Positions 1 to 64,000 of a stretch of 64,000 bases of DNA are shown piece by piece (position 1 is the first letter of the stretch; the number at the start of each line of letters is the position of its first letter). Under the pieces are notes generated by a model that did not search any database, was not told where the DNA came from, and saw only the letters and a list, made by a program, of their open reading frames with translations. The translations under genes were made by a program, and so were the position numbers. The stretch spans positions 711,501-775,500 of the forward strand of contig NZ_CP023317.1 in NCBI RefSeq assembly GCF_009497655.1, written 5' to 3'. The stretch comes from Priestia megaterium (GTDB taxonomy: Bacteria; Bacillota; Bacilli; Bacillales; Bacillaceae_H).

Positions 1-580
1 GGACACTAGAAGCTTCAATATCTTTTTCATCAATGAGCTTCCCGCTTAACATAGCAGAAGCAGTAGGCTTCATTTTTAAGCAAAGTGTTGGAGAGTATAA
101 AGTACTGCTCGTTTGATTTTGAATAATTACGTTGCCGAACATCATCAGCTCGCTTTCATCTTGTTCTGGCAGCAGTATGGAATGTTGGAAGAAACAGAGG
201 ATATCGCTTTTTTCGAACCTTTCTATGGGTTTTTCTACAATCTTTTCAATTACTTTCTCCACGATTTTTTCTTCAATAACGGGCTGTTTCCTTGAAGCTT
301 TTTCTCGAAACGCTTCGGCAATAATTTTTTGTTCGGAAAGCTCGTTTCTCAGTAGATCCAGTTCTTTTTCTAATTCTTCAATTTCTACTTCTTTTTCAGA
401 TGTAGAAAGCGTCTCAGCGTGTTTCTTTTTCCAAAACGATGTATTTTCTTTTTCTCGCTCTAAAGCTCGTTCATAGCTTTTTAGTTGGTTTTGCACGTTT
501 CGAATTTCTGATTTATAGTGTATGAGCTTTTGTTTTAATTGAGTTAGATCATCTTTAGGGGAAGGGGAGTTACGACTCAT
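1..580 (-). CDS. Coiled-coil protein, 3' end cut by window edge
   Basis: The minus strand reads open from an ATG at 580 to the window edge, so the C-terminus is missing. The visible 193 residues begin MSRNSPSPKDDLTQLKQ. Residues about 10-115 are rich in Glu, Lys and Leu with heptad spacing, so a long coiled coil is likely. A short run of repeated 'EKIVEKVIEK' follows. The last 60 residues look like a globular beta-rich domain. The start is supported by AGGAAAGGAGA just upstream. I do not recognise the family. A structural or spore-assembly role is only inferred from the neighbouring coat-like genes. Confidence 0.75.
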   Translation of the reverse strand, partial: MSRNSPSPKDDLTQLKQKLIHYKSEIRNVQNQLKSYERALEREKENTSFWKKKHAETLSTSEKEVEIEELEKELDLLRNELSEQKIIAEAFREKASRKQPVIEEKIVEKVIEKIVEKPIERFEKSDILCFFQHSILLPEQDESELMMFGNVIIQNQTSSTLYSPTLCLKMKPTASAMLSGKLIDEKDIEASSV

Positions 581-719
581 CTAGTAGTCTCCTTTCCTGC
601 TGAGCTATAAATTAATCTGGTCGTTAGAGCTGCCCATAGCAGTTTTATTTATATGTATGCAGAAAGCGCGTAAAGGATGAAAAAAGAGGAGAAATATTCT
701 CCTCTGGCTTTTTATCTTG

Positions 720-1457
720 TTAATCAAATTCGTGATGGTCGAAGCCTGACTCTACATCGTCTCCATCAAAATCATCGTGATGTGGTCTTCCAGGGAAAAT
801 AGCATCACATTGAGGTGGATATTCAATAGGTGAGCAGCTGCTTGTAGAAATGATTTCAGGGCGAGGGTAGCAGAAGCTTCCTTCTACTTCAACTTTAACA
901 TCTTTTTCAATTTGAACACTTAGGCATAACATAAGATCAAAGCTTAATTGCTGTAAGTGACAATCTGATAATCTGAGAGAACCGTCAGTTCCTTCAAAAG
1001 ATTCAAGGTGGACAACAGGTTCTGTTCCTTCCGGGGCGCATAAATAGAATGTTTGATGTATTTTCCAAGGAATAACGCTAGATTCAACCTCATCGTGTTT
1101 GTGATGTCCATTCAATTCAATTAACTTAACTCGGTAAAAGCCGCTAATTGATAATTTTACTTCATGAAGAACAACAACTTCTCCATCTGGTAACACAATT
1201 TTTTTAGGTCTGCGACCACCGTGCGGCACAAGCTCAATCACGTTATCAAGTGCGTCTTCATCTGAAGGATCTACAGGGTGACCTTCACTATCTGTTAAAA
1301 CAATTTCCACTTCTACGTCATGGCCTAAATCTTTAAGTGCTTCTTCTTCAAATAATGAAGTGTCGTTCGTAAAGATTTGTGGTAAAACAACTTGACGTCT
1401 AACCCAGTCGTACACTTTAGGTACGCGGATACATAATGATTCAAAAAGTTCTGCCAT
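720..1457 (-). CDS. Probable spore coat or exosporium protein, 245 aa
   Basis: The protein is acidic, with no signal peptide or membrane segment. It opens with MAELFESLCIRVPKVYDWV, a Lys-Val-Tyr-Asp-Trp motif like those in spore-associated proteins with SPOCS/DUF3794-type domains. It ends in an Asp/His-rich tail (HHDDFDGDDVESGFDHH). Cys residues are scattered in the C-terminal half. The gene has a strong AGGAGG site and is preceded by a near-consensus sigma-K promoter, so transcription in the late mother cell is likely. In B. subtilis this chromosomal neighbourhood holds the cotVWXYZ coat genes. A coat or exosporium role is therefore inferred from context and promoter, not from a firm family match. 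Confidence 0.6.
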   Translation of the reverse strand: MAELFESLCIRVPKVYDWVRRQVVLPQIFTNDTSLFEEEALKDLGHDVEVEIVLTDSEGHPVDPSDEDALDNVIELVPHGGRRPKKIVLPDGEVVVLHEVKLSISGFYRVKLIELNGHHKHDEVESSVIPWKIHQTFYLCAPEGTEPVVHLESFEGTDGSLRLSDCHLQQLSFDLMLCLSVQIEKDVKVEVEGSFCYPRPEIISTSSCSPIEYPPQCDAIFPGRPHHDDFDGDDVESGFDHHEFD

Positions 1458-1520
1458 TTTTAAACCTCCTAATTGTAATTGTCCTTCCTTTACGCTTTTC
1501 GTTACTAGGTATCGGACTAC

Positions 1521-1549
1521 TATAGTGTATGAATGACCTGCTTTTATGT
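1521..1549 (-). promoter_or_regulatory. Sigma-K type promoter of the coat-like gene
   Basis: On the minus strand AC is followed after 16 nt by CATACACTATA, matching the sigma-K pattern AC-N16/17-CATANNNTA. It lies about 65 bases before the ATG of the coat-like gene. Confidence 0.6.
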
Positions 1550-1718
1550 TCCTTAGTAAAAGCGGAATTTATCGGAATAAATCCTAGTTGGAGCGAGCAT
1601 AAAAAATGAAGGAAATAATAAACTCAATTACAGCATATTCATGTTAATAAAAAGTGTTATTCATCTTTAACTGATTTTTTAGAAGCTGTGGGTTATTTAT
1701 AATGGAGGAGTGAAGGGC

Positions 1719-2105
1719 ATGAGCGAGGAAAAAACAAAACAATATATTGCTTCATTGAAGTCGGAGTTGGCTTTTTATAAAGAAGAATATCAAAAATTCA
1801 AGCACCAAGAATTTGAATATGAAGATATGAAGGAAGAGTTATTGGAATTACAGCAAAAGCATGAAGAAGAAAAAAAGAAGCTAGAGGAAAAAATAGATTG
1901 GCTTAAAGCATGCGTCAATGAACAAAAATCAAAAACCGAACAGTCTATTGTACAGTACAATCATCAAGCTCAAGGGACAATTCAAGAACTGCAAAATCGG
2001 CTGCGTGAAGTGACAGAGCAAAAGGGAGGAGAAAGACCGAGAGTGAGGAAACAAAAAAACAGCACGGATTTATTTTTGTCCCTGCAGCGCAAAATGGACA
2101 AATAA
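1719..2105 (+). CDS. Small coiled-coil protein, 128 aa
   Basis: The start chosen is the ATG at 1719, eight bases after GGAGGAG; a GTG three codons upstream lies inside that ribosome binding site. The protein (MSEEKTKQYIASLKSELAF...) is almost wholly alpha-helical with heptads over residues about 5-105 and ends in a basic tail (ERPRVRKQKN). There is no signal peptide or TM segment. I do not recognise the family. It is the second coiled-coil protein in this sporulation patch, so a spore-assembly role is possible but unproven. Confidence 0.7.
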   Translation: MSEEKTKQYIASLKSELAFYKEEYQKFKHQEFEYEDMKEELLELQQKHEEEKKKLEEKIDWLKACVNEQKSKTEQSIVQYNHQAQGTIQELQNRLREVTEQKGGERPRVRKQKNSTDLFLSLQRKMDK

Positions 2106-2172
2106 GATAGAACGTCTTTCTTTAGTCCTGAATATAATGTTATAGATAGGATGCTGTGAAAAGGAGGGAAAC

Positions 2173-2349
2173 ATGATGTATTATCATTATAATTATAATC
2201 CTAATCAATACCCTCAGCCCCTGCCTTATCATCCACAACCAATGACAAAACAATCGGTGAAGAAAGGGCATGCCATTCCTAAGCCAGTCCAGTACCCTTC
2301 TCCAAAACAAGGTGGTTGCGGCTGCGGTTCAAAGTTACCAAAGCGATAA
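2173..2349 (+). CDS. Small Tyr/Pro/Gln-rich protein with GCGCG tail, 58 aa
   Basis: A well-placed AAGGAGGG precedes ATG at 2173. The 58-residue product is rich in Tyr, His, Asn, Pro and Gln (MMYYHYNYNPNQYPQPLPY) and ends GGCGCGSKLPKR. Such composition is typical of small spore coat proteins that can be cross-linked through Tyr or Cys. A perfect terminator follows. Function is inferred from composition and neighbours. Confidence 0.7.
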   Translation: MMYYHYNYNPNQYPQPLPYHPQPMTKQSVKKGHAIPKPVQYPSPKQGGCGCGSKLPKR

Positions 2350-2357
2350 GCAATAGA

Positions 2358-2385
2358 AGCATTGTCACTCGGACAATGCTTTTTT
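2358..2385 (+). terminator. Rho-independent terminator
   Basis: AGCATTGTC and GACAATGCT form a 9-bp stem around ACTCG, followed by a run of T. It ends the small Tyr/Pro-rich gene. Confidence 0.85.
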
Positions 2386-2410
2386 ACATGGAGTGGAGAG
2401 AGGTGTAGAG

Positions 2411-2590
2411 ATGCCAGATTTTTTCGATGAATTTGAACGGTTTTTTGAACAGCATATGATGGGAGAACATCGAAAGAGAATGAAAGAAGTAGAAAAAGCA
2501 GAAAATCAGATGGAACAGCAAGAGAGGAAACTGCAGCAAAATGTAAAAAGACTTGATGAGCAAGATGCTGAAGATCCGTTTGGACAATGA
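2411..2590 (+). CDS. Small hydrophilic helical protein, 59 aa
   Basis: ATG at 2411 follows GGAGAGAGGTG; a GTG at 2393 is inside that purine-rich stretch and less likely. The product (MPDFFDEFERFFEQHMMGE...) is Glu/Gln/Lys-rich and probably a single amphipathic helix. No family recognised. It lies between genes of sporulation type. Confidence 0.55.
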   Translation: MPDFFDEFERFFEQHMMGEHRKRMKEVEKAENQMEQQERKLQQNVKRLDEQDAEDPFGQ

Positions 2591-2619
2591 AATTTAATGT
2601 ACACAGTTGAAAAGCCCAT

Positions 2620-2647
2620 ACAAAATCATATTATTGAACATACAGTA
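2620..2647 (+). promoter_or_regulatory. Sigma-K type promoter of the YjcZ-family gene
   Basis: AC at 2620 is followed after 17 nt by CATACAGTA at 2639, fitting AC-N16/17-CATANNNTA. The YjcZ-family start codon is about 30 bases downstream. Confidence 0.5.
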
Positions 2648-2677
2648 TAGAGAGTAAAACAGAGGGGGTGTAATATT

Positions 2678-2800
2678 ATGGGCTGCGGATTTGGCTACGG
2701 TGGTTGTGGTTACGGTGGTGGCTACGGCGGTGGTTTTGCGTTAATCGTTGTATTATTCATTCTATTAATTATTGTTGGTTGTGTTTGTTTTTACAATTAA
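2678..2800 (+). CDS. yjcZ: YjcZ-family sporulation protein, 40 aa
   Basis: The 40-residue product has a Gly/Tyr/Cys-rich head ([20 protein letters not shown]) and a single hydrophobic segment ([18 protein letters not shown]). This is the hallmark layout of the YjcZ family of small spore proteins. The AGAGGGGGTG site and a sigma-K promoter lie upstream, a strong terminator downstream. It adjoins spoVIF, as in B. subtilis. The family is clear; the biochemical role is not known. Confidence 0.85.
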
Positions 2801-2824
2801 TCCCTTCTATGAATAAGGCACCGA

Positions 2825-2862
2825 AAAGTGCGGGTGAAGTTTCACTCGCACTTTATTTTTTT
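2825..2862 (+). terminator. Rho-independent terminator after yjcZ
   Basis: AAAGTGCG pairs with CGCACTTT, extended by GGTGA/TTCAC inside, followed by a T-rich tract. Confidence 0.85.
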
Positions 2863-2876
2863 ATTAAATGTAAAGG

Positions 2877-2906
2877 GCACCATCTAGGCACATGGTGCAT
2901 ACGATG
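2877..2906 (+). promoter_or_regulatory. spoVIF promoter region with inverted repeat
   Basis: GCACCAT (2877) and ATGGTGC (2892) form a perfect 7-bp inverted repeat. AC at 2879 lies 17 nt before CATACGATG, a near match to sigma-K (CATANNNTA with one mismatch). The repeat overlaps the -35 side, so it may be a binding site for a late mother-cell regulator such as GerE; that is inference. Confidence 0.4.
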
Positions 2907-2933
2907 AAGTATAAATAAAGGAGGTCATGCAAA

Positions 2934-3191
2934 ATGGATAATAATATGTTTAAAAATATAGAAAAGAAAACAGGCGTTAATATGAAGGATATTTTTGAAC
3001 TTGCGAATTCTGTACAAAATGCTAATTTTAAAGATGAGCAAACGGTGCGTAATATTGTGAAGCGAGTAGCACAAATTGCGAATAAGCCAATTTCAAAACA
3101 AAAAGAAGAACAAATTGTTAAGGCGATTGCAAACAATAATCAATCCATTGATTTTGCGACCATCGCTAAAATGCTAAATGAGAAAAAATAA
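2934..3191 (+). CDS. spoVIF: Stage VI sporulation protein F
   Basis: The 85-residue protein (MDNNMFKNIEKKTGVNMKDI...) matches SpoVIF (formerly YjcC), needed in B. subtilis for proper coat and spore resistance late in development. It is small, helical and has no membrane segment. AAAGGAGG sits at the right distance. The yjcZ neighbour, the following helicase and the sigma-K-like promoter match the B. subtilis locus. Length equals that expected for the family. Confidence 0.9.
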   Translation: MDNNMFKNIEKKTGVNMKDIFELANSVQNANFKDEQTVRNIVKRVAQIANKPISKQKEEQIVKAIANNNQSIDFATIAKMLNEKK

Positions 3192-3207
3192 TTTAATATT
3201 TTTATAT

Positions 3208-3234
3208 AAAGCCCTGAGGTGTCAGGGCTTTTTT
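3208..3234 (+). terminator. Rho-independent terminator after spoVIF
   Basis: AAGCCCTGA/TCAGGGCTT stem, 4-nt loop, then TTTT. It lies between convergent genes. Confidence 0.85.
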
Positions 3235-3238
3235 CCAT

Positions 3239-4027
3239 TTAGGCAATTTCATTTGTTTGAAATGCGTTAGAATCAAGATCAAACAGTTCGGGATGCTGTG
3301 CTAAGTAATTAATTTCTTTAATACGATGAGCGATAGGAGGGTGAGTTGAAGTAGCTTGATTCAACCACATAAAAAAACCTTTTTCCTGTGAGTGCGTATG
3401 AACAAATTCTTCCTGATTTACTTTTTTATTTAGACAATGACCAACCGCAAGTATAGTGAGTGCTTGAGTGGCAGCTTTTGCATCACCAATCGCAACGGAA
3501 GCTATGCGATCACATGTATATTCACAGGCCCTAGAGTAAGCTTTTCCTAAAAAAGGAACCCAAAGAGCAGGTAGAATAAGTGAGTGGTAGAGTGTGTGCT
3601 TACGTTTGATATGAACTAATTCGTGGGCAATGATAAAAGAAAGTTCTTTTTCTTGATTATCTTCAATCATTTCAACAATGTCGGAGTATAAAACGACAAA
3701 GTGACGTCCAAAAAAACGTGTAGCAAACGCGTTTAATAAGCCGCCTGATTGAACAATATAAATATCGGGCAGCTCTAAATCCAGCTCTGAAGATAAATGT
3801 TTTGCCTGATGATAAGTATGCGGGAACTGCTTCTCTGTCAATCTAACTCCATTATTGCGAATTTGAGCAATAGAGAAACCGTGTAGCATAAATGTAATGA
3901 AAAAACCGATTGCAATGTAGAGAATGCCGACGAGTGAAATAATTAAAAACAAATAGGTTAATAAGCTGATAACCATACACAAAATGAAAAAAATCTTTTC
4001 ATTTTCATGAATAAGCTTTGCGTTCAA
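3239..4027 (-). CDS. M48-family membrane zinc metalloprotease
   Basis: The 262-residue protein has two N-terminal membrane segments (about residues 12-50) and a cytoplasmic M48 domain. The zinc-binding helix is HELVHIKRKH (about 140), with a downstream ECTCD-like glutamate region (ACEYTCDRIAS, about 168). The C-terminal THPPIAHRI motif (about 230) is usual for HtpX/Ste24-type peptidases. The start is TTG at 4027, eight bases after AGGAGG; no ATG is better placed. It is a single gene converging on spoVIF. The substrate is unknown; membrane protein quality control is the family's usual role. Confidence 0.8.
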   Translation of the reverse strand: MNAKLIHENEKIFFILCMVISLLTYLFLIISLVGILYIAIGFFITFMLHGFSIAQIRNNGVRLTEKQFPHTYHQAKHLSSELDLELPDIYIVQSGGLLNAFATRFFGRHFVVLYSDIVEMIEDNQEKELSFIIAHELVHIKRKHTLYHSLILPALWVPFLGKAYSRACEYTCDRIASVAIGDAKAATQALTILAVGHCLNKKVNQEEFVHTHSQEKGFFMWLNQATSTHPPIAHRIKEINYLAQHPELFDLDSNAFQTNEIA

Positions 4028-4133
4028 TAATGGAACCTCCTAAAATATAGTAATGCAGTACATAACGTAGTGTAACGCATCTACTTATGAATATCTACCT
4101 CTTAGTGGAATGTTTGGTTAATAATAGAGGTTG

Positions 4134-4366
4134 AAACGTAACGAAATCAATCCAATCTAAAGAGGAGAAAATTGGATACATGAGCTCCTACGGGGTCTCA
4201 TCCCTTCCGCTTTTCCCCAAAGAGCCCTCCAATCAACAGCTAGAAGCAACTAAATATATTAACTCTACATGTACATGACAATAAAAAGTACGAACGGTTA
4301 ATCAATAATTTTGATTAACCGTTCGTACTTCAATTTGACTAAAATACTTTTGTCCCAGCCTTTTTT
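4134..4366 (-). repeat. Dispersed intergenic repeat, copy 1 (long, degenerate)
   Basis: Read on the minus strand it begins GGCTGGGACAAAAGTA just 4 bases past the helicase stop, then a perfect 19-bp hairpin (arms 4286-4304 and 4312-4330). A degenerate central module follows (GGAGGGC..., GAGACCCCGTAGGAGC), and it ends TTTCGTTACGTTTCAACCTC. The two ends form imperfect terminal inverted repeats. Other copies are at 10.0, 25.2, 27.6 and 57.2 kb. The hairpin probably terminates helicase transcription. This accounts for the gene-free stretch 4028-4369. Confidence 0.8.
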
Positions 4367-4369
4367 GCT

Positions 4370-6688
4370 TTATACTTTTTTTATAAAAGACTTCAGAAAT
4401 CTTGAAGGATAAGCGGTTTTACCTCTTCTAGTTTGCGGAACAGATAAGTAAAGTGAATTCTGTGCACGCGTCATGGCTACATATAAAAGGCGGCGTTCTT
4501 CTTGAAGCGGCACATCATCTCCGCCTCGATAAGCTTCGAGTGCATAATCATGAGGCAATCCTCCGTCTACGCTGCTCAGTACGTATACATGCTTATATTC
4601 AAGACCCTTTGCTCGGTGAATGGTGGTTAGCTGAATACTTTCATTAAATTGCTTGCTTAAAGCTTTCATCTCTGTGTTCATGGCAATCATATGATCCACA
4701 TGCTCTAACAGTTCAGGTACGGTTTTGAATTTACGTGCTACAACTTTTAAATCCCGCACGTCATCCGAACCTTTTTCCATCATATTTCCTTCATTTCCTC
4801 GTTTTTTGACAAAATCATCGAATCCCATATCCTTAGAAATCGTCTCAAGTGCCAAAGAAGGAGACATTGATTTTAGCGACTTGAATAAAGGAATTACTTT
4901 CTTGAGCTTTTTTTGCTGAAACGGTTTTAAATCTTGAAGATATTCAAGCGCATCAATAAATGTACCATCATGAAGAATACTTGCTGCTTTTAAGTCATTG
5001 ACTGCTGTTTTCTTTAAAAAGAGTGCGTTCACTAAATCTTGTAGCGAACTTGCGTCATTTGGATTCACGCTCAAGCGTAGAAATGAAAGTAAACTTCGAA
5101 CCATTCTTCTTTTATAAAACGAATCCGCATCTTGTTCGATTGAAAATGGCAGGTTTGACTGCGATAAACGTTCAAAGATGGCGCGTGAAGAAGCGTGAGT
5201 TCGGTACAAGACCGCGAAGTCAGTTGGAGAAGCTCCTTGCTTAATCTTTTCTTTCATATCCGTTACAATCATTGTTGCTTCTTCTTCTTCGTCGTATGGA
5301 AAGAAGAAGGTAGGTCTTAACTCATTATCAAACTGGGCAGCCATTTCTTTTTGTCGGCGCGCTGTATTTCGTGCAATTACTTTATTAGCGGAAGAAACGA
5401 TGGCGTGAGCTGAACGATAATTTTGGTTTAACGTAATAACAGTTGTATGAGCAAAATCTTTTTCAAAGTTTAAGATGAACGAAGGGTCGCTTCCGCGGAA
5501 AGCGTAAATTGATTGATCATCATCTCCTACGACACACAAGTTTTTAGAGTCTTCACTTAGCATTTTCATAATTTTATATTGAACTTTATTGATATCTTGA
5601 AATTCGTCAATTAAAAAATAGCGAAATCTTTTTTGATAACGAGTTAGCAAATCGGGATTTTGTTTTAGCATTTCATAACATCCATACAGCATGTCATCAA
5701 AATCGAATAGCTGTTTTTGCTTTTTGACTTCTTCATAGCGACGATATAAAAAGTGCACATCTTGTTCCCATTTGTCTTTTGGGCGAACATCTTTCACGCC
5801 AACAAGCGTGTTTTTCCAATAGCCGATTTGCTGAAGTGCCTGATCAAACGGGAAATCTTTTTCATCCACGTGGAGCTCTCTTGCTGCTTCTTTCACGATC
5901 TGTTCTTTTTGCCAATCCCATTTCAGCAGGCGATCCATTTGCCACGCTTGAGGATTGTGATGAACAATCATACGTAAGAAAATGCTGTGAAAAGTTCCAA
6001 CTAGCATTTGACGAAGATGTAAGCCGGACATCTTTGGATATGTAGCCAATCGTTCTTTCATTTCTTTAGCTGATTTAGCCGTGAAAGTCACCAGCATAAT
6101 GGATTTTGGATCAATTTGTTTTTCTTGTATCATATATGCGGTGCGAGCTGTTAACACACGCGTTTTTCCGCTTCCTGCACCGGCTAGAATAAGAAGAGGT
6201 CCTTCTGAATGTGTAACAGCTTTCCATTGGTTCGAATCTAATTCAATACCGCTCTCTTTAAATTCATTTAAATAAGTAGAGTCAGAGTGTTTAGGAACAG
6301 GTGGTTTTGAGCGAAAAGCAGGAACACTTGAAAAAGGCGCGGAAGACCTCCATGTCGCTTTCTCTTTTACAGTTGAATTTTTCTCACCAATAGCTCGTCC
6401 TTTAGGAATACGAAATCCATTGGTTTCTCTGTATTCAGCCGGAGTTTCTTTTATTTGTTGTACAGCTGTTGTTTCTGATAGTGTGTCTGAACACTCTTCT
6501 CTTTCATGAGGAACTTGAGCATGATAAAAGTAAGGAGAATGTTCAATCCCCAGATATAATTTAACTGGTTCTCCGCAGTGAGCACATGTTATTTCTCCTC
6601 GGAGACTAGCTTCATATAAATATTGAAATCGGTCTCTAGCCGTTATAGCAAGATTAAGTATCTGTTTTTGATAAAGTGCACGTTGCAA
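4370..6688 (-). CDS. yjcD: UvrD/PcrA-type ATP-dependent DNA helicase YjcD
   Basis: The protein is a superfamily 1A helicase with Walker A GAGSGKT, motif II DEFQDI, motif III GDDDQSIYAFRG and C-terminal motifs around TTIHRAKGLEYKHVYV and RRLLYVAMTRA. Unlike UvrD it has an N-terminal extension of about 150 residues with CAHCGEPVKL and a later CSDT, a small zinc-ribbon-like module, as in B. subtilis YjcD. I start it at TTG 6688, nine bases after AAAGGAGG (6698-6705); the longer TTG at 6724 has no such site. Length is about 772 aa. It adjoins spoVIF as in B. subtilis. The role in DNA metabolism is not defined. Confidence 0.85.
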   Translation of the reverse strand: MQRALYQKQILNLAITARDRFQYLYEASLRGEITCAHCGEPVKLYLGIEHSPYFYHAQVPHEREECSDTLSETTAVQQIKETPAEYRETNGFRIPKGRAIGEKNSTVKEKATWRSSAPFSSVPAFRSKPPVPKHSDSTYLNEFKESGIELDSNQWKAVTHSEGPLLILAGAGSGKTRVLTARTAYMIQEKQIDPKSIMLVTFTAKSAKEMKERLATYPKMSGLHLRQMLVGTFHSIFLRMIVHHNPQAWQMDRLLKWDWQKEQIVKEAARELHVDEKDFPFDQALQQIGYWKNTLVGVKDVRPKDKWEQDVHFLYRRYEEVKKQKQLFDFDDMLYGCYEMLKQNPDLLTRYQKRFRYFLIDEFQDINKVQYKIMKMLSEDSKNLCVVGDDDQSIYAFRGSDPSFILNFEKDFAHTTVITLNQNYRSAHAIVSSANKVIARNTARRQKEMAAQFDNELRPTFFFPYDEEEEATMIVTDMKEKIKQGASPTDFAVLYRTHASSRAIFERLSQSNLPFSIEQDADSFYKRRMVRSLLSFLRLSVNPNDASSLQDLVNALFLKKTAVNDLKAASILHDGTFIDALEYLQDLKPFQQKKLKKVIPLFKSLKSMSPSLALETISKDMGFDDFVKKRGNEGNMMEKGSDDVRDLKVVARKFKTVPELLEHVDHMIAMNTEMKALSKQFNESIQLTTIHRAKGLEYKHVYVLSSVDGGLPHDYALEAYRGGDDVPLQEERRLLYVAMTRAQNSLYLSVPQTRRGKTAYPSRFLKSFIKKV

Positions 6689-7065
6689 AAAACATGGCCT
6701 CCTTTGTAAAACATGAACAATCAATAGTAAATAAGAGGGAGTTAAAGCAAGAAGCCGCTCTTGTTCTACATCGATATAGATGTGTATATACGCACAGTTT
6801 TTATTCTATAATCAAAGTCTATCATATCAAAATCATCTTTTTTTAAAAAGAGTACGGATATTTTTGGAGGGATACGATATAAAAAAGGGTATATATTGAG
6901 TAAGAGATCACATATGTTCAAAAAAAGGAGGTATAGATACAAAGTGCTATCTGTTTTGAACAAGTCTAGAAGAGGGCGTAAGTGAGCTGTTTCAATGTCG
7001 ATACTTCTTGCGAAAAATACTGAGGTCTGGGAGTAGAAGGTATCTTGAAAAAGAGGAGGGTTCAT

Positions 7066-7317
7066 ATGGGATATATACTGCCCGTCACGCCTTATCAGTC
7101 TATTCAATATGCAAATCGCCTTCAAAAAAATAATGCTTCTTTTTCAAATCGTATTTGGCCTGTCCAGAAAAAAAGCTTTGACGAAGAGTTTGAATCGCGT
7201 TCTCACTCATTGGAATTGACGCCAAGTTCAGTACAAAAGCGAAAAAAGCTTCAAGCAGCAGAGCGTGTATACAGCAAGCTAACAAATAAGGGCCTAGTGA
7301 TTAATACACGGGTATAA
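7066..7317 (+). CDS. Conserved small hypothetical protein, 83 aa
   Basis: ATG at 7066 follows GAGGAGGG; an upstream in-frame start at 7045 lacks a site. The product starts MGYILPVTPYQSIQYANRL and is basic, soluble and without TM segments. I recognise the MGYILP opening as a feature of small Bacillus proteins of unknown function but cannot name the family. It stands alone, diverging from yjcD, and is followed by a strong hairpin. Confidence 0.65.
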   Translation: MGYILPVTPYQSIQYANRLQKNNASFSNRIWPVQKKSFDEEFESRSHSLELTPSSVQKRKKLQAAERVYSKLTNKGLVINTRV

Positions 7318-7320
7318 TAG

Positions 7321-7363
7321 AAAAAATCGTGAACGCAGCAGAATGAATGCGCTCACGATTTTT
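7321..7363. terminator. Bidirectional terminator hairpin
   Basis: AAAAATCGTGA and TCACGATTTTT form an 11-bp stem, with further pairing of ACGCAGCAGAATG inside. A/T flanks let it serve both the 83-aa gene and the convergent DUF421 gene. Confidence 0.8.
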
Positions 7364-7392
7364 AACAAAGTAATGAACAAGTAAAAAACACC

Positions 7393-8070
7393 TTAGTAAG
7401 ATTCAATAAAAAGTGTACGGCCCTGCTGCCATTCAGCATAAAGCACCTGTTTATAATCGGTAAATCCCTGTTTTTTTAATTGTTTCTTTAGCCAGTCTTC
7501 ATCAAAGCCTGACTGAATTAAGTTTTTCAAAAGCAAACGTCCATCACTGACGAAGGCGATAGATAAAACAGGTTCAGAAGGAGGCAGCTGCAGATCGCTT
7601 CTTGTTGGCTTAGCATAATCAGATTTTGGCAATACGCTTAGCGAGCCATCTGTTTCTAAAATCGCATATTCAACTTCACGAATGGAAAATATGTCTTTTG
7701 AACGCAGCATATGAAGAAGCTGATCGATATCTAATCGATTTTTGCTAAGTTCTTTGTACGAAATTTTCCCTTTTCGAATAATAATAGATGGCCGTCCTTC
7801 TAAAAACAAGCGCAGGCGAATATTTTTTTGAGTAATAACTTCGGTGACATAAATAAGCGCTCCCCAAAAGATAACAGCAAATAAAATTTTGCCTATGCCT
7901 ACTTCTGAGTCATATAACGCATTTCCTACTAACTCTCCTAATACAAGAGCAGAGATAAAATCAAAAGTGGTAAGCTGAGTGATCGTCGCTCTGCCTAAAA
8001 ATTTAGTTAAGATAAACAAGCAGATAAATCCGATAAAGAGTTCTAGTGCAATTCCGATAAGTTCATCCAT
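7393..8070 (-). CDS. DUF421 (YetF-type) membrane protein
   Basis: 225 residues with three N-terminal membrane helices (about 5-25, 35-55, 62-82) followed by a cytoplasmic alpha/beta domain with GRPSIIIRKGKI (about 112), the hallmark of the DUF421/YetF family. ATG at 8070 follows AGGTGA. Bacillus carries several paralogues (YetF, YdfR, YrbG, YkjA); I cannot say which this is. YetF-like proteins have been linked to spore germination in some species, but that is not shown here. Confidence 0.8.
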   Translation of the reverse strand: MDELIGIALELFIGFICLFILTKFLGRATITQLTTFDFISALVLGELVGNALYDSEVGIGKILFAVIFWGALIYVTEVITQKNIRLRLFLEGRPSIIIRKGKISYKELSKNRLDIDQLLHMLRSKDIFSIREVEYAILETDGSLSVLPKSDYAKPTRSDLQLPPSEPVLSIAFVSDGRLLLKNLIQSGFDEDWLKKQLKKQGFTDYKQVLYAEWQQGRTLFIESY

Positions 8071-8130
8071 ATTTTCACCTAATTCACATGATTAGGTATT
8101 AGTATAAGCAAAGCAAAGGTTCTTATCCTT

Positions 8131-8170
8131 TAAAAAAGCAAAAACACCAGGTTCAATTCCTAGTGTTTTT
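8131..8170 (-). terminator. Terminator of the yjcHGF operon
   Basis: On the minus strand AAAAACACTAGG and CCTGGTGTTTTT pair around AATTGAA, then GCTTTTTT. It overlaps the last codons of yjcF. Confidence 0.75.
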
Positions 8171-8594
8171 TACTTAGTTTCTTTACCATCTCCACATGTG
8201 GAATTCCAGCATCCATAAATTCACCTGAAACCGTTACGTAGCCTAGCTTTTTATAAAATCCTTCCGCATGCGTTTGAGCATGCAGCTTAATCTTTTCAAT
8301 CTCATGCTCTGCTGCGATCTCTTCTAACTTATCCATCAAAAGCTTTCCTACACCGTCTTTTCGATAAGAAGAAAGAACGCAGATTCGTTCGGCTTTTCCA
8401 TAGTCCTCTACCATACGGAAGCGTCCTGCCCCAATTGGTGCATTTCCTTTGTATACAACTAAATGCAGGGCTTCGGAATCGTATTCATCGATTTCTTGCT
8501 CTACATCAACCTGCTGTTCTTCTACAAATACTTTTTGACGTACGAAGTAAGCATCAGAAGGATCTTGTTTGTTCGTTAGTACTTTGATGTTCAC
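8160..8594 (-). CDS. yjcF: GNAT N-acetyltransferase YjcF
   Basis: The 144-aa protein has the GNAT fold with the acetyl-CoA loop ERICVLSSYRKDGVGKLLM (Q/RxxGxG/A-like RKDGVG, about 85) and the C-terminal GFYKKLGYVTVSG (about 112). The start is GTG, nine bases after AAAGGG. It is the last gene of the yjcH-yjcG-yjcF operon, 5 bases after yjcG, matching B. subtilis order. The substrate is unknown; ElaA-like acetyltransferases are the closest kind. Confidence 0.85.
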   Translation of the reverse strand: MNIKVLTNKQDPSDAYFVRQKVFVEEQQVDVEQEIDEYDSEALHLVVYKGNAPIGAGRFRMVEDYGKAERICVLSSYRKDGVGKLLMDKLEEIAAEHEIEKIKLHAQTHAEGFYKKLGYVTVSGEFMDAGIPHVEMVKKLSKKH

Positions 8595-8599
8595 GTATC

Positions 8600-9112
8600 T
8601 TATCCCTTTCCAAGACGAAATGTTTCAAACACAGTCCATGTTTCATTTTCAAGCTGGTACATTAAATGAAAGCGATCAACTGTTTCTTCATGAGCGACAT
8701 CTACAAGCTTCAACTGGCTATACACATCTAAGTGCTCATCATCTGAAAGTCGTTGACCAATTGTAATATGTGGAATAAATGAATACTCAGTTGGTTGTTC
8801 GAGATTGCCTTCATGAAGTTTATTGTAAAGTGACGTCAGTTCTGGCTTTTGTTCCACTTTTAAGTAAATAACGTTATTGGCTGGTGAAAATGAGCTTACT
8901 TTCGTTACATTTAATGTAAATGGATTTGTTTCTTCGGCAATTTTACGCAAATTAGCCGCAATTTCGTCAATTTGGTCTTCTGTAGCTTCAAAGACTTCTT
9001 TTAATGTAAGATGAGGCGGAATTAATGAATAGTGAGAATCATAGCGCTTTCGATAAGAATTCGCTACATCTTGCAATTTTTTAGATGGAAAAAGTACAAC
9101 GCCAAATTTCAT
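8600..9112 (-). CDS. yjcG: 2'-5' RNA ligase/phosphodiesterase superfamily protein YjcG
   Basis: 170 aa from ATG 9112 (site GGAGGG); the longer upstream frame has none. It carries the two HxT/S motifs of the 2H phosphoesterase fold, HLTL (about 38) and HITI (about 120), roughly 80 residues apart as expected. Length matches B. subtilis YjcG. It sits between yjcH and yjcF, so the three are probably cotranscribed. The RNA or nucleotide substrate is not known. Confidence 0.88.
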
Positions 9113-9194
9113 AAAAAATCCCTCCAAAGTAAGATCATAAAATATGTATAAAGCGAGCTTATTATAACAAATTTTCAAAAAATATGATATCTTT

Positions 9195-9920
9195 CTACTT
9201 CAACATATATTGAAGCGACCGCTTTACGTCTTTTTGCCAGTATTTCCACGTATGATTTCCATTAAATTCTTCGTAGAAAATAGAATATCCACGCTGCTTC
9301 ATTTGTTCGTGCAACAGGCGGTTAGGCTCAATAAAGTTCAATATACCGTCTTGTGTTGTTTTGACATCCGTTTCTTCCGTTCCAATAACATGATACAAAT
9401 CCAGAAGTGAAGGAGAAGCAAATGAGTTGACCGTTTGTAATACAGCATCGTTCACGAAAGGAGAATGCATAATTACTTTCCCGAACGTGTGAGGATACGC
9501 AATGGCCGTCAGCAGTGAAACTGTAGCAGCAAGCGAATCACCAATTAGAACACGCGATTTTCCCATTTGATATGTAGGATATGTTTTATCCAAAAATGGC
9601 ACAAGTTCATGTGCTAAAAAGCGAATGTAAGCATCTACCTGCTTTCCTTCTGGATGATACTTATCGCGTCTGTCTTCCACGCTTTTATATGGAATTCCAA
9701 CAAAAATAGTACGATCGATTTCTGACTCGTTCATTAAATCATCGATTAAACGAGGTGTACGTCCGTACATAACATAATCTTTTCCGTCTTGGGCGATAAG
9801 TAGAGAATACTTATAGAGCGTAGAATAGTTTGACGGCAAATAGACTAGTAACGTGACATCTTCTTGCAGTGCGTCACTATAAAAAGAAATTTCTTCTAAC
9901 TTCCGCTTACTTTCTGACAT
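9195..9920 (-). CDS. yjcH: Esterase-like alpha/beta hydrolase YjcH
   Basis: 241 aa from ATG 9920, after TAGGAG; the longer frame to 9974 lacks a site. The fold is that of the esterase D / enterochelin esterase family: [10 protein letters not shown] (about 40), nucleophile motif GDSLAAT (about 125) and a late His in NGNHTWKYW (about 225). Length equals that of B. subtilis YjcH. It is the first gene of the yjcHGF operon. GTTAC-N7-GTAAC lies upstream. The substrate is unknown. Confidence 0.85.
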
Positions 9921-10046
9921 GAATAATCGACTCCTATGCATTTGAATGAAAGCGTTACCTTTATTGTAACACATTTTCTAAAAATCGTTCTTTATTTTAT
10001 TGTAACGAATTTTTTAGCGAATGACGAGAAAGAGGCATGCGTTGCT

Positions 10047-10352
10047 AAAAAAAGAGGTTGGGACGTAACGAAATGAATTTCATCCAAGCATGAACAATCT
10101 GGATATATAATCTGGGCAGCTTGCTCGGCCGCAGTTGATTTCCGTGCAAGACTCCGCTTTCCGCGGGCGGGCGGTGAGCCTCCTCGTCGCTTGTGCTCCT
10201 GCGGGGTCTCACCTGTTCCGCTGTTTCCGCAGAAATCTTCGCCTTGCCCTCCAACCAACTGATAGAAGGAATGAAACAGATAAAATCTGCGTCCACTTTA
10301 ACAAAAAAAACGAATCATCAATCAAACAGTTTGATTGATGATTCGTTTTTTT
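10047..10352 (-). repeat. Dispersed intergenic repeat, copy 2 (longest)
   Basis: On the minus strand it starts 1-2 bases after the stop of the 10354-10740 gene with a long hairpin (arms AACGAATCATCAATCAAAC / reverse complement, then T7). It continues through the full central module (TTGGAGGGCAAGGCGAAG, GAGACCCCGCAGGAGC, CGCCCGCCCGCGGAAAGCG, CTTGCACGGAAATCAACTG) and ends TTTCGTTACGTCCCAACCTCTTTTTTT. The leading GGCTGGGACAAAAG end seen in copies 1, 3 and 5 is missing. GC-rich compared with surroundings. Frames within it are not genes. Confidence 0.8.
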
Positions 10353-10353
10353 G

Positions 10354-10740
10354 TTAATCTAATTTTTTCATCTTTTTAAACATATCTTTTTCTGCTTGAG
10401 TGGCTTTTTCTAGCGGTTTTTTCGTATATTCCTCTTCTTTTTCATCAATCGAAACCAATTCTGTGTCATTCTTTACATAACTTCGGATATTGCGAGCACC
10501 GAAATAGCCGTTTACATCTTTCAAAATAGGCTTGTTTTCTTTTTGATCATAAAGAGTATATGAATTCTCTTCTTTAACGATAGCATAGTGATTTCCTGCG
10601 AGCAGAGCCACAGCTTCTTTTTCGCTTTTTCCAAAAGTAGACATGAGAAACAGAACGATTAAGATGATAAAGAAAAGGGCTGTTGCGCCAATGAAAAATA
10701 ATAATAAGCCTCTGCTAAATTTACTTTGTTTTTCTTCCAC
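10354..10740 (-). CDS. Small single-pass membrane protein, 128 aa
   Basis: I start it at GTG 10740, ten bases after AGGAGG; the TTG at 10749 would be too close to that site. A short basic head is followed by one membrane segment (about residues 12-36, LLLFFIGATALFFIILIVLFL). An extracellular or cytoplasmic soluble domain of about 90 residues rich in Lys and Glu follows. No family recognised. Repeat copy 2 supplies its terminator. Confidence 0.65.
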   Translation of the reverse strand: MEEKQSKFSRGLLLFFIGATALFFIILIVLFLMSTFGKSEKEAVALLAGNHYAIVKEENSYTLYDQKENKPILKDVNGYFGARNIRSYVKNDTELVSIDEKEEEYTKKPLEKATQAEKDMFKKMKKLD

Positions 10741-10912
10741 AGTAGACAAACCTCCTGATTCGATAATTTTATTATAGCAAGTAAATGTAATGAGCGCCTA
10801 AAGAGATATGTGACGAGTTTATGAACTCAGGCGGATGAACAAAAAAGGTTTTTAGCGGCTCTCATCGAATTTAGTATAAAGAGAGACAACAACTTGAAAA
10901 GGAGAGAGAGAC

Positions 10913-11449
10913 ATGACAGCGAAAAAAATCCCAACGAGCAAAGAAGTAGCAAAGGCAACATTTAATTTGCTGGAAGAGCGTGGCGTAACAGTTTTGGATA
11001 TTGCTGAAATTGTGTATGATTTACAGCTTCCTTATCATCCAGCTCTAACCATTCAGGAATGCGCTGAAAGCGTAGAGAGAGTACTGCAAAAGCGAGAAAT
11101 TCAGCATGCCCTTCTAGTTGGAATCGAACTTGATAAGTTAGCTGAGCAAAATAAATTATCAGAACCTCTTCAAAGTATTGTAGAACAAGACGAAGGGTTG
11201 TTTGGCGTTGACGAAACGATTGCTTTAGGTGCCGTTTTAACCTATGGCAGTATCGCTGTTACGACCTTTGGCTATTTAGATAAAGTAAAAGTAGGTATTA
11301 TTGAAAAGCTGGACTGTAAAAAAGAAAAAGGAGTTAATACCTTTTTAGATGATTTGGTAGCGAGCGTAGCTTCTAGTGCGGCAAGTCGTTTGGCTCACCG
11401 TCAGCGTGATGAACAAGAACAGCTGCAAGAAGGCAATCCGGCTACGTAA
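10913..11449 (+). CDS. Phosphatidylglycerophosphatase A family protein (YutG-like)
   Basis: 178 aa, start ATG after AAAGGAGAGAG. It fits the PgpA/YutG family: N-terminal helical part, central GLFGVDETIALGAVLTYGSIAVTTFGYLDK (split: GVDETIALG about 100, YGSIAVTTFGY about 112), where the Asp and Glu are likely metal ligands. The family dephosphorylates phosphatidylglycerol phosphate; Bacillus forms are soluble-looking and shorter. It is monocistronic, with a convergent acetyltransferase downstream. Confidence 0.75.
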   Translation: MTAKKIPTSKEVAKATFNLLEERGVTVLDIAEIVYDLQLPYHPALTIQECAESVERVLQKREIQHALLVGIELDKLAEQNKLSEPLQSIVEQDEGLFGVDETIALGAVLTYGSIAVTTFGYLDKVKVGIIEKLDCKKEKGVNTFLDDLVASVASSAASRLAHRQRDEQEQLQEGNPAT

Positions 11450-11525
11450 TAAACTTCTTTTAGTATGTATATAAGCTGCGTAAATTAACGCGTTAAAATG
11501 ATTTAGTCTTTTATTTGAATAACGG

Positions 11526-11558
11526 AGGCTAGGCACGTAGGAGATACGTGCCTAGCCT
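11526..11558. terminator. Strong inverted repeat between convergent genes
   Basis: AGGCTAGGCACGT and ACGTGCCTAGCCT form a perfect 13-bp stem around AGGAGAT. There is no clear U-tract on either side, so it may be a terminator, a barrier or an RNA stabiliser. Confidence 0.5.
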
Positions 11559-11574
11559 GCGTTAATGGAACGAT

Positions 11575-12054
11575 TTATGGCTGTAGTGAAGTAGTCATAA
11601 GATAGCTTAAGTTTTCCAGCCCAAGACTTTCATAAAAAGCACGTGCTTTTTCGTTAAATGCCCATACGGTAAGCTGGAGGTCATTTGCTCCTTTTTGTAC
11701 AGCCCACTGTTTCGTAGCAGAAAAAAGACCTTTTCCTACCCCATAATTTTGAAAGCCTTTTTTTACACCAAAATATTGGATGTATGCTGTGTAGGAAAGC
11801 GGAGCTAACGTGGTGGGAGGGTTATATTTTAATTCAACAACAGACGCTCCAATAATTTGATTTCGATATTGAGCTACAAGAATATCAATGGTTGCATAAT
11901 AAAGGGTAGCTTGATATTGTTCTGGAGATAAAACAGCCATTTGGTTATCAAACATAGAAGGGAGCGCATTTGCGTGGAGTTCTAGTGATTCCCCTAATAT
12001 TTTATTTACTTCTGTATAATCATCTAGTTTTGCAGTGCGATAGATAATATCCAT
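11575..12054 (-). CDS. GNAT-family N-acetyltransferase
   Basis: 159 aa from ATG 12054 (site AGGTGA); the GTG at 12060 is less well placed. The acetyl-CoA loop is GVKKGFQNYGVGKGLF (QNYGVG about 105) and the C-terminal AFNEKARAFYESLGL (about 135) is typical of RimI-like GNATs. The substrate is unknown. Single gene, convergent with the PgpA-type gene. Confidence 0.8.
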   Translation of the reverse strand: MDIIYRTAKLDDYTEVNKILGESLELHANALPSMFDNQMAVLSPEQYQATLYYATIDILVAQYRNQIIGASVVELKYNPPTTLAPLSYTAYIQYFGVKKGFQNYGVGKGLFSATKQWAVQKGANDLQLTVWAFNEKARAFYESLGLENLSYLMTTSLQP

Positions 12055-12159
12055 ACACACTTCACCTACTTTTTAAAAGTTGTGCTTTATCATATGTAGC
12101 AACTTAGAAAATGTTAAATGAGAATGAAAACCTGAAAATTTTAAGTGAAGAACTGCACT

Positions 12160-12188
12160 AAACAGAGCATATATTTTATGCTCTGTTT
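12160..12188. terminator. Inverted repeat downstream of the RpiR gene
   Basis: AAACAGAGCATA and TATGCTCTGTTT form a 12-bp stem with a 5-nt loop. It probably ends the minus-strand regulator transcript; the U-tract is short. Confidence 0.5.
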
Positions 12189-12223
12189 GATGTTGTAGTT
12201 GAAGAATATATAAGGGCGAAACA

Positions 12224-13069
12224 TTAAATTCTAGTTTCAGCAATAGCATCGCGTACTTTTTCAAGCGAGTGTTTAGAGGTGTCTTTATTCGCAATCATTA
12301 CATTAACATACAAAGCATCAATGAGGCTTAGCTGTCCAATTCTCGAGGCGAGAGCTTCAGATCGATATTCGGTTTCTTCTGAACTTGTATAAAGAGAAAC
12401 GTCAACGTTTTGACTTAATGGAGATTTAGGAAAACCCGTGATCCCAATCGTTTTGGCGCCGTTCGCTTTTGCTGTATTTAAAATGTTCATCGTGTCTTTA
12501 TTTGTTCCAGAATGAGAAATCACTACCGCTACATCTTGTTTCGTCAATTGAGAAGCGGACATAAGCTGGAAATGGGAATCGATAAATGCAAACGTTTTAA
12601 TTCCTGTTCGCACAAATTTATGAAAAGCATCCATAGCTACGACTGAAGAGCCTCCCGTGCCATAAAATTGAACTTTATCGGCCTTCATTAAAAGTTTGAC
12701 GGCTTTTTCAATAGCATTGCCCTCTAGTATTTGTAATGTATTCTCAAGCGTTCGCACGTTGGAGCGAAAGATTTTTTCAGCGATCGTTTTTTCATTATCC
12801 GTTTCAGCAATTTCCTCGTGAATCTGCTGAATAGGCGTCATAATTTCAGCAGCCAGCGCTATTTTCATCGCCTGATAGCCCTTGAAGCCAATTCGTTTAC
12901 AAAAGCGAAAGACTGTTGCATCAGCTACATTTAAATCGTCTGCTACTTCGTTAATGGTACTGTGAATAATTTGTTCCGGCTGTTCTAAAATATAATTTGC
13001 AATTTTTTTCTCTTTTTCACTGAATCTAGCATAGTGAGAACGAATTTTTCCTAAACAATTTTGCGTCAT
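12224..13069 (-). CDS. RpiR-family regulator of the gluconate genes
   Basis: 281 aa with an N-terminal HTH (residues about 1-75, with TINEVADDLNVADATVFRFC) and a C-terminal SIS sugar-phosphate-binding domain (about 120-255, with YGTGGSSVVA and VVISHSGTNKDT). ATG at 13069 follows AAAGGA. It diverges from gntZ-gntK, so it most likely senses a phosphorylated sugar acid such as 6-phosphogluconate and controls that promoter. B. subtilis uses a GntR-family regulator here instead, so regulation differs. Candidate binding sites lie in the 150-bp intergenic region. Confidence 0.85.
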   Translation of the reverse strand: MTQNCLGKIRSHYARFSEKEKKIANYILEQPEQIIHSTINEVADDLNVADATVFRFCKRIGFKGYQAMKIALAAEIMTPIQQIHEEIAETDNEKTIAEKIFRSNVRTLENTLQILEGNAIEKAVKLLMKADKVQFYGTGGSSVVAMDAFHKFVRTGIKTFAFIDSHFQLMSASQLTKQDVAVVISHSGTNKDTMNILNTAKANGAKTIGITGFPKSPLSQNVDVSLYTSSEETEYRSEALASRIGQLSLIDALYVNVMIANKDTSKHSLEKVRDAIAETRI

Positions 13070-13127
13070 AACTGATGTTCCTTTCCACGAATTTAGTAGT
13101 AAAAAGAGTATAGCACAAAAATATGTG

Positions 13128-13204
13128 TGAAAAAAATTTTCTTGTAAACGATTGCAAAATGAAAAATAATTCGTATAATGGAGGTAATGTGAAATTTTTT
13201 TTCA
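13128..13204 (+). promoter_or_regulatory. gntZ promoter with cre box and two TGAAA-N5-TTTCA sites
   Basis: The promoter is TTGCAA (13152) - 16 nt - TATAAT (13174). TGTAAACGATTGCA (13143) matches the CcpA cre consensus at 13 of 14 positions and overlaps the -35. A perfect TGAAA-N5-TTTCA palindrome at 13190-13204 lies just after the -10, and a one-mismatch copy at 13128-13142 lies upstream of the cre box. The pair brackets the promoter as expected for an RpiR operator. Confidence 0.6.
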
Positions 13205-13219
13205 AAGGGAGTTTATAAA

Positions 13220-14119
13220 ATGAAAATTGGATTAATCGGTTTAGGAAAAATGGGATATAATTTATCATTAAATTTAATGGACAACCATCATGAAGTTGTA
13301 GCTTATGATGTGAATAAAGAAGCGGTAGAAAAACTTTCAAATGAAGGAGCAGCTGGTGCCTTTACTATTGAAGAGCTAGTCAACGAACTTCCCCCTTCAC
13401 CTAAAGTTGTATGGGTTATGGTTCCGGCTGGAGAAGTAACGGAAAATGTGATTACAGAACTAAAAGACCTTCTGTCAGAAGGAGATATTGTAATAGATGG
13501 AGGAAACTCTAATTATAAAGAATCTGTTCGACGTGCTCAGGATCTTCAGGAAAAAGGTATTTACTTCTTTGATGTAGGGACAAGCGGCGGAATGGAAGGT
13601 GCAAGAAACGGAGCGTGTACAATGATTGGCGGAGATGCAGAAGCATTCCGTACAATTGAACCAATTTTTAGTGATATTTGCGTAGAAAATGGATTTATGT
13701 ACGCAGGCAAAAGCGGAAGCGGTCACTTTTTAAAAATGGTTCATAATGGTGTAGAATATGGAATGATGCAATCCATTGCTGAAGGATTTGAAGTTCTGGA
13801 AAAAAGTCAGTTTGATTTCGACTATGAAGCCGTAGCGCGCGTTTGGAATAACGGATCTGTCGTTCGCTCTTGGTTAATGGAACTAACGGAAAATGCGTTT
13901 TCAAAAGATCCTAAACTAGATAGTATTAAAGGAGTCATGCAGTCTTCTGGTGAAGGGAAATGGACCGTAGAGACTGCCCTTGATCTTCAAACGGCAACTC
14001 CTGTTATTGCTTTATCGCTAATGATGCGCTATCGTTCATTAGAGGAAGATACATTTACAGGAAAAGTTGTAGCAGCACTTCGAAATGAATTCGGCGGTCA
14101 CGGTGTTGTAAATAAGTAA
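13220..14119 (+). CDS. gntZ: 6-phosphogluconate dehydrogenase, decarboxylating (GntZ/YqeC type)
   Basis: 299 aa, the short single-domain type of 6-phosphogluconate dehydrogenase. The N-terminal Rossmann motif is GLIGLGKMGYNLS (residues 4-16), followed by VVWVMVPAG, DGGNSNYKES (about 93), DVGTSGGMEGARNG (about 117) and the catalytic GHFLKMVHNGVEYGMM region (Lys about 174). It oxidises 6-phosphogluconate to ribulose 5-phosphate and CO2; the short class is often NAD-dependent. It is first in the operon, 25 bases before gntK. The site is AAAGGGAG. Confidence 0.9.
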   Translation: MKIGLIGLGKMGYNLSLNLMDNHHEVVAYDVNKEAVEKLSNEGAAGAFTIEELVNELPPSPKVVWVMVPAGEVTENVITELKDLLSEGDIVIDGGNSNYKESVRRAQDLQEKGIYFFDVGTSGGMEGARNGACTMIGGDAEAFRTIEPIFSDICVENGFMYAGKSGSGHFLKMVHNGVEYGMMQSIAEGFEVLEKSQFDFDYEAVARVWNNGSVVRSWLMELTENAFSKDPKLDSIKGVMQSSGEGKWTVETALDLQTATPVIALSLMMRYRSLEEDTFTGKVVAALRNEFGGHGVVNK

Positions 14120-14144
14120 AGTAGTAAAGTAGGGGGACAGCAGC

Positions 14145-15686
14145 ATGAGCAAAAAATATGCAATAGGTGTAGATATCGGAACAACGAGTACAAAGTCTGT
14201 ATTATTTTCAGTAGACGGTACAGTCATTGCTAACCATGGGATTGAGTATCCACTATACTCGCCTACGCCCGCGATGGCTGAGCAAGATCCTGAAGAAATT
14301 TTTCAAGCAGTTGTACGTACCATTCAAACGGTTGTAAAAACAAGCGATGTAAAACCTGAGGATATTTTATGCGTTTCATTCAGCTCAGCTATGCACAGTG
14401 TTATTGCCGTTGATCAGCAGGGAAAGCCGCTGACAAAATGTATTACGTGGGCCGATAATAGAAGTGCAGAATGGACGGAAAAAATTAAAAATGAATACAA
14501 CGGCCATGAGATTTATTTACGTACAGGCACGCCTATTCACCCGATGTCGCCACTTTCCAAGCTAACATGGCTTTCTAATGAACAGCCTGAATTAGTGAAG
14601 GGAACACATAAGTTTATTTCAATTAAAGAATATGTATTCTTTAAGTTGTTTAACGAATATGTGATCGACTATTCGATTGCATCAGCAACAGGTTTATTTA
14701 ATCTGAAAAATCTTGCGTGGGATGAAGAAGCATTAAAAGTAGCAGGTGTGACGACAGATCAGCTATCCACTCCTGTTTCAACTATGCATCAAGTGAAAGG
14801 GCTAAACACAGAGCTTGCAGTTGAGATGCACTTACTGCCGGATACGCCCTTTATTGTAGGTGCAAGCGATGGCGTATTATCAAACTTAGGTGTAAATGCG
14901 ATTGAACCAGGCGTTGTTGCAGTAACAATTGGGACAAGCGGAGCTATTCGAGCAGTCACTGACAAGCCAGTAGTCGATCCTAAAGGTCGTATTTTCTGTT
15001 ATGCGTTGACAGAAGACCACTGGGTAATTGGCGGCCCTGTAAATAACGGAGGCATGATTTTTAGATGGGCTCGTGATCAATTTGGAGCGTCGGAAGTCGA
15101 AACAGCTAAACGTCTTGGAAAAGATCCATATGAAGTATTAACGGATATTGCGGCTTTAGTGAAACCTGGAGCAGACGGCTTATTGTTTCATCCATACCTG
15201 TCAGGAGAGCGTGCGCCGCTTTGGGATGCAAATGCTAAAGGTTCGTTCTTTGGCCTAGGTTTGCATCATAAAAAAGAACATATGATTCGCGCCGTATTAG
15301 AAGGCGTTATTTTTAACTTGTATACGGTATTATTAGCACTTGAAGAGTTAATTGGAGAACCTACAAAAATTCAGGCAACAGGCGGATTTGCACGTTCCGC
15401 ACTTTGGCGCCAAATGATGGCAGATATTTTTAACCAAGAAGTATCCGTGCCGGAAAGCTTTGAAAGTTCATGTCTAGGAGCAGTTATTCTTGGCTTATAT
15501 AGCCTTGGCGAAGTCGACTCATTAAACGTTGTTTCCGATATGGTTGGAGCGACTAATCATCATTATCCAATCAAAGAAAACAGTGAAGTATATAAAGAGT
15601 TAACGACTATCTATATTCGTTTGGCTCGTTTATTTAAAGAAGAATACGAAAGCATTACGGCTTTTCAAAAAAAATACGTACATTAA
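14145..15686 (+). CDS. gntK: Gluconokinase
   Basis: 513 aa FGGY-family carbohydrate kinase. The N-terminal phosphate loop is GVDIGTTSTKSVLF (about 8-21), then TWADNRSAEW (about 105), the HPMSPLSKLTWL substrate region (about 130), and C-terminal ATGGFARSALWRQMMADIF (about 410). Length is the same as B. subtilis GntK (513). It phosphorylates gluconate to 6-phosphogluconate, the substrate of the preceding gene. AGGGGGAC precedes the ATG. Confidence 0.92.
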   Translation: MSKKYAIGVDIGTTSTKSVLFSVDGTVIANHGIEYPLYSPTPAMAEQDPEEIFQAVVRTIQTVVKTSDVKPEDILCVSFSSAMHSVIAVDQQGKPLTKCITWADNRSAEWTEKIKNEYNGHEIYLRTGTPIHPMSPLSKLTWLSNEQPELVKGTHKFISIKEYVFFKLFNEYVIDYSIASATGLFNLKNLAWDEEALKVAGVTTDQLSTPVSTMHQVKGLNTELAVEMHLLPDTPFIVGASDGVLSNLGVNAIEPGVVAVTIGTSGAIRAVTDKPVVDPKGRIFCYALTEDHWVIGGPVNNGGMIFRWARDQFGASEVETAKRLGKDPYEVLTDIAALVKPGADGLLFHPYLSGERAPLWDANAKGSFFGLGLHHKKEHMIRAVLEGVIFNLYTVLLALEELIGEPTKIQATGGFARSALWRQMMADIFNQEVSVPESFESSCLGAVILGLYSLGEVDSLNVVSDMVGATNHHYPIKENSEVYKELTTIYIRLARLFKEEYESITAFQKKYVH

Positions 15687-15691
15687 GTTCA

Positions 15692-15728
15692 AAAATCATC
15701 GCTTGAAGCTTTCAGGCGATGATTTTTT
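15692..15728 (+). terminator. Rho-independent terminator after gntK
   Basis: AAAATCATCGC/GCGATGATTTT stem, then T-rich. It separates gntZK from the downstream permease. Confidence 0.85.
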
Positions 15729-15964
15729 GTGTGTTAGGTTATCTAACAACCAAAAGAGTTAACACTACACAATATATAAAAGTTCCCTCAAATAATGTTA
15801 CAATTTGTCCAGTGTATCCCTGTTTCGCATTAAATATAATAAGGAATAACGTTAGTATTGATCACATACTAGAAGGAATCGTCACAAACGCCTTTATATT
15901 TCAGAAAATTCAAATAAAATTTGTTTTTTGAAATGAACTTATTTTATGAAAAGGGGTTTTATGG

Positions 15965-17491
15965 ATGAAAACACAAATCGAGCAAGATGGAATTGTGACG
16001 CTCACAGATGAGACGCACAATCAGCTGAGCGGCAGCGATCTTTGGAATGAAGATTTACGTCCTACTACGATGAAAGAACATTCTTGGAAAGGAGTTAACT
16101 TTGCCACGCTTTGGATTGGGATGTGTCTGTGTATTCCAGCTTACACAATGGCGAGCGGAATGATGACGCTTGGAATGAACTGGTGGCAGGCAATTGGTAC
16201 AATCTTTTTAGGAAATGTAATTGTTCTTATTCCTATTTTGCTTAATTCTCACGCTGGAACCAAGTTTGGCATTCCTTATCCGGTATTTGCCCGCCTGTGG
16301 TTTGGAGATAAAGGAGCACATATCCCAGCACTGGCTAGGGCTATTGTGGCTGCTGGATGGTTTGGAATTAATACATGGATTGGAACGGAAGCAATTGATA
16401 CACTGCTAAGCGCTTCATTTTCATCTTGGAATGGTTTAGCTGGTCATACAGCCATTGTATTTGCTCTCTTTTGGCTTTTAAATGTAGGAGTGGCGTATAA
16501 AGGACCGCAAGCAATTAAAGTGTTAGGAGCGATTGCTGCTCCGGTTATTGGTATTTCAGCTATTATTCTTTTTATATGGGCTTATACAAACTCAGGAGGG
16601 TGGGGACCCATTTTATCTACGCCTTCTAAATTTACATCCACCGGAGAATTTCTAGCTGTATTTTTCCCTGCTTTAACCGGAGTCATTGCATTTTGGGCGA
16701 CGCTCGCTTTGAACATTCCGGATTTTTGTCGATATGCTAGAAGCCAGAAATCCCAAATGGTTGCGCAAACCTTCTCCTTGCCGTTGACGATGAGTGTTTT
16801 TTCATTTATTGGAATTGCTGTTACCTCGGCAACCATCGTTATATTCGGAGAAGCTATTTGGGATCCAGTGGCGTTAGTAGCTAAATTCCCTCCGTTTATC
16901 ATTTTCTTAGGAACAATCGTTATCGTGCTTTCTTCTTTAACGATTAATGTGGGAGCAAATATTGTGGCGCCGGCCCGTGCAATTGAGAATCTGAATCCAA
17001 AGAAAATCACGTTTGCGATGGGAGCGCTAGTAACCGGTATCTTTGCTATTTTGCTTCAGCCATGGTACATCATGTCTAATTTCGGGAATTATATCTTTGG
17101 ATGGCTTGGAACATACGGAGCGCTGCTTGGTCCTATAGACGGCATCGCCATTGCTGACTACTGGCTTGTAAGAAGGAGACAGATGGCATTAAAGGATTTA
17201 TACGAGGTAAACGGTCGCTATAGTTATTCAACTGGTTTTAATAAAAACGGTATTTATGCATTAGTAATTGGCGTGGCCATACCTGTTTTAGGCTTACTGA
17301 TTCCTGGACTGCGCTTTTTATGGGATAATGCCTGGACATTTGGTCTATTCATTTCTATCATCGCCTATACGTATCTCATGAGAGGAGATAAAAGTGTATT
17401 AGCGCCGGGAGAATATGAAGAAATAACGTTAAAAACAAGCGAAAAACCAATTATCGACAGTCAAACCGCTGATCCCACCATCACTAAATAA
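15965..17491 (+). CDS. NCS1-family nucleobase/allantoin-type permease
   Basis: 508 aa with about 12 membrane helices between residues 40 and 475. The N-terminus has NEDLRPTTMKEHSWKGVNF, a signature of NCS1 cation symporters; FGIPYPVFARLWFG (about 100), GWFGINTWIG (about 133) and the NIPDFCRYARS motif (about 255) are also family markers. The usual substrates are uracil, allantoin, hydantoin, cytosine or thiamine; I cannot choose. AAAAGGGG precedes the ATG. It has its own 280-bp upstream region and terminators on both sides, so it is an independent unit placed inside the gluconate cluster. Confidence 0.85.
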   Translation: MKTQIEQDGIVTLTDETHNQLSGSDLWNEDLRPTTMKEHSWKGVNFATLWIGMCLCIPAYTMASGMMTLGMNWWQAIGTIFLGNVIVLIPILLNSHAGTKFGIPYPVFARLWFGDKGAHIPALARAIVAAGWFGINTWIGTEAIDTLLSASFSSWNGLAGHTAIVFALFWLLNVGVAYKGPQAIKVLGAIAAPVIGISAIILFIWAYTNSGGWGPILSTPSKFTSTGEFLAVFFPALTGVIAFWATLALNIPDFCRYARSQKSQMVAQTFSLPLTMSVFSFIGIAVTSATIVIFGEAIWDPVALVAKFPPFIIFLGTIVIVLSSLTINVGANIVAPARAIENLNPKKITFAMGALVTGIFAILLQPWYIMSNFGNYIFGWLGTYGALLGPIDGIAIADYWLVRRRQMALKDLYEVNGRYSYSTGFNKNGIYALVIGVAIPVLGLLIPGLRFLWDNAWTFGLFISIIAYTYLMRGDKSVLAPGEYEEITLKTSEKPIIDSQTADPTITK

Positions 17492-17498
17492 ATAAGAT

Positions 17499-17528
17499 AA
17501 ATCCAATCATTAACATGATTGGATTTTT
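17499..17528 (+). terminator. Rho-independent terminator after the NCS1 permease
   Basis: AATCCAATCA/TGATTGGATT stem, loop TTAACA, then T7. Confidence 0.88.
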
Positions 17529-17628
17529 TTATGAGTTGAAACTCTATGGAAGAAAATTGATAAAATTTTTTTGAGTTTTTTTATTGATTTAAGAATTTTT
17601 TTTTCATATAATTTAAGTAATAAAAAGA

Positions 17629-17738
17629 TGAAATCGTTTTCTGATTTAATTAATGTAAACGATTTCGATAATTAAAACGTATTTTTTAAAAAATTAACAG
17701 GTTTAGAGCTTTTTTGCTACATAAAGAAAGCGTTTACT
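17629..17738 (+). promoter_or_regulatory. Three cre-like CcpA sites upstream of gntP
   Basis: TGAAATCGTTTTCT (17629) and TGTAAACGATTTCG (17654) each match the cre consensus at 13 of 14 positions and lie 25 bases apart. Their cores GAAATCGTTT and AAACGATTTC are also exact inverted repeats. A weaker AGAAAGCGTTTACT (12 of 14) is at 17725, close to the ribosome binding site. Strong catabolite repression of gluconate uptake is the likely outcome. Confidence 0.6.
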
Positions 17739-17760
17739 TAAGAGGAAGGTGGAAAGCAAG

Positions 17761-19089
17761 ATGGATGCATACTTATTAGCTATTACGGTTGTCGCAATTG
17801 TTATTGTTATTGTAGGTGTTTCAGTTTTTAAATGGCATGCGTTTATCAGTTTAACGGTTGCGAGTTTGTTTTTAGCAATTGCTTCTGGGTTATCAATGGA
17901 TAAAATTGTTGCCGCTTACGAAACGGGAGTGGGCGGTGTTTTAGGACACTTAGTAGGAATTTTAGCACTGGGAACAATTTTAGGTAAGCTGATGGCTGAT
18001 TCAGGCGCTGGCATGCAGGTAGCGGATTATTTTGTAAGAATATTCGGTGTGAAAAGATTGCCGTGGGCAATGCTAGTAGCAGGTTTCATTATTGGTATTC
18101 CTGTTTTCTTCGAAGTAGGAATTTTAATCTTACTGCCTTTAGTTATTTCGATTCATAAAACAACAAAACAAAATATATTATTGATTGCTCTGCCAGTTAT
18201 TGCAGGATTATCAATTGTTCACGGTCTCGTTCCTCCTCATCCGGGAGCGATGGCAGCTATTAGTATTTACGGAGCAAATACGGGGAAAGTGCTTTTATAC
18301 GCGTTAATCATTTCAATTCCAGCAGCAGTTATCGCTGGACCAGTTTTTGCAAAATGGGTTAACAAACGAGTAATTCCAGAAGGAGAGCCGGATTTAATTC
18401 GTATCACGACAACATCTAAAGATCTTCCTGGTACAGGCGTTTCATTCTTTGTTATTTTACTTCCTGTTTTATTAATGGTTTTAGCAGCAATAGTGCCTAT
18501 TATTAACGGATTGCCAAGCGGCGTAGTGAAGTTTGTAGAATTAATAGGAAGTCCATTAATTGCACTTTTAATTTCTTGTTTTGCAGCGTTTTACCTGCTT
18601 GGAAAACGTCAAGGTATGACAAAAGATGTGATTAAAAAACTAACGGAAGAATGCTTGCTTCCTGTAGGATCTATTGTCTTGATTATTGGTGCAGGCGGTG
18701 GCTTCAAACAAGTATTAATCGATAGTGGAGTAGGTACAACGATTGGTCAAATGTCTGAACATCTATCTCTATCACCACTTGTACTTGCATTTTTAATTGC
18801 TGGATTAATCCGTATCGCTACAGGTTCAGCAACAGTTGCATTAACAACAGCGGCGGGTATTGTTTCACCGATCATTGAGCACATGTCTGGTGTTAATTTA
18901 GAACTTCTGGTTATTGTTACGGGCGCGGGTTCACTAATGTTCTCTCACGTTAATGATGCTGGATTCTGGATGGTGAAGGAGTATTTAGGATTAACAGTAA
19001 AAGAAACGTTCAAAACATGGACTGTTCTGGAAACGCTTCTATCCTTTATTGCTTTTGCAGGAGCACTTATTCTAAATGCAATAATCTAA
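17761..19089 (+). CDS. gntP: Gluconate:H+ symporter (gluconate permease)
   Basis: 442 aa from ATG 17761, which follows AAGGTGG; a GTG at 17749 is within that site. It has about 12-13 membrane helices and GntP-family motifs: GVLGHLVGILALGTILGKLM (split, about 60-80), VHGLVPPHPGAMA (about 155), GSATVALTTAAGIVSP (about 365) and FSHVNDAGFWMVKEYLGLT (about 400). It imports gluconate across the membrane to feed GntK/GntZ. It is transcribed from its own promoter region with cre boxes. Confidence 0.92.
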   Translation: MDAYLLAITVVAIVIVIVGVSVFKWHAFISLTVASLFLAIASGLSMDKIVAAYETGVGGVLGHLVGILALGTILGKLMADSGAGMQVADYFVRIFGVKRLPWAMLVAGFIIGIPVFFEVGILILLPLVISIHKTTKQNILLIALPVIAGLSIVHGLVPPHPGAMAAISIYGANTGKVLLYALIISIPAAVIAGPVFAKWVNKRVIPEGEPDLIRITTTSKDLPGTGVSFFVILLPVLLMVLAAIVPIINGLPSGVVKFVELIGSPLIALLISCFAAFYLLGKRQGMTKDVIKKLTEECLLPVGSIVLIIGAGGGFKQVLIDSGVGTTIGQMSEHLSLSPLVLAFLIAGLIRIATGSATVALTTAAGIVSPIIEHMSGVNLELLVIVTGAGSLMFSHVNDAGFWMVKEYLGLTVKETFKTWTVLETLLSFIAFAGALILNAII

Positions 19090-19090
19090 A

Positions 19091-19132
19091 AATAAGACTC
19101 TTTTACTCTATGTAAAAGAGTCTTATTTTTTT
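19091..19132 (+). terminator. Rho-independent terminator after gntP
   Basis: AATAAGACTCTTTTAC/GTAAAAGAGTCTTATT, a 16-bp stem with a 5-nt loop, then T-rich. Confidence 0.92.
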
Positions 19133-19243
19133 ATGAAAGAAAAGAATTTACTAGAAAAATAATCAAAATATTTTATTTATTCGTTAAATTATGGCAAAAT
19201 AGAAATAGAAGAACAATAGCTTCTAAGAAGGGAATGACAGAGA

Positions 19244-19855
19244 GTGAGTAATCAACTAGTATTTTTCACAAACTTTTCAGAAGGAAAATTAGATTCAGAC
19301 GTTTCTTGGTATTGTCCACCAGCTCAATTTCAAATTGATACGGAAACGAATCGATTAGTGATTAAAACAGACGCTAAAACAGATTTTTGGCAGCGTACTC
19401 ATTATGGCTTTGAAGCGGACAATGGACACTTTCTTTATCGTGAAGTAGAAGGCGACTTTGAAATCATGACAAAGGTGCATACATATCCAGTTAATCGCTA
19501 CGATCAAGCAGGTCTCATGATTCGTGTATCAAAAGATACGTGGATCAAAACGTCAGTTGAATACAATCCCGATGGCCCTAACCAATTAGGAGCAGTCGTA
19601 ACCAACCAGGGCTTCTCAGATTGGTCCAGTCAAAATTTTACTCAAAACAAATCAGCGCTTTATTTTAAAATTCAGCGCAAAAATGATGATTACACCGTTT
19701 GTTATTCAAGTGATGGAGATTCCTGGACTCAGCTCCGAATCGCTCACTTATTGCACTCATCCAAAGAACCTGTTCAAGTTGGGATTTACGCTTGTAGTCC
19801 TCAAGGAGAAGGATATGAGGCCCAATTTGATTTTATAAAAGTAGAAAAGCTTTAA
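19244..19855 (+). CDS. DUF1349 protein (concanavalin-like lectin/glucanase fold)
   Basis: 203 aa from GTG 19244 (AGAAGGGA upstream). The protein matches the DUF1349/YgaF-like family: WYCPPAQFQ (about 22), DFWQRTHYGF (about 45), YDQAGLMIRVSKDTWIK (about 84) and VGIYACSPQGEGYEAQFD (about 180). The fold is a beta-sandwich; no catalytic role is established. Being next to gntP suggests a link to sugar metabolism, but it has its own terminator and no shared promoter is visible. Confidence 0.75.
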   Translation: MSNQLVFFTNFSEGKLDSDVSWYCPPAQFQIDTETNRLVIKTDAKTDFWQRTHYGFEADNGHFLYREVEGDFEIMTKVHTYPVNRYDQAGLMIRVSKDTWIKTSVEYNPDGPNQLGAVVTNQGFSDWSSQNFTQNKSALYFKIQRKNDDYTVCYSSDGDSWTQLRIAHLLHSSKEPVQVGIYACSPQGEGYEAQFDFIKVEKL

Positions 19856-19858
19856 ACG

Positions 19859-19895
19859 AAAACCACGATTTAGTCACAGTTAAATCGTGGTTTTT
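19859..19895. terminator. Terminator between convergent genes
   Basis: AAAACCACGATTTA pairs with TAAATCGTGGTTTT; A and T runs on both sides let it work in both directions. Confidence 0.85.
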
Positions 19896-20514
19896 ATTTA
19901 GAGAGCACATTATCTAAAGGCTGTGTGGCAGCAGTGGGTGTCGATTGATTGTGTAAAGCAATTTTTTGTTTGAAATAGCTGATGACAAACCCTGTAATCG
20001 CAATGGACATAAAAGAGAAAATTCCTTTTGAAAATCCAATTGAATACATGCTCGACAGCACGACGAGGAAATCAAATGAAAAATTCACTTTTCCAGGATC
20101 CCAACCGAATTTTCGCTGCGCGAATAACGCTAGAATATTAGCACCCCCAAGAGAAGCTCCGTTCATAAATAAAATGGATAAGCCAAGACCGGCAATTAGT
20201 CCGCCCGTAACAGCACCCATCAGGCTGGGAAGTGTAAAAGCAGGAAGCAAGTGATCGAGTGAAGTGAGAAGTGATAGCAAAGACACTGATCCTATAGTTG
20301 TGACGGTAAATTTCCATCCCATTTGAAAGAAGGAAAAGAGATAAAAAGGAATATTAATGAGAAAAAAAATCACCGCAAACGACAAAGGAAGGGCATATGA
20401 TAAGCTAAGAGACAGACCAGCTGTTCCCCCCGTCACTACGTGAGAGTGCCGCAAAATAAGAACACCAATACTTGCAATCGTACATCCAAGAATAATCCAT
20501 AAAACTTTTTTCAT
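19894..20514 (-). CDS. YitT-type (DUF161) membrane protein
   Basis: 206 aa with five predicted membrane helices and the family motif VVTGGTAGLSLSLSY (about 27) and GASLGGANILALF (about 118). It is shorter than typical YitT (about 280 aa) because the C-terminal DUF2179 domain is absent, which makes it more like YczE-type members. It diverges from an Lrp-type regulator, which may control it. Substrate unknown. Confidence 0.75.
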   Translation of the reverse strand: MKKVLWIILGCTIASIGVLILRHSHVVTGGTAGLSLSLSYALPLSFAVIFFLINIPFYLFSFFQMGWKFTVTTIGSVSLLSLLTSLDHLLPAFTLPSLMGAVTGGLIAGLGLSILFMNGASLGGANILALFAQRKFGWDPGKVNFSFDFLVVLSSMYSIGFSKGIFSFMSIAITGFVISYFKQKIALHNQSTPTAATQPLDNVLSK

Positions 20515-20686
20515 AAATAAACCCCTTTGTTTGTTTTTTCGGAATTTTCATTTTCAATTATCTACTTTAATGATAGGATATTAAATAAAGAAAACACATG
20601 TATAAATGAAGGAAATAATACTTGTTCTGTTATCAACTTGAATAAAGATTTTATTTATTATATTCATTTTGAAAGGAAAGGTTTGT

Positions 20687-21136
20687 ATGGATCAAATCGA
20701 TGTACAATTATTGTCTATTTTGCAAAGAGACGGGCGTATGACGATTAGTGATTTATCAAAAAAGCTGGCTCTTAGCCGTCCAAGCGTATCAGAAAGGCTG
20801 CAGCGCCTTCAGGAACGAGGAGTGATACAGCGTTTCAGCGCTACGGTGTCTCCGAAAGCTTTAGGGAGAGATACACAGCTGTTTATTCAAGTAAGCGAAT
20901 TAAAAAGAAAACCAGAGGAATTTGAAGACTTTATTGAGCAAAATGAAGATGTGCTTGAATGTCATCGCGTAACGGGACCGGTTTCTTATTTTATCAAAGC
21001 AGCCGTGTCTGGAATGGATGGACTTAGAATGCTCGTGGATGAACTGATTCCTTATGGAAATGTGAATACCTCAATTATTTTAAAGTCGCCTGTAGAAAAC
21101 AGGATGATTACTCCTATACAAAAACCGACCCCATAA
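20687..21136 (+). CDS. Lrp/AsnC-family transcriptional regulator
   Basis: 149 aa from ATG 20687, after GAAAGGAAAGG. The N-terminal winged helix (about 1-60, DVQLLSILQRDGRMTISDLS, then LSRPSVSERLQRLQERGVI) and the C-terminal RAM-type effector domain (about 65-145) are complete. It is divergent from the YitT-type membrane protein gene, an arrangement typical of Lrp regulators controlling an amino-acid exporter or similar neighbour. The effector is unknown. Confidence 0.85.
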   Translation: MDQIDVQLLSILQRDGRMTISDLSKKLALSRPSVSERLQRLQERGVIQRFSATVSPKALGRDTQLFIQVSELKRKPEEFEDFIEQNEDVLECHRVTGPVSYFIKAAVSGMDGLRMLVDELIPYGNVNTSIILKSPVENRMITPIQKPTP

Positions 21137-21150
21137 GAGGCCGGTTTTTT
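21120..21150 (+). terminator. Rho-independent terminator after the Lrp gene
   Basis: AAAACCG(A)CC pairs with GG(C)CGGTTTT, then T6. It overlaps the end of the coding region. Confidence 0.8.
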
Positions 21151-21163
21151 GTGTAAGGACATA

Positions 21164-21919
21164 TTAATAAAACCCTTTAATAATATAAAAATGATTTTGC
21201 AAAATATCAGGAACTTCTTCTTCTGAAACGTTTCTTTTCGTCTTTTTTCCGCTGTCTGTTACAGTTAGTGTTTCACCAGAGAGGGTAATTCGCCCTGTAG
21301 GTGTTGCGATCGTAACAAGGCGTTTGTGTACAAACGGAGAATCAGCTGACGTTTGATTGAACTCACACATGGGAGTAAAGTCTGTCAGTTTCTTAGGAAG
21401 CGTAGACACACGGTACAGCGTTTTCCATACATCATCTTCCCATCGCTGCAAATCATACATATGCTCAGCAACGTTTGTCATACGATAAGAGCCGCTTACA
21501 TCTCTTACTACTTCGCCATTTAAAGGCATTGGCTTGCGAACAGAATCTCCAAATCCAACGTCTACGATATAAGACTGATTTTTAACTGTCACAAGGTTTG
21601 TAGCGTGACTTCCTTCAATGGTCCACGTGCCATCGGGTTTTTTGACGGTAGCTGAAACGTACGAGACTTCATAACCGCTTTCTTTTAACAGCCAGCCAAA
21701 TAAACCGTTTAATTCGTAGCAAAATCCTCCGCGCAAATTTACAATTACTTTTTGAAAGATCCGTTCTAAATCAATGATAATAGGAGTTTGAGACAAAACG
21801 TCTAAGTTCTCAAACGGAACATGAAGCATATGCTTGTTCTGTAAAGCAGCTAAGTTTTCATACGTTGGACTATCCGGTTTCTTAGCTAAAAACCGACTAA
21901 AATAATAATTAATATTCAT
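21164..21919 (-). CDS. nat: Arylamine N-acetyltransferase
   Basis: 251 aa from ATG 21919, six bases after AGAGGTG. The Cys-His-Asp triad is visible: RGGFCYELNGLF (Cys about 69), EGSHATNLV (His about 106) and IVDVGFGD (Asp about 122). HVPFENLDV (about 36) is also diagnostic. The enzyme transfers acetyl from acetyl-CoA to aromatic amines or hydrazines. It stands alone between an Lrp regulator and a decayed gene. Confidence 0.9.
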   Translation of the reverse strand: MNINYYFSRFLAKKPDSPTYENLAALQNKHMLHVPFENLDVLSQTPIIIDLERIFQKVIVNLRGGFCYELNGLFGWLLKESGYEVSYVSATVKKPDGTWTIEGSHATNLVTVKNQSYIVDVGFGDSVRKPMPLNGEVVRDVSGSYRMTNVAEHMYDLQRWEDDVWKTLYRVSTLPKKLTDFTPMCEFNQTSADSPFVHKRLVTIATPTGRITLSGETLTVTDSGKKTKRNVSEEEVPDILQNHFYIIKGFY

Positions 21920-21939
21920 CAAATACACCTCTTAGTGAA

Positions 21940-22123
21940 TCATTTCTCTTTGTCTTTAAGCTTAGCAGAATATTCATGTAACAGCGTTTTTTTAATGGTT
22001 TCTTTGGAAGCAAATTCTTTCAATCTCAGCTTTTTGTTCTTTACTGACTTCTCTTAAAGGATTAGTGGCTAGAAAACATAGTGGACAGACAAAATCAAAA
22101 TAAAATTCAGCGTGTGCTTTCAT
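21940..22123 (-). pseudogene. Remnant of a DsbA/FrnE-type thioredoxin-fold gene
   Basis: From ATG 22123 (site AAAGGAG) the frame gives 43 residues with HAEFYFDFVCPLCFLATNP, the start of a DsbA-family oxidoreductase with CPLC in the CxxC position, then stops at 21992. A second frame continues LKEFASKETIKKTLLHEYSA to a stop at 21940. An intact member is about 200-240 aa, so most of the gene is lost. This fills the gap between the arylamine acetyltransferase and the tRNA. A functional short peptide cannot be excluded. Confidence 0.5.
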
Positions 22124-22205
22124 CCCGTCATGCTCCTTTATGGCATGTTTTTAGTTTATCAAAAGTAAAGACGGTTCTTCCAACTTGGGGACTGTGGAAA
22201 AATAG

Positions 22206-22235
22206 TTGACAAAATTGGATAACTCTTTCTATAAT
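22206..22235 (+). promoter_or_regulatory. Sigma-A promoter of the tRNA gene
   Basis: TTGACA - 18 nt - TATAAT, both hexamers perfect; the tRNA begins 18 bases further on. Confidence 0.85.
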
Positions 22236-22253
22236 ATAGTCAATACATATTAC

Positions 22254-22325
22254 GAGCGATTAGTTCAGTGGGAGAATACATCCTTGACAGGGATGGGGTC
22301 GGGGGTTCGAATCCCTCATCGCTCA
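22254..22325 (+). tRNA. tRNA-Val (anticodon GAC)
   Basis: A full cloverleaf is readable: acceptor GAGCGAT/ATCGCTC, D-arm GTTC/GAAT, anticodon stem CATCC/GGATG with loop TTGACAG (anticodon GAC, Val), T-arm GGGGG-TTCGAAT-CCCTC. The discriminator base is A, as usual for tRNA-Val. The CCA end is not encoded next to it: the sequence continues TACCA, so CCA would be added by the nucleotidyltransferase. It is an isolated single tRNA gene with its own promoter and terminator. Confidence 0.88.
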
Positions 22326-22329
22326 TACC

Positions 22330-22365
22330 AAAGCCGTTTTCTTATTAATAAGAGAGCGGCTTTTT
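22330..22365 (+). terminator. Terminator of the tRNA gene
   Basis: AAAGCCG/CGGCTTT with inner CTTATTAATAAG, then TTTTT. Confidence 0.85.
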
Positions 22366-22485
22366 CACTTTCTTCATTGGTTTAGGAAGAATGCCACATT
22401 GTAAATCGTAATCATTACGTTTATAATAATTAAAACTAAATAAGTAAAACTATGATTTGTTTTAAAGTTGAAGGGTGGAGTGACC

Positions 22486-22839
22486 ATGAATGAAAAGATG
22501 ATGGAGGTTTTTGCAAGAGATATAATTGCTTCTCTTCCTTTTAACAAGCGAATGCTATATCAATTCATTGAGGGAGTCGAAGATCGTTTAGCGCAAAAAG
22601 CTGAGACGAAAAAACAGTTTTTAACACTCCTTAAACAGCAGTCTCCTCACCACCAAGCAGCTGAACGTTTTGGGATGAGCATTTACGAAACGGTTGCTTT
22701 AATGCACGAGATTGAAGACGAAATTAGTGAAAAGCTAGAAAAGAAATTAGATAAATACAAGTGGATAGATTGTACGGATTATGCTACATATTCAAAACAA
22801 ACTATTAACAGTGCGCGCTATTATCTTATTATTTCTTAG
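22486..22839 (+). CDS. Hypothetical protein with HTH-like segment, 117 aa
   Basis: ATG at 22486 follows GGGTGGAG; the TTG at 22468 has no site. The protein (MNEKMMEVFARDIIASLPF...) is helical and soluble. Residues about 62-86 (HHQAAERFGMSIYETVALM) resemble a helix-turn-helix, so DNA binding is possible. No family recognised. It lies between the tRNA and dbpA with no clear cotranscription. Confidence 0.55.
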   Translation: MNEKMMEVFARDIIASLPFNKRMLYQFIEGVEDRLAQKAETKKQFLTLLKQQSPHHQAAERFGMSIYETVALMHEIEDEISEKLEKKLDKYKWIDCTDYATYSKQTINSARYYLIIS

Positions 22840-23033
22840 TTAGTTTACTGATTTTGTATATTGTAGGTGTATGAACTGAAAATAAGTTGGACTTTAAAAA
22901 TGAGTGTATATTCAAAAGCGGCTGATGTGATTTGAAATTTTGAGCGCGTATAGAAGAATTAAAGTATAATGAAACATAGTGCATCAGGTCATGATAAAGA
23001 TAATCACTAATTTAAAATAAATGAGGGTACAAA

Positions 23034-24479
23034 ATGAATCAAAGAAGTTTTAGTCAATACGGTCTTAGTGACAAGGTAGCTAAGGCACTTTCTAGCCTGC
23101 AATACAATCATCCTACGGAAGTACAAAGCAAGGTGCTTCCCATCGCGCTAGAAGAAAGAGATGTTGTCGTGAAGTCTCAAACAGGAAGTGGAAAAACGGC
23201 TTCCTTTGGCATTCCACTGTGTGAATTAGTTAATTGGGAAGAAAATAAGCCCCAGGCCTTAGTGTTAACGCCTACACGAGAGCTGGCTGCACAGGTAAAA
23301 GAAGATATTACCAATATCGGCCGTTTTAAGAGAATTAAAGCAGCAGCTGTCTATGGAAAATCACCATTTGCCAAGCAAAAAGTAGAATTAAAGCAAAAAA
23401 CACATATTGTCGTGGGAACGCCTGGACGAGTGCTTGATCATATAGAAAAAGAAACGCTTGCATTAGAGAAAATTCGTTATTTGGTTATTGATGAAGCAGA
23501 CGAAATGCTAAATATGGGTTTTATTGATCAAGTGGAAGCAATTATTCAACATCTTCCTAGTGAGCGTGTAACGATGCTTTTCTCGGCTACGCTTCCTGAA
23601 GATATTGAAGAGCTGTCTCGCAAATATATGAAGAAGCCGGTTGATGTTGAAATCAAAGCGAACGGATTAACAACAAGCACGATTGACCATTCTGTTATAA
23701 CAGTACAAAATGAACGTAAATTTGAACTGCTGAAAGACGTAACTACAGTAGAAAATCCAGACAGCTGCATCATTTTTTGCCGCACGCAAGAGCAGGTAAA
23801 TACGCTGTTAGATGATTTAGATGATCTTGGATATCCTTGTGATAAAATTCATGGGGCAATGGTGCAAGAAGACCGTTTTGAGGTTATGAATGATTTCAAA
23901 AAAGGGAAATTCCGCTATTTAGTAGCAACAGATGTAGCTGCGAGAGGAATTGATATTGATAATATCACGCACGTTATTAACTATGACCTTCCGTTGGAAA
24001 AAGAAAGCTACGTTCACCGTACGGGAAGAACGGGACGTGCCGGTAAAAAAGGGAAGGCTATCACATTTGTAACGCCTTATGAAGAGAGAATGCTATCGGA
24101 AATTGAAGAATATATTGGTTTTTCGATTCCAGTATCTACTCCTCCTTCTAAAGAAGAAGTACAGCAGGCAGCATTCGCTTTTAATGAAAAAATTAATGAG
24201 CGTCCAGAAGTTAAAAAAGATAAAAGCGAGTCATTAAATAAAGACATTATGAAGCTGTATTTTAACGGAGGAAAGAAAAAGAAAATTCGAGCGGTCGATT
24301 TTGTAGGAACAATCGCAAAATTAGACGGAGTAACCGCAGACGATATTGGAATTATTACGATTCAAGAAAATGTCTCGTATGTAGAGATTCTGAATGGAAA
24401 AGGTCCCAAAGTGTTGCAAGCAATGAAAAACAAAACAATTAAAGGAAAGAAATTAAAAGTTCATAAAGCGATTAAATAA
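23034..24479 (+). CDS. dbpA: DEAD-box RNA helicase DbpA (YxiN type)
   Basis: 481 aa. All DEAD-box motifs are present: Q motif (about 28), AxTGSGKT as SQTGSGKT (about 50), PTRELA, DEAD (DEADEML, about 155), SAT (about 186), and [10 protein letters not shown] (about 325). The C-terminal 75 residues form the RNA-recognition domain of DbpA/YxiN ([19 protein letters not shown]), which targets hairpin 92 of 23S rRNA during 50S assembly. Length matches YxiN (479). Site GAGGG before the ATG; a terminator follows. Confidence 0.92.
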
Positions 24480-24485
24480 TAAAGG

Positions 24486-24517
24486 AAAGTCCATCTTTTT
24501 AAAGATGGGCTTTATTT
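24486..24517 (+). terminator. Rho-independent terminator after dbpA
   Basis: AAAGTCCATCTTT pairs with AAAGATGGGCTTT, then a T/A-rich tail. Confidence 0.75.
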
Positions 24518-24543
24518 ATACAGCCAATAAAGGAGTTGAGAGT

Positions 24544-25173
24544 ATGAAGTACATAAAAGAAGCGTGTGTAGAAGGGTATGAGCAGGCAAAAAAAGCGGAA
24601 AAGCTAGGAGCAGACCGCATTGAATTATGTGACAATCTCAGTCAAGGAGGCACTACGCCAAGTTACGGCACCATTCAACATGCAAGTGAACACCTTGATA
24701 CAGATATCAACGTGATTATTCGCCCAAGAAGCGGTGATTTTTTATATTCCGAAGCAGAATTTCAAATTATGAAAAAAGACGTTAAAGCATGTAAAGACCT
24801 TGGAGTAAACGGAGTAGTATTCGGCATATTAACAGAAAAAAATGAAATCGATCACGGACGCACTAAAGAATTAATAGCAGAAGCTCGTCCTTTAAGCGTT
24901 ACGTTTCATATGGCATTTGATGAGATTAAAGATAAATACAAAGCCATTGATATACTTAGTGAAATGGGAGCAGACCGCATTTTGACCAAAGGTGGGAAAG
25001 GGTCTGCTTTGCAAAACTTGCAGGTGATCCGAGAACTGATCACATACGCCAATGACCGTCTTATTATTTTGCCCGGCGGAGGAATTCATGAAGGCAACGC
25101 AGATCGGGTTATAAAAGACACACAGGCGACTGAATTACACGGAACAAAAATTGTAGGAGATTTATCGGATTAA
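24544..25173 (+). CDS. cutC: CutC-family protein
   Basis: 209 aa from ATG 24544 (site AAAGGAGTTGAG). It is a TIM-barrel CutC protein: GADRIELCDNLSQGGTTPS (about 22), VIIRPRSGDF (about 60), VFGILTEKNEID (about 92), TFHMAFDEI (about 120) and ILPGGGI (about 178). CutC was named for copper homeostasis, but that role is disputed and the enzyme activity is unknown. The start within the longer upstream frame is excluded because it overlaps the dbpA terminator. Confidence 0.88.
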   Translation: MKYIKEACVEGYEQAKKAEKLGADRIELCDNLSQGGTTPSYGTIQHASEHLDTDINVIIRPRSGDFLYSEAEFQIMKKDVKACKDLGVNGVVFGILTEKNEIDHGRTKELIAEARPLSVTFHMAFDEIKDKYKAIDILSEMGADRILTKGGKGSALQNLQVIRELITYANDRLIILPGGGIHEGNADRVIKDTQATELHGTKIVGDLSD

Positions 25174-25175
25174 AT

Positions 25176-25464
25176 AAAAAGAGGCTGGGACAAAAGTATG
25201 TTAGTCAAAGTGAAAAACGAACCACTAATCAACATGTTTGATTGGTGGTTCGTTTTTTTGTGATGGTAAATATAGTTTTATGTGTTTCGTTCCTTCTAGC
25301 AGGTGATTGGAGGGCAAGGCGAAGACTCCTGCGGGAACAGCGCCCGCCCGCGGAAAGCGAAGCCTTGCACGGAAATCAACTGCGGTGTCATAAGCAGTCC
25401 AGCTCATCTATCTCACTTGTTCATCTTTAGGTTGGATCCATTTCGTTATGTCTCAACCTCTTTT
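25176..25464 (+). repeat. Dispersed intergenic repeat, copy 3
   Basis: It starts AAAAAGAGGCTGGGACAAAA two bases after the cutC stop, followed by a 20-bp hairpin with one G-U pair (arms 25213-25232 and 25238-25257) and T7. The central module (GGAGGGCAAGGCGAAGACTC, CGCCCGCCCGCGGAAAGCG, CTTGCACGGAAATCAACTG) lacks about 45 bases present in copy 2. It ends TTTCGTTATGTCTCAACCTCTTTT at the 3' end of the convergent permease gene. It explains the gap 25174-25462. Confidence 0.85.
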
Positions 25465-26854
25465 ATTTTGATGTGTTTTCTTTTGCTGCTAAGCTGCTCG
25501 TCATTTTGGTACGCTGAAAGAAAAACGAACCTACGACGAGTAAAGCAATTAAAAGAGTTAAAAAGAACTGCGAACGCAATGAATCAATAAATGCCATGGC
25601 AATAAAGATACTAGTGATGGCAAGGATTGTAGCGTAAGTTAAGTAAGGAAACAACCACATTTTAATTTTTAATGCTTCAGGGTTTTCTTTTTCATATTTT
25701 TTTCTCATTTTAATTTGTGAAAATGCAATAACGAGGTACACAAGAAGGGCTACGCCGCCTGATGCATTCACTAAGAACAAAAAGATTTTATCTGGCGAAA
25801 TATAGTTAAAGATGACGCTGATGTACGAAATAACTGTACATGCTAATATCGCGCTAACCGGTACGCCTTTTTTATTTAATTTTGAAAAGCTTTTTGGCGC
25901 ATTACCATTTTGAGACATGGAAAACAGCATACGAGAGCTTGTATACAAACCAGAATTCAGACAAGAAAGGACAGCTGTTAAAATAATAAAGTTCATAATT
26001 TGAGCGGCGGCCGGTATGTTTACTAATTCAAGAATAGAGACAAATGGGCTTTTCATTAGGCTTGATGAATTCCACGGAAGAACGGTTACTAAAATAAAAA
26101 TAGATCCTAAATAGAAAAATAAAATACGATAAATAACGGTATTGGTCGCAATGGTAATGGCTTTTTCAGGTTGAGAAGATTCACCTGCCGCGGTTGCAAC
26201 AATTTCTGTTCCCATAAAGGAGAACATGACAAGGGCGATTCCTAAAAATACAGAGCTAATTCCATTCGGTAAAAAGCCGCCTTTATGCAAAAGATTGGAA
26301 GTGCCGGGAGAATCAATTCCTGGAATGAATCCACAAATAATAGCAATACCTAAAAGTAAAAAAAGAACGATACTGACAACTTTAATGAGAGAAAACCAAT
26401 ATTCAAATTCTCCGAAAGATTTAACAGAGTACAGATTGGTCATCGTTAATAAAAAAGTAAGAGTCAGACTAACTCCCCAAGACGGTAAAGACGGGAACCA
26501 GTATTGAATAATATTTGCACCTGCAATGGCTTCAACAGCAATAACGATAACCCAGAAAAACCAGTAGAGCCAGCCAATTGTGTAGCCGGCCCAAGGGCCT
26601 AATGCCTCTTTTGCATAAGTGGAAAACGAACCGCTGGAAGGATTTGCAGTAGACATTTCTCCAAGCATTCGCATGACTAAAATAACGAGTAAACCAGCAA
26701 ATGCGTACGAAAAAATAGAGCCGGGTCCAGCGGTGTTAATGAGTGATCCGCTTCCAATAAACAATCCAGCGCCAATAATTCCTCCAAGAGAAATCATGGT
26801 GATATGCCGGATCTTTAACTCTTTTTTTAACTGTGGCTGTGGATGGCTGTTCAT
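25463..26854 (-). CDS. gabP: APC-superfamily amino acid permease, GabP-like
   Basis: 463 aa with 12 membrane helices. The N-terminal KKELKIRHITMISLGGIIGAGLF pattern (quoted: RHITMISLGGIIGAGLF) and GWLYWFFWVIVIAVEAIAG (about 95) closely resemble B. subtilis GabP, a GABA/beta-alanine permease; proline or other amino acids remain possible. Site AGGAGGTTAC before ATG 26854. No metabolic neighbour helps choose the substrate. A terminator-like hairpin lies about 100 bases upstream in the same orientation. Confidence 0.8.
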   Translation of the reverse strand: MNSHPQPQLKKELKIRHITMISLGGIIGAGLFIGSGSLINTAGPGSIFSYAFAGLLVILVMRMLGEMSTANPSSGSFSTYAKEALGPWAGYTIGWLYWFFWVIVIAVEAIAGANIIQYWFPSLPSWGVSLTLTFLLTMTNLYSVKSFGEFEYWFSLIKVVSIVLFLLLGIAIICGFIPGIDSPGTSNLLHKGGFLPNGISSVFLGIALVMFSFMGTEIVATAAGESSQPEKAITIATNTVIYRILFFYLGSIFILVTVLPWNSSSLMKSPFVSILELVNIPAAAQIMNFIILTAVLSCLNSGLYTSSRMLFSMSQNGNAPKSFSKLNKKGVPVSAILACTVISYISVIFNYISPDKIFLFLVNASGGVALLVYLVIAFSQIKMRKKYEKENPEALKIKMWLFPYLTYATILAITSIFIAMAFIDSLRSQFFLTLLIALLVVGSFFFQRTKMTSSLAAKENTSK

Positions 26855-26952
26855 TTGTAACCTCCTATATAACCTGAATTTTTAGTTAATACGGAGAATT
26901 ATAGTATGTTATAAGGTGCAAGGACAGGATGTTGTTAGAAGTTCTTTCATAT

Positions 26953-26988
26953 AAAAAAACGGATATGAATGGTTGCATTCATATCCGG
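26953..26988 (-). terminator. Terminator-like hairpin in the gabP upstream region
   Basis: On the minus strand CGGATATGAAT pairs with ATTCATATCCG around GCAACC, then T7. It lies between a possible promoter (TATTATAAT, near 27050) and the gabP start, so it is either an attenuator in the gabP leader or the end of a small RNA of about 95 nt. I recognise no riboswitch class in the leader. Confidence 0.6.
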
Positions 26989-27201
26989 CTTACTCTGACA
27001 CAGACATTCATTATGCGTAGAAAGTACCTGATTAGCGCCTTTTTTCTTTATTATAATAAGCAATGCAGATGAATTTTTTATGAATGGTAGCTGAAAATAA
27101 GCTGAATGATTGTTTTAGATACGTTAATCAAAAGAGATATACATCCGATTAAAGGATAATATGGAATGATATTCAAACTCTCCGTAAAGCACTAAATGCG
27201 G

Positions 27202-27225
27202 GTTTTCCTTTCTGAAAACGGGTAT
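27202..27225 (+). promoter_or_regulatory. Sigma-B promoter of the stress protein gene
   Basis: GTTTTC - 12 nt - GGGTAT, close to the sigma-B consensus (GTTTAA-N12-15-GGGTAT) with a perfect -10. It lies about 75 bases before the start codon. Confidence 0.7.
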
Positions 27226-27300
27226 ATATAGTAGTAAGAAGTTCATTCTTTTGCTAAGTATAAAAGAAAGATGTGCGATAGAAACAGGAGGTTATAAATA

Positions 27301-27639
27301 ATGAAACATGTTGAAGTAGTAGAAAACGGAGCGAATATTAACGAAGCAGTTAATCAATTTGCAGATAAAGGTTTTGAGAAAAATGAAGTATACGTGTTTA
27401 CCTATGACAAGGAAAATTCTAAAAATTTAACAGAAGTAACGGACACAAATATTATTCGACTGTCTGAAGAAGGTCCTTTACATTCAGCAGCGAGTTTATT
27501 TTTAACAAGAGAAGATGAGCTTCGAACAAAAATGGCTGCGCTAGGTTTATCAAAAGACGAAACAAAAAAATATGAAGAAGAGTTAAAGAAAGGCAGTGCG
27601 ATTGTAGTGGCTGCTACGGGAGAAAGAAAAGACGTTTAA
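27301..27639 (+). CDS. General stress protein 17M-like (YflT family)
   Basis: 112 aa, soluble. It begins KHVEVVENGANINEAVNQF and continues KGFEKNEVYVFTYDKE, the N-terminal heat-induced/YflT (PF11181) domain found in sigma-B-controlled general stress proteins. AGGAGG lies 10 bases before the ATG and a sigma-B promoter is present upstream, so family and regulation agree. Molecular function is unknown. Confidence 0.85.
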   Translation: MKHVEVVENGANINEAVNQFADKGFEKNEVYVFTYDKENSKNLTEVTDTNIIRLSEEGPLHSAASLFLTREDELRTKMAALGLSKDETKKYEEELKKGSAIVVAATGERKDV

Positions 27640-27640
27640 T

Positions 27641-27817
27641 TAGGGCAAAAGTAGTTTAGTTAAAGTAAGATTCGAACGCGGTTGATTCTCTATCAAGAAT
27701 CAGCCGCGTTCGGATTTTTTTGTGGGGACGGTGTAACAAGTGATCTATACGAGCTCCTTTATTCCATTTGTTCGTCTTTAAATTCACTCGATTTCGTTAT
27801 GTCTCACACTCTTTTTT
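27641..27817 (+). repeat. Dispersed intergenic repeat, copy 4 (short)
   Basis: Two bases after the stress-gene stop comes GGGCAAAAGTAGTTTAGT (the left end, partly eroded). Then a long hairpin around TTGATTC...GAATCAG with ATTCGAACGCGG/CCGCGTTCGGAT arms containing two G-U pairs, then T7. A short spacer with CATTTGTTCGTCTTTA follows, and the right end TTTCGTTATGTCTCACACTC. The GC-rich central module is absent. Confidence 0.8.
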
Positions 27818-27835
27818 GTTTTTTCCAATATATGA

Positions 27836-27884
27836 TTGATAAAACTAATGGTATTAGTTAAAATAAAAACTAATACCATTAGTT
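27836..27884 (+). promoter_or_regulatory. Promoter with twin TetR-type operators
   Basis: TTGATA (27836) - 17 nt - TAAAAT (27859). Operator 1, AACTAATGGTATTAGTT, fills the spacer (27843-27859); operator 2, AACTAATACCATTAGTT, lies just downstream (27868-27884). They are exact reverse complements of each other, centres 25 bases apart. This fits autoregulation by the TetR protein encoded two genes downstream. Confidence 0.75.
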
Positions 27885-27911
27885 TTTATTTTGATAATAG
27901 GGGATGAGGAA

Positions 27912-28634
27912 ATGAGAATAGTTCGTGAGAAAATGTTGTATCAATTGACGTTTTTGCCTCGGTTTTTTCCAGTGAATTGTTATTTAGTCGAAGAGAAAGA
28001 CAGTCTTACGTTAATTGATGCGGCTCTTCCTTACAGCGCGTCAGGTATTTTGAAAGCTGCAGATCAAATTGGAAAACCGATTACTCGAATTGTTTTTACT
28101 CATACTCATGAAGATCACATCGGAGCGATTGATAATGTGAAGAAAAGTTTGCCGAATGCTTCTGTTTATATGTCGCAAAGAGATTATCGATTATTTTCAG
28201 GAGACTTCACACTCAATTCTGAAGAACCTCAAAACCCAATCCGTGGAGGAATACCAAAACTAGGAAAGATTTCAACTAAAATTGATCATTTCATCGAAGA
28301 AGAGTCTTATATAGGCTCACTTGCCCCTATTTTTACACCTGGACATACACCTGGGTCTATGTCTTTTTTAGACCAGAGAACGAACGCATTAATTGCGGGA
28401 GATTCTTTCCAAGTGCGGGGAGGAGTTGCCGTATCAGGTCAGTTAAAACCGCTGTTTCCGTTTCCTGCCTTTGGAACGTGGAGCAAAGAGCTAGCGCTTA
28501 AAAGTGCAGAAAAGCTATATGAATTAAACCCGTCACTTCTTGCTGTTGGACACGGAAGAATGCTTTCTCAACCGCTAAAAATGATGGAAAAAGCAATACA
28601 ACAAGCAAAAGTAAAAATAGAAAAGAGGAGATGA
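27912..28634 (+). CDS. MBL-fold metallo-hydrolase
   Basis: 240 aa from ATG 27912 (site GGGATGAGGA). The metal-binding motif THTHEDHIGA (about 67-76), TPGHTPGSMSF (about 150), GDSF (about 170) and GHGRML (about 215) define a metallo-beta-lactamase fold hydrolase. It is cotranscribed with the TetR gene four bases downstream and driven by the promoter with twin operators. Such pairs often detoxify a compound sensed by the repressor, but the substrate is unknown. Confidence 0.85.
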   Translation: MRIVREKMLYQLTFLPRFFPVNCYLVEEKDSLTLIDAALPYSASGILKAADQIGKPITRIVFTHTHEDHIGAIDNVKKSLPNASVYMSQRDYRLFSGDFTLNSEEPQNPIRGGIPKLGKISTKIDHFIEEESYIGSLAPIFTPGHTPGSMSFLDQRTNALIAGDSFQVRGGVAVSGQLKPLFPFPAFGTWSKELALKSAEKLYELNPSLLAVGHGRMLSQPLKMMEKAIQQAKVKIEKRR

Positions 28635-28638
28635 AGGG

Positions 28639-29217
28639 ATGTCGCCACGACAAGGACTAGATTTCAAAAAGGTTATTCAAACAGGTGAAAATTTGGCCAA
28701 TCGTGAAGGGTTTTATGCTGTTACAATTGCTTCATTAGCCAAAGAATTAGATGTTCGCCCTCCGTCTTTGTATAATCATATAAAAGGGTTAGAAGAGCTG
28801 CGCAAAGAACTGGCTTTAAGCGGACTGCAGCAGCTACACTATCTTCTAAAAAGTGCTGTTGAACATGCTTCTGCAGAAGACGCTGTTTATCAGCTAAGTA
28901 AAGCGTACGTTTCATTTGTAAGAAAGTCTCCCGGAATATACGAAGCAACGGCAACGGTGGCACCAACGATACAGGATGAAGAAGTACAAAAAGCATCTGA
29001 TAACATCGTATTTTTAGTGCTGGAGGTGTTAAAACCGTATCATCTTCCGGAAAGTGAAGCCCTTCATGCTGTTAGAAGTCTCCGCAGCATTTTACATGGA
29101 TTTTCTTCTTTGGAGCAAAAAGGGGGATTTGGCATGCCGTTGAGTACTGATGAGACACTAGATTTTTTAATTCGTACGTTTGTATTGGGGCTACACCGGT
29201 ATGAACAGACTCCATAA
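28639..29217 (+). CDS. TetR-family repressor with WHG-type C-terminal domain
   Basis: 192 aa. The N-terminal HTH spans about 8-55 (TIASLAKELDVRPPSLYNHI). The C-terminal part with LRSILHGFSSLEQKGGFGM (about 155) matches the TetR_C_33 / WHG domain. It begins four bases after the hydrolase stop, site GAGGAG, so it is in the same operon and probably represses its own promoter at the twin palindromes upstream. Confidence 0.85.
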   Translation: MSPRQGLDFKKVIQTGENLANREGFYAVTIASLAKELDVRPPSLYNHIKGLEELRKELALSGLQQLHYLLKSAVEHASAEDAVYQLSKAYVSFVRKSPGIYEATATVAPTIQDEEVQKASDNIVFLVLEVLKPYHLPESEALHAVRSLRSILHGFSSLEQKGGFGMPLSTDETLDFLIRTFVLGLHRYEQTP

Positions 29218-29315
29218 ATTTCATTAATGCCACTAAGCCTAACGCTTTAATGGAAATTGAAAAAAAACAGAAAGAATGATAGATTACAAATAAAGACATT
29301 TATTCCTATTGTTTT

Positions 29316-29345
29316 AGGGTTGTTACTGATGAAGCAGGCAAAACC
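29316..29345 (+). promoter_or_regulatory. Ribonucleic antiterminator (RAT) of BglG/LicT type
   Basis: The 30-base stretch runs AGGGTTGTTACTGATG then AAGCAGGCAAAACCT. It keeps the conserved parts of RAT elements bound by PRD antiterminators such as LicT and SacY (GGxTTGTTACTG...CAGGCAAAACCT). Its 3' end overlaps the first bases of the terminator that follows, so the two structures are mutually exclusive, as in bglPH or sacB leaders. Confidence 0.8.
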
Positions 29346-29400
29346 TAAGCTGCAAGGACAGAAAAGGTAGTTTCTGTTTGTTGCTGTTTAGGTATTTTTT
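29341..29400 (+). terminator. Conditional terminator overlapping the RAT, before licR
   Basis: ACCTAA, GCAA and ACAGAAA on the left pair with TTTCTGT, TTGC and TTAGGT on the right, then ATTTTTT. The left arm shares AAACCT with the RAT. It ends 76 bases before the licR start. Confidence 0.8.
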
Positions 29401-29476
29401 GCTTTTGTTTAAAATAACCAGCTCTTTTAATTTATTTTATAAAGGGGAAATCTTCTGAGAATGGAGAGAAACAAAC

Positions 29477-31426
29477 ATGCTTAATTCAAGAATGATCGTC
29501 ATATTAAGAGAACTAATGTCCGTACAGTCTACATTATCAACCGTTACGAGCGAATATTTAGCAACAGTAAATCAGGTATCTTCTCGAACTATTCGAACGG
29601 ATATAAAACAGTTAGATGACATGTTGTCTCAGTACGGGGCCAAAATTAAATCAGCTCGAGGGACGGGATATGAACTTAGCGTTTTAGATGAAAAACAATT
29701 TCATCAGCTATTAAAAGAACTTTCGGCTAATCAATTATTTGATTCAACTTCTATTCCAACCGTTCCTGATGACCGCGTGCATTATTTAATTAAAAGACTG
29801 CTGCTAGCAGACGGATATTTGAAGCTCGAAGATTTAGCAGACGAGTTATATATTAGCAAATCAACGGTTCAAAACGATTTAAGAGATGTTAAAAAACAGC
29901 TGTGTAAGTATGATATTCTTTTAGAAAAACGTCCTAACTATGGCTTGAAAGCTAAAGGGGACGAAATGAAAATGAGATTTTGTATGTCTGAGTACATATT
30001 TAACCGAAAAGATAAAGAAGTAGATATGGTATACAATGAAATATCCATCCTGCCCCAAGAATCAATCTTAACGATTAAAGCCCACATTTTAAATCAAATA
30101 AAACGATACAATATTATGGTTTCAGATATTGGATTAAATAATTTAATCATTCATTTAGCAATAGCTTGTAAGCGAATACAAGAAGAAAATTTTATCTCTT
30201 TGTATTCAGAAGACTTGCTTGAAATTATGGAGCATAAAGAATATGAAGTAGCAGCTGAAATTGTGAGGGAAATTGAAAAGGCATTCAAGATTCGTTTTCC
30301 GAAATCAGAAACAGCGTATATCGCCATTCATTTGCTAGGTACAAAAATGCTCAACAGTAGCAATCATGAAGACAAAGAAGTGAAGCAGTTTATTGCCGCA
30401 GATATTTATGAATTAACAGCGGCTATATTAGAAGCAATTGAAAAAGAGCTTCATTTAGGAATTAGTGAAGATTCAGAGTTGATTCTTGGCATGAGTTTGC
30501 ATTTGAAACCGGCTATCAACCGCTATAAATATGGAATGAATCTGCGAAACCCGATGCTTGAAGGAATTAAGAGTCATTACCCTCTTGCTTTTGAAGCTGG
30601 AATTATTGCCGGGAAGGTTTTAAAAAATCGCCTTGAAATTGACATGCATGAAACGGAAATTGGCTATTTAGCTTTACATATTGGAGGGGCCATTGAACGT
30701 CGGAAAATTATCAATCAGCCTAAGCGCTGTTTGATTGTATGCGCATCGGGAGTAGGGAGTGCCAAGCTATTATCATATAAGCTGCAGGCTACGTTTGGAT
30801 TAAATCTTACTATTTTAGGAACAACTCAGTATTATAAGCTTCACCAAATGTCGCTGCACTCTTTAGATTTTATTGTTAGTACCATTCCAATTCCAGAGGA
30901 TCTTCCTGTTCCTGTAGTACAAGTAAGTACAATTCTAGGAAACAATGATTTTAAAAAAATTGAATGTTTAATGAAGAATAAACCGCAGTCTTCGTTAGAA
31001 TACACGAAAAAAGAATTAGTATATTTACAGCAAGAATTTCAAACAAGAGAAGAAGTGCTTCATTTTTTAGGAGAGAAATTAACTCATCTAGGACTAGTTC
31101 CTTTTCAATTTATAGAATCTGTTTTTGAAAGAGAAGCTGCATCCCCAACAAGTTTTGGCAATCTCGTTGCGATTCCGCATCCTATGGTTCCTCAAACCGA
31201 TACGACGTTTTGGGCCATTTGCACGTTAAAAAAACCGATTATGTGGGAAGGAAATCTTGTGCAATTTATTTGTCTTTTAAGTGTAAAAGCGAATAATCAA
31301 GGCGATTTGCAGAAGATGTACAGTTTGTTGGTTCGCGTTGTGGATGACAAGCAGGTCGTGCAGCGCTTAGTAAAGTGCAAGGATTATGAGGAGTTTATAG
31401 AGGTATTTATGAAAAATATTAGATAA
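29477..31426 (+). CDS. licR: PRD-containing transcriptional activator LicR
   Basis: 649 aa, close to B. subtilis LicR (641). Domain order: HTH_11 (about 5-60), Mga-type HTH (about 85-145), two PRD domains (about 180-280 and 300-400), an EIIB-like domain with CLIVCASGVGSAK (about 412) and an EIIA domain (about 510-645) with LVAIPHPM (about 560). It activates licBCAH in response to PTS phosphorylation and lichenan-derived oligosaccharides. In this genome the gene itself is preceded by a RAT/terminator, which is not its usual arrangement. Confidence 0.92.
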   Translation: MLNSRMIVILRELMSVQSTLSTVTSEYLATVNQVSSRTIRTDIKQLDDMLSQYGAKIKSARGTGYELSVLDEKQFHQLLKELSANQLFDSTSIPTVPDDRVHYLIKRLLLADGYLKLEDLADELYISKSTVQNDLRDVKKQLCKYDILLEKRPNYGLKAKGDEMKMRFCMSEYIFNRKDKEVDMVYNEISILPQESILTIKAHILNQIKRYNIMVSDIGLNNLIIHLAIACKRIQEENFISLYSEDLLEIMEHKEYEVAAEIVREIEKAFKIRFPKSETAYIAIHLLGTKMLNSSNHEDKEVKQFIAADIYELTAAILEAIEKELHLGISEDSELILGMSLHLKPAINRYKYGMNLRNPMLEGIKSHYPLAFEAGIIAGKVLKNRLEIDMHETEIGYLALHIGGAIERRKIINQPKRCLIVCASGVGSAKLLSYKLQATFGLNLTILGTTQYYKLHQMSLHSLDFIVSTIPIPEDLPVPVVQVSTILGNNDFKKIECLMKNKPQSSLEYTKKELVYLQQEFQTREEVLHFLGEKLTHLGLVPFQFIESVFEREAASPTSFGNLVAIPHPMVPQTDTTFWAICTLKKPIMWEGNLVQFICLLSVKANNQGDLQKMYSLLVRVVDDKQVVQRLVKCKDYEEFIEVFMKNIR

Positions 31427-31460
31427 AAGAAGTCCAAGAGAGGGGCTTCTTCTTTTATCT
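31421..31460 (+). terminator. Terminator between licR and licB
   Basis: AGATAAAAGAAG pairs with CTTCTTTTATCT; the inner part TCC/GGG extends it. The hairpin includes the licR stop codon. Confidence 0.65.
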
Positions 31461-31476
31461 GAATGTTCAAACATAA

Positions 31477-31530
31477 TTTTTCCGTTACTAACGGAAAAAG
31501 GTTGTGTATAAATGTAAGCGCTTTTATTTT
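31477..31530 (+). promoter_or_regulatory. licB promoter: LicR operator candidate and cre box
   Basis: TTTTTCCGTTA-C-TAACGGAAAAA (31477-31499) is a perfect 23-bp palindrome placed directly before a weak -35 (TTGTGT, 31502), the position expected for an activator such as LicR. TGTAAGCGCTTTTA (31513) matches cre at 13 of 14 positions and overlaps the -10 region. Confidence 0.65.
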
Positions 31531-31585
31531 AAGATAAAACTATCAACAAAACAGATAGCAAAATAAAAAAACGGGGGAATGACAG

Positions 31586-31891
31586 ATGAATATTCTATTA
31601 TGTTGTGCAGCTGGAATGTCTACAAGTTTACTAGTAACAAAAATGGAAAAAAGTGCTCAGGACCAAAGCACGGAGTATAAAATTTGGGCAGTTCCTGGTG
31701 ACTCTGTTCGCAATCATATTGATCAAGCAGATGTACTGTTATTAGGACCTCAAGTGCGCTACTTGCTGCCGCAGCTTAAGAAGCTAGGTGAAGAAAAAGG
31801 AGTGCCAGTTGACGTTATAAATCCTGTTCACTACGGAACGTGTAATGGAGAACAAGTGTTAAAATTTGCAGCTCAACTAGTTTCAAAATAG
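31586..31891 (+). CDS. licB: PTS lichenan/cellobiose-type EIIB component
   Basis: 101 aa. The phosphocysteine loop [14 protein letters not shown] (Cys about 5-6) and later [13 protein letters not shown] (about 52) define the PTS lactose/cellobiose EIIB family. It passes phosphate from LicA to the sugar bound by LicC. Length matches B. subtilis LicB (102). First gene of licBCAH. Confidence 0.92.
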
Positions 31892-31904
31892 GAGTGTGGA
31901 CTAC

Positions 31905-33263
31905 ATGAGCAAATTTAATAGTATGCTTGAAAGCAAAGTAATGCCTATCGCCGGAAAAATGGCAGGTCAACGCCATTTACAAGCACTTCGAGACGGTATT
32001 GTTCTAACAATGCCGCTCATTATTATCGGTTCCGTATTTTTAATACTATCGAATTTACCGATACCAGGTTACAACGACTTTATGGCAGGGATTTTCGGAA
32101 AAGAATGGGCCACAAAAATGGCGTATCCAGTTGGAGCTACATTCGATATTATGGCGCTGCTTGCTTGTTTCGGAATAGCCTATCGATTAGCTGAAAAATA
32201 TGGAGTAGACGCTTTGTCCGCAGGTGCTATTTCACTTGCTGCCTTTTTACTTGCTACTCCGTATAAAGTGTCGTTTCTCCCAAGCGGCGCTAAAGAAGCT
32301 ATTTTAGTAGACGGCGGAATTCCAACCGCTTTAATGGGAAGTAAAGGACTTTTCGTAGCAATGATTGTCGCGATTCTCTCTACGGAAATTTACAGATGGT
32401 TTATTCAAAAAGATATTGTCATCAAGATGCCTGATGGAGTTCCACCCGCTGTTGGAAAATCGTTTGCCGCTCTTATTCCTGGCTTCACGGTAATAGCATT
32501 TATTTGGATTTTACGTTTGTTAGTAGAACAAACGCATTTTGGAAGTCTGCATAATATCGTTGGAGAATTGCTTGGAAAGCCTTTAGGTGTGTTAGGCGGC
32601 AGTTTAGGCGGTACGCTAGTTGCCGAGCTTGTTATTATGCTCATGTGGTCTTGTGGACTTCATGGAGCGAATATTGTCGGTGGAATTATGGCTCCAATTT
32701 GGTATGGAGCTATGGATGAAAACAGAATTGCATTTGCTAACCATGAAGTATTACCCAATATTTTCACACAGCAGTTCTTTGACATTTGGATTAATATCGG
32801 AGGCAGCGGAGCGACACTAGCTCTAGTCGTTGCCATGATTTTAAAAGCGCGCAGTCAACAAATGAAGCAGCTTGGTAAATTAGGAATAGGGCCAGCTCTT
32901 TTTAATATCAATGAGCCGATTATCTTTGGACTTCCGATGGTGATGAATCCAATGATGCTTATTCCGTTTATTATTACCCCTCTTGTGACGGTAGTAGCAA
33001 CCTATATTGCCATGTCGACAGGACTGGTAGCAAAACCAGCAGGTATTGCGGTTCCTTGGACCATGCCTCCGATTATTTCTGGCTATTTGGCCACAGGAGG
33101 AAAATTATCGGGTGCAGTTATGCAAGCTATTAACATCGGCATTTCTGTTTGCATTTATTATCCTTTCTTTAGAATGTGGGATAAACAAAAATTCACTGAA
33201 GAACATGGTATACAGCCTGCAGTTGAAGGGGTACCAAGTGATACACAGAAAGATATTGTGTGA
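31905..33263 (+). CDS. licC: PTS lichenan/cellobiose-type EIIC permease
   Basis: 452 aa from ATG 31905, preceded by GGAG; the GTG at 31896 is adjacent to that site and unlikely. It has about ten membrane helices and cellobiose-family EIIC motifs (LRDGIVLTMPLIIIGSVF near 30; GIGPALFNINEPIIFGLP near 330, with the NEP substrate loop). It forms the membrane channel for beta-glucosides. Length equals B. subtilis LicC (452). Confidence 0.92.
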   Translation: MSKFNSMLESKVMPIAGKMAGQRHLQALRDGIVLTMPLIIIGSVFLILSNLPIPGYNDFMAGIFGKEWATKMAYPVGATFDIMALLACFGIAYRLAEKYGVDALSAGAISLAAFLLATPYKVSFLPSGAKEAILVDGGIPTALMGSKGLFVAMIVAILSTEIYRWFIQKDIVIKMPDGVPPAVGKSFAALIPGFTVIAFIWILRLLVEQTHFGSLHNIVGELLGKPLGVLGGSLGGTLVAELVIMLMWSCGLHGANIVGGIMAPIWYGAMDENRIAFANHEVLPNIFTQQFFDIWINIGGSGATLALVVAMILKARSQQMKQLGKLGIGPALFNINEPIIFGLPMVMNPMMLIPFIITPLVTVVATYIAMSTGLVAKPAGIAVPWTMPPIISGYLATGGKLSGAVMQAINIGISVCIYYPFFRMWDKQKFTEEHGIQPAVEGVPSDTQKDIV

Positions 33264-33276
33264 GGAGGGATAAAGA

Positions 33277-33606
33277 ATGGAAAGCGTTCAAGAATATATT
33301 TTTAAATTAATCTTACACGGTGGAAACGGCAGAAGTTCAGCAATGGAAGCGATAGCGGCTGCCAAAAAGGGAGATTTTTCAGAAGCGCGTGAAAAGCTTA
33401 CACAAGCTTCTGAAGAATTAAATGCTGCTCATCATATCCAAACGTCGTTAATTCAAGGAGAAATTAGAGGGGATAGCACAGAAATTTCTCTGCTCATGAT
33501 TCATGCTCAAGATCATTTAATGAATGCGATGACGGTAAAAGAAATGGCTACTGAATTTGTAGATTTATATGAAGCAATCAAAATTTCTGGGGGGATTACA
33601 TTATGA
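33277..33606 (+). CDS. licA: PTS lichenan/cellobiose-type EIIA component
   Basis: 109 aa helical bundle. The phosphorylation site His lies in [15 protein letters not shown] (about 70-84). [19 protein letters not shown] (about 17) is typical of the lactose/cellobiose EIIA family. It is 13 bases after licC, with GGAGGG upstream, and overlaps licH by 4 bases (ATGA). Confidence 0.92.
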
Positions 33607-34931
33607 CAAAAGGTATTAAAATTGTAACGATTGGCGGAGGTTCAAGCTATACGCCTGAACTAATAGAAGGGTTTATTAAACGATATGATGAACTTCCAGT
33701 TCGAGAACTGTGGCTAGTAGACGTGGAAGAAGGAAAAGAAAAATTAGAGATTGTTGGAAATTTAGCGAAGAGAATGGTGAAAAAATCAGGTTTGCCAATC
33801 GAGGTTCATTTAACGTTAAATCGAAGAGAAGCACTAAAAGATGCGGATTTCGTAACAACTCAATTTCGCGTTGGCTTGTTAGATGCACGAGCGAAAGATG
33901 AAAGAATCCCGCTTAAATACGGGGTGCTCGGTCAAGAAACAAACGGACCGGGAGGATTATTTAAAGGACTTCGCACCATTCCCGTTATTTTAGATATCTG
34001 CCGTGACATTGAAGAGTTATGTCCAGAAGCTTGGCTGATTAACTTCACAAATCCTGCTGGCATGGTAACAGAAGCTGTGCTTCGCTATAGTAACATTAAA
34101 AAGATTGTAGGACTTTGTAATGTGCCAATCGGAATGGAAATGGGGATTGCTAAGCTGCTTGATGTAGACCACTCTCGCATTCGAATTGATTTTGCTGGTT
34201 TAAATCACATGGTCTACGGATTAGATGTATATGTAGATGGTGTAAGTGTCAAAGATCAAGTTATTGATTTATTGAGTGATCCAACTAACAGCAGCTTTGT
34301 GAAAAATGTAGCAGGACTTGGATGGGAGCCAGAATTCACAAAAGCGCTAAATGCGTTAACGTGTCCATATCACATGTACTATTATAAAACGCGTGAAATG
34401 GTAGAAAAAGAGCTTGTTAATTATGAAAAAGGTGAAACCAGAGCAGAAGTCGTGAAACAGTTGGAAAAAGAGCTGTTTGAACTGTACAAAGATCCTAACC
34501 TAGACATTAAACCGCCTCAATTGGAACAGCGCGGAGGTGCTTATTATAGTGATGCAGCGGTTCGATTGATTACATCCATTTATACGGATAAAGGCGATAT
34601 TCAACCTGTAAACACAGTGAACAATGGCGCTATTGCAAGCATTCCAGCTGATTCTGCTGTAGAAGTAAGCTGTATCATTACAAAAGATGGTCCAAAGCCA
34701 ATTTCAGTCGGCGATCTTCCCGTACCTGTCCGCGGTCTTGTTCAAACCATTAAGTCATTTGAGCGGATTGCAGCTGAAGCAGCAGTGACAGGAGATTATG
34801 ACAAAGCTATTTTAGCATTAACCATTAATCCTCTTGTTGCTTCTGATAAACTAGCTAAACAAATCGTCGATGAGATGTTAGAAGCTCATAAAGATTACTT
34901 GCCTCAATTTTTTAAAACGGTTCAAGCTTAA
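33603..34931 (+). CDS. licH: 6-phospho-beta-glucosidase (GH4)
   Basis: 442 aa, same length as B. subtilis LicH. It is an NAD- and metal-dependent GH4 enzyme: N-terminal [18 protein letters not shown] (about 7-24), NFTNPAGM (about 145), CNVPIGM (about 168), GLNHMVYG (about 196). It hydrolyses phosphorylated beta-glucosides imported by LicBCA. The ATG overlaps the licA stop, showing tight coupling. Confidence 0.93.
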
Positions 34932-34935
34932 AGTC

Positions 34936-34974
34936 AAGCTGTTCGAATACAGTACGTATTCGAACAGCTTTTTT
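34936..34974 (+). terminator. Terminator of the lic operon
   Basis: AAGCTGTTCGAATAC/GTATTCGAACAGCTT, a 15-bp stem, then T6. Confidence 0.92.
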
Positions 34975-35045
34975 GTATAAAAGATATCTATTGTTTTTAC
35001 TCTTTTCCATTTATACTAAGACACAAGACTCAGGGGGGATACAGC

Positions 35046-36395
35046 GTGAATAGGAAGAGAGAAGAACTAAATAGTATTGATGAAATAGCGGATGGAGAAT
35101 TAAAAACTATTTTTGATATTTCTCATGATGCTATTTATATGTCTGATGGAGAAGGAAGAACATTAAAGGTAAGTTCGGGGTGTGAAAGGATATGGGGATA
35201 CAAGGAAACAGAGTTGCTTGGAAAAACGGTTTATGAGTTAGAAAAAGAGGGGGCATACAGTCCATCGATTACGAGGCTTGTGTTAGAAAAGAAAGAAAAA
35301 GTATCAATGATTCAAGTTACAAAGTTGGGAAGGCGATTAAAAGTAATAGGTGCACCAATAAAAAATACGAAGGGGGACATTATTCGAGTCGTTAATATTT
35401 CAAAAGATATTACGGAACAGAACCAGTCTTTACAAAACGAAAAAAAAATTGCTCCATTTGAACATCTTCCTCAGGGTCAGATGGAAAGGTTGAATAACAA
35501 AAAGGTAAAGCAGATGTACATTTTGAGCGAAAACGAAGAAATGAAAACAGCGGTTTCTAGAGCTGAGAGAGCAGCTTTAGTAGAATCTAGTGTGTTAATC
35601 CATGGAGAAAGTGGAGTTGGTAAAGAAACCATGGCATATTTCATTCACGAGCGTAGTCCACGGAACAAAGGGCCGTTTGTAACAGTTCGTTGTGGTGCAA
35701 TTTTATTATCTAATATAGAAAAGGAGATTTTTGGGCAAGGGGAGGGAATAGGAGCAATTGAAAAAGCCGGCGGCGGTACGGTTTTTTTAGATGAAATTGA
35801 TTTATTGCCTTTGCCACTACAGCTGAAGTTATCTTACCTCGTAGAACAGCAATTAACATCCTCATATACTAGTGCTCGGTTTATTACGGGGACTTCAACT
35901 AATTTAACGGAAAGTATAAAAATAGGGAAATTTAGAAAAGAGCTGTATTATCAGCTAAGTATTATCCCTATTCAAATACCTCCGCTTCGAAACAGAAAAG
36001 AAGATATTATTCCATTGACGTTACATTTTTTAGAGAAAATTAATTTCTTGTATGAAAGTAAGAAAAAGCTACATCCTAGGCTGTTGAAAAAACTACAAAA
36101 CTACTACAGCTGGCCAGGAAATGTTCGAGAGCTTAAAGCGTTAGTAGAGCGATTATTTGTATTAACAGAAGGAGAGTGGATTCAAGAAGAACAGTTAATG
36201 AGTGACATACTAGTAAGTGCAAAAAATGAAAAGAAAATTGAAATTCATGAGCTAATGCCTTTAAAAGCCGCGGTTCATTTAGTAGAACAAGAATTGCTGA
36301 GAAAGGCTAAGAAGAAATATAAATCCACTACACAAATAGCAAGAGCGCTGGGCGTTAATCAGTCTACAATTAGTAGGAAGCTAAGCCGCTTTTAA
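35046..36395 (+). CDS. PAS + AAA+ enhancer-binding-type regulator lacking the GAFTGA loop
   Basis: 449 aa from GTG 35046 (site AGGGGGG). Residues about 15-125 are a PAS domain. Residues about 160-375 are a sigma-54-interaction-type AAA+ domain with Walker A GESGVGKE, Walker B GGTVFLDEID and the FRKELYYQLS arginine-finger region. YSWPGNVRELKALVERL (about 358) follows, and a Fis-type HTH (TTQIARALGVNQSTISRKL) ends the protein. Between EIFGQ and GGGTVF only about 12 residues are left and the GAFTGA sigma-54 contact loop is absent. It probably acts on sigma-A promoters, like TyrR, or as a repressor. The neighbouring transporter and amidase are the likely targets. Confidence 0.82.
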   Translation: MNRKREELNSIDEIADGELKTIFDISHDAIYMSDGEGRTLKVSSGCERIWGYKETELLGKTVYELEKEGAYSPSITRLVLEKKEKVSMIQVTKLGRRLKVIGAPIKNTKGDIIRVVNISKDITEQNQSLQNEKKIAPFEHLPQGQMERLNNKKVKQMYILSENEEMKTAVSRAERAALVESSVLIHGESGVGKETMAYFIHERSPRNKGPFVTVRCGAILLSNIEKEIFGQGEGIGAIEKAGGGTVFLDEIDLLPLPLQLKLSYLVEQQLTSSYTSARFITGTSTNLTESIKIGKFRKELYYQLSIIPIQIPPLRNRKEDIIPLTLHFLEKINFLYESKKKLHPRLLKKLQNYYSWPGNVRELKALVERLFVLTEGEWIQEEQLMSDILVSAKNEKKIEIHELMPLKAAVHLVEQELLRKAKKKYKSTTQIARALGVNQSTISRKLSRF

Positions 36396-36410
36396 TCGAA
36401 ATAAAATGCC

Positions 36411-36426
36411 TATGCAAAAGTGCATA
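36411..36426. promoter_or_regulatory. Inverted repeat TATGCA-N4-TGCATA, possible operator
   Basis: TATGCA AAAG TGCATA lies 16 bases after the regulator stop and 190 bases before the transporter. The same TATGC/GCATA half-sites recur in the hairpin at 36490. It may be an operator; no experiment is implied. Confidence 0.35.
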
Positions 36427-36489
36427 AATTATAAAAGGAGGGAGATAAACTCTGTAACTATCAAATTTTTATAAGAAATACGTTCACAA

Positions 36490-36523
36490 AAACTTATGCA
36501 TAGACGCATAAGTTTCTTTTTTT
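36490..36523 (+). terminator. Terminator after the AAA+ regulator
   Basis: AAACTTATGC/GCATAAGTTT, loop ATAGAC, then a T-rich run. Confidence 0.8.
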
Positions 36524-36612
36524 ATGAGATTGAATTTTCAGAAAATAATTGATATTAATAATAAAGTAGAGCAGTTTTATAGGCAGCATATTTTTCGTAG
36601 GGAGTGAGGAAA

Positions 36613-37935
36613 ATGAGAGGAAAGTACAGATATTTTATTATGGGTATGATCGTATTTATGACCGTAGTGAATTATATCGACCGAGGTGCTATATCGTATG
36701 CACAAGAAGCAATTATAAGCGAGTTTAACCTAAATCCTAAAACATGGGGAGGGATATTAGGCTATTTCGGATATGGTTATATGTTTGGTGCATTATTTGG
36801 CGGAGCGTTAGCTGATAAGAAAGGACCTAAATTTGTATGGATTGTAGCAGGTATGGCTTGGTCCGTATTTGAAATAGGAACGGCTTTTGCTGGTGAAATA
36901 GGGATGGCCTTGTTTGGTGGGTCTGCTATTGCTGGATTTGCTGTTTTCCGGGTTTTATTTGGATTAGCGGAAGGGCCTACTTTTTCAACCATTAATCGTA
37001 CAATGGCTAACTGGGCAGCTCCGAAAGAACGAGGATTTGCTGCTTCTATCGGATTACTTGGTACGCCGCTTGGTGCACTGTTAACTGCTCCAATTGCAGT
37101 AGCCCTGCTGTCTTTTACAGATTGGAAAACGATGTTTATTATCCTTGGGTGTATTGGTCTTGTATGGATTACGATTTGGATTAAAGTATTTACTAATCAG
37201 CCGGAAGAAAATAAAAGAGTTTCTCAAGAAGAATTAGCCGAAATACGATCCAATCAAGGTTTGCTAAAGTTTGAGAAAGAAAGTGGACAGAATGAAGAAA
37301 CTGTTCCTTGGTATCACTTCTTTAAAAATCCTACGTTAGTCATGAACGCTATCGGTTACTTTGCTTTTCAATATGTGAATTTTTTAATTTTGACTTGGAC
37401 TCCTAAGTATTTGCAAGATACATTTGATTTTCAATTAGGGTCACTATGGTATTTAGGTATGATTCCATGGACAGGAGCTTGCATCACCGTGCTGTTAGGA
37501 GGGAAAATATCTGATTACTTACGAGAAAAAACAGGAAGCCTGCGCATAGCAAGGTCTGGATTAGCCGTTGTCTCTCTATTTTTTACAGCTCTCTGTTTTA
37601 TTTTCATGCCTACGGTTAACAGCGTAGCAGCAGTACTGACGCTAATGACAATTGGAAATGCATTTAATTTCTTGCCCAACTCTGTGTATTGGACAGTAAT
37701 TATTGATACAGAGCCGTCAAAAGCAGGAACGTTTGGTGGTGTTACGCACTTTTTTACAAATATCGCCACGATTGTAGCACCGACATTAACAGGTGCGTTA
37801 GTAGCTGCTAGTGGATACGGAGCGATGTTTACTGCAGCTGCCGTAGCCGCTGTTGTTGGAATGATAGCCATGATTTTTGTGAAGCCAGGAAAGCGTATTA
37901 TTAAGCCTATCATTCCTGTTAAACAAAGTAGCTAA
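36613..37935 (+). CDS. MFS transporter, anion:cation symporter (ACS) type
   Basis: 440 aa from ATG 36613, eight bases after GGGAG; the GTG at 36604 overlaps the purine stretch. Twelve membrane helices. N-terminal VVNYIDRGAISYAQ and the GPKFVW loop, plus RVLFGLAEGPTFSTINRTMANW (split: FGLAEGPTFS about 110), place it with the hexuronate/galactarate/glucarate-type ACS family. It lies 35 bases before an amidase gene, so the pair may import and hydrolyse an acidic amide. Confidence 0.82.
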   Translation: MRGKYRYFIMGMIVFMTVVNYIDRGAISYAQEAIISEFNLNPKTWGGILGYFGYGYMFGALFGGALADKKGPKFVWIVAGMAWSVFEIGTAFAGEIGMALFGGSAIAGFAVFRVLFGLAEGPTFSTINRTMANWAAPKERGFAASIGLLGTPLGALLTAPIAVALLSFTDWKTMFIILGCIGLVWITIWIKVFTNQPEENKRVSQEELAEIRSNQGLLKFEKESGQNEETVPWYHFFKNPTLVMNAIGYFAFQYVNFLILTWTPKYLQDTFDFQLGSLWYLGMIPWTGACITVLLGGKISDYLREKTGSLRIARSGLAVVSLFFTALCFIFMPTVNSVAAVLTLMTIGNAFNFLPNSVYWTVIIDTEPSKAGTFGGVTHFFTNIATIVAPTLTGALVAASGYGAMFTAAAVAAVVGMIAMIFVKPGKRIIKPIIPVKQSS

Positions 37936-37970
37936 CCTTATATCATAGTAAAAAGAGGAGGCATATACTT

Positions 37971-39401
37971 ATGCATTCAGATTCTATTTTAAACATGGAT
38001 ATAACAACGTTATCCTTAAAAATAAAAAATAAAGAGATCTCTCCGGTAGAGATTACAGAGTGCTTACTAGATCGTATTAAAGATATTAATCCTGCTTTAA
38101 ATGCTTTTATAACGATAAACGAAGAGGCAGTAAAGCAGGCGAAAATAGCAGAAAAAGAAATTATGAATAACGAGTATAAAGGAGCGCTTCATGGTATTCC
38201 AATTGGCGTTAAAGATCTTGTATACACAAGAAATATGAAAACGACGATGGGTTCTAAAATTTATCAACATTTTACGCCGGATTATGACGCAACCGTGGTA
38301 GAGAAGCTTCATCATGCAGGAGCGATTACGATTGGAAAACTTAATACACACGAATTTGCGTATGGGCCAAGCGGAGATGTTTCATATTATGGAGCCGTAA
38401 AAAATCCGCACGATACGAAGAGGATTTCAGGAGGTTCGAGCAGTGGTTCTGGGGCAGCTGTTTCAGCTGGATTATGTTATGGAGCGATTGGTACAGATAC
38501 AGGAGGATCTATTCGTATACCTTCATCTGCATGTGGCATCGTAGGGATGAAGCCAACGTTTGGTCGAGTAAGTAAGCATGGTGTTTTTCCACTTGGCGAA
38601 ACGTTGGATCATGTAGGACCGATGACGCGAACCGTTTCAGATAATGCTTTATTTTTAGAAACAATTGCCGGCTATGATACAAAAGATCTTTATTCAGTAA
38701 ATAAGCCGACCGAACATTTTAGTAGATTCATTGGTTCTTCTATTTTAAAAAAAACGATTGGCATACCTTCTAATTTTTACTTCGATGCTTTAGATTCAGA
38801 AGTTGGGAATGCTTTAAAAGAGGCAGTGAAGTGTTTGGAAGAGCTAGGTGCAAGTGTAAAGTCTATTGAGCTTCCTATGCTGTCACAAGCATCTTGGGCA
38901 CAGTCGAAAACGATTCAAAGTGAAGCCTATATGGTTCATGAGAAGCGAATGAAAGCGTATAGACAAGACTATCAGCTTCCCGTTCTTGAGAGGCTGGAAG
39001 AAAGCCAAAAAGTAACGGGATATGAGTATGCAAAAGCGCAGCAAATTCGCTTACAAGCTCAGAAAGAATTTCAGGACGTATTTGAAAGTGTAGATGTGTT
39101 AATTGCTCCGACGCTACCGATTCTACCTCCTTATATGGGAGAAGAAAAAGTAAGAGTTGATAATCAGATGAAGTTAGTTCGTTCGGAGCTCCTTCGCTTA
39201 ACAGAACCATCTAACTTACTTGGTTTGCCTACGCTGTCGCTACCATGTGGTTATTCTCGTGATGGGCTTCCAATCGGAATGCAGCTCATAGGACCACATT
39301 TTGCTGAAGCTGCTCTCTATCAAATCGGATACGCGTTTGAACAACATCGCCATATCCCTACACTAAAATGGAATATTCAAACACAGCCAACGTTAAGCTA
39401 A
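37971..39401 (+). CDS. Amidase-signature hydrolase
   Basis: 476 aa. The amidase-signature catalytic Lys is in IGVKDLVYTRNM (about 82), and the Ser-cisSer-Lys partners are in SGGSSSGSGAAV (about 150) and GTDTGGSIRIPSSACG (about 172, nucleophile Ser). It resembles GatA but no gatB or gatC is nearby, so it is a free-standing catabolic amidase. Site GAGGAGG. It is probably cotranscribed with the MFS gene. The substrate is unknown. Confidence 0.85.
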   Translation: MHSDSILNMDITTLSLKIKNKEISPVEITECLLDRIKDINPALNAFITINEEAVKQAKIAEKEIMNNEYKGALHGIPIGVKDLVYTRNMKTTMGSKIYQHFTPDYDATVVEKLHHAGAITIGKLNTHEFAYGPSGDVSYYGAVKNPHDTKRISGGSSSGSGAAVSAGLCYGAIGTDTGGSIRIPSSACGIVGMKPTFGRVSKHGVFPLGETLDHVGPMTRTVSDNALFLETIAGYDTKDLYSVNKPTEHFSRFIGSSILKKTIGIPSNFYFDALDSEVGNALKEAVKCLEELGASVKSIELPMLSQASWAQSKTIQSEAYMVHEKRMKAYRQDYQLPVLERLEESQKVTGYEYAKAQQIRLQAQKEFQDVFESVDVLIAPTLPILPPYMGEEKVRVDNQMKLVRSELLRLTEPSNLLGLPTLSLPCGYSRDGLPIGMQLIGPHFAEAALYQIGYAFEQHRHIPTLKWNIQTQPTLS

Positions 39402-39403
39402 AG

Positions 39404-39430
39404 AAAAAGGTTCATTTTTGAACCTTTTTT
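39404..39430 (+). terminator. Rho-independent terminator after the amidase
   Basis: AAAAAGGTTC/GAACCTTTTT, loop ATTTTT. Confidence 0.85.
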
Positions 39431-39507
39431 CTGTTTGTTCAGCTAGATTTCTAGCAGCATCAGTGTAACAATATAAAATAGAAACAGACAGCAAAGGGTG
39501 GCTAGAA

Positions 39508-41259
39508 ATGATTCATTTATTAATTATGATGGTAGAACGAGTTGGAGTTATTGTCATTATAGGTTTTTTGCTAGCACATACAAAAGTTTTTCGGCAATTT
39601 CTCCGTAAGCAGCAAGGTTATAAAGGAAAAGCTGTACTTATTTTTATTTTTTCTCTTTTTAGCATTATTAGTAACTACACGGGAATTGAAATTCAAGGAA
39701 CGATTATTCGAAATGAAGATTTATTATTAAAAGTAGATCCATCAAGCTCCATTGCAAATACGCGGATTATGGGTGTGGAAATGGGCGGTCTGCTTGGCGG
39801 TCCTTTTGTTGGTTTAGGAGTAGGACTACTTGCCGGCGTTCATCGCTTTATGTTAGGTGGGAGTACGGCGTTTAGCTGCGCTGTTTCATCCGTTTTGGCA
39901 GGAGTGTTAACTGGATATATCGGTTATGCCTACCGGAAAAAACATCGAACGATTACACCGCGCTTTGCTGCACTTGTAGGCATAGCGATGGAAACGCTTC
40001 AGATGCTGATTATTTTATTATTTGCTAAACCGTTTGATTCGGCATGGACGCTAGTGAGTATTATTGCTATTCCAATGATTATTGTAAATGGTACGGGAAG
40101 CTATATTTTCTTATCTATTATTCAGTCCATTTTACGGCAAGAAGAACAAATGAGAGCGCTTCAGACACACAAAGTATTATTAATCGCGGATCAAACTCTT
40201 CCGCATTTTCGGCAGGGTCTCACTAGTGAATCATGTGAAAATGTTGCAAATATTATTCATCGCTTCACAGGTACGGACGCTGTTTCGTTAACGGATACGC
40301 ACAAAATTTTAGCTCATGTGGGAGAAGGAATTGATCACCATGTTCCTTCGCACAGTTTAATTACCGGGCTGTCTCAAGAAGTGCTGAAGACGGGAAAAAT
40401 TATGAAAGCAAAATCGAGAGAACAAATTGATTGTCAGCATAAAGACTGCCCGCTTCATGCCGCAATTGTAATGCCGCTTACTTCTCACGGTACTACCATT
40501 GGAACACTAAAAATGTACTTTAAAGATGCGAGCGGGTTAAGCCGGGTGGAGGAAGAGCTGGCAGAAGGATTGGCCAAACTTTTTTCAACTCAGCTAGAGC
40601 TCGGCGAAGCAGAGCTTCGAAGTAAATTGCTAAAAGATGCGGAGATTAAAGCTTTACAGGCACAGGTGAATCCTCACTTTTTATTTAATGCCATTAATAC
40701 GATATCGGCGCTTTGCAGACAGGACGTAGAAAAAGCTAGAAAACTGCTACTGCAACTAAGCGTTTATTTTCGTTCTAATTTGCAAGGTGCAAGGCAGCTG
40801 TTGATTCCGTTATCAAAAGAGCTTGACCATGTTCACGCGTACTTATCGCTTGAACAAGCCAGATTCCCTAATAAATACGAAATTGACATGTATATTGAAG
40901 AAGGACTAGATGATGTCTTGCTTCCGCCGTTTATTCTTCAAGTACTTGTGGAAAATGCCATTCGGCACGCGTTTCCGCGCAAACAAAAACACTGTCGCGT
41001 AGAAGTTTATATTGAGACAAAAGATAAATATGTATACGTAAAGGTAAAAGACAATGGACAAGGTATAGACACAAAACGATTGGAACTGCTTGGCAATGAG
41101 CCTGTTTTTTCAGAAAAAGGAACGGGGACGGCTCTCTACAATATTAAACAACGTTTACATGGATTGTTTGGAAAAGAAACGACACTGGAGTTTGACGTAA
41201 CAGAAGGAACAGCAGTTTCGTTTGTTATACCAATTGAATTAAAAAGCGAGGGTATGTAA
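39508..41259 (+). CDS. lytS: Sensor histidine kinase LytS
   Basis: 583 aa. Residues about 5-210 form the 5TM-5TMR_LYT membrane sensor (NTRIMGVEMGGLLGGPFVG about 87). A GAF domain (about 230-365), a His_kinase domain with VNPHFLFNAINTISAL (phospho-His about 390) and an HATPase_c domain (VENAIRHAF, DNGQGI, GTALYNI) follow. With LytT it forms the two-component pair that in B. subtilis senses pyruvate and drives pftAB (ysbAB). One base separates it from lytT. Confidence 0.92.
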   Translation: MIHLLIMMVERVGVIVIIGFLLAHTKVFRQFLRKQQGYKGKAVLIFIFSLFSIISNYTGIEIQGTIIRNEDLLLKVDPSSSIANTRIMGVEMGGLLGGPFVGLGVGLLAGVHRFMLGGSTAFSCAVSSVLAGVLTGYIGYAYRKKHRTITPRFAALVGIAMETLQMLIILLFAKPFDSAWTLVSIIAIPMIIVNGTGSYIFLSIIQSILRQEEQMRALQTHKVLLIADQTLPHFRQGLTSESCENVANIIHRFTGTDAVSLTDTHKILAHVGEGIDHHVPSHSLITGLSQEVLKTGKIMKAKSREQIDCQHKDCPLHAAIVMPLTSHGTTIGTLKMYFKDASGLSRVEEELAEGLAKLFSTQLELGEAELRSKLLKDAEIKALQAQVNPHFLFNAINTISALCRQDVEKARKLLLQLSVYFRSNLQGARQLLIPLSKELDHVHAYLSLEQARFPNKYEIDMYIEEGLDDVLLPPFILQVLVENAIRHAFPRKQKHCRVEVYIETKDKYVYVKVKDNGQGIDTKRLELLGNEPVFSEKGTGTALYNIKQRLHGLFGKETTLEFDVTEGTAVSFVIPIELKSEGM

Positions 41260-41260
41260 T

Positions 41261-42001
41261 ATGCTGCGAGTACTAATAGTAGACGATGAAATGTTAGCGC
41301 GAGATGAATTAAAATATTTACTCCACCGAACGAAAGAAGTAGACTTCATTGAAGAAGCTGAAAGTATCGAAGAGGCGTTGGATAAAATGATGGATGAAAA
41401 GCCGGATTTATTATTCTTAGATATACAATTGTCAGATGACAGCGGTTTTGATATTGCGAAAAGGCTTAAAAAAATGAAAAACCCGCCTGCTATTATATTT
41501 GCAACTGCGTACGATCAGTACGCTTTACAAGCCTTTGAAGTAGATGCAATTGACTATATTTTGAAGCCTTTTGATGAAGAAAGAGTGGTGCAGGCCATTC
41601 ATAAATATAAAAAAATGCGTGTTCCTCATCACGTTGTTAAAGAAGAAGAACCGATAGGAGAGTCTTCTTCTCAAACGGGAAAGTTAGCGATTTCTGTAGA
41701 CGATTCAATTGTGTTAGTAAATATAGAGGACATCTTGTTTGTAGGGCTAATAGAAGGAGAAGTCACCATTCAGACCATAACAGAATCCTATCATACTGCA
41801 GATACGCTGGCTATGCTAGAAAAAAAGCTCCCTTCTCAGTCGTTTGTTCGTGTGCACCGGGGTTATATCGTCAACGTACATCATATTTCCGAAGTACAGC
41901 CATGGTTTAATTCCACGTATAATTTAGTGATGAAAAACGATAAGCGAGTTCCTGTCAGCCGTACATATGCTAAAGAATTGAAGAAGCGTTTAGGAATTTA
42001 A
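41261..42001 (+). CDS. lytT: LytTR-family response regulator LytT
   Basis: 246 aa. Receiver domain with LIVDDEMLARDEL (about 5), phospho-acceptor Asp in LLFLDIQLSD (about 54), and KPF (about 104). The C-terminal LytTR DNA-binding domain has FVRVHRGYIVN (about 195) and RVPVSRTYAKELKKRL. It most likely activates lrgAB, 160 bases downstream. Confidence 0.92.
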   Translation: MLRVLIVDDEMLARDELKYLLHRTKEVDFIEEAESIEEALDKMMDEKPDLLFLDIQLSDDSGFDIAKRLKKMKNPPAIIFATAYDQYALQAFEVDAIDYILKPFDEERVVQAIHKYKKMRVPHHVVKEEEPIGESSSQTGKLAISVDDSIVLVNIEDILFVGLIEGEVTIQTITESYHTADTLAMLEKKLPSQSFVRVHRGYIVNVHHISEVQPWFNSTYNLVMKNDKRVPVSRTYAKELKKRLGI

Positions 42002-42004
42002 GTA

Positions 42005-42044
42005 AGAAACAGCTTGCTTATGCATGTTAGCAGGCTGTTTTTTG
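42005..42044 (+). terminator. Terminator after lytT
   Basis: AACAGC(T)TGCT pairs with AGCA(G)GCTGTT, then T6. Confidence 0.75.
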
Positions 42045-42096
42045 CATTTCAAGGCTCGATTTTTGTAAGTGAGCACAAATATTCGACTCTTTGATT

Positions 42097-42133
42097 TGAA
42101 AACGCTTTCTAACGTGTTTTCATTTTATATAAT
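42097..42133 (+). promoter_or_regulatory. lrgAB promoter with cre box
   Basis: TGAAAACGCTTTCT (42097) matches the cre consensus at 13 of 14 positions, just ahead of a TATAAT -10 (42128). CcpA control of this promoter agrees with what is known for B. subtilis pftAB. Confidence 0.6.
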
Positions 42134-42163
42134 GAAGTCAACAAACAGAGAGAGGTGAAAGAA

Positions 42164-42598
42164 ATGAGTGCTAAAAAAGTGTATGGCTTTTTAACACAAG
42201 CATTTATTTTTTCCGTAATTATGTTGATTTCAGATTTTATTGCAGAGCATTTGCCTTTTCCGATGCCAGCTTCAGTCATTGGACTTGTGCTGTTATTTCT
42301 TGCACTCTGCTTGAAGATTATTAAACTAGAGCAAGTTGAATCACTGGGAACGGCTTTAACTTCTTTGATCGGATTTTTATTTGTACCAGCAGGTATTTCT
42401 GTTATGAATTCATTAGGTGTTATGCAGCAGTACGGCATTCAAATTTGTTTAGTTATCATCGTGGCAACGATTATTTTGTTAGGCGTTACAGGCTTATTTT
42501 CACAGCTTATACTTGGCATGACAAAAGATAATAAAGCAAAAGAAGAAATAAAAGATGTAGATATGAGTGAAAAAACAAAAAAACAGGGCATTGCGTAA
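42164..42598 (+). CDS. lrgA: LrgA/CidA-family membrane protein (pyruvate transport subunit type)
   Basis: 144 aa from ATG 42164 (site AGAGGTGAAAG). Four membrane helices and the LrgA motif [16 protein letters not shown] (about 30). The family was described as holin-like; in B. subtilis the LytST-controlled pair PftA/PftB carries pyruvate. The lytST neighbourhood and the cre box favour the transport role. The C-terminal 20 residues are charged and cytosolic. Confidence 0.88.
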
Positions 42599-42631
42599 TA
42601 TCAATTATAAAGAGACAAGGTGGTTGGAAAG

Positions 42632-43312
42632 ATGAATCCGTATTTTGGAATCGTGGTTTCTTTAGCTGCGTACGGTATTGGAACGTATTTATTTAAAAAG
42701 TCAAAAGGGTTTTTCTTATTTACTCCTTTATTTGTGGCAATGGTGCTCGGGATTGCTTTTTTGAAACTTGGTCACTTTTCTTATGAGGAGTACAGTAGCG
42801 GCGGAAAAATTATCAGCTTCTTTTTAGAACCGGCAACAATTGCTTTTGCCATCCCTTTATATAAGCAAGCCGATAAATTAAAAAAGTACTGGTGGCAAAT
42901 TCTTTCTTCTATTGCAGTAGGATCAGTTTGTTCAGTAGCCATTATTTTTGCGATTGCTAAAGGTATTCATATGGATGAAGTCGTGATGAAATCAATGCTC
43001 CCACAAGCAGCTACAACAGCAATTGCACTGCCATTGTCTCAAGATATTGGAGGGATTCCTGCTATTACTTCCTTTGCAGTTATTTTTAATGCAGTTATTG
43101 TATATGCACTGGGCGCATTATTTTTAAAAGTATTCAAAGTGAAAAATCCAATTTCAAAAGGATTAGCGCTGGGAACGTCCGGGCATGCGCTAGGAGTAGC
43201 CGTAGGGATTGAAATGGGAGAAGTAGAGGCAGCCATGGCAAGTATTGCAGTCGTTATTGTAGGTGTCGTCACAGTTGCCGTTATTCCACTTTTTGTTCAG
43301 CTAGTCATGTAA
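42632..43312 (+). CDS. lrgB: LrgB/CidB-family membrane protein
   Basis: 226 aa from ATG 42632 (site ACAAGGTGG). Six to seven membrane helices; LrgB motifs include [17 protein letters not shown] (about 66), [20 protein letters not shown] (split, about 120) and [19 protein letters not shown] (about 180). It is the partner of LrgA, 33 bases upstream. Confidence 0.9.
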
Positions 43313-43313
43313 T

Positions 43314-43358
43314 AAAAGCCTGAAGATGTCAGAAAACCTCTGACTTCTTCAGGCTTTT
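43314..43358. terminator. Terminator between lrgB and a convergent gene
   Basis: AAAAGCCTGAAGA with GTCAGA inside pairs with TCTGAC and TTCTTCAGGCTTTT; T-rich on both sides. Confidence 0.88.
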
Positions 43359-43363
43359 ATTTG

Positions 43364-43798
43364 TTAATACACCACTCCAAAATGTCGTGATGCGCAGTTT
43401 TGGCAGGTTGTATGGTCAAAAAGACTCTCAGGAATGATAAATTCAAAACAAAATTGACATTGTTTGAATTGACTTTGTCTATAAAACATTGTCTCTAAGA
43501 AAATAGCTGTAATATGTTCGGTTATACGCTTATGGGAACGTTGTTCTAAAGTGGACCACGGAATAGACTGATGCTCTATGTAAATCGGAGAAGAAGTATA
43601 GGGTGTATCCCATTGAATGGCTTGATATCCAAACGTAAGGCCATGACGTGCTGCTGATGTAAATATGATCAGGTTTTGATGGAATTCTGGTAGAGGTAAT
43701 TCTAGTTTTTGATCTTTAAGCGATCTCGTTTTGGAATGAAGGTTATACAATTTAATTTGAAAATGAATCCACTGAGTGGCGTGAACGGTTATTGACAT
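43364..43798 (-). CDS. Hypothetical protein with C-terminal zinc ribbon, 144 aa
   Basis: ATG at 43798 follows GGAGG. The last 35 residues hold CQFC and CQNC separated by about 17 residues, a likely treble-clef or ribbon zinc site. The N-terminal part is beta-rich with many aromatic residues. No membrane segment, no family recognised. It is a single gene convergent with lrgB and divergent from nasB. Confidence 0.65.
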   Translation of the reverse strand: MSITVHATQWIHFQIKLYNLHSKTRSLKDQKLELPLPEFHQNLIIFTSAARHGLTFGYQAIQWDTPYTSSPIYIEHQSIPWSTLEQRSHKRITEHITAIFLETMFYRQSQFKQCQFCFEFIIPESLFDHTTCQNCASRHFGVVY

Positions 43799-43904
43799 GT
43801 TTTAAACCTCCAATTCAGACTCTTTCTTTTATCATAATTGATTCCAAAATAAATAAATAGTAGGCAAAAAGAAGATAACAAAATTTTATATAGAGTACTT
43901 ATAA

Positions 43905-44060
43905 AGCGTAGAGAAAGGTAATGCAAGCACAGCATCCTTTTTTCTACCCCTTTTTAAAGCAGATTAATCTTCTATATAAAAGCCTGCTTTCAGCGAAAGG
44001 TATCGGCGTATTCATACGCTTTAAACAGATTTTAATGTTAGAAGTTATAACAAGGTTCAT
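43905..44060 (+). ncRNA. Possible structured leader upstream of nasB
   Basis: Three successive hairpins can be drawn: GTAGAGAAAGG with CCTTTTTTCTAC; AAAGCAG with CTGCTTT; and GCGTATTCATACGC followed by TTTAAACAGATTTT. They lie 80-230 bases before nasB. I recognise no riboswitch class, ANTAR target or TnrA box with confidence. This and the regulator-free rest account for the gap 43799-44135. Confidence 0.35.
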
Positions 44061-44135
44061 TTCTTTTAGAGAAGTTTATGAAATAATAAAAAATGTATAT
44101 TTTACGGTCTGAATCTATGTGTTGGAGGTTTTTAT

Positions 44136-46481
44136 ATGACGAAACAAAAGCTGATAGTAATCGGAAACGGAATGGCGGGAATGCGCTGTGTTGAAGAAAT
44201 TCTTATTCATTCTCCAGATTGTTTTGATATTACTGTTTTTGGAAGTGAGCCTCACGTTAACTATAATCGAATTTTATTATCAACCGTTTTACAAGGCAGT
44301 ACAAAGCTTGAAGATATTAACATTCATTCTTTTGCATGGTATAACGAAAATAATATCACTTTATTTAAAGGAGAAAGTGTTACGCACATAGACACCAAGA
44401 GAAAAATAATAAAAACAGATAAAAACAGAGAGACGATGTACGACAAGCTTATTATTGCTACCGGTTCGAGCCCGTATATGCTCCCCGTTAAAGGGGCTGA
44501 AAAAGAAGGGGTCCTCGGTTTTCGTACCATCGAAGACTGTCGGAAAATGATTGAAATTTCTAAACGGTATAAAAAAGCAGCGGTTATTGGAGGGGGTCTG
44601 TTAGGGCTGGAAGCTGCTAGAGGACTATTAAATTTAGGAATGGATGTTCAAGTTATTCATCATTCGGGTTTTTTAATGGAGCGACAGCTAGACAGAGCAG
44701 CATCTGCTATGTTAAGAGAAGAATTGGAAAAGCAAGGCATGAGTTTTCTATTAAACAAACATACGGATGAGATTATAGGGGAAAACCGAGTAGAAGGCGT
44801 CCGATTTAATGATAACAGCAAAATTGCAGCTGATTTAGTTGTAATGGCTACAGGAGTGAGGCCAAATGTGAATCTCGCTAAAAAAAGCGGAATAGCAACA
44901 AATAGAGCAATTATCGTAAATGATTATTTGGAAACGAGCATCCCGGATATCTATGCAGTAGGTGAATGCGCTGAACATCGGGGGATGACATACGGCCTTG
45001 TTGCTCCTCTTTACGAACAAGGAAAAGTCTTAGCGCGACACCTTTGCCAAATGAAAAATGAAGGTTATGGCGGGTCCGTTCTTTCCACTCAGTTAAAAAT
45101 ATCAGGAATAGACGTTTATTCGGTCGGAGAGTTTAAGGAAAATCAAGGTGCAAAAGCTATTACGATTTCGAATATGTTAGATGGTATATACAAAAAAGTA
45201 GTTTTTCGCGAAGGGAGAATAGTGGGAGCCGTTCTTTTTGGGGATACCAGTGAGGCTATAAAGCTATCACAAATGATTAGTGAAAAAAAGGATTTGTCGC
45301 AAGCGGAAAAAGTACAATTATTTCCTTCTCAATATGAAAAGGAAAATGCAGCAGCTTCTATGTCAGTTACAGATATGGTATGTAACTGTAACGGTGTAAC
45401 CAAGGGAGGTATTATTGAAGCAGTACAGAAACATGATTTAACGACAGTAGATGAAATAAAAAATTGCACGAAAGCTTCTGGTTCATGCGGAGGATGCAAG
45501 CCCCTTGTAACAGATCTTTTAACGTATATTCAAAGCGATGAATTTGATGAAAACATTGAACAAAAAACCTTTTGTGCTTGTACACATCTATCAGAAGATG
45601 AGCTGGTAAGAGAAATGCAGCAATATCAATTTGAAACGGTTCAGCAAGTAAGAGAAATGTTAAAGTTTAAAGACATGAAAGGCTGCTCGTTATGTGAAGG
45701 CGGTCTTCATTACTATTTAAATATGATGAATCCTCATTACGAAAATAATCGACATTCTTTATTTACTACGGAGAATGAACAGGCCGTTTTGCTTCATGAC
45801 GGTACTTATGCAGTGGTACCGCAAATTCACGGTGGTCTGACAAATGTACAGGAATTAAGGAACATAGCAAATGTAGCTGAAAGGTACAACATCTCGAATA
45901 TTCGTTTAACAAGTGATCAGCGCATTCAACTTATTGGAGTGAAAAAAGAATATCTTTCGTTGATAAGTGAGGAAATAGATAGAGGACTTCAGCAGCTATA
46001 TGAACGTACAGTTAAAAATGTATCTGTTTATATAGGAAAAGGAACGTGTATTTGTCAGTATGAACCTGCTCTTGCTTTATCAAATGAATTAGACAAACAG
46101 CTTGAATACGTAAAGACCCCATGCGATATCAAAATCAGTATTGCTTCTTGTTTTCACATTACAGAGGATGTCACAACAAGTGATATAGGATTAAGAAGAA
46201 TAGACAGAGGTTGGGAAATATATGCTGGCGGAAGCAGCACAGAAGCCAGAAGTGGGGAGCTGTTTTATGTGGCCGAAACGAACGAAGAAGCGATAGAAAT
46301 CAGCTGTTCTTTGATTCAATATTACCGTGAAACGGGGAACTATTTAGAAGCTGTCGGCAGCTGGATCGAGCGAGTAGGAATTGTTCATGTCAGAGAAGTT
46401 TTGTTTGAGGCAGACAATCGAGAGTATTTAATGAAGCAGCTCAGCTCAGAACGTTCTCGTGCAATCACATATTTATTATAG
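44136..46481 (+). CDS. nasB: Assimilatory nitrate reductase electron-transfer subunit
   Basis: 781 aa, similar in length to B. subtilis NasB (771). N-terminal FAD/NAD oxidoreductase domain (IVIGNGMAGMRCVEEI about 7; AVIGGGLLGLEAARGL about 149), two BFD-type [2Fe-2S] domains (VCNCNGVTKGGI about 420 with CGGC; CACTHLSEDEL about 480 with CSLC), and a C-terminal nitrite/sulfite reductase ferredoxin-like domain (TSDQRIQLIG about 588). It carries electrons from NAD(P)H to NasC. GGAGG precedes the ATG. The nitrite reductase genes nasDEF are not in the window. Confidence 0.9.
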   Translation: MTKQKLIVIGNGMAGMRCVEEILIHSPDCFDITVFGSEPHVNYNRILLSTVLQGSTKLEDINIHSFAWYNENNITLFKGESVTHIDTKRKIIKTDKNRETMYDKLIIATGSSPYMLPVKGAEKEGVLGFRTIEDCRKMIEISKRYKKAAVIGGGLLGLEAARGLLNLGMDVQVIHHSGFLMERQLDRAASAMLREELEKQGMSFLLNKHTDEIIGENRVEGVRFNDNSKIAADLVVMATGVRPNVNLAKKSGIATNRAIIVNDYLETSIPDIYAVGECAEHRGMTYGLVAPLYEQGKVLARHLCQMKNEGYGGSVLSTQLKISGIDVYSVGEFKENQGAKAITISNMLDGIYKKVVFREGRIVGAVLFGDTSEAIKLSQMISEKKDLSQAEKVQLFPSQYEKENAAASMSVTDMVCNCNGVTKGGIIEAVQKHDLTTVDEIKNCTKASGSCGGCKPLVTDLLTYIQSDEFDENIEQKTFCACTHLSEDELVREMQQYQFETVQQVREMLKFKDMKGCSLCEGGLHYYLNMMNPHYENNRHSLFTTENEQAVLLHDGTYAVVPQIHGGLTNVQELRNIANVAERYNISNIRLTSDQRIQLIGVKKEYLSLISEEIDRGLQQLYERTVKNVSVYIGKGTCICQYEPALALSNELDKQLEYVKTPCDIKISIASCFHITEDVTTSDIGLRRIDRGWEIYAGGSSTEARSGELFYVAETNEEAIEISCSLIQYYRETGNYLEAVGSWIERVGIVHVREVLFEADNREYLMKQLSSERSRAITYLL

Positions 46482-46500
46482 GAAAGAAGGGTGACCTACG

Positions 46501-48651
46501 ATGACTGAGATGCTGTTGAAATATTTTCGTGAGCAGCAAAAGCAAGCTGAAACCGAGCGTATCTATAATACGCAGTGTCCTTACTGCAGCATGCAGTGCA
46601 AAATGCAGTTAGTTGAACAAACACATGTAAAAAGAAAAACGTATAAAACAATTGGAAGAGACAACCCTACTTCTCAAGGAAGATTATGTATCAAAGGAAT
46701 GAATGCGCACCAGCATCCTTTGCATAAAGATCGGATTCAATATCCTTTGTTAAAAGTAAACGGAGAGTTTGTAAAGATTTCTTGGAGGGAAGCTCTTGAC
46801 TATATTAAAGAGCACGTTACAGAGATTCAAGAGAAGAATGGAGCAGATGCGCTAGGTGTTTATGGAAGTGCCTCTATTACAAATGAAGAAGCTTATTTAT
46901 TAGGGAAATTTGCTCGAGTTGCGTTAAAAACAAAGTATATTGATTACAATGGACGCTTATGTATGTCAGCTGCTGCTTCTGCTGCTAGTAAAACATTTGG
47001 CATGGACCGAGGATTTACGAATAGCTTACAAGAGATTCCGTTTACTGAATGTATTATGTTAGCTGGAACAAATATTGCGGAATGTCAGCCAACGATTATG
47101 CCTTATTTTGAAAAAGCAAAAGAAAACGGAGCTTTTATTATTGCTATTGATCCAAGAGAGACAGGTACAACTAAAATAGCTGATTTACACCTGAAGCTTA
47201 AACCGGGGAGCGACGCGGCATTAGCCAATGGAATCTTGAAGGTCATTATCGAAGAAAATTATCTAGATGAACGATTTCTACAAGAACGTGTTAATGGATT
47301 TGAAGAGGTAATGCAATATGTGGCGTCTCTAGAATTTAGTGTCATTGAAGAAATAACGGGAGTGCCGCTTGAGAAAATGTATCAAGCTGCCCGTATGTTT
47401 GGTCAAAGAGAAACAGGAATGATTTTTACTGCTAGAGGGGTAGAGCAGCAAACAGACGGGAGTGCTGCTGTGCAGAACTTTTTGAATATTCTACTTTCTG
47501 TCGGGAAAATCGGTAAACCCCGCTGCGGATATGGAGCCATTACTGGTCAAGGAAATGGGCAAGGAGCCCGAGAACACGGTCAAAAAGCAGATCAGCTTCC
47601 AGGCTACCGTTCAATCGAAAATCACGAGCATCGGATGTATATAGCAGATGTTTGGAACATAGAGGAGAAAGATCTTCCTAGAAAAGGTGTTTCTGCATAT
47701 GAAATGATTGAAAAAATTCATGACGGTGAAATTAAAGGGCTGTTTCTGGTGTGTTCAAATCCAACCGTTTCAAATCCAAACGCTAATTTTGTTAAGAAGG
47801 CTTTTGAAAAGCTTGAATTTCTAGTGGTAGCAGATATGTTTGAATCAGAAACGGCAAAATTAGCAAACTTAATTTTACCAGCATCCTCTTATTTGGAAGA
47901 TGAAGGAACGATGACAAATGTAGAGGGAAGAGTTACATTGCGCGAAGCTAGCTTTCCGCGCCGTGGCGAAATCAAACACGACTGGGAAATACTATGTGAA
48001 ATTGCTAAAGTTTTAGGGAAAGAGGAATATTTTTCGTTTTCATCAGCTGAAGAAATATTTAATGAACTGCGAATAGCAAGTAAAGGAGGAATCGCGGATT
48101 ACTCCGGTATTACGTACGAACGATTACGAGCGGAAAAAGGAATTTTATGGCCATGCAGAAGCTTAACAGATAAAGGAACCGAGCGCCTGTTTGAAACACG
48201 TTTTGCTCATAGTGATGGAAAGGCGATGATGGTCCCTGTCTCGAATCAAGCTATTGTTCCTAAAGCAAAAATAACGAAAAAATATCCTCTCTATTTAACA
48301 ACAGGGAGAGTGGTGTCACACTATTTAACGGGTGTACAAACGCGAAAAAGTGCATCTTTATCTGCTAGAAATTTCGAATCTTTTATGGAAATTCACCCTT
48401 CAACAGCGAAAAAATATGAAATATCGAATCAAGAATTAGTACAAATTGAATCTTCATATGGAAGGATTGTGGTAAGAAGTAAATTTTCAGAGGGCATTCG
48501 GCCAGATACCGTATTTGTTCCTTTTCACTGGGCGGATTCTCAAAATGTTAATAACCTTGTTTCTGAGAAATTAGATCCCGCCTGTAAGATGCCTGGCTTT
48601 AAAGTAAGTGCCGTGAATATTAGCCCTTCTGTAAAAAGAAGCAGTTATTAA
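46501..48651 (+). CDS. nasC: Assimilatory nitrate reductase catalytic subunit
   Basis: 716 aa (B. subtilis NasC is 710). The N-terminal [4Fe-4S] site is CPYCSMQCKM (about 23) with a later GRLCIKG Cys (about 60). The molybdopterin domain shows YNGRLCMSAAASA (about 155), GTNIAECQP (about 188), IDPRETGT (about 218), GKPRCGYGAITGQGNGQGAR (split, about 338) and a C-terminal Mo-bis-MGD domain (TGRVVSHYLTGVQTR about 602). It reduces nitrate to nitrite in the cytoplasm. It is 19 bases after nasB. Confidence 0.92.
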   Translation: MTEMLLKYFREQQKQAETERIYNTQCPYCSMQCKMQLVEQTHVKRKTYKTIGRDNPTSQGRLCIKGMNAHQHPLHKDRIQYPLLKVNGEFVKISWREALDYIKEHVTEIQEKNGADALGVYGSASITNEEAYLLGKFARVALKTKYIDYNGRLCMSAAASAASKTFGMDRGFTNSLQEIPFTECIMLAGTNIAECQPTIMPYFEKAKENGAFIIAIDPRETGTTKIADLHLKLKPGSDAALANGILKVIIEENYLDERFLQERVNGFEEVMQYVASLEFSVIEEITGVPLEKMYQAARMFGQRETGMIFTARGVEQQTDGSAAVQNFLNILLSVGKIGKPRCGYGAITGQGNGQGAREHGQKADQLPGYRSIENHEHRMYIADVWNIEEKDLPRKGVSAYEMIEKIHDGEIKGLFLVCSNPTVSNPNANFVKKAFEKLEFLVVADMFESETAKLANLILPASSYLEDEGTMTNVEGRVTLREASFPRRGEIKHDWEILCEIAKVLGKEEYFSFSSAEEIFNELRIASKGGIADYSGITYERLRAEKGILWPCRSLTDKGTERLFETRFAHSDGKAMMVPVSNQAIVPKAKITKKYPLYLTTGRVVSHYLTGVQTRKSASLSARNFESFMEIHPSTAKKYEISNQELVQIESSYGRIVVRSKFSEGIRPDTVFVPFHWADSQNVNNLVSEKLDPACKMPGFKVSAVNISPSVKRSSY

Positions 48652-48663
48652 AAATGCTGATGC

Positions 48664-48692
48664 AAAAAGCCTCTTGCAAAAAGAGGCTTTTT
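48664..48692. terminator. Bidirectional terminator between nasC and the nitrate transporter
   Basis: AAAAAGCCTCTT/AAGAGGCTTTTT around GCAA; works for both convergent genes. Confidence 0.88.
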
Positions 48693-48700
48693 ACGTGGAA

Positions 48701-49882
48701 TCAGGCAAGGTGCTTTTGGTTAATACGTACATCTTGTTTTTTGAATCCAGAATAATTCAGTAAGAGACAGAATAGAGCAAAAAGCGCTAGTAAGGAAAAA
48801 CCGACAACGTAATCTCCGCTTGTATCTTTTATAAAGCCTAGCACAATAGGAGGGAAAAAGCCGCCTACTCCTCCGAATGCTCCTACGATCCCCGTAACAG
48901 CTCCAATATTTCCTGTTGAAACAGATGGAACCATTTTAAAAACAGCTCCATTTCCGATACCAAGGGTAATGGCTGCAAGTAAGCAACCTGCGCTGAATAG
49001 CGCGAAGGAGCTGATGGTAAAGGCGATAAATAATCCTATTAGCAGCATTCCGGTAAAGACAAAGGTGAGTACTTTTTTTGCTCCGAATACATCCGATAAA
49101 TATCCTCCAAGAGGCCGTACAAACGTTGCTAATACAACAAAAATAGCTGTTTTCAGCCCGCTGTCTACGGTTGATGCATTAAATTGATCGTGCAAAATGG
49201 TAGGGAGATAGATGCTGAATGTGACAAATCCACCGAATGTTAAAAAATAGAAAACGGACAAAAACCACGTTTCTCTAAATTTTAATACCGATAAAGATTC
49301 CTGCAGCGTTTTAGGAGAAGCAGCAGAAGGGTGGTCTGAAGTTCCTACCCATAATAAAAGAGCCATTAAAGCTACCGCAATTGCTAAACTCCAAAATACC
49401 CAAGGCAAGCCAAAAGAAGAAAAGATAAGTGGAATACTAAAGCTTGCTACCGCTGATCCTAAGTTGCCCATCCCGGCAATTCCTAAAATAAAACCTTGCT
49501 GTTGAGGTGAATACCATTTAGAGACATATGTAATGGAAATAGCAAATGTTGTTCCAGCCATGCCGATAAAAAATGCCCAAAAGAGCAGCATGGAGTAAGA
49601 ATGAGTAAAGCCTGCACAAATGGTAGGGAGTAAAAGAGCAAGCATTGTTAACGAATACACTTTTCTTCCGCCAAAGCGATCTGTTAAAATTCCCATCGGA
49701 ATCCGCATGAGTGAACCTAATAAGACGGGAGTGGCAATTAAGATACTTTTTTCAGCATTGGTTAATGAATACATCACTTGAATATCTGCGGCGATAGGCG
49801 CGAAGACAGACCATACTGAAAAAGCAATAATCATAGATAAAGTCGAGATAAGAAGTACAGATAAGGGCCGTTTAGAAAACAT
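48701..49882 (-). CDS. nasA: Nitrate/nitrite transporter (NasA/NarK family)
   Basis: 393 aa, twelve membrane helices. NarK-family signatures: SVWSVFAPIAADIQ (about 22), GSLMRIPMGILTDRFGGRK (split, about 57), FFIGMAGTTFAISITYVSKW (split, about 105) and GAFGGVGGFFPPIVLG (about 333), the two nitrate-signature regions. It adjoins nasBC tail to tail, so nitrate uptake for assimilation is likely; NarK or NasA naming cannot be settled from sequence alone. Site AAAGGAGG before ATG 49882. Confidence 0.88.
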   Translation of the reverse strand: MFSKRPLSVLLISTLSMIIAFSVWSVFAPIAADIQVMYSLTNAEKSILIATPVLLGSLMRIPMGILTDRFGGRKVYSLTMLALLLPTICAGFTHSYSMLLFWAFFIGMAGTTFAISITYVSKWYSPQQQGFILGIAGMGNLGSAVASFSIPLIFSSFGLPWVFWSLAIAVALMALLLWVGTSDHPSAASPKTLQESLSVLKFRETWFLSVFYFLTFGGFVTFSIYLPTILHDQFNASTVDSGLKTAIFVVLATFVRPLGGYLSDVFGAKKVLTFVFTGMLLIGLFIAFTISSFALFSAGCLLAAITLGIGNGAVFKMVPSVSTGNIGAVTGIVGAFGGVGGFFPPIVLGFIKDTSGDYVVGFSLLALFALFCLLLNYSGFKKQDVRINQKHLA

Positions 49883-49937
49883 TGCTTAAAAACCTCCTTT
49901 TTTATATACAGCGTAAAGCTGTTGCAATATGGTAATT

Positions 49938-49968
49938 ATGATACTACGCTTTCTTTCTTATGTATCAT
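49938..49968. promoter_or_regulatory. Inverted repeat upstream of the nitrate transporter
   Basis: ATGATAC and GTATCAT are 17 bases apart, 55-85 bases before the start codon. It is a possible operator, not assigned to a known regulator. Confidence 0.3.
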
Positions 49969-50060
49969 TCTGTGTTAGGCTTTCTTCCGTGGTTTTATGG
50001 GAGACCTATATTACTAATAGAAATGGGAGGAAACTTAAAGATACACGAAATGTTCATAAA

Positions 50061-50099
50061 AAAACTCTCATCGTCATGCGCAGCGATGAGAGTTTTTTT
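50061..50099 (-). terminator. Terminator of alsSD
   Basis: AAAACTCTCATCG pairs with CGATGAGAGTTTT, 10-nt loop, T7 on the minus strand (and also on the plus strand). Confidence 0.88.
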
Positions 50100-50119
50100 A
50101 TCAGTAAAAGTATCGTTGC

Positions 50120-50833
50120 TTATTCAGCCGTCGCAATTTCTTCTTCTACATCATGGTCTTCTAAATTAGCATTTAGAAATTCACTTGTTTCCGATAAATT
50201 GAGATTTAATTTCGTTTTTTTGCAAATTTGAATGGTAACATCTTGAACGGAGACGTCTAAAACATGTCCACCTTCTTTTTTATATTCATCAATAAAGTGC
50301 AGGTGATACCCGGGAACACCGATGCCTGAAGAATATTCTGGCGTGTAAAAACCTGCTAGTGTTCCATTTACATCTGAAGATGTAAATGTAGGCTGATCAG
50401 CAGCTGCATCTACCATGGAAGGATAGGGTTTCTCTTGCTTTGCAACAGTGCGAGTTTTTACTTCTTTAAACTTCCCGTCAATACGAACTGCATAGAATAA
50501 ATTCGGACTGGGAATAAGCTCGTTCATTAAGGTTTCTAGTTGTTCACGGTTCATTTCCTCTTCTACACGATAAGAGATATCTTCATAAAAGGTTGTCATA
50601 ATGGCAAAAGGTGTTTTTGCATCTTCACTAATAGGTGCGGCTTTCCCATCAGCAATGTGATAAAATTCTCCGTCAAAGGCAATCATTTCACCATCCAGCT
50701 GATTAAACGTGCCGATGCCGAAATCACCTTTCTTAGCTAAATCCCTGTATGTGACAACACCGTCAAATACTCCGTCCAATAAAGCAATCATAGTGGAAGT
50801 TTGGTGAATCGTTAATTTTTCTTTATTGCTCAT
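50120..50833 (-). CDS. alsD: Alpha-acetolactate decarboxylase
   Basis: 237 aa. Family motifs: TMIALLDGVFDGVVTYRDL (about 13), GIGTFNQLDGEMIAFDGEFY (split, about 36) and the metal-binding G-Y-H-L-H-F segment VPGYHLHFIDEYKKEGGHVL (split, about 177). It converts acetolactate to acetoin. It lies 16 bases after alsS and shares its terminator, so they form an operon. Confidence 0.93.
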   Translation of the reverse strand: MSNKEKLTIHQTSTMIALLDGVFDGVVTYRDLAKKGDFGIGTFNQLDGEMIAFDGEFYHIADGKAAPISEDAKTPFAIMTTFYEDISYRVEEEMNREQLETLMNELIPSPNLFYAVRIDGKFKEVKTRTVAKQEKPYPSMVDAAADQPTFTSSDVNGTLAGFYTPEYSSGIGVPGYHLHFIDEYKKEGGHVLDVSVQDVTIQICKKTKLNLNLSETSEFLNANLEDHDVEEEIATAE

Positions 50834-50849
50834 TCTTTACTCAGTCCTT

Positions 50850-52529
50850 TCAGTTAATTTGATCTGGCAGTAGCTGTGTATTTAATTTTTCATTATCTTT
50901 ATAATCTACAGGCACGTCGATGATAACGGGGCCTTGTTCACGAAAAGCGCTTGCTAGAGTGTCCGAAAATTCTTCTGGTGAGTTCACTCTAAATCCTTTG
51001 GCACCAAAACTTTCAGCAAGCGTAACAAAGTCTACACTCCCGAACTCTACCGCAGATTTTCGGCCATATTTAATCTGCTGTTGAAAGCCAACCATATCGT
51101 AGGTTTGATCGTTCCAGATAATGTGAACAATTGGTAAGTTTAACCGAACGGCTGTCTCGAGCTCCATAGCTGAAAATAAAAACCCGCCGTCTCCAGACAT
51201 GGACAGAACTTTTTTATGGGGGCGAACGAGTGCAGCTGAAATAGCCCAAGGCAAAGCAACACCTAGCGTTTGCATGCCGTTGCTGAATAGTAAATGCTGA
51301 GGTTCATAGGAACGAAAATAACGAGCCATCCATATGTAATGCGAACCAACGTCACATGTGATGGTAGTATCATCTTCAACAAAGTCCTGCAGAGCTTCAA
51401 TTAACTGTAGGGGATGAAGGTGAGTGTCATTAGAAAACTCGTACTGATCGTCAGGTTGTTCAAGTTTGCTTTTTAGCGTTTTTAAAAAAGAAGCACTTTC
51501 TGTTGAACGTATTAAATGTGGGAGTTTATCCGTTAATATGTCGATGGTGCTTGGGATATCCCCTACTAACTCAATTTCCGGCTGATAATGGTGGTCAGCT
51601 TGTGCTTGTACATCATCTAAATGAATAATGCTTCTTTGACTTTCTGAGTTCCAAAGAGAAGGAGGGTATTCAATTGGGTCATATCCGATTGTTAAGACGA
51701 CGTCAGCATGCTTCAATAAGACGTCTCCAGGCTGATTGCGAAAAAGACCTACTCGTCCAAAAAAGTGAGTTTCAAGCTCTCGTGAAACAGCTCCCGCACC
51801 TTGGAACGTTTCTACGACAGGAAGGTCATGTTCTGCTACGAGTTGACGGATTGATTCCACTGCTTTAGATTTACTTGCTCTCATACCTAAAAGTAAAACA
51901 GGTAGTTTTGCTGTGCGAATAGTGTGTATAGCTTGGGCAACAGCGTCTAAATTAGCAGCGCCAATCGTAGGAGTTTTTAGAAAGGATAGAGTGGAAGCTG
52001 ATGTTTCGCCATCCATTACATCCTGCGGCAAGCTGACAAAAGATGCTCCTGAAGGAGAAGAAACAGCTTCACGAAAGGCGTCTGTTATCACTTCTGGAAC
52101 GTTTGCAGCATCTTCTACCTCAACGCTGAATTTGGCGATAGATTTAAATAGTCCTTCATTGTCCATTGATTGATGCGTCTTTTTTAATCGATCTGCTCTT
52201 GGAACGGCTCCTGCTAGGGCTACCACTGGATCACCTTCAGAAGTAGCAGTGACAAGGCCAGTGGCTAAATTAGCGGCACCTGGACCTGATGTGACAAGGC
52301 AAACGCCCGGCGTACCTGTCAATCTTCCCATAGCAGCTGCCATAAACGCAGCATTTTGTTCGTGGCGGCAAACAATTACTTCCGGTCCTTTTTCTTTCAA
52401 AACATCAAATACGCCATCAATTTTGGCTCCTGGAATGCCAAAAATATAAGGCACATTCTGACTTGCCAAACTTTCTACTAGTAAATCGGCGCCTTTTTTT
52501 GTTTCGGTAGTATCAGCATTACTCATCAT
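50850..52529 (-). CDS. alsS: Catabolic acetolactate synthase
   Basis: 559 aa. ThDP-dependent enzyme of the FAD-free catabolic class: [13 protein letters not shown] (about 31), active-site Glu in [12 protein letters not shown] (about 55), [15 protein letters not shown] (about 80), and the ThDP motif [20 protein letters not shown] (split, about 445) with QTYD. It condenses two pyruvates to acetolactate. Site AAAGGAGAG before ATG 52529. No alsR-type LysR gene is adjacent in this window, unlike B. subtilis. Confidence 0.93.
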
Positions 52530-52636
52530 GCATTCTCTCCTTTAAGTTTCTTAAATAAGTTTTAAGGCCTACTGATTGAATACCCAATTTGTATGACAAC
52601 TAACCAAAGGAAAGGAGAAGGTTTTTATTTTCTAAA

Positions 52637-52665
52637 TAAAAAACTTCCCTAATTAATTAGGGAAG
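52637..52665 (-). terminator. Hairpin between the Spo0E-like gene and alsS
   Basis: On the minus strand CTTCCCTAATTAATTAGGGAAG (a perfect palindrome, shown here as CTTCCCTAATT plus its reverse complement) is followed by TTTTTT. It ends the upstream Spo0E-like transcript or attenuates alsS. Confidence 0.7.
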
Positions 52666-52756
52666 CAGAGATGTACCTATTGCGAATAAAACACATCTGT
52701 TTTATCTGTAGGTTTATGGTACTTGGGGGATAGCAAGTGAAAGTCCTACGCGGCTC

Positions 52757-52921
52757 TTATTTGGTATGGTTAAAAAGCTTTTGGTAACGAACAATTTTTT
52801 GATCTAGCTTTTGACTTAATTTTAAGATCTCACCGTGAGAATAGCTGCTTGTTTTCTTAGCTAATTGGTAAATATCTGATTGTAAGGCTCGAATTTCTTT
52901 TTCTAACTGTGGTTGCTTCAT
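52757..52921 (-). CDS. Spo0E-family aspartyl-phosphate phosphatase, about 54 aa
   Basis: From ATG 52921 (site GGAGAGG) the product reads MKQPQLEKEIRALQSDIYQL, then SHGEILKLSQKLDQ and a short basic tail. The spaced Leu-Ser-Gln-x-Leu-Asp (LSQKLD, about 35-40) is the signature of Spo0E-like phosphatases that dephosphorylate Spo0A~P and delay sporulation. The length fits small members such as YnzD. A run of A near the codons for DQK makes my count uncertain by one base, so the stop coordinate could be 52757 or 52758. Confidence 0.65.
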   Translation of the reverse strand: MKQPQLEKEIRALQSDIYQLAKKTSSYSHGEILKLSQKLDQKIVRYQKLFNHTK

Positions 52922-53100
52922 TGAAATCCTCTCCAAGTCAGAATACTTCTATCTTCTATCTTTTATCTAATAGTATGAAATTCCTTCATATTTGTAAAAT
53001 GTTTTTTGTTTTGAAAAATATGAAATAGGTAAAGAGCTGCTGACAAGTTTTGTCGAGCACTTTTTTTACCTATTTTCAACAAATATGATATACTAAAGCT

Positions 53101-53303
53101 AGGAAAAATGACAATCCGGAGCGCACGTTCAGTTATTCTTAACAAGCGAATGAATTCTTAGCTTTGACAAGTTTAACTTGTAAGGTGAAGAAATTCATCA
53201 CATAATCTTATTAGATCTGAACCTTGTTAGCCCGGATGAGGATTTGTCGAAAACGATTCACTAGAAAAAACCTTCGAGACCGCCAACTCGGAGGTTTTTT
53301 TAT
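53101..53303 (+). ncRNA. Rod-shaped structured RNA, 6S-like candidate
   Basis: A TATACT -10 (53089) precedes a region where four nested helices pair in order: ATCCGG (53114) with CCGGAT (53232); GTTCAG (53127) with CTGAAC (53217); ATGAATT (53150) with AATTCAT (53192); and a terminal ACAAGTT-T-AACTTGT (53167-53181). Between the second and third helix lies a 17/18-nt internal loop on the two sides, like the central bubble of 6S RNA. A strong terminator (AAAACCTTCGAG...CTCGGAGGTTTT) ends it. No coding frame fits. 6S identity is only suggested by shape and the length of about 200 nt. Confidence 0.5.
53268..53303. terminator. Terminator of the structured RNA
   Basis: AAAACCT(T)CGAG pairs with CTCG(G)AGGTTTT, then T7; the opposite strand also ends in a T run, so it could stop transcripts from both sides. 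Confidence 0.82.
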
Positions 53304-53524
53304 TTTTGTGTATGGGAAGTAAAAAAAAGACATAGACTAATAAAGAAAAAGGTCCTGCACCCATAATCGGTCGTAGTTGATTACACCTTGTCCATTTCTG
53401 CAAGGAAGCTGTCTTTTTACTATAGGGAAGTGCCGCCAAACACCATTCCCTAAAGACAATCAGCACACGAGCCTTATGGATGAAGAACCCTTTAGACGAT
53501 ACTTATCGGTGATTACTTATTTTA

Positions 53525-53647
53525 CTACTGGAAAAATAGCAAAATAAGAGCGACTATGGCTCCTAAAAGCTCTACGTAAGCCGTTAGGAGCTGAACATTC
53601 TCAGCATCTAGGAAAAATGACTTGAGGATTCGTCTCAGACTATCCAC
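53525..53647 (-). CDS. Possible small membrane peptide, 40 aa
   Basis: From GTG 53647 the minus strand encodes a peptide with an amphipathic basic head (DSLRRILKSFFLDAENVQ) and a C-terminal hydrophobic stretch (LTAYVELLGAIVALILLFFQ, about 20 residues). AAGG lies about 12 bases upstream (9 from an adjacent GTG at 53650). The transcript would continue into a structured region with a bulged hairpin (53411-53457) before meeting the terminator of the convergent RNA. The layout resembles small hydrophobic type I toxins, but the start codon and translation are unproven. The remaining gene-free sequence 53304-53784 shows nothing else I can name. Confidence 0.35.
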   Translation of the reverse strand: MDSLRRILKSFFLDAENVQLLTAYVELLGAIVALILLFFQ

Positions 53648-53784
53648 CACCTTTTTTTTCCTTGCGTGAGTTCCCAAGGGAAAGAAAGGGGACGACAGTG
53701 CTTCTTTATTTTAACAAAAGTAGGAAATGATAAGTAGATTTATTTGAAGTGTAAATTAAAAAAGCATGTAAAATACATGCTTTT

Positions 53785-53982
53785 TTAATTTGGGTAAATT
53801 TCTTTTATGCGTCCGACTTGTCCATCTGTTAAACGAACTTTGATACCGTGCGGGTGAAAGCTTGAATTGGTCAGAATGTCTTTGACCGTTCCGTGTGTAA
53901 GTTTTCCAGAACGCTGATCTGCTTTTAAAACAATGTCGACTTCAATTCCAGGGGCTACGTCTTTTCTATTTTGTCCGTTCAT
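53785..53982 (-). CDS. ywbE: YwbE-family protein
   Basis: 65 aa (DUF2196): VAPGIEVDIVLKADQRSGKL (about 9), TVKDILTNSSFHPHGIKVRL (split, about 33) and GQVGRIKEIYPN at the end. It is a small beta-barrel-like conserved protein of unknown function found in many Firmicutes. The ATG overlaps the stop of the preceding Lys-rich gene by one base, so translation is coupled. Confidence 0.88.
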   Translation of the reverse strand: MNGQNRKDVAPGIEVDIVLKADQRSGKLTHGTVKDILTNSSFHPHGIKVRLTDGQVGRIKEIYPN

Positions 53983-54161
53983 TATACACCTGTTCTCTTT
54001 CGCTGATTATTCGTTTTTTTTGTTTGTTGACTCGTCAGCTTTTTGGTTGCTTGATTGGTACTGCCGTTCTTAGCTTTACTTGAAGATTGATTTTTCTTAT
54101 TAGCAAGCTGCTGTTTGATAGCATCTTGAAGGCTAATTTTCTTTTTAAGTTGTTCTGTCAT
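53982..54161 (-). CDS. Small Lys/Gln-rich basic protein, 59 aa
   Basis: ATG at 54161 follows AGGAGG. The product starts MTEQLKKKISLQDAIKQQL and the rest is Lys, Gln, Ser, Thr and Asn rich with NNQRKRTGV at the end; it is probably disordered and nucleic-acid binding. Its stop overlaps the ywbE start (TAATG). No family recognised. Confidence 0.7.
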   Translation of the reverse strand: MTEQLKKKISLQDAIKQQLANKKNQSSSKAKNGSTNQATKKLTSQQTKKTNNQRKRTGV

Positions 54162-54217
54162 AAAGGTTCCTCCTGAATACGTACATCGTCTGAAAAAACA
54201 AAGAAAGTAAGGGAATG

Positions 54218-54247
54218 AAAAAGCTGACTATCTAGTCAGCTTTTTTT
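54218..54247. terminator. Terminator after the HxlR gene
   Basis: AAAAAGCTGACTA/TAGTCAGCTTTTT with a 2-nt apex, T-rich both ways; it ends the minus-strand HxlR gene. Confidence 0.85.
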
Positions 54248-54614
54248 AATTAGAAACAGTGACTTCTTCTACAGGCTGCATAAGTACAGCTTCTTTATCA
54301 GGGTACGTTTTTTCAATATGATGTTCTCCCCAAGAGCATAGTGAATCAAGAATGCTTTTTAAAGACCATCCGTAATCTGTTAAAGAATATTCTACTCGAG
54401 GCGGCATTTCATTGTACATTTTTCTAACAATGATGCCGTCTGCTTCAAGCTCACGAAGCTGCTGCGTTAATACTTTTTGTGTAACGCGCGGCATAATTCT
54501 TTTTAATTCTCCAGGGCGTTTTGTCCCTTTAATTAAGTGGCAAAGAATAACGACTTTCCACTTGCCTCCAATGACTTCTAATGCCGCTTCCACTGGAATA
54601 TTATATTTTTTCAC
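54246..54614 (-). CDS. HxlR-family transcriptional regulator
   Basis: 122 aa from GTG 54614, after AAGGAGA; the longer frame to 54656 has no site. Core HxlR motifs: [20 protein letters not shown] (split, about 7), [19 protein letters not shown] (split, about 36), [20 protein letters not shown] (split, about 63). A winged-helix dimer. No Cys at the redox position used by YodB is evident near the N-terminus. It diverges from an MFS gene, which it probably represses. Confidence 0.85.
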
Positions 54615-54687
54615 GTTAACAACTCTCCTTGTTCTAGAGATAACGGTTAAATGCATGGTTTCGCATTTTTTCTGATGTTTATCATAC

Positions 54688-54800
54688 CACTATAGTGCAG
54701 AATTTTCTAGGTGTAAGCATTTTTTTAGAATACCCAATAGTTCATGACTTTAGTATTTACGCTTATTGTAACCTCCAGGTACCTATATCACTTGAAAGTG
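54688..54800. promoter_or_regulatory. Candidate HxlR operators between divergent genes
   Basis: CACTATAGTG (54688) is a perfect palindrome, and CACTTGAAAGTG (54789) is CACTT-GA-AAGTG flanked by GTAC on both sides. HxlR proteins commonly bind such TAGT/ACTT-centred palindromes. The assignment is inference. Confidence 0.4.
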
Positions 54801-54942
54801 CGTACTTTTTCTTTGGTTTTACATCGCTCATAATAACAATTGTTGATGGCCGGTTAGCGAATATATGAAGGGTACCTAAGCTAATCAGCTGTAAGAGAAG
54901 CTATTATAAAAAGTTATTATAACGAACAGGAGGCGTTAAGAA

Positions 54943-56142
54943 GTGAATACACTTTCACAAACACAACAAAGTAAAAAAAGCGGTGCTTTGCCGCTATTAG
55001 CGCTAGCTATTAGCGCCTTTGGAATCGGGACAACAGAGTTTGTTCCAGTAGGTTTATTATCATCGCTTGCAGATGATTTAAATATTTCCATTACACTAGC
55101 AGGGTTATTAATTTCAGGGTACGCAATGGGAGTTGCATTTGGAGCGCCCGTATTAACAGCATTAACAAGTAAAATGAGCAGAAAATCATTGCTGATGCTA
55201 TTAATGGTTATTTTTATCGTAGGAAACTCAGTAGCAGCTTTATCAACAAGCTTTGGGCTGCTGCTTATAGCACGAATTATTACTGCATTTTCACACGGGA
55301 TTTTCTTTTCTATCGGTGCGACTATCGCTGCTGATTTGGTGCCGGAAGATAAGCGGGCAAGTGCCATTGCTTTAATGTTTACAGGTTTGACAGTTGCAAC
55401 TGTTACAGGTGTTCCACTTGGTACATTTATCGGACAAGCTTTCGGCTGGAGAGCAACATTTTGGGGAGTAGCGTTACTTGGCGTTATTGCCATTATTGCC
55501 AGTGCTCTTTTAGTGCCTAAAAACTTAAAAGAAGCGCCGCCGGCAAAGTTTAGTGATCAATTAAAAATTTTGAAAAACGGGCCGCTTTTACTATCGTTTG
55601 CTATTACTGCTTTAGGTTATGGCGGAACGTTTGTAGCTTATACGTATTTAGCACCTATTCTTGAAAAATTAACAGGATACGCACCAAGCGCAGTTAGTAT
55701 CTTGCTATTAGTATACGGCGTAGCAGTAGCCATCGGAAATACGATTGGAGGAAAAGCTGCGAATAAAAATCCGTTAAAAGCATTATTTTGGATGTTTTTA
55801 ATTCAAGCCGTTATCTTAGTTATTTTATCGTTTACTGCATCGTTTAAAGTAGCGGGAACAATTACGATTTTTGCCATGGGCTTATTGGCATTTATGAACG
55901 TACCTGGACTGCAAGTGCTGGTCGTGAACTTAGCTGAAAAGTATGTTCCTTCAGCAGTAAACGTAGCCTCTGCGCTGAATATTGCTGCATTTAACGTTGG
56001 AATTGCTATTGGTTCTTTTGTAGGCGGCCTGATTGTTGATTCCATTGGTCTTGTTCATACTCCTTGGATTGGAGGAGTGATGGTTTTAGGAGCGGTCTTA
56101 TTAACCGCATGGAGCCGCTCAATAGAAGCAAAAGCAAAATAA
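54943..56142 (+). CDS. MFS transporter, DHA1 drug/sugar efflux type
   Basis: 399 aa from GTG 54943, nine bases after AGGAGG. Twelve membrane helices. The DHA1 motif C region AFGIGTTEFVPVGLL (about 28), loop motif KMSRKSLL (about 80) and VTGVPLGTFIGQAFGWRATF (split, about 152) place it with AraJ/YdhP/PbuE-like exporters. Divergent from the HxlR gene. The substrate is unknown. Confidence 0.82.
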   Translation: MNTLSQTQQSKKSGALPLLALAISAFGIGTTEFVPVGLLSSLADDLNISITLAGLLISGYAMGVAFGAPVLTALTSKMSRKSLLMLLMVIFIVGNSVAALSTSFGLLLIARIITAFSHGIFFSIGATIAADLVPEDKRASAIALMFTGLTVATVTGVPLGTFIGQAFGWRATFWGVALLGVIAIIASALLVPKNLKEAPPAKFSDQLKILKNGPLLLSFAITALGYGGTFVAYTYLAPILEKLTGYAPSAVSILLLVYGVAVAIGNTIGGKAANKNPLKALFWMFLIQAVILVILSFTASFKVAGTITIFAMGLLAFMNVPGLQVLVVNLAEKYVPSAVNVASALNIAAFNVGIAIGSFVGGLIVDSIGLVHTPWIGGVMVLGAVLLTAWSRSIEAKAK

Positions 56143-56145
56143 AAC

Positions 56146-56174
56146 AGAGATCATCGCCTTTTGCGATGATCTCT
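56146..56174 (+). terminator. Inverted repeat after the MFS gene
   Basis: AGAGATCATCGC/GCGATGATCTCT, 12-bp stem with CTTTT loop; the U-tract is very short, so read-through into the next gene is possible. Confidence 0.6.
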
Positions 56175-56198
56175 TAGCTATAAAAGGAGAGGAAGCAA

Positions 56199-57155
56199 AT
56201 GACTACATTTCAACATCATAAGGCGTATCGTCGTATGTACAAGGAGAATGAGTTAACGTTAGGTTTGCATATGCCGCTTGAAAATTATCAGTATGCCACG
56301 CCTACGATGGAGAAACAAGTAGAGCTCACGCAGCTTGCAGAACAATATGGATTTACAAGCTTATGGTTCCGTGATGTCCTTCTTCAAGATCCATCATTTG
56401 GCGATCCAGCCACGGGTCAAATTTATGATATGCTTATTTATTTGACTTACCTTGCCAGTCAAACAAAAGAAATTGCTCTCAGTACATCTGCTATTGTGCT
56501 ACCTTTACGCCATCCGCTTCGTGTAGCTAAAGAAATGGCAACCATTGATCAGCTTTTTCCTGAGCGTTTGATTATGGGCGTATCCTCTGGAGACCGTCAA
56601 GCAGATTTTCGAGGGTTAGGTATTCCTCATGAAGAAAGAGGAAAGCGATTTGCAGAGGCTTTTCATTATTTAGAAGAAGCGTTAAATAAAGAATTTCCAT
56701 CTATCCAGTCTGCTTTGGGGTCCATTCAAGGAGCAAATGTTGTTCCTAAGCCAACGAAACGTATTCCAACGATGATCACGGGATACAGCCAGCAAAATAT
56801 GGAGTGGTTTGCACAGCATGGAGACGGCTGGATGTATTATCCTCGTCATCCGCATTTTCAAGCAGAAGCCATTAAACAGTGGAGAGAACTGGTTGATATC
56901 TATCATCCAGGCGTTTTTAAACCTTTTACACAACCTATGCATCTAGATTTGGCAGAAGATCCAAATGAAATGCCAACGCCAATTCGTTTAGGATTTCGAG
57001 CAGGGCGTAATACATTAATTGAGCTTCTTTCTATTTATAAAGAAATAGGAGTTAACCATCTCTTTTTTGCTCTTTTTGATAGTAAGCGTCCGGCTGAAGA
57101 AGTCATACATGAGCTTGGTGAAGAAGTGCTTCCGCATTTCCCGTCTCATATGTAG
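56199..57155 (+). CDS. LLM-class flavin-dependent oxidoreductase
   Basis: 318 aa with the luciferase-like TIM barrel: GFTSLWFRDVLLQDPSFGDP (split, about 48), LSTSAIVLPLRHPLRVAKEM (split, about 95), GVSSGDRQADFRGLG (about 127) and HGDGWMYYPRHP (about 205). It uses FMN or F420-type cofactors; Bacillus members use FMN. Site GGAGAGG. It may be cotranscribed with the MFS gene. The substrate is unknown. Confidence 0.83.
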   Translation: MTTFQHHKAYRRMYKENELTLGLHMPLENYQYATPTMEKQVELTQLAEQYGFTSLWFRDVLLQDPSFGDPATGQIYDMLIYLTYLASQTKEIALSTSAIVLPLRHPLRVAKEMATIDQLFPERLIMGVSSGDRQADFRGLGIPHEERGKRFAEAFHYLEEALNKEFPSIQSALGSIQGANVVPKPTKRIPTMITGYSQQNMEWFAQHGDGWMYYPRHPHFQAEAIKQWRELVDIYHPGVFKPFTQPMHLDLAEDPNEMPTPIRLGFRAGRNTLIELLSIYKEIGVNHLFFALFDSKRPAEEVIHELGEEVLPHFPSHM

Positions 57156-57160
57156 CAAAC

Positions 57161-57297
57161 AAAAAGAGGCTGAGACAAAAGCAGTTTACTTAAAGGAAAA
57201 TCCGAACGATGAATCGTTCGGATTTTTTCATTTATCCAATTCGCTCATCTTTAGATTCCAGATTCCATTGATTTCGTTATGTCTAACTCTTTTTTTA
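57161..57297 (+). repeat. Dispersed intergenic repeat, copy 5 (minimal)
   Basis: It starts AAAAAGAGGCTGAGACAAAA six bases after the oxidoreductase stop, then a perfect 14-bp hairpin (AAAATCCGAACGAT, apex GA, reverse complement; T6), a short TCGCTCATCTTTAGATTCC spacer and the right end TTTCGTTATGTCTAACTC plus T7. This is the shortest complete copy: both ends and the hairpin, without the GC-rich module. Confidence 0.85.
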
Positions 57298-57417
57298 TAT
57301 AGATTTCAAGTTATAGGATATATAAGAAATATGTATTAGAGTTATTGATTCTATGTTCTTTATAATAAAAGTATCCATTATCTCCTTGGGTGATATAAAG
57401 TCGAAAGGAGAAACACG

Positions 57418-58344
57418 ATGAGTGTTGCATTTCTATTTCCAGGACAAGGTGCACAATATGCTGGTATGCTTCATGATATAAAAAATAAATGGGGATTAAC
57501 GACTACGTTTGAAGAAGCAAGTGAGGCTTTAAATCAAGACGTATTATCGTTAGATTCGTCAGAAAAATTAAAATATAATAAAAATGTTCAGATATGTCTT
57601 TTTATTGCAGGAGTGGCTACGGCTAGATCGTTTAAAAATAAAGGTTACTCGCCAGACGTGGTAGGAGGGCATTCAATAGGGGCGTTTGGAGCAGCAGTTA
57701 TATCTGAAGTGTTATCTTTTAAAGAAGCTCTTTTTCTTGTGGGAAAAAGAGGGGAACTGATGGGAAATGCCTATCCTGATGGTTATGGTATGGGGGTTGT
57801 AATGGGACTGCGCGAACATCAGCTTCTCTCTATTGTACATGAAATATCCACCGATGCAGCTCCTGTTTACGTAGCGAATCTAAATGCTCCTGATCAAATA
57901 ACGCTTTCTGGCACTTTAAAAGCAATTGAGGAAGTTCTTGAAAAAGCATCTAAAAAAGGGGCTAGGAAAACCAAAATGCTTCATGTAACGGTGCCTTCTC
58001 ACTGTCCTCTTATGGAAGGAGTTTCGAGCGAATTACGAAAAATAATAACGGAAGTGAAAGGAAAAGACCCGATCGTTCCTTTTATAGGTAATTGTAAAGC
58101 TCGGAAATTATGGAAAGCTGCTGATATTAAGGAAGATCTGGCAGCGAGTGTTGCCCTGCCCGTCCGTTGGCATGATATGACGGAAGTTATGTATGAAATG
58201 GGTACAAGATTATATATTGAAATGGCTCCAGGAAGAGTACTAACGGATTTGACTGCTAAGAGCTTTCCGGAAGCAAGGGCTATTTCTGCAGCCGAATCTA
58301 CTATGAAATCTGTGTTAATTTTAATGGAGAAAGAAAAAATGTAA
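57418..58344 (+). CDS. mdcH: Malonate decarboxylase malonyl-CoA acyltransferase subunit MdcH
   Basis: 308 aa of the FabD fold. LFPGQGAQYAGML (about 5), nucleophile GGHSIGAFGAA (Ser about 85) and the His in HVTVPSHCPLM (about 198) are in place. It loads malonyl onto the acyl carrier MdcC to prime the enzyme. It is first in the operon, whereas in Pseudomonas and Acinetobacter mdcH comes late. Site GAAAGGAG. Confidence 0.87.
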   Translation: MSVAFLFPGQGAQYAGMLHDIKNKWGLTTTFEEASEALNQDVLSLDSSEKLKYNKNVQICLFIAGVATARSFKNKGYSPDVVGGHSIGAFGAAVISEVLSFKEALFLVGKRGELMGNAYPDGYGMGVVMGLREHQLLSIVHEISTDAAPVYVANLNAPDQITLSGTLKAIEEVLEKASKKGARKTKMLHVTVPSHCPLMEGVSSELRKIITEVKGKDPIVPFIGNCKARKLWKAADIKEDLAASVALPVRWHDMTEVMYEMGTRLYIEMAPGRVLTDLTAKSFPEARAISAAESTMKSVLILMEKEKM

Positions 58345-58381
58345 GCGCATTAATTTAGGAGTAGAAGAAAGGAGCTAGAAC

Positions 58382-60034
58382 ATGAGTGGAATAAAAAAAA
58401 CTTCAAAATCATGGACAACCCGCCGAGATCAAAAAGCAGCTCGCCTTGCGAAAATAGACCAACTTCTTAAAGGAAAGTTATTGGATAATGAACACATTAT
58501 TGAAGCGTTAGAATTGCTTATATCACCTGGAGATAAAGTAGTGCTTGAAGGAGACAATCAAAAGCAAGCATCTTTTTTATCAAAGGCGCTGAATGAAGTA
58601 AGCGCTGATAAAATAAACGGTCTTCATATGATTATGTCTAGTATTTCACGCCCGGAACATCTCGACATATTTGAGAAAGGAATTGCTGAAAAAATTGATT
58701 TTTCGTACGCCGGTGCTCAAAGTCTTCGCGTATCTCAAATGATTGAAGATGGCACGTTGAAAATGGGAGAAATTCATACATATCTAGAGCTTTACGGACG
58801 CCTTTTCATTGATTTAATTCCCAATATTGCATTAGTGGCTGCCGATAAAGCGGATGCACAAGGTAACTTATATACAGGAGCAAATACGGAAGAAACGCCG
58901 ACGATTATCGAAGCAACAGCGTTTAAGGACGGAATTGTCATTGTGCAGGTAAATGAACTTGTTGAAGAACTTCCGCGAGTTGATATTCCGGCTTCTTGGA
59001 TTGATTGTATCGTCGTGGCCAATCAGCCTTATCAATTGGAAGCTTTATTTACCCGAGATCCTCGTCATATTACAGAGCTCCAAATTCTAATGGCTATGAT
59101 GACGATTCGAGGTATCTATGAGCGCCACAGCGTACAATCATTAAATCATGGCATTGGCTTTAATACAGCTGCAATTGAGCTTTTGCTGCCTACCTATGGA
59201 GAAAAGTTAGGGCTGAAAGGTAAAATATGCAAGAACTGGGCTCTGAACCCTCACCCTACGTTAATTCCGGCTATTGAAAGCGGATGGATTGAGAGCGTAC
59301 ACTGCTTTGGCGGAGAAGTAGGAATGGAACAATACACAGCAGCTCGTCCAGATGTATTTTTTACAGGACGCGACGGCAGCCTGCGCTCAAACCGTGCGAT
59401 GTGTCAAGTCGCTGGTCAATATGCGGTAGATGCTTTCGTGGGATCAACTTTGCAAATAGATGGAGAAGGAAATTCTTCTACCGTCACATCTGGACGTTTA
59501 TCAGGGTTTGGCGGAGCGCCTAACATGGGGCATGATCCTAGAGGCCGACGGCATTCTACGTCTGCTTGGTTGGATATGATGAACGATAAGCATGAATTAG
59601 CAAGAGGCAGAAAGCTAGTTGTACAAATGGTTGAAACCTTTCAATCAGGAAATGAGCCTGTTTTCGTTGAGTCTTTGGATGCGGTAAATGTAGCTAAACA
59701 AGCAAACTTAGCTACTGCTCCTGTCATGATTTACGGGGATGATGTGACACATGTCGTGACTGAAGAAGGAATTGCTTATTTATATAAAGCACAAAGCTTG
59801 GAAGAAAGAAAAGCAGCGCTTGAAGCAGTAGCGGGGGTAACGCCTATAGGGTTACGGCACAACCAAAATAAAGTGGAAAGAATGCGCAGAGATGGCTTAG
59901 TGGCTTTTCCGAAAGATTTACAGATTCGCCGTACGGAAGCAAAGCGTTCGCTGTTAGCGGCGAAAAGTGTAGAAGATTTAGTAGAATGGTCAGATGGTTT
60001 ATATAATCCGCCTGCTAAATTTAGGAGCTGGTAA
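58382..60034 (+). CDS. mdcA: Malonate decarboxylase alpha subunit (acyl carrier transferase)
   Basis: 550 aa, the usual MdcA length. Starts with a WTTRRDQKAARLAKI motif (about 12), then ISPGDKVVLEGDNQKQASFL (split, about 47), VNELVEELPRVDIPASWID (about 187) and GRLSGFGGAPNMGHDPRGRR (split, about 376). It swaps acetyl and malonyl on the carrier, releasing acetate. Site GGAGCTAG. Confidence 0.92.
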   Translation: MSGIKKTSKSWTTRRDQKAARLAKIDQLLKGKLLDNEHIIEALELLISPGDKVVLEGDNQKQASFLSKALNEVSADKINGLHMIMSSISRPEHLDIFEKGIAEKIDFSYAGAQSLRVSQMIEDGTLKMGEIHTYLELYGRLFIDLIPNIALVAADKADAQGNLYTGANTEETPTIIEATAFKDGIVIVQVNELVEELPRVDIPASWIDCIVVANQPYQLEALFTRDPRHITELQILMAMMTIRGIYERHSVQSLNHGIGFNTAAIELLLPTYGEKLGLKGKICKNWALNPHPTLIPAIESGWIESVHCFGGEVGMEQYTAARPDVFFTGRDGSLRSNRAMCQVAGQYAVDAFVGSTLQIDGEGNSSTVTSGRLSGFGGAPNMGHDPRGRRHSTSAWLDMMNDKHELARGRKLVVQMVETFQSGNEPVFVESLDAVNVAKQANLATAPVMIYGDDVTHVVTEEGIAYLYKAQSLEERKAALEAVAGVTPIGLRHNQNKVERMRRDGLVAFPKDLQIRRTEAKRSLLAAKSVEDLVEWSDGLYNPPAKFRSW

Positions 60035-60039
60035 AAAAT

Positions 60040-60897
60040 ATGCGTATTCAAGAAGAGCCAAAAACAACTGTGTTTTCTTCATGCCTGATAGCTAAAATGG
60101 CAGTTACCGCTTTGGTTGATGAAGCGGTACTTACACCTAAGCCGGGGCTTGTAGATGCAGCAACAACTGGATCTCATCAAGATATGAATATTGAGACGCT
60201 GCTAGCCTCTGCTTATGCTTTACAACCGACCTTCTCACAGATTGCATTATATAGTCAAGGAAAGCAGCCGAGTCAGATGCTAAGGGAAGAAATTGCTCGA
60301 ATTGGACGCGAAGGTGAACAAATTATGTACGCGGCTACGGATGGTGTCAATACACACAAGGGAGCTATTTGGGCATTAGGTCTACTTGCTTCTGCAACAG
60401 CGGTTTGCGGTATTCAAGCATCACCTGCATCCATCACAGAAGCTGCAGGAAAAATTGCTCGTTATGCAGATCGCTTTTGTACTCTGCATTCATCTAATGG
60501 ACTTCGTGTGAAAAAAAAGTATGGCGCAAAAGGAGCGGCTGGAGAGGCGAAGCAAGGATTTCCTCACGTGATTCATATAGGCTTGCCTGCTTTACATAAG
60601 GCTCGCAAGCTAGGCATACATGAAACATCAGCGCGGATTGATACTTTAGTAACACTAATCGCCAATCTTGATGATACGTGTATTTTGCATCGTGCTGGTC
60701 CAGTTGTATTAGAGGAGGTTAAAATGGCGGCATCCAATGTGTTAGAAGTTGGAGGGGTATCTACATCAATAGGAAAACAGCGGCTGGAAGCGTTAGATCA
60801 TATTTTTCTATCATCTAACGCTTCTCCAGGTGGAAGTGCAGATTTGCTGGCTGCTGTATTATTTTTAGATCGAATATCTCTTTTTAAAGAATCATAA
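60040..60897 (+). CDS. mdcB: Triphosphoribosyl-dephospho-CoA synthase MdcB
   Basis: 285 aa of the CitG/MdcB family: ALVDEAVLTPKPGLVDAATT (split, about 24), TDGVNTHKGAIWALGLL (about 100), ASPGGSADLLAAVLFLDRI (about 262). It makes the precursor of the 2'-(5''-phosphoribosyl)-3'-dephospho-CoA prosthetic group of MdcC. Five bases after mdcA; GGAG is inside the mdcA end. Confidence 0.9.
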   Translation: MRIQEEPKTTVFSSCLIAKMAVTALVDEAVLTPKPGLVDAATTGSHQDMNIETLLASAYALQPTFSQIALYSQGKQPSQMLREEIARIGREGEQIMYAATDGVNTHKGAIWALGLLASATAVCGIQASPASITEAAGKIARYADRFCTLHSSNGLRVKKKYGAKGAAGEAKQGFPHVIHIGLPALHKARKLGIHETSARIDTLVTLIANLDDTCILHRAGPVVLEEVKMAASNVLEVGGVSTSIGKQRLEALDHIFLSSNASPGGSADLLAAVLFLDRISLFKES

Positions 60898-60924
60898 ACG
60901 TCTGCAGGGAGGAGTGAGTGGCTA

Positions 60925-61227
60925 ATGGAAACGTTAGTGTTTAAATACAAAGCCGATCGAAAGTTAACTCAGCGCGCACATGTAGGCGTTGTTGGTTCAG
61001 GGGATTTAGAAATCTTAATGGTTCCTTCTGATGAAGAACATGCTCACGTATCAGTACGAACAGGAAGTGAAGGGTTTAGTGAAACCTGGAAAGCCGTATT
61101 AGATCGGTTTTTTAGTGCTCATATGATTCAAGCGAAAATTGTAATTAATGATTTCGGTGCTACGCCCGGTGTAGTCGCTTTGCGTCTTGCACAAGCTTTG
61201 GAGGTGAGTGAAAATGGGAGTGAATAA
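60925..61227 (+). CDS. mdcC: Malonate decarboxylase acyl carrier protein MdcC
   Basis: 100 aa. VVGSGDLEILM (about 25) contains the Ser that carries the phosphoribosyl-dephospho-CoA group in MdcC/CitD-type carriers; INDFGATPGVVALRLAQALE (split, about 73) is conserved. Site GGGAGGAG. Its 3' end overlaps the next gene by 14 bases. Confidence 0.9.
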   Translation: METLVFKYKADRKLTQRAHVGVVGSGDLEILMVPSDEEHAHVSVRTGSEGFSETWKAVLDRFFSAHMIQAKIVINDFGATPGVVALRLAQALEVSENGSE

Positions 61228-62914
61228 TCAAAGCTTTATTGAGTTAAATGGAAGAGAACGAGCCCAGGCAATCTTAGATCAAGGTACATTTCGTGAGCTG
61301 CTCGGCCCTTTTGACGGGATCGAGTCGCCTCATTTACCTAAGCAAAATATTGTTCCTCAAAGCGATGATGGTGTCATCATAGCAAGTGGGCTAATAGCAG
61401 GGGAGCCAGCAGTTGTCATTTCAATAGAAGGAGGATTTCAAGGGGGAGGCATTGGTGAAGTATCGGGAGCTAAAATTGCAGGAGCTTTAGAATTAGCTCT
61501 TAATAATCACAAAAAAGGTGTTCCTGTTAGACCTGTTTTTCTATTCGATACAGGAGGGGTAAGGCTGCAAGAAGCGAATTATGGACTTTTGTCGATATCT
61601 GAAATTGGCTCAGCGGTAGTTGCTCTGCGTGAGCATACACCTGTTGTCGGAGTTATTTCAGGAAATGTAGGCTGCTTTGGAGGAATGTCTATCACTGCTT
61701 CACTCTTTAGTTATCTCATTATGACAAAAGAAGCAAGGTTTGGTCTTAACGGCCCGGAAGTGATCGAACAAGAAGCGGGGGTTGAAGAGTTTGATGCAAG
61801 AGACCGAAGCTTAATCTGGAAAACGATTGGCGGTATTCAACGCTATGAAACGGGGTTTGCAGATACATTAGCACAGGATGATGTTACTGCTATTCAACGA
61901 GCGGTTCAAGAGACGTTTCAAAAAAAAGAAAAAGTAGCTAGTAAAACAGAACAAGTAGATTTTTATAGGCATTTGCTTAGCAAGGTTGATCCTTCAGAAA
62001 AAATGGCTCCTTATCAATTTCAAGAATTGTATAAAGCAACAAAAAATGAACATATCCCTTCAGCAGTCTCTTACTCGTTGAACGAAGTTCCAGGTAGCAT
62101 GCCTAACAGCCGCGGTCGCGTGTGGATTAACGCTTTAATAAATGATGAGGAAGCAGATTTTGAAATTCCTTCCGTTCTTTATAAAGACGCACTGCTAGGA
62201 AGAGAAAAGGTCCGATATATATCGGTTGTACCTAATCCTTATAATCGTTTCTTACGTGCACGAAAAGGGGAAGTAGGACTAGATGAAGGATGGGCAATTG
62301 CTAAGCACGTTCGTGAAGTAATAAAAGAAGATCGAAATCAATCTCCGCGCCCTATAATTGCCATTGTGGACGTACCGAGTCAAGCGTATGGCTATCATGA
62401 AGAACTTCTAGGTATTCACTATGCTTGCGGTGCTGCAGCTGATGCTTATGCAGCAGCGCGCTTAGCAGGTCATCCGGTTATTACGTTAATTGTCGGAAAA
62501 GCAATTTCAGGAGCATTTTTGGCTCATGGATACCAATCGAATCGAATTTTGGCTTTAAAAGACGAAGGAGTAAATGTTCACGCCATGTCCAAACAGTCGG
62601 CAGCGCGCATTACTAAAAGAAGTATAAAAGAACTTGAGGAAGCTTCAAAGAAAGTCCCGTCCATGGCTTATGATATTAAATCATTTGCTTCACTTGGCGC
62701 TTTATATGAGCTGGTTAGCGGTATTCAAGCAGAGCAGCCCACAGAGCGCGACGTTCAAATGATTCAAGATATTTTAATTGGAGCAGTAGAAGATGTTCGC
62801 TGTGAAGGTGTATACGATTTAAGCAGCCGGCTGCACAGTGAGCAAGCAAGAAAGGAAGGGCGAAAAGCTTCTTTATGGGTAAGAGGTGAGTTGGAAAAAC
62901 AATGGAATATATAG
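61214..62914 (+). CDS. mdcDE: Fused malonate decarboxylase beta-gamma carboxyltransferase (MdcD-MdcE)
   Basis: 566 aa from ATG 61214, shortly after GGAGGTGA. Residues 1 to about 295 are the beta subunit MdcD (GGFQGGGIGEVSGAKIAGAL, about 75; FGLNGPEVIEQEAG about 178). Residues about 300-566 are the gamma subunit MdcE (MPNSRGRVWINALI, DVPSQAYGYHEELLGIHYAC split about 395, LIVGKAISGAFLAHGYQSNR split about 430). In most described systems these are separate genes, mdcD and mdcE. They decarboxylate malonyl-S-ACP to acetyl-S-ACP. There is one continuous frame across the junction. Confidence 0.88.
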   Translation: MGVNNQSFIELNGRERAQAILDQGTFRELLGPFDGIESPHLPKQNIVPQSDDGVIIASGLIAGEPAVVISIEGGFQGGGIGEVSGAKIAGALELALNNHKKGVPVRPVFLFDTGGVRLQEANYGLLSISEIGSAVVALREHTPVVGVISGNVGCFGGMSITASLFSYLIMTKEARFGLNGPEVIEQEAGVEEFDARDRSLIWKTIGGIQRYETGFADTLAQDDVTAIQRAVQETFQKKEKVASKTEQVDFYRHLLSKVDPSEKMAPYQFQELYKATKNEHIPSAVSYSLNEVPGSMPNSRGRVWINALINDEEADFEIPSVLYKDALLGREKVRYISVVPNPYNRFLRARKGEVGLDEGWAIAKHVREVIKEDRNQSPRPIIAIVDVPSQAYGYHEELLGIHYACGAAADAYAAARLAGHPVITLIVGKAISGAFLAHGYQSNRILALKDEGVNVHAMSKQSAARITKRSIKELEEASKKVPSMAYDIKSFASLGALYELVSGIQAEQPTERDVQMIQDILIGAVEDVRCEGVYDLSSRLHSEQARKEGRKASLWVRGELEKQWNI

Positions 62915-63510
62915 CTCATGATTTGCTTCAGTTAAAAGAGGAAGCAAAGCTTATCAGTTATACACCTATCCCCGAGTGGGTGGAATATTCATTAGCCAAG
63001 GCTCCATTTGTAGTGGTAAGGCGTGCTGTTCACCGAGATAAACTGATACCTATTGGAGTAAGAGGAGAACGAAGGAATCAGCGTTTTGGTGCTTTTTTAT
63101 CTGAGGAGGCCATTAAACAAACAATTAGGCCGGAAAATCTCGTTTCATTTTTTCAAAACGCCCAGTCTAGAAACATGCCAGCTATACGCGCTTTGGAAGA
63201 GGTGGCTATTATTTTTGAAAAATTTGCGTGGGGACCAACCGGCAGTGTAGGGTTCGAGCTTGCAAGCGGTGAAGAAGTTGTCACGACAACCAGTGATTTA
63301 GATGTACTTATTCGCCTTTCTTCTTATTTGTCGGTGAAACAAGCGGAAATGATAGTCAGTAAGCTAAAGAGATGCCCAGTTTCTGTAGATGTACAGGTAG
63401 AAACAGAAAAAGGAGCCTTTTCTCTAGCGGAATACGCAAAAGGCGAAGAGACGCTGCTTCTGCGTACTGTATATGGTCCTGCCTTAGTAAAACTGAATCA
63501 ATTAGCATAA
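62902..63510 (+). CDS. mdcG: Phosphoribosyl-dephospho-CoA transferase MdcG
   Basis: 202 aa. APFVVVRRAVHRDKLIPIGV (split, about 31), RGERRNQRFGAFLSEE (about 51), RNMPAIRALEEV (about 91), WGPTGSVGFELASG (about 110) and TTTSDLDVLIRL (about 128) are MdcG motifs; the Asp pair is the nucleotidyltransferase site. It attaches the prosthetic group to MdcC. It overlaps mdcDE by 13 bases. No malonate transporter (mdcF or mdcLM) is found before the terminator. Confidence 0.9.
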   Translation: MEYIAHDLLQLKEEAKLISYTPIPEWVEYSLAKAPFVVVRRAVHRDKLIPIGVRGERRNQRFGAFLSEEAIKQTIRPENLVSFFQNAQSRNMPAIRALEEVAIIFEKFAWGPTGSVGFELASGEEVVTTTSDLDVLIRLSSYLSVKQAEMIVSKLKRCPVSVDVQVETEKGAFSLAEYAKGEETLLLRTVYGPALVKLNQLA

Positions 63511-63546
63511 AAGACGGATGAGGGATTTGCACCTTTTCCGTCTTTT
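63509..63546. terminator. Terminator of the mdc operon
   Basis: AAAAGACGGA/TCCGTCTTTT with an 18-nt loop; serves both the mdc operon and the convergent regulator gene. Confidence 0.8.
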
Positions 63547-63549
63547 CTG

Positions 63550-64000
63550 TCAATACCAGCTTTTTTCTTGGCTTAACAAACGCTTGGCTTCAAGAAAAAA
63601 TATTTGAATAAACTTTTTGGTGTTAATGCGAATCGGCAAAATTTTAGAATCTCCCTGCAGTTCTTTCATTTTTTTACGAACGGCTGTAAAGTCAAAAAAC
63701 TTAGAAGCATAATTTTCAAACTTTGGATTTGAAAAATCTGTTAATCCAATAGAAGCAAAGTGATTCAGTGAGTGAGTAACTGCTCGTCTTATTCGCTGTT
63801 CACAAGCCTTGGTTTCACGATTAATTTCAATAGAAGACGCGTGAGCTCCCAATTTTTTCTCAGCGACATTCACAAAAATATTTTTTAGAGAAGGGAAATG
63901 TTTTTCCACACTTTCTCTTTGGTCATAAGTGTACAGAAACTGTAAAATATCCAGTAAATCTTTTGCACCATTTTCTCCCACAATACCTAATTCGGCTAAT
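63550..64000 (-). CDS. C-terminal part of a GlnL/YcbB-type response regulator, cut by window edge
   Basis: The frame is open to the window edge (it reads LAELGIVGENGAKDLLDI from the edge), so the GTG at 63981 is not the true start. The 149 visible residues match the YcbB domain (PF08664) of GlnL-type regulators: ACEQRIRRAVTHSLNHFASI (split), GLTDFSNPKFENYASKFFDF (split) and KKFIQIFFLEAKRL. The N-terminal receiver domain would lie beyond the window. In B. subtilis GlnL with GlnK controls glutamine use; here it adjoins mdc and might regulate it, which is speculation. Confidence 0.6.
   Translation of the reverse strand, partial: LAELGIVGENGAKDLLDILQFLYTYDQRESVEKHFPSLKNIFVNVAEKKLGAHASSIEINRETKACEQRIRRAVTHSLNHFASIGLTDFSNPKFENYASKFFDFTAVRKKMKELQGDSKILPIRINTKKFIQIFFLEAKRLLSQEKSWY

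Follow-up and report, generated by a model that had tools for sequence, protein, structure and literature searches.

A predicted LicT-class antitermination switch before licR in Priestia megaterium, with its apparent cognate absent from the genome and plasmid-borne in other strains

To our knowledge, ribonucleic antiterminator (RAT) switches act on genes for sugar permeases, hydrolases or antiterminators, and licR of Bacillus subtilis has no RAT. The LicT/RAT system of Bacillus bglPH (BglG/SacY family) shares with the locus described here the RAT sequence class and a leader in which RAT and terminator overlap. It differs in that the presumed target here is the gene of a DNA-binding PRD activator instead of one for a permease, a hydrolase or the antiterminator itself, and in that LicT is missing from the genome. 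B. subtilis LicR is described as activating licBCAH (PMC1489936); a PRD activator with a linked licBCAH operon was also found here, with the difference that a RAT lies before licR. The bgl operon of Clostridium acetobutylicum is under BglG-RAT control, with RATs before bglG and bglT (PMC12628678). A RAT-terminator switch before beta-glucoside genes is common to both, but the RATs described there do not precede the regulator of another operon. Searches of the open-licence PubMed Central literature returned no report of a RAT before licR or any other PRD activator gene.

The window, a 64,000-nucleotide stretch of the soil bacterium P. megaterium (NZ_CP023317.1, positions 711,501 to 775,500), carries in the licR leader a BglG-family RAT at 29316 to 29346 (+ strand) overlapping an intrinsic terminator. 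An earlier note on this DNA had described a 30-base RAT overlapping a strong terminator that ends 76 bases before licR. The location and the overlap were borne out, as was the distance (29400 is 76 bases 5′ of the licR ATG at 29477), but the RAT spans 31 bases once a flanking base at either end is included. The features of the leader are as follows.

29257 to 29285, + strand: putative sigma-A promoter of licR (TTGAAA, 17, TAGATT, with TG before the −10)
29316 to 29346, + strand: RAT, LicT class (G3, T8, A26); 0 mismatches, and 0 matches in shuffles and reversed control
29343 to 29400, + strand: intrinsic terminator overlapping the RAT 3′ arm; stem 29343 to 29393, then a T-rich tail

Positions 29317 to 29345 (GGGTTGTTACTGATGAAGCAGGCAAAACC) matched the RAT consensus, GGNTTGTTACTGNNNNNNCAGGCAARACC, with 0 mismatches. 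This was the sole match to the RAT pattern in the window, and 100 shuffles gave 0 matches at ≤3 mismatches. At the same threshold the whole genome (5,243,446 bases, 3 contigs) contained 2 matches, and a reversed-pattern control gave 0. The main scans used ≤3 mismatches and a 6-base loop, those of order-level licR leaders ≤5 mismatches and a 6-base loop, and those of named LicR loci one core mismatch and loops of 4 to 9 bases; such patterns miss divergent RATs, for example the one before ptsG or a short one before plasmid bglP. An Rfam gathering search of the window returned tRNA only and no RAT family, which is not evidence against the RAT. The element has conserved arms and two asymmetric internal loops, in a layout that we presume to be that of RATs, and it folds with those pairs enforced.

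In the predicted fold of the terminator hairpin, 29343 to 29364 pair with 29371 to 29393, followed by ATTTTTTG. The RAT and terminator folds are predicted to be mutually exclusive, because A29343, C29344 and C29345 belong to both the RAT and the terminator stem. Folding of the leader, a check the earlier note had proposed, gave −33.8 kcal/mol for 29310 to 29412 (z of −3.75, with 0 shuffles equally stable) and −23.1 kcal/mol for the same 103 bases with the RAT enforced, so that the terminator fold is better by ∼10.7 kcal/mol. The terminator is, in this model, the more stable fold of the leader without protein. It was not among the sites of a consensus terminator scan, probably because its stem is interrupted. 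The leader likely places licR under antitermination control.

The putative promoter scored 9/12 in a consensus scan that is weak overall (6 sites versus 9.0 expected in shuffles). It was the sole + strand promoter-like site between 29180 and licR and lies upstream of the RAT, and the licR transcript would start near 29292; a search of the literature for start-site maps found none titled for P. megaterium. A promoter between 29400 and 29477 would bypass the RAT-terminator altogether, and this region is A+T-rich. However, it holds no + strand promoter-like site, and 12/76 of its sites vary among five Priestia genomes, which makes such a bypass the least probable of the explanations considered. 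The promoter region (29257 to 29315) varied at 4/59 sites in the same genomes.

The leader is followed by a LicR-type activator gene and a linked operon in the order licR-licBCAH:

29477 to 31426, + strand: licR, LicR-type activator, 649 amino acids; HTH_11/Mga, two PRDs and EIIA (PTS_EIIA_2) by Pfam
31477 to 31499, no strand assigned: perfect 23-bp palindrome TTTTTCCGTTACTAACGGAAAAA, an inverted repeat before licB; putative LicR operator
31513 to 31526, + strand: putative CcpA cre site TGTAAGCGCTTTTA, read from the sequence
31586 to 31891, + strand: licB, EIIB of the lactose/cellobiose type (TIGR00853, 123.7 bits; cut-off, 110)
31896 to 33263, + strand: licC, cellobiose EIIC (TIGR00359, 638 bits; cut-off, 434.45)
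33277 to 33606, + strand: licA, EIIA of the lactose/cellobiose type (PF02255, 132.2 bits; cut-off, 27)
33603 to 34931, + strand: licH, GH4 glycosidase (PF02056 and PF11975)

The name LicR is based on domains and gene order, as the product reached no curated NCBIfam cut-off (the best model, AcpB/EbpR/MafR, gave 114.1 of 130 bits). Pfam found neither a CAT domain nor an EIIB-like domain in it. The product of licH is probably a 6-phospho-beta-glucosidase, a specificity deduced from the operon; its best NCBIfam model, alpha-galactosidase, fell below cut-off. The gene directly 3′ of licH, at 35046 to 36395, encodes a PAS-domain protein similar to sigma-54-dependent activators. The gap between licR and licB contains a terminator-like hairpin in addition to the palindrome, which has one exact copy in the genome. 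Two further palindrome-like sites, with 2 and 3 mismatches, are no evidence of additional operators, because a reversed control also gave matches (2 per strand). At the 28 named loci, the palindrome was present 3′ of licR exactly in P. aryabhattai, with 4 to 5 mismatches in 4 and with 6 mismatches in 5, and was absent from 18. We infer that LicR acts at this palindrome; the probable arrangement of 31477 to 31526 is a putative LicR operator followed by a putative CcpA site.

LicR is a PRD activator with two PRDs, as the earlier note had it, and as no CAT domain was found in it, the RAT would need a separate antiterminator, as had also been argued. The earlier note had held that a second PRD protein encoded elsewhere seems to be needed, and had proposed a search for a licT/bglG homologue. 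A Pfam CAT_RBD search of the genome identified two proteins only, GlcT and a SacT-type protein; two antiterminators of the RAT-binding family are thus encoded, but the matching LicT was not found in the genome, including near any bgl operon. GlcT scored 400.9 bits (NCBIfam cut-off, 320), and a GlcT-class RAT separates its gene from ptsG, which follows. Since it is present in all five RAT-bearing genomes of the genus, GlcT could be supposed to read the licR RAT and so to link licR to glucose. The ptsG RAT (ACGTGTTACTGATACGATCAGGCATGAGTGAG), read by eye because it falls outside the RAT pattern, is nevertheless of another class, differing from the licR RAT in lower-stem and internal-loop bases, and induction by glucose would presumably oppose the putative cre before licB. 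Reading by GlcT is therefore highly unlikely.

The gene for the SacT-type protein is flanked by an EIIA gene and a sucrose-type EIIBC gene, the latter preceded by the second pattern RAT of the genome. This stretch (locus L005, 5552 to 8481) runs EIIA gene, sacT-type gene, RAT, sucrose EIIBC gene, a small open reading frame (ORF) and a YidC-like ORF, with no sucrase gene there. The name SacT is assigned from the neighboring sucrose EIIBC gene and from the B. subtilis sacP RAT. A RAT with a SacT-type gene on one side and a sucrose EIIBC gene on the other is shared with the SacT/RAT system of B. subtilis sacPA; this RAT differs from the licR RAT at bases 8 and 26. With 297.7 bits against an NCBIfam LicT cut-off of 300, the SacT-type protein could be mislabelled LicT by score; that identity was rejected, as trees place it apart from LicT. 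In two trees it fell in a starred SacT/SacY clade distinct from that of LicT (98/96 and 99/96); its grouping within that clade with SacT-type proteins of Bacillus sonorensis, Bacillus glycinifermentans and Bacillus swezeyi (91/85 and 92/86) had support too low for a star. These trees exclude Bglyc_L168, Bson_L166 and Bswe_L164 (motif filter), and the SacT of G004 is also absent from them.

RAT bases 3, 8 and 26 probably matter for specificity. Positions 8 and 26 were tabulated for RATs within ∼1.7 kb of an antiterminator gene. RATs linked to SacT-type genes carried G8/G26 in 12/12 cases (nine genomes of the genus, this one included, and three Bacillus; the tree contains 11 of the 12 proteins), and those linked to SacY-like genes, a label that we presume to apply, carried T8/G26 in 3/3. 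T8/A26 was found in all 10 RATs linked to the LicT clade and in all four linked to plasmid LicT-like genes (three distinct leaders). Six RATs with no tree-placed antiterminator beside them were left uncounted, namely three in Ectobacillus funiculus and one in B. glycinifermentans (all T8/A26), one in B. sonorensis (T8/G26) and one in G003 (T8/G26, near a divergent antiterminator). The licR RAT, with T8/A26 and G3, agrees with the LicT class and not with the G8/G26 of SacT targets. The reader that it calls for is therefore LicT, a protein not encoded in this genome. G3 occurred in only 1/21 RATs of eight other genomes searched.

A LicT-class RAT in a genome without LicT leaves two readings: the first step of the cascade is accessory, or the RAT is read by SacT. 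In the latter case, SacT of the sucrose phosphotransferase system (PTS) operon would be the regular licR antiterminator in Priestia, the RAT having been captured so that sucrose, or the substrate of the EIIA-SacT-SacP system, gates licR. GlcT and SacT are present in all five RAT-bearing genomes of the genus and are the only CAT proteins in three (the window's, G001 and G006); furthermore, this genome has no RATs of the pattern other than the SacT-linked one and that of licR, and the leader is constrained even though LicT is missing from three of the five genomes. Overlap between SacT and SacY targets has been reported for B. subtilis, with conflicting results (PMC6148471), and a review attributes the prevention of cross-talk among SacT, SacY and LicT to specificity domains (PMC7430163). 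Against regular reading by SacT, the T8/A26 of the licR RAT stands opposite 12/12 SacT-linked RATs, and SacT and its RAT also occur in four genomes of the genus that have no licR. It is a possible but rather doubtful explanation, and its likelihood is not exclusive of the cascade, with which it overlaps in the part that SacT would play there.

In the window's genus, licR orthologs were present in 5/10 genomes (97 to 100% identity, uninterrupted), each preceded by the RAT; in the other five, LicR matches were ≤33% identical and there was no RAT of the licR class. Priestia endophytica, which is Priestia by NCBI name and another genus in the grouping used, has a LicR that is ∼50% identical and no RAT. 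An order-level sample of 397 genomes yielded 53 LicR copies in 50 genomes, five with a RAT and 48 without (46 scanned and two leaders read, that of G015 by eye over 320 bases). Among named LicR loci, 2/28 had a RAT, those of P. aryabhattai and E. funiculus, and the latter was the only case outside the window's genus among the leaders examined. E. funiculus encodes a LicT-clade protein. Two RATs precede a bglPH-like pair there (a pair recognized by reading and not through a family search); the licR RAT of E. funiculus is identical at 29/29 positions to the first of them and also at 29/29 to one after licT. In a LicR tree of 34 rows, which excludes L107-L112 (Clostridioides, Clostridium, Listeria), L132-L147 and L184-L204, the RAT-bearing licRs fell in one clade (95/90) together with a RAT-less copy from a Peribacillus plasmid. 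This 363-kb plasmid carries a whole licR-licBCAH operon (L218, 8001 to 13562), its licR is the nearest tree relative of Priestia licR, and no RAT was found there. Because this copy lacks the RAT, the tree needs two state changes, a gain and a loss or two gains; two independent gains are possible.

Two of the RAT-bearing genomes, G003 and G008, have extra bgl-linked antiterminators that are missing from the other three. These fell on the LicT side of the first tree, outside the starred LicT group and on very long branches, with placement unsure, and they are excluded from the second tree. Given this unsure placement, they may read the licR RAT in those genomes. Each is the divergent antiterminator of a further bgl-type operon (L209, 1175 to 5673, in G008; L210, 3869 to 8212, in G003). 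The G003 RAT begins GGCGTG, no RAT was found in the G008 bgl stretch at 5 mismatches, and the G008 antiterminator matched nothing in plasmids at ≥60%.

LicT-like genes were found on plasmids of other strains. A LicT protein query against 72,556 plasmid records identified 10 Priestia records, six of them among the matches listed, so that at least six P. megaterium plasmids carry such a gene; the proteins of five of the six listed were 86% identical to that of F20 plasmid 5. Four of these plasmids were opened, and all had licT, a beta-glucoside EIIABC gene (bglP-like) and a family 1 glycosidase gene (bglH-like) in a row, with GGGTTGTTACTGTTAAATCAGGCAAAACC before licT in 4/4 (three distinct leaders, one of them shared by F20 plasmid 3 and CK7). 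These RATs equal the licR RAT at 23/23 non-loop positions, including G3. The plasmid proteins, together with an E. funiculus and a Niallia plasmid protein, formed one group (100/99) that is sister to classical LicT and not within it. In the bglP leaders of the plasmids, a strong terminator is overlapped by a RAT-like hairpin that is shorter and divergent (GGGTTGTAACCTAACGGGCAAAACC; L214, 7833 to 7910). Searched against plasmids, the licR leader itself matched a single record, over 44 bases of a Klebsiella plasmid covering the RAT, and none in Priestia; LicR searched against phages gave 52 records, all with <60% identity. The RAT is real as a sequence feature, and its matching antiterminator is absent here and plasmid-borne elsewhere.

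Sequence constraint on the leader was assessed in the five RAT-bearing Priestia genomes, whose licR genes differ by 2.6 to 5.1% in DNA. With insertions relative to the window uncounted and 85 sites being few, the RAT and terminator varied at 3/85 sites, compared with 51/211 fourfold licR sites (Fisher p of 8.6e−6) and 9/55 sites of the following spacer (p of 0.012). Within the RAT (29317 to 29345), 1/29 sites varied, in the loop, and the non-loop bases were invariant; from 29346 to 29400, 2/55 sites varied, a one-base insertion in G001 and G008 being uncounted. The leader is conserved also in the three genomes that encode no CAT proteins besides GlcT and SacT, so its maintenance may not be due to LicT. 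Something appears to keep it, which may be an occasional plasmid LicT or SacT, or else LicT loss may be too recent to show; comparison among such close relatives does not separate these three. The same data bear on whether the leader is an orphan relic, in which LicT was lost, the terminator works, licR is expressed at a low basal level and the RAT is unregulated in this strain. The missing LicT and the plasmid-borne LicT-like genes of other strains would fit, but the non-loop RAT bases are invariant in five genomes while neighboring DNA changes, and LicR is 97 to 100% identical and uninterrupted in 5/5. A relic is accordingly unlikely, although it overlaps with the basal read-through part of the cascade.

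The explanation that we prefer, with moderate confidence, is a LicT-to-LicR cascade in one licR lineage, in which the Priestia LicT is now accessory and licR in this genome depends on weak SacT reading or basal read-through. Transcription of licR would begin at a promoter upstream of ∼29292. With no CAT-domain antiterminator on the RAT, it would stop at the terminator near 29400, as anatomy and conservation suggest, whereas a LicT-class protein, active with its beta-glucoside, would bind the RAT and allow read-through into licR. LicR would then activate licBCAH, probably via the palindrome at 31477 to 31499. The cascade may have arisen in one licR lineage (Priestia and Ectobacillus) and been lost in the Peribacillus plasmid copy, the matching LicT-like gene in Priestia being accessory and, in some P. 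megaterium strains, plasmid-borne. In a genome without LicT, such as this one, licR would be left to low-affinity reading by SacT of the sucrose system or to basal read-through; read-through into licR is expected to be low in this strain, perhaps with a weak contribution from SacT. The two-step beta-glucoside cascade that the earlier note envisaged is supported in part, as to a RAT-terminator before a LicR-type gene, the need for a separate antiterminator and the absence of the arrangement from the licR leaders examined outside the genus except in E. funiculus, but the expected LicT is not in the genome.

A RAT on the gene of a second PRD regulator would give a serial PTS-gated circuit, with an RNA step and then a DNA step. 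Because the cognate factor is missing and there are only two candidate readers, the specificity and cross-talk of the BglG family are testable here. The findings also suggest that plasmids might use antitermination to control a chromosomal regulon. It can be proposed only tentatively that an RNA switch with a plasmid-borne cognate protein gates a chromosomal transcription activator, with chromosomal SacT as a weak fallback; if true, gain or loss of licT-bglP-bglH plasmids would change the wiring of the chromosomal lichenan/cellobiose regulon through transcription termination.
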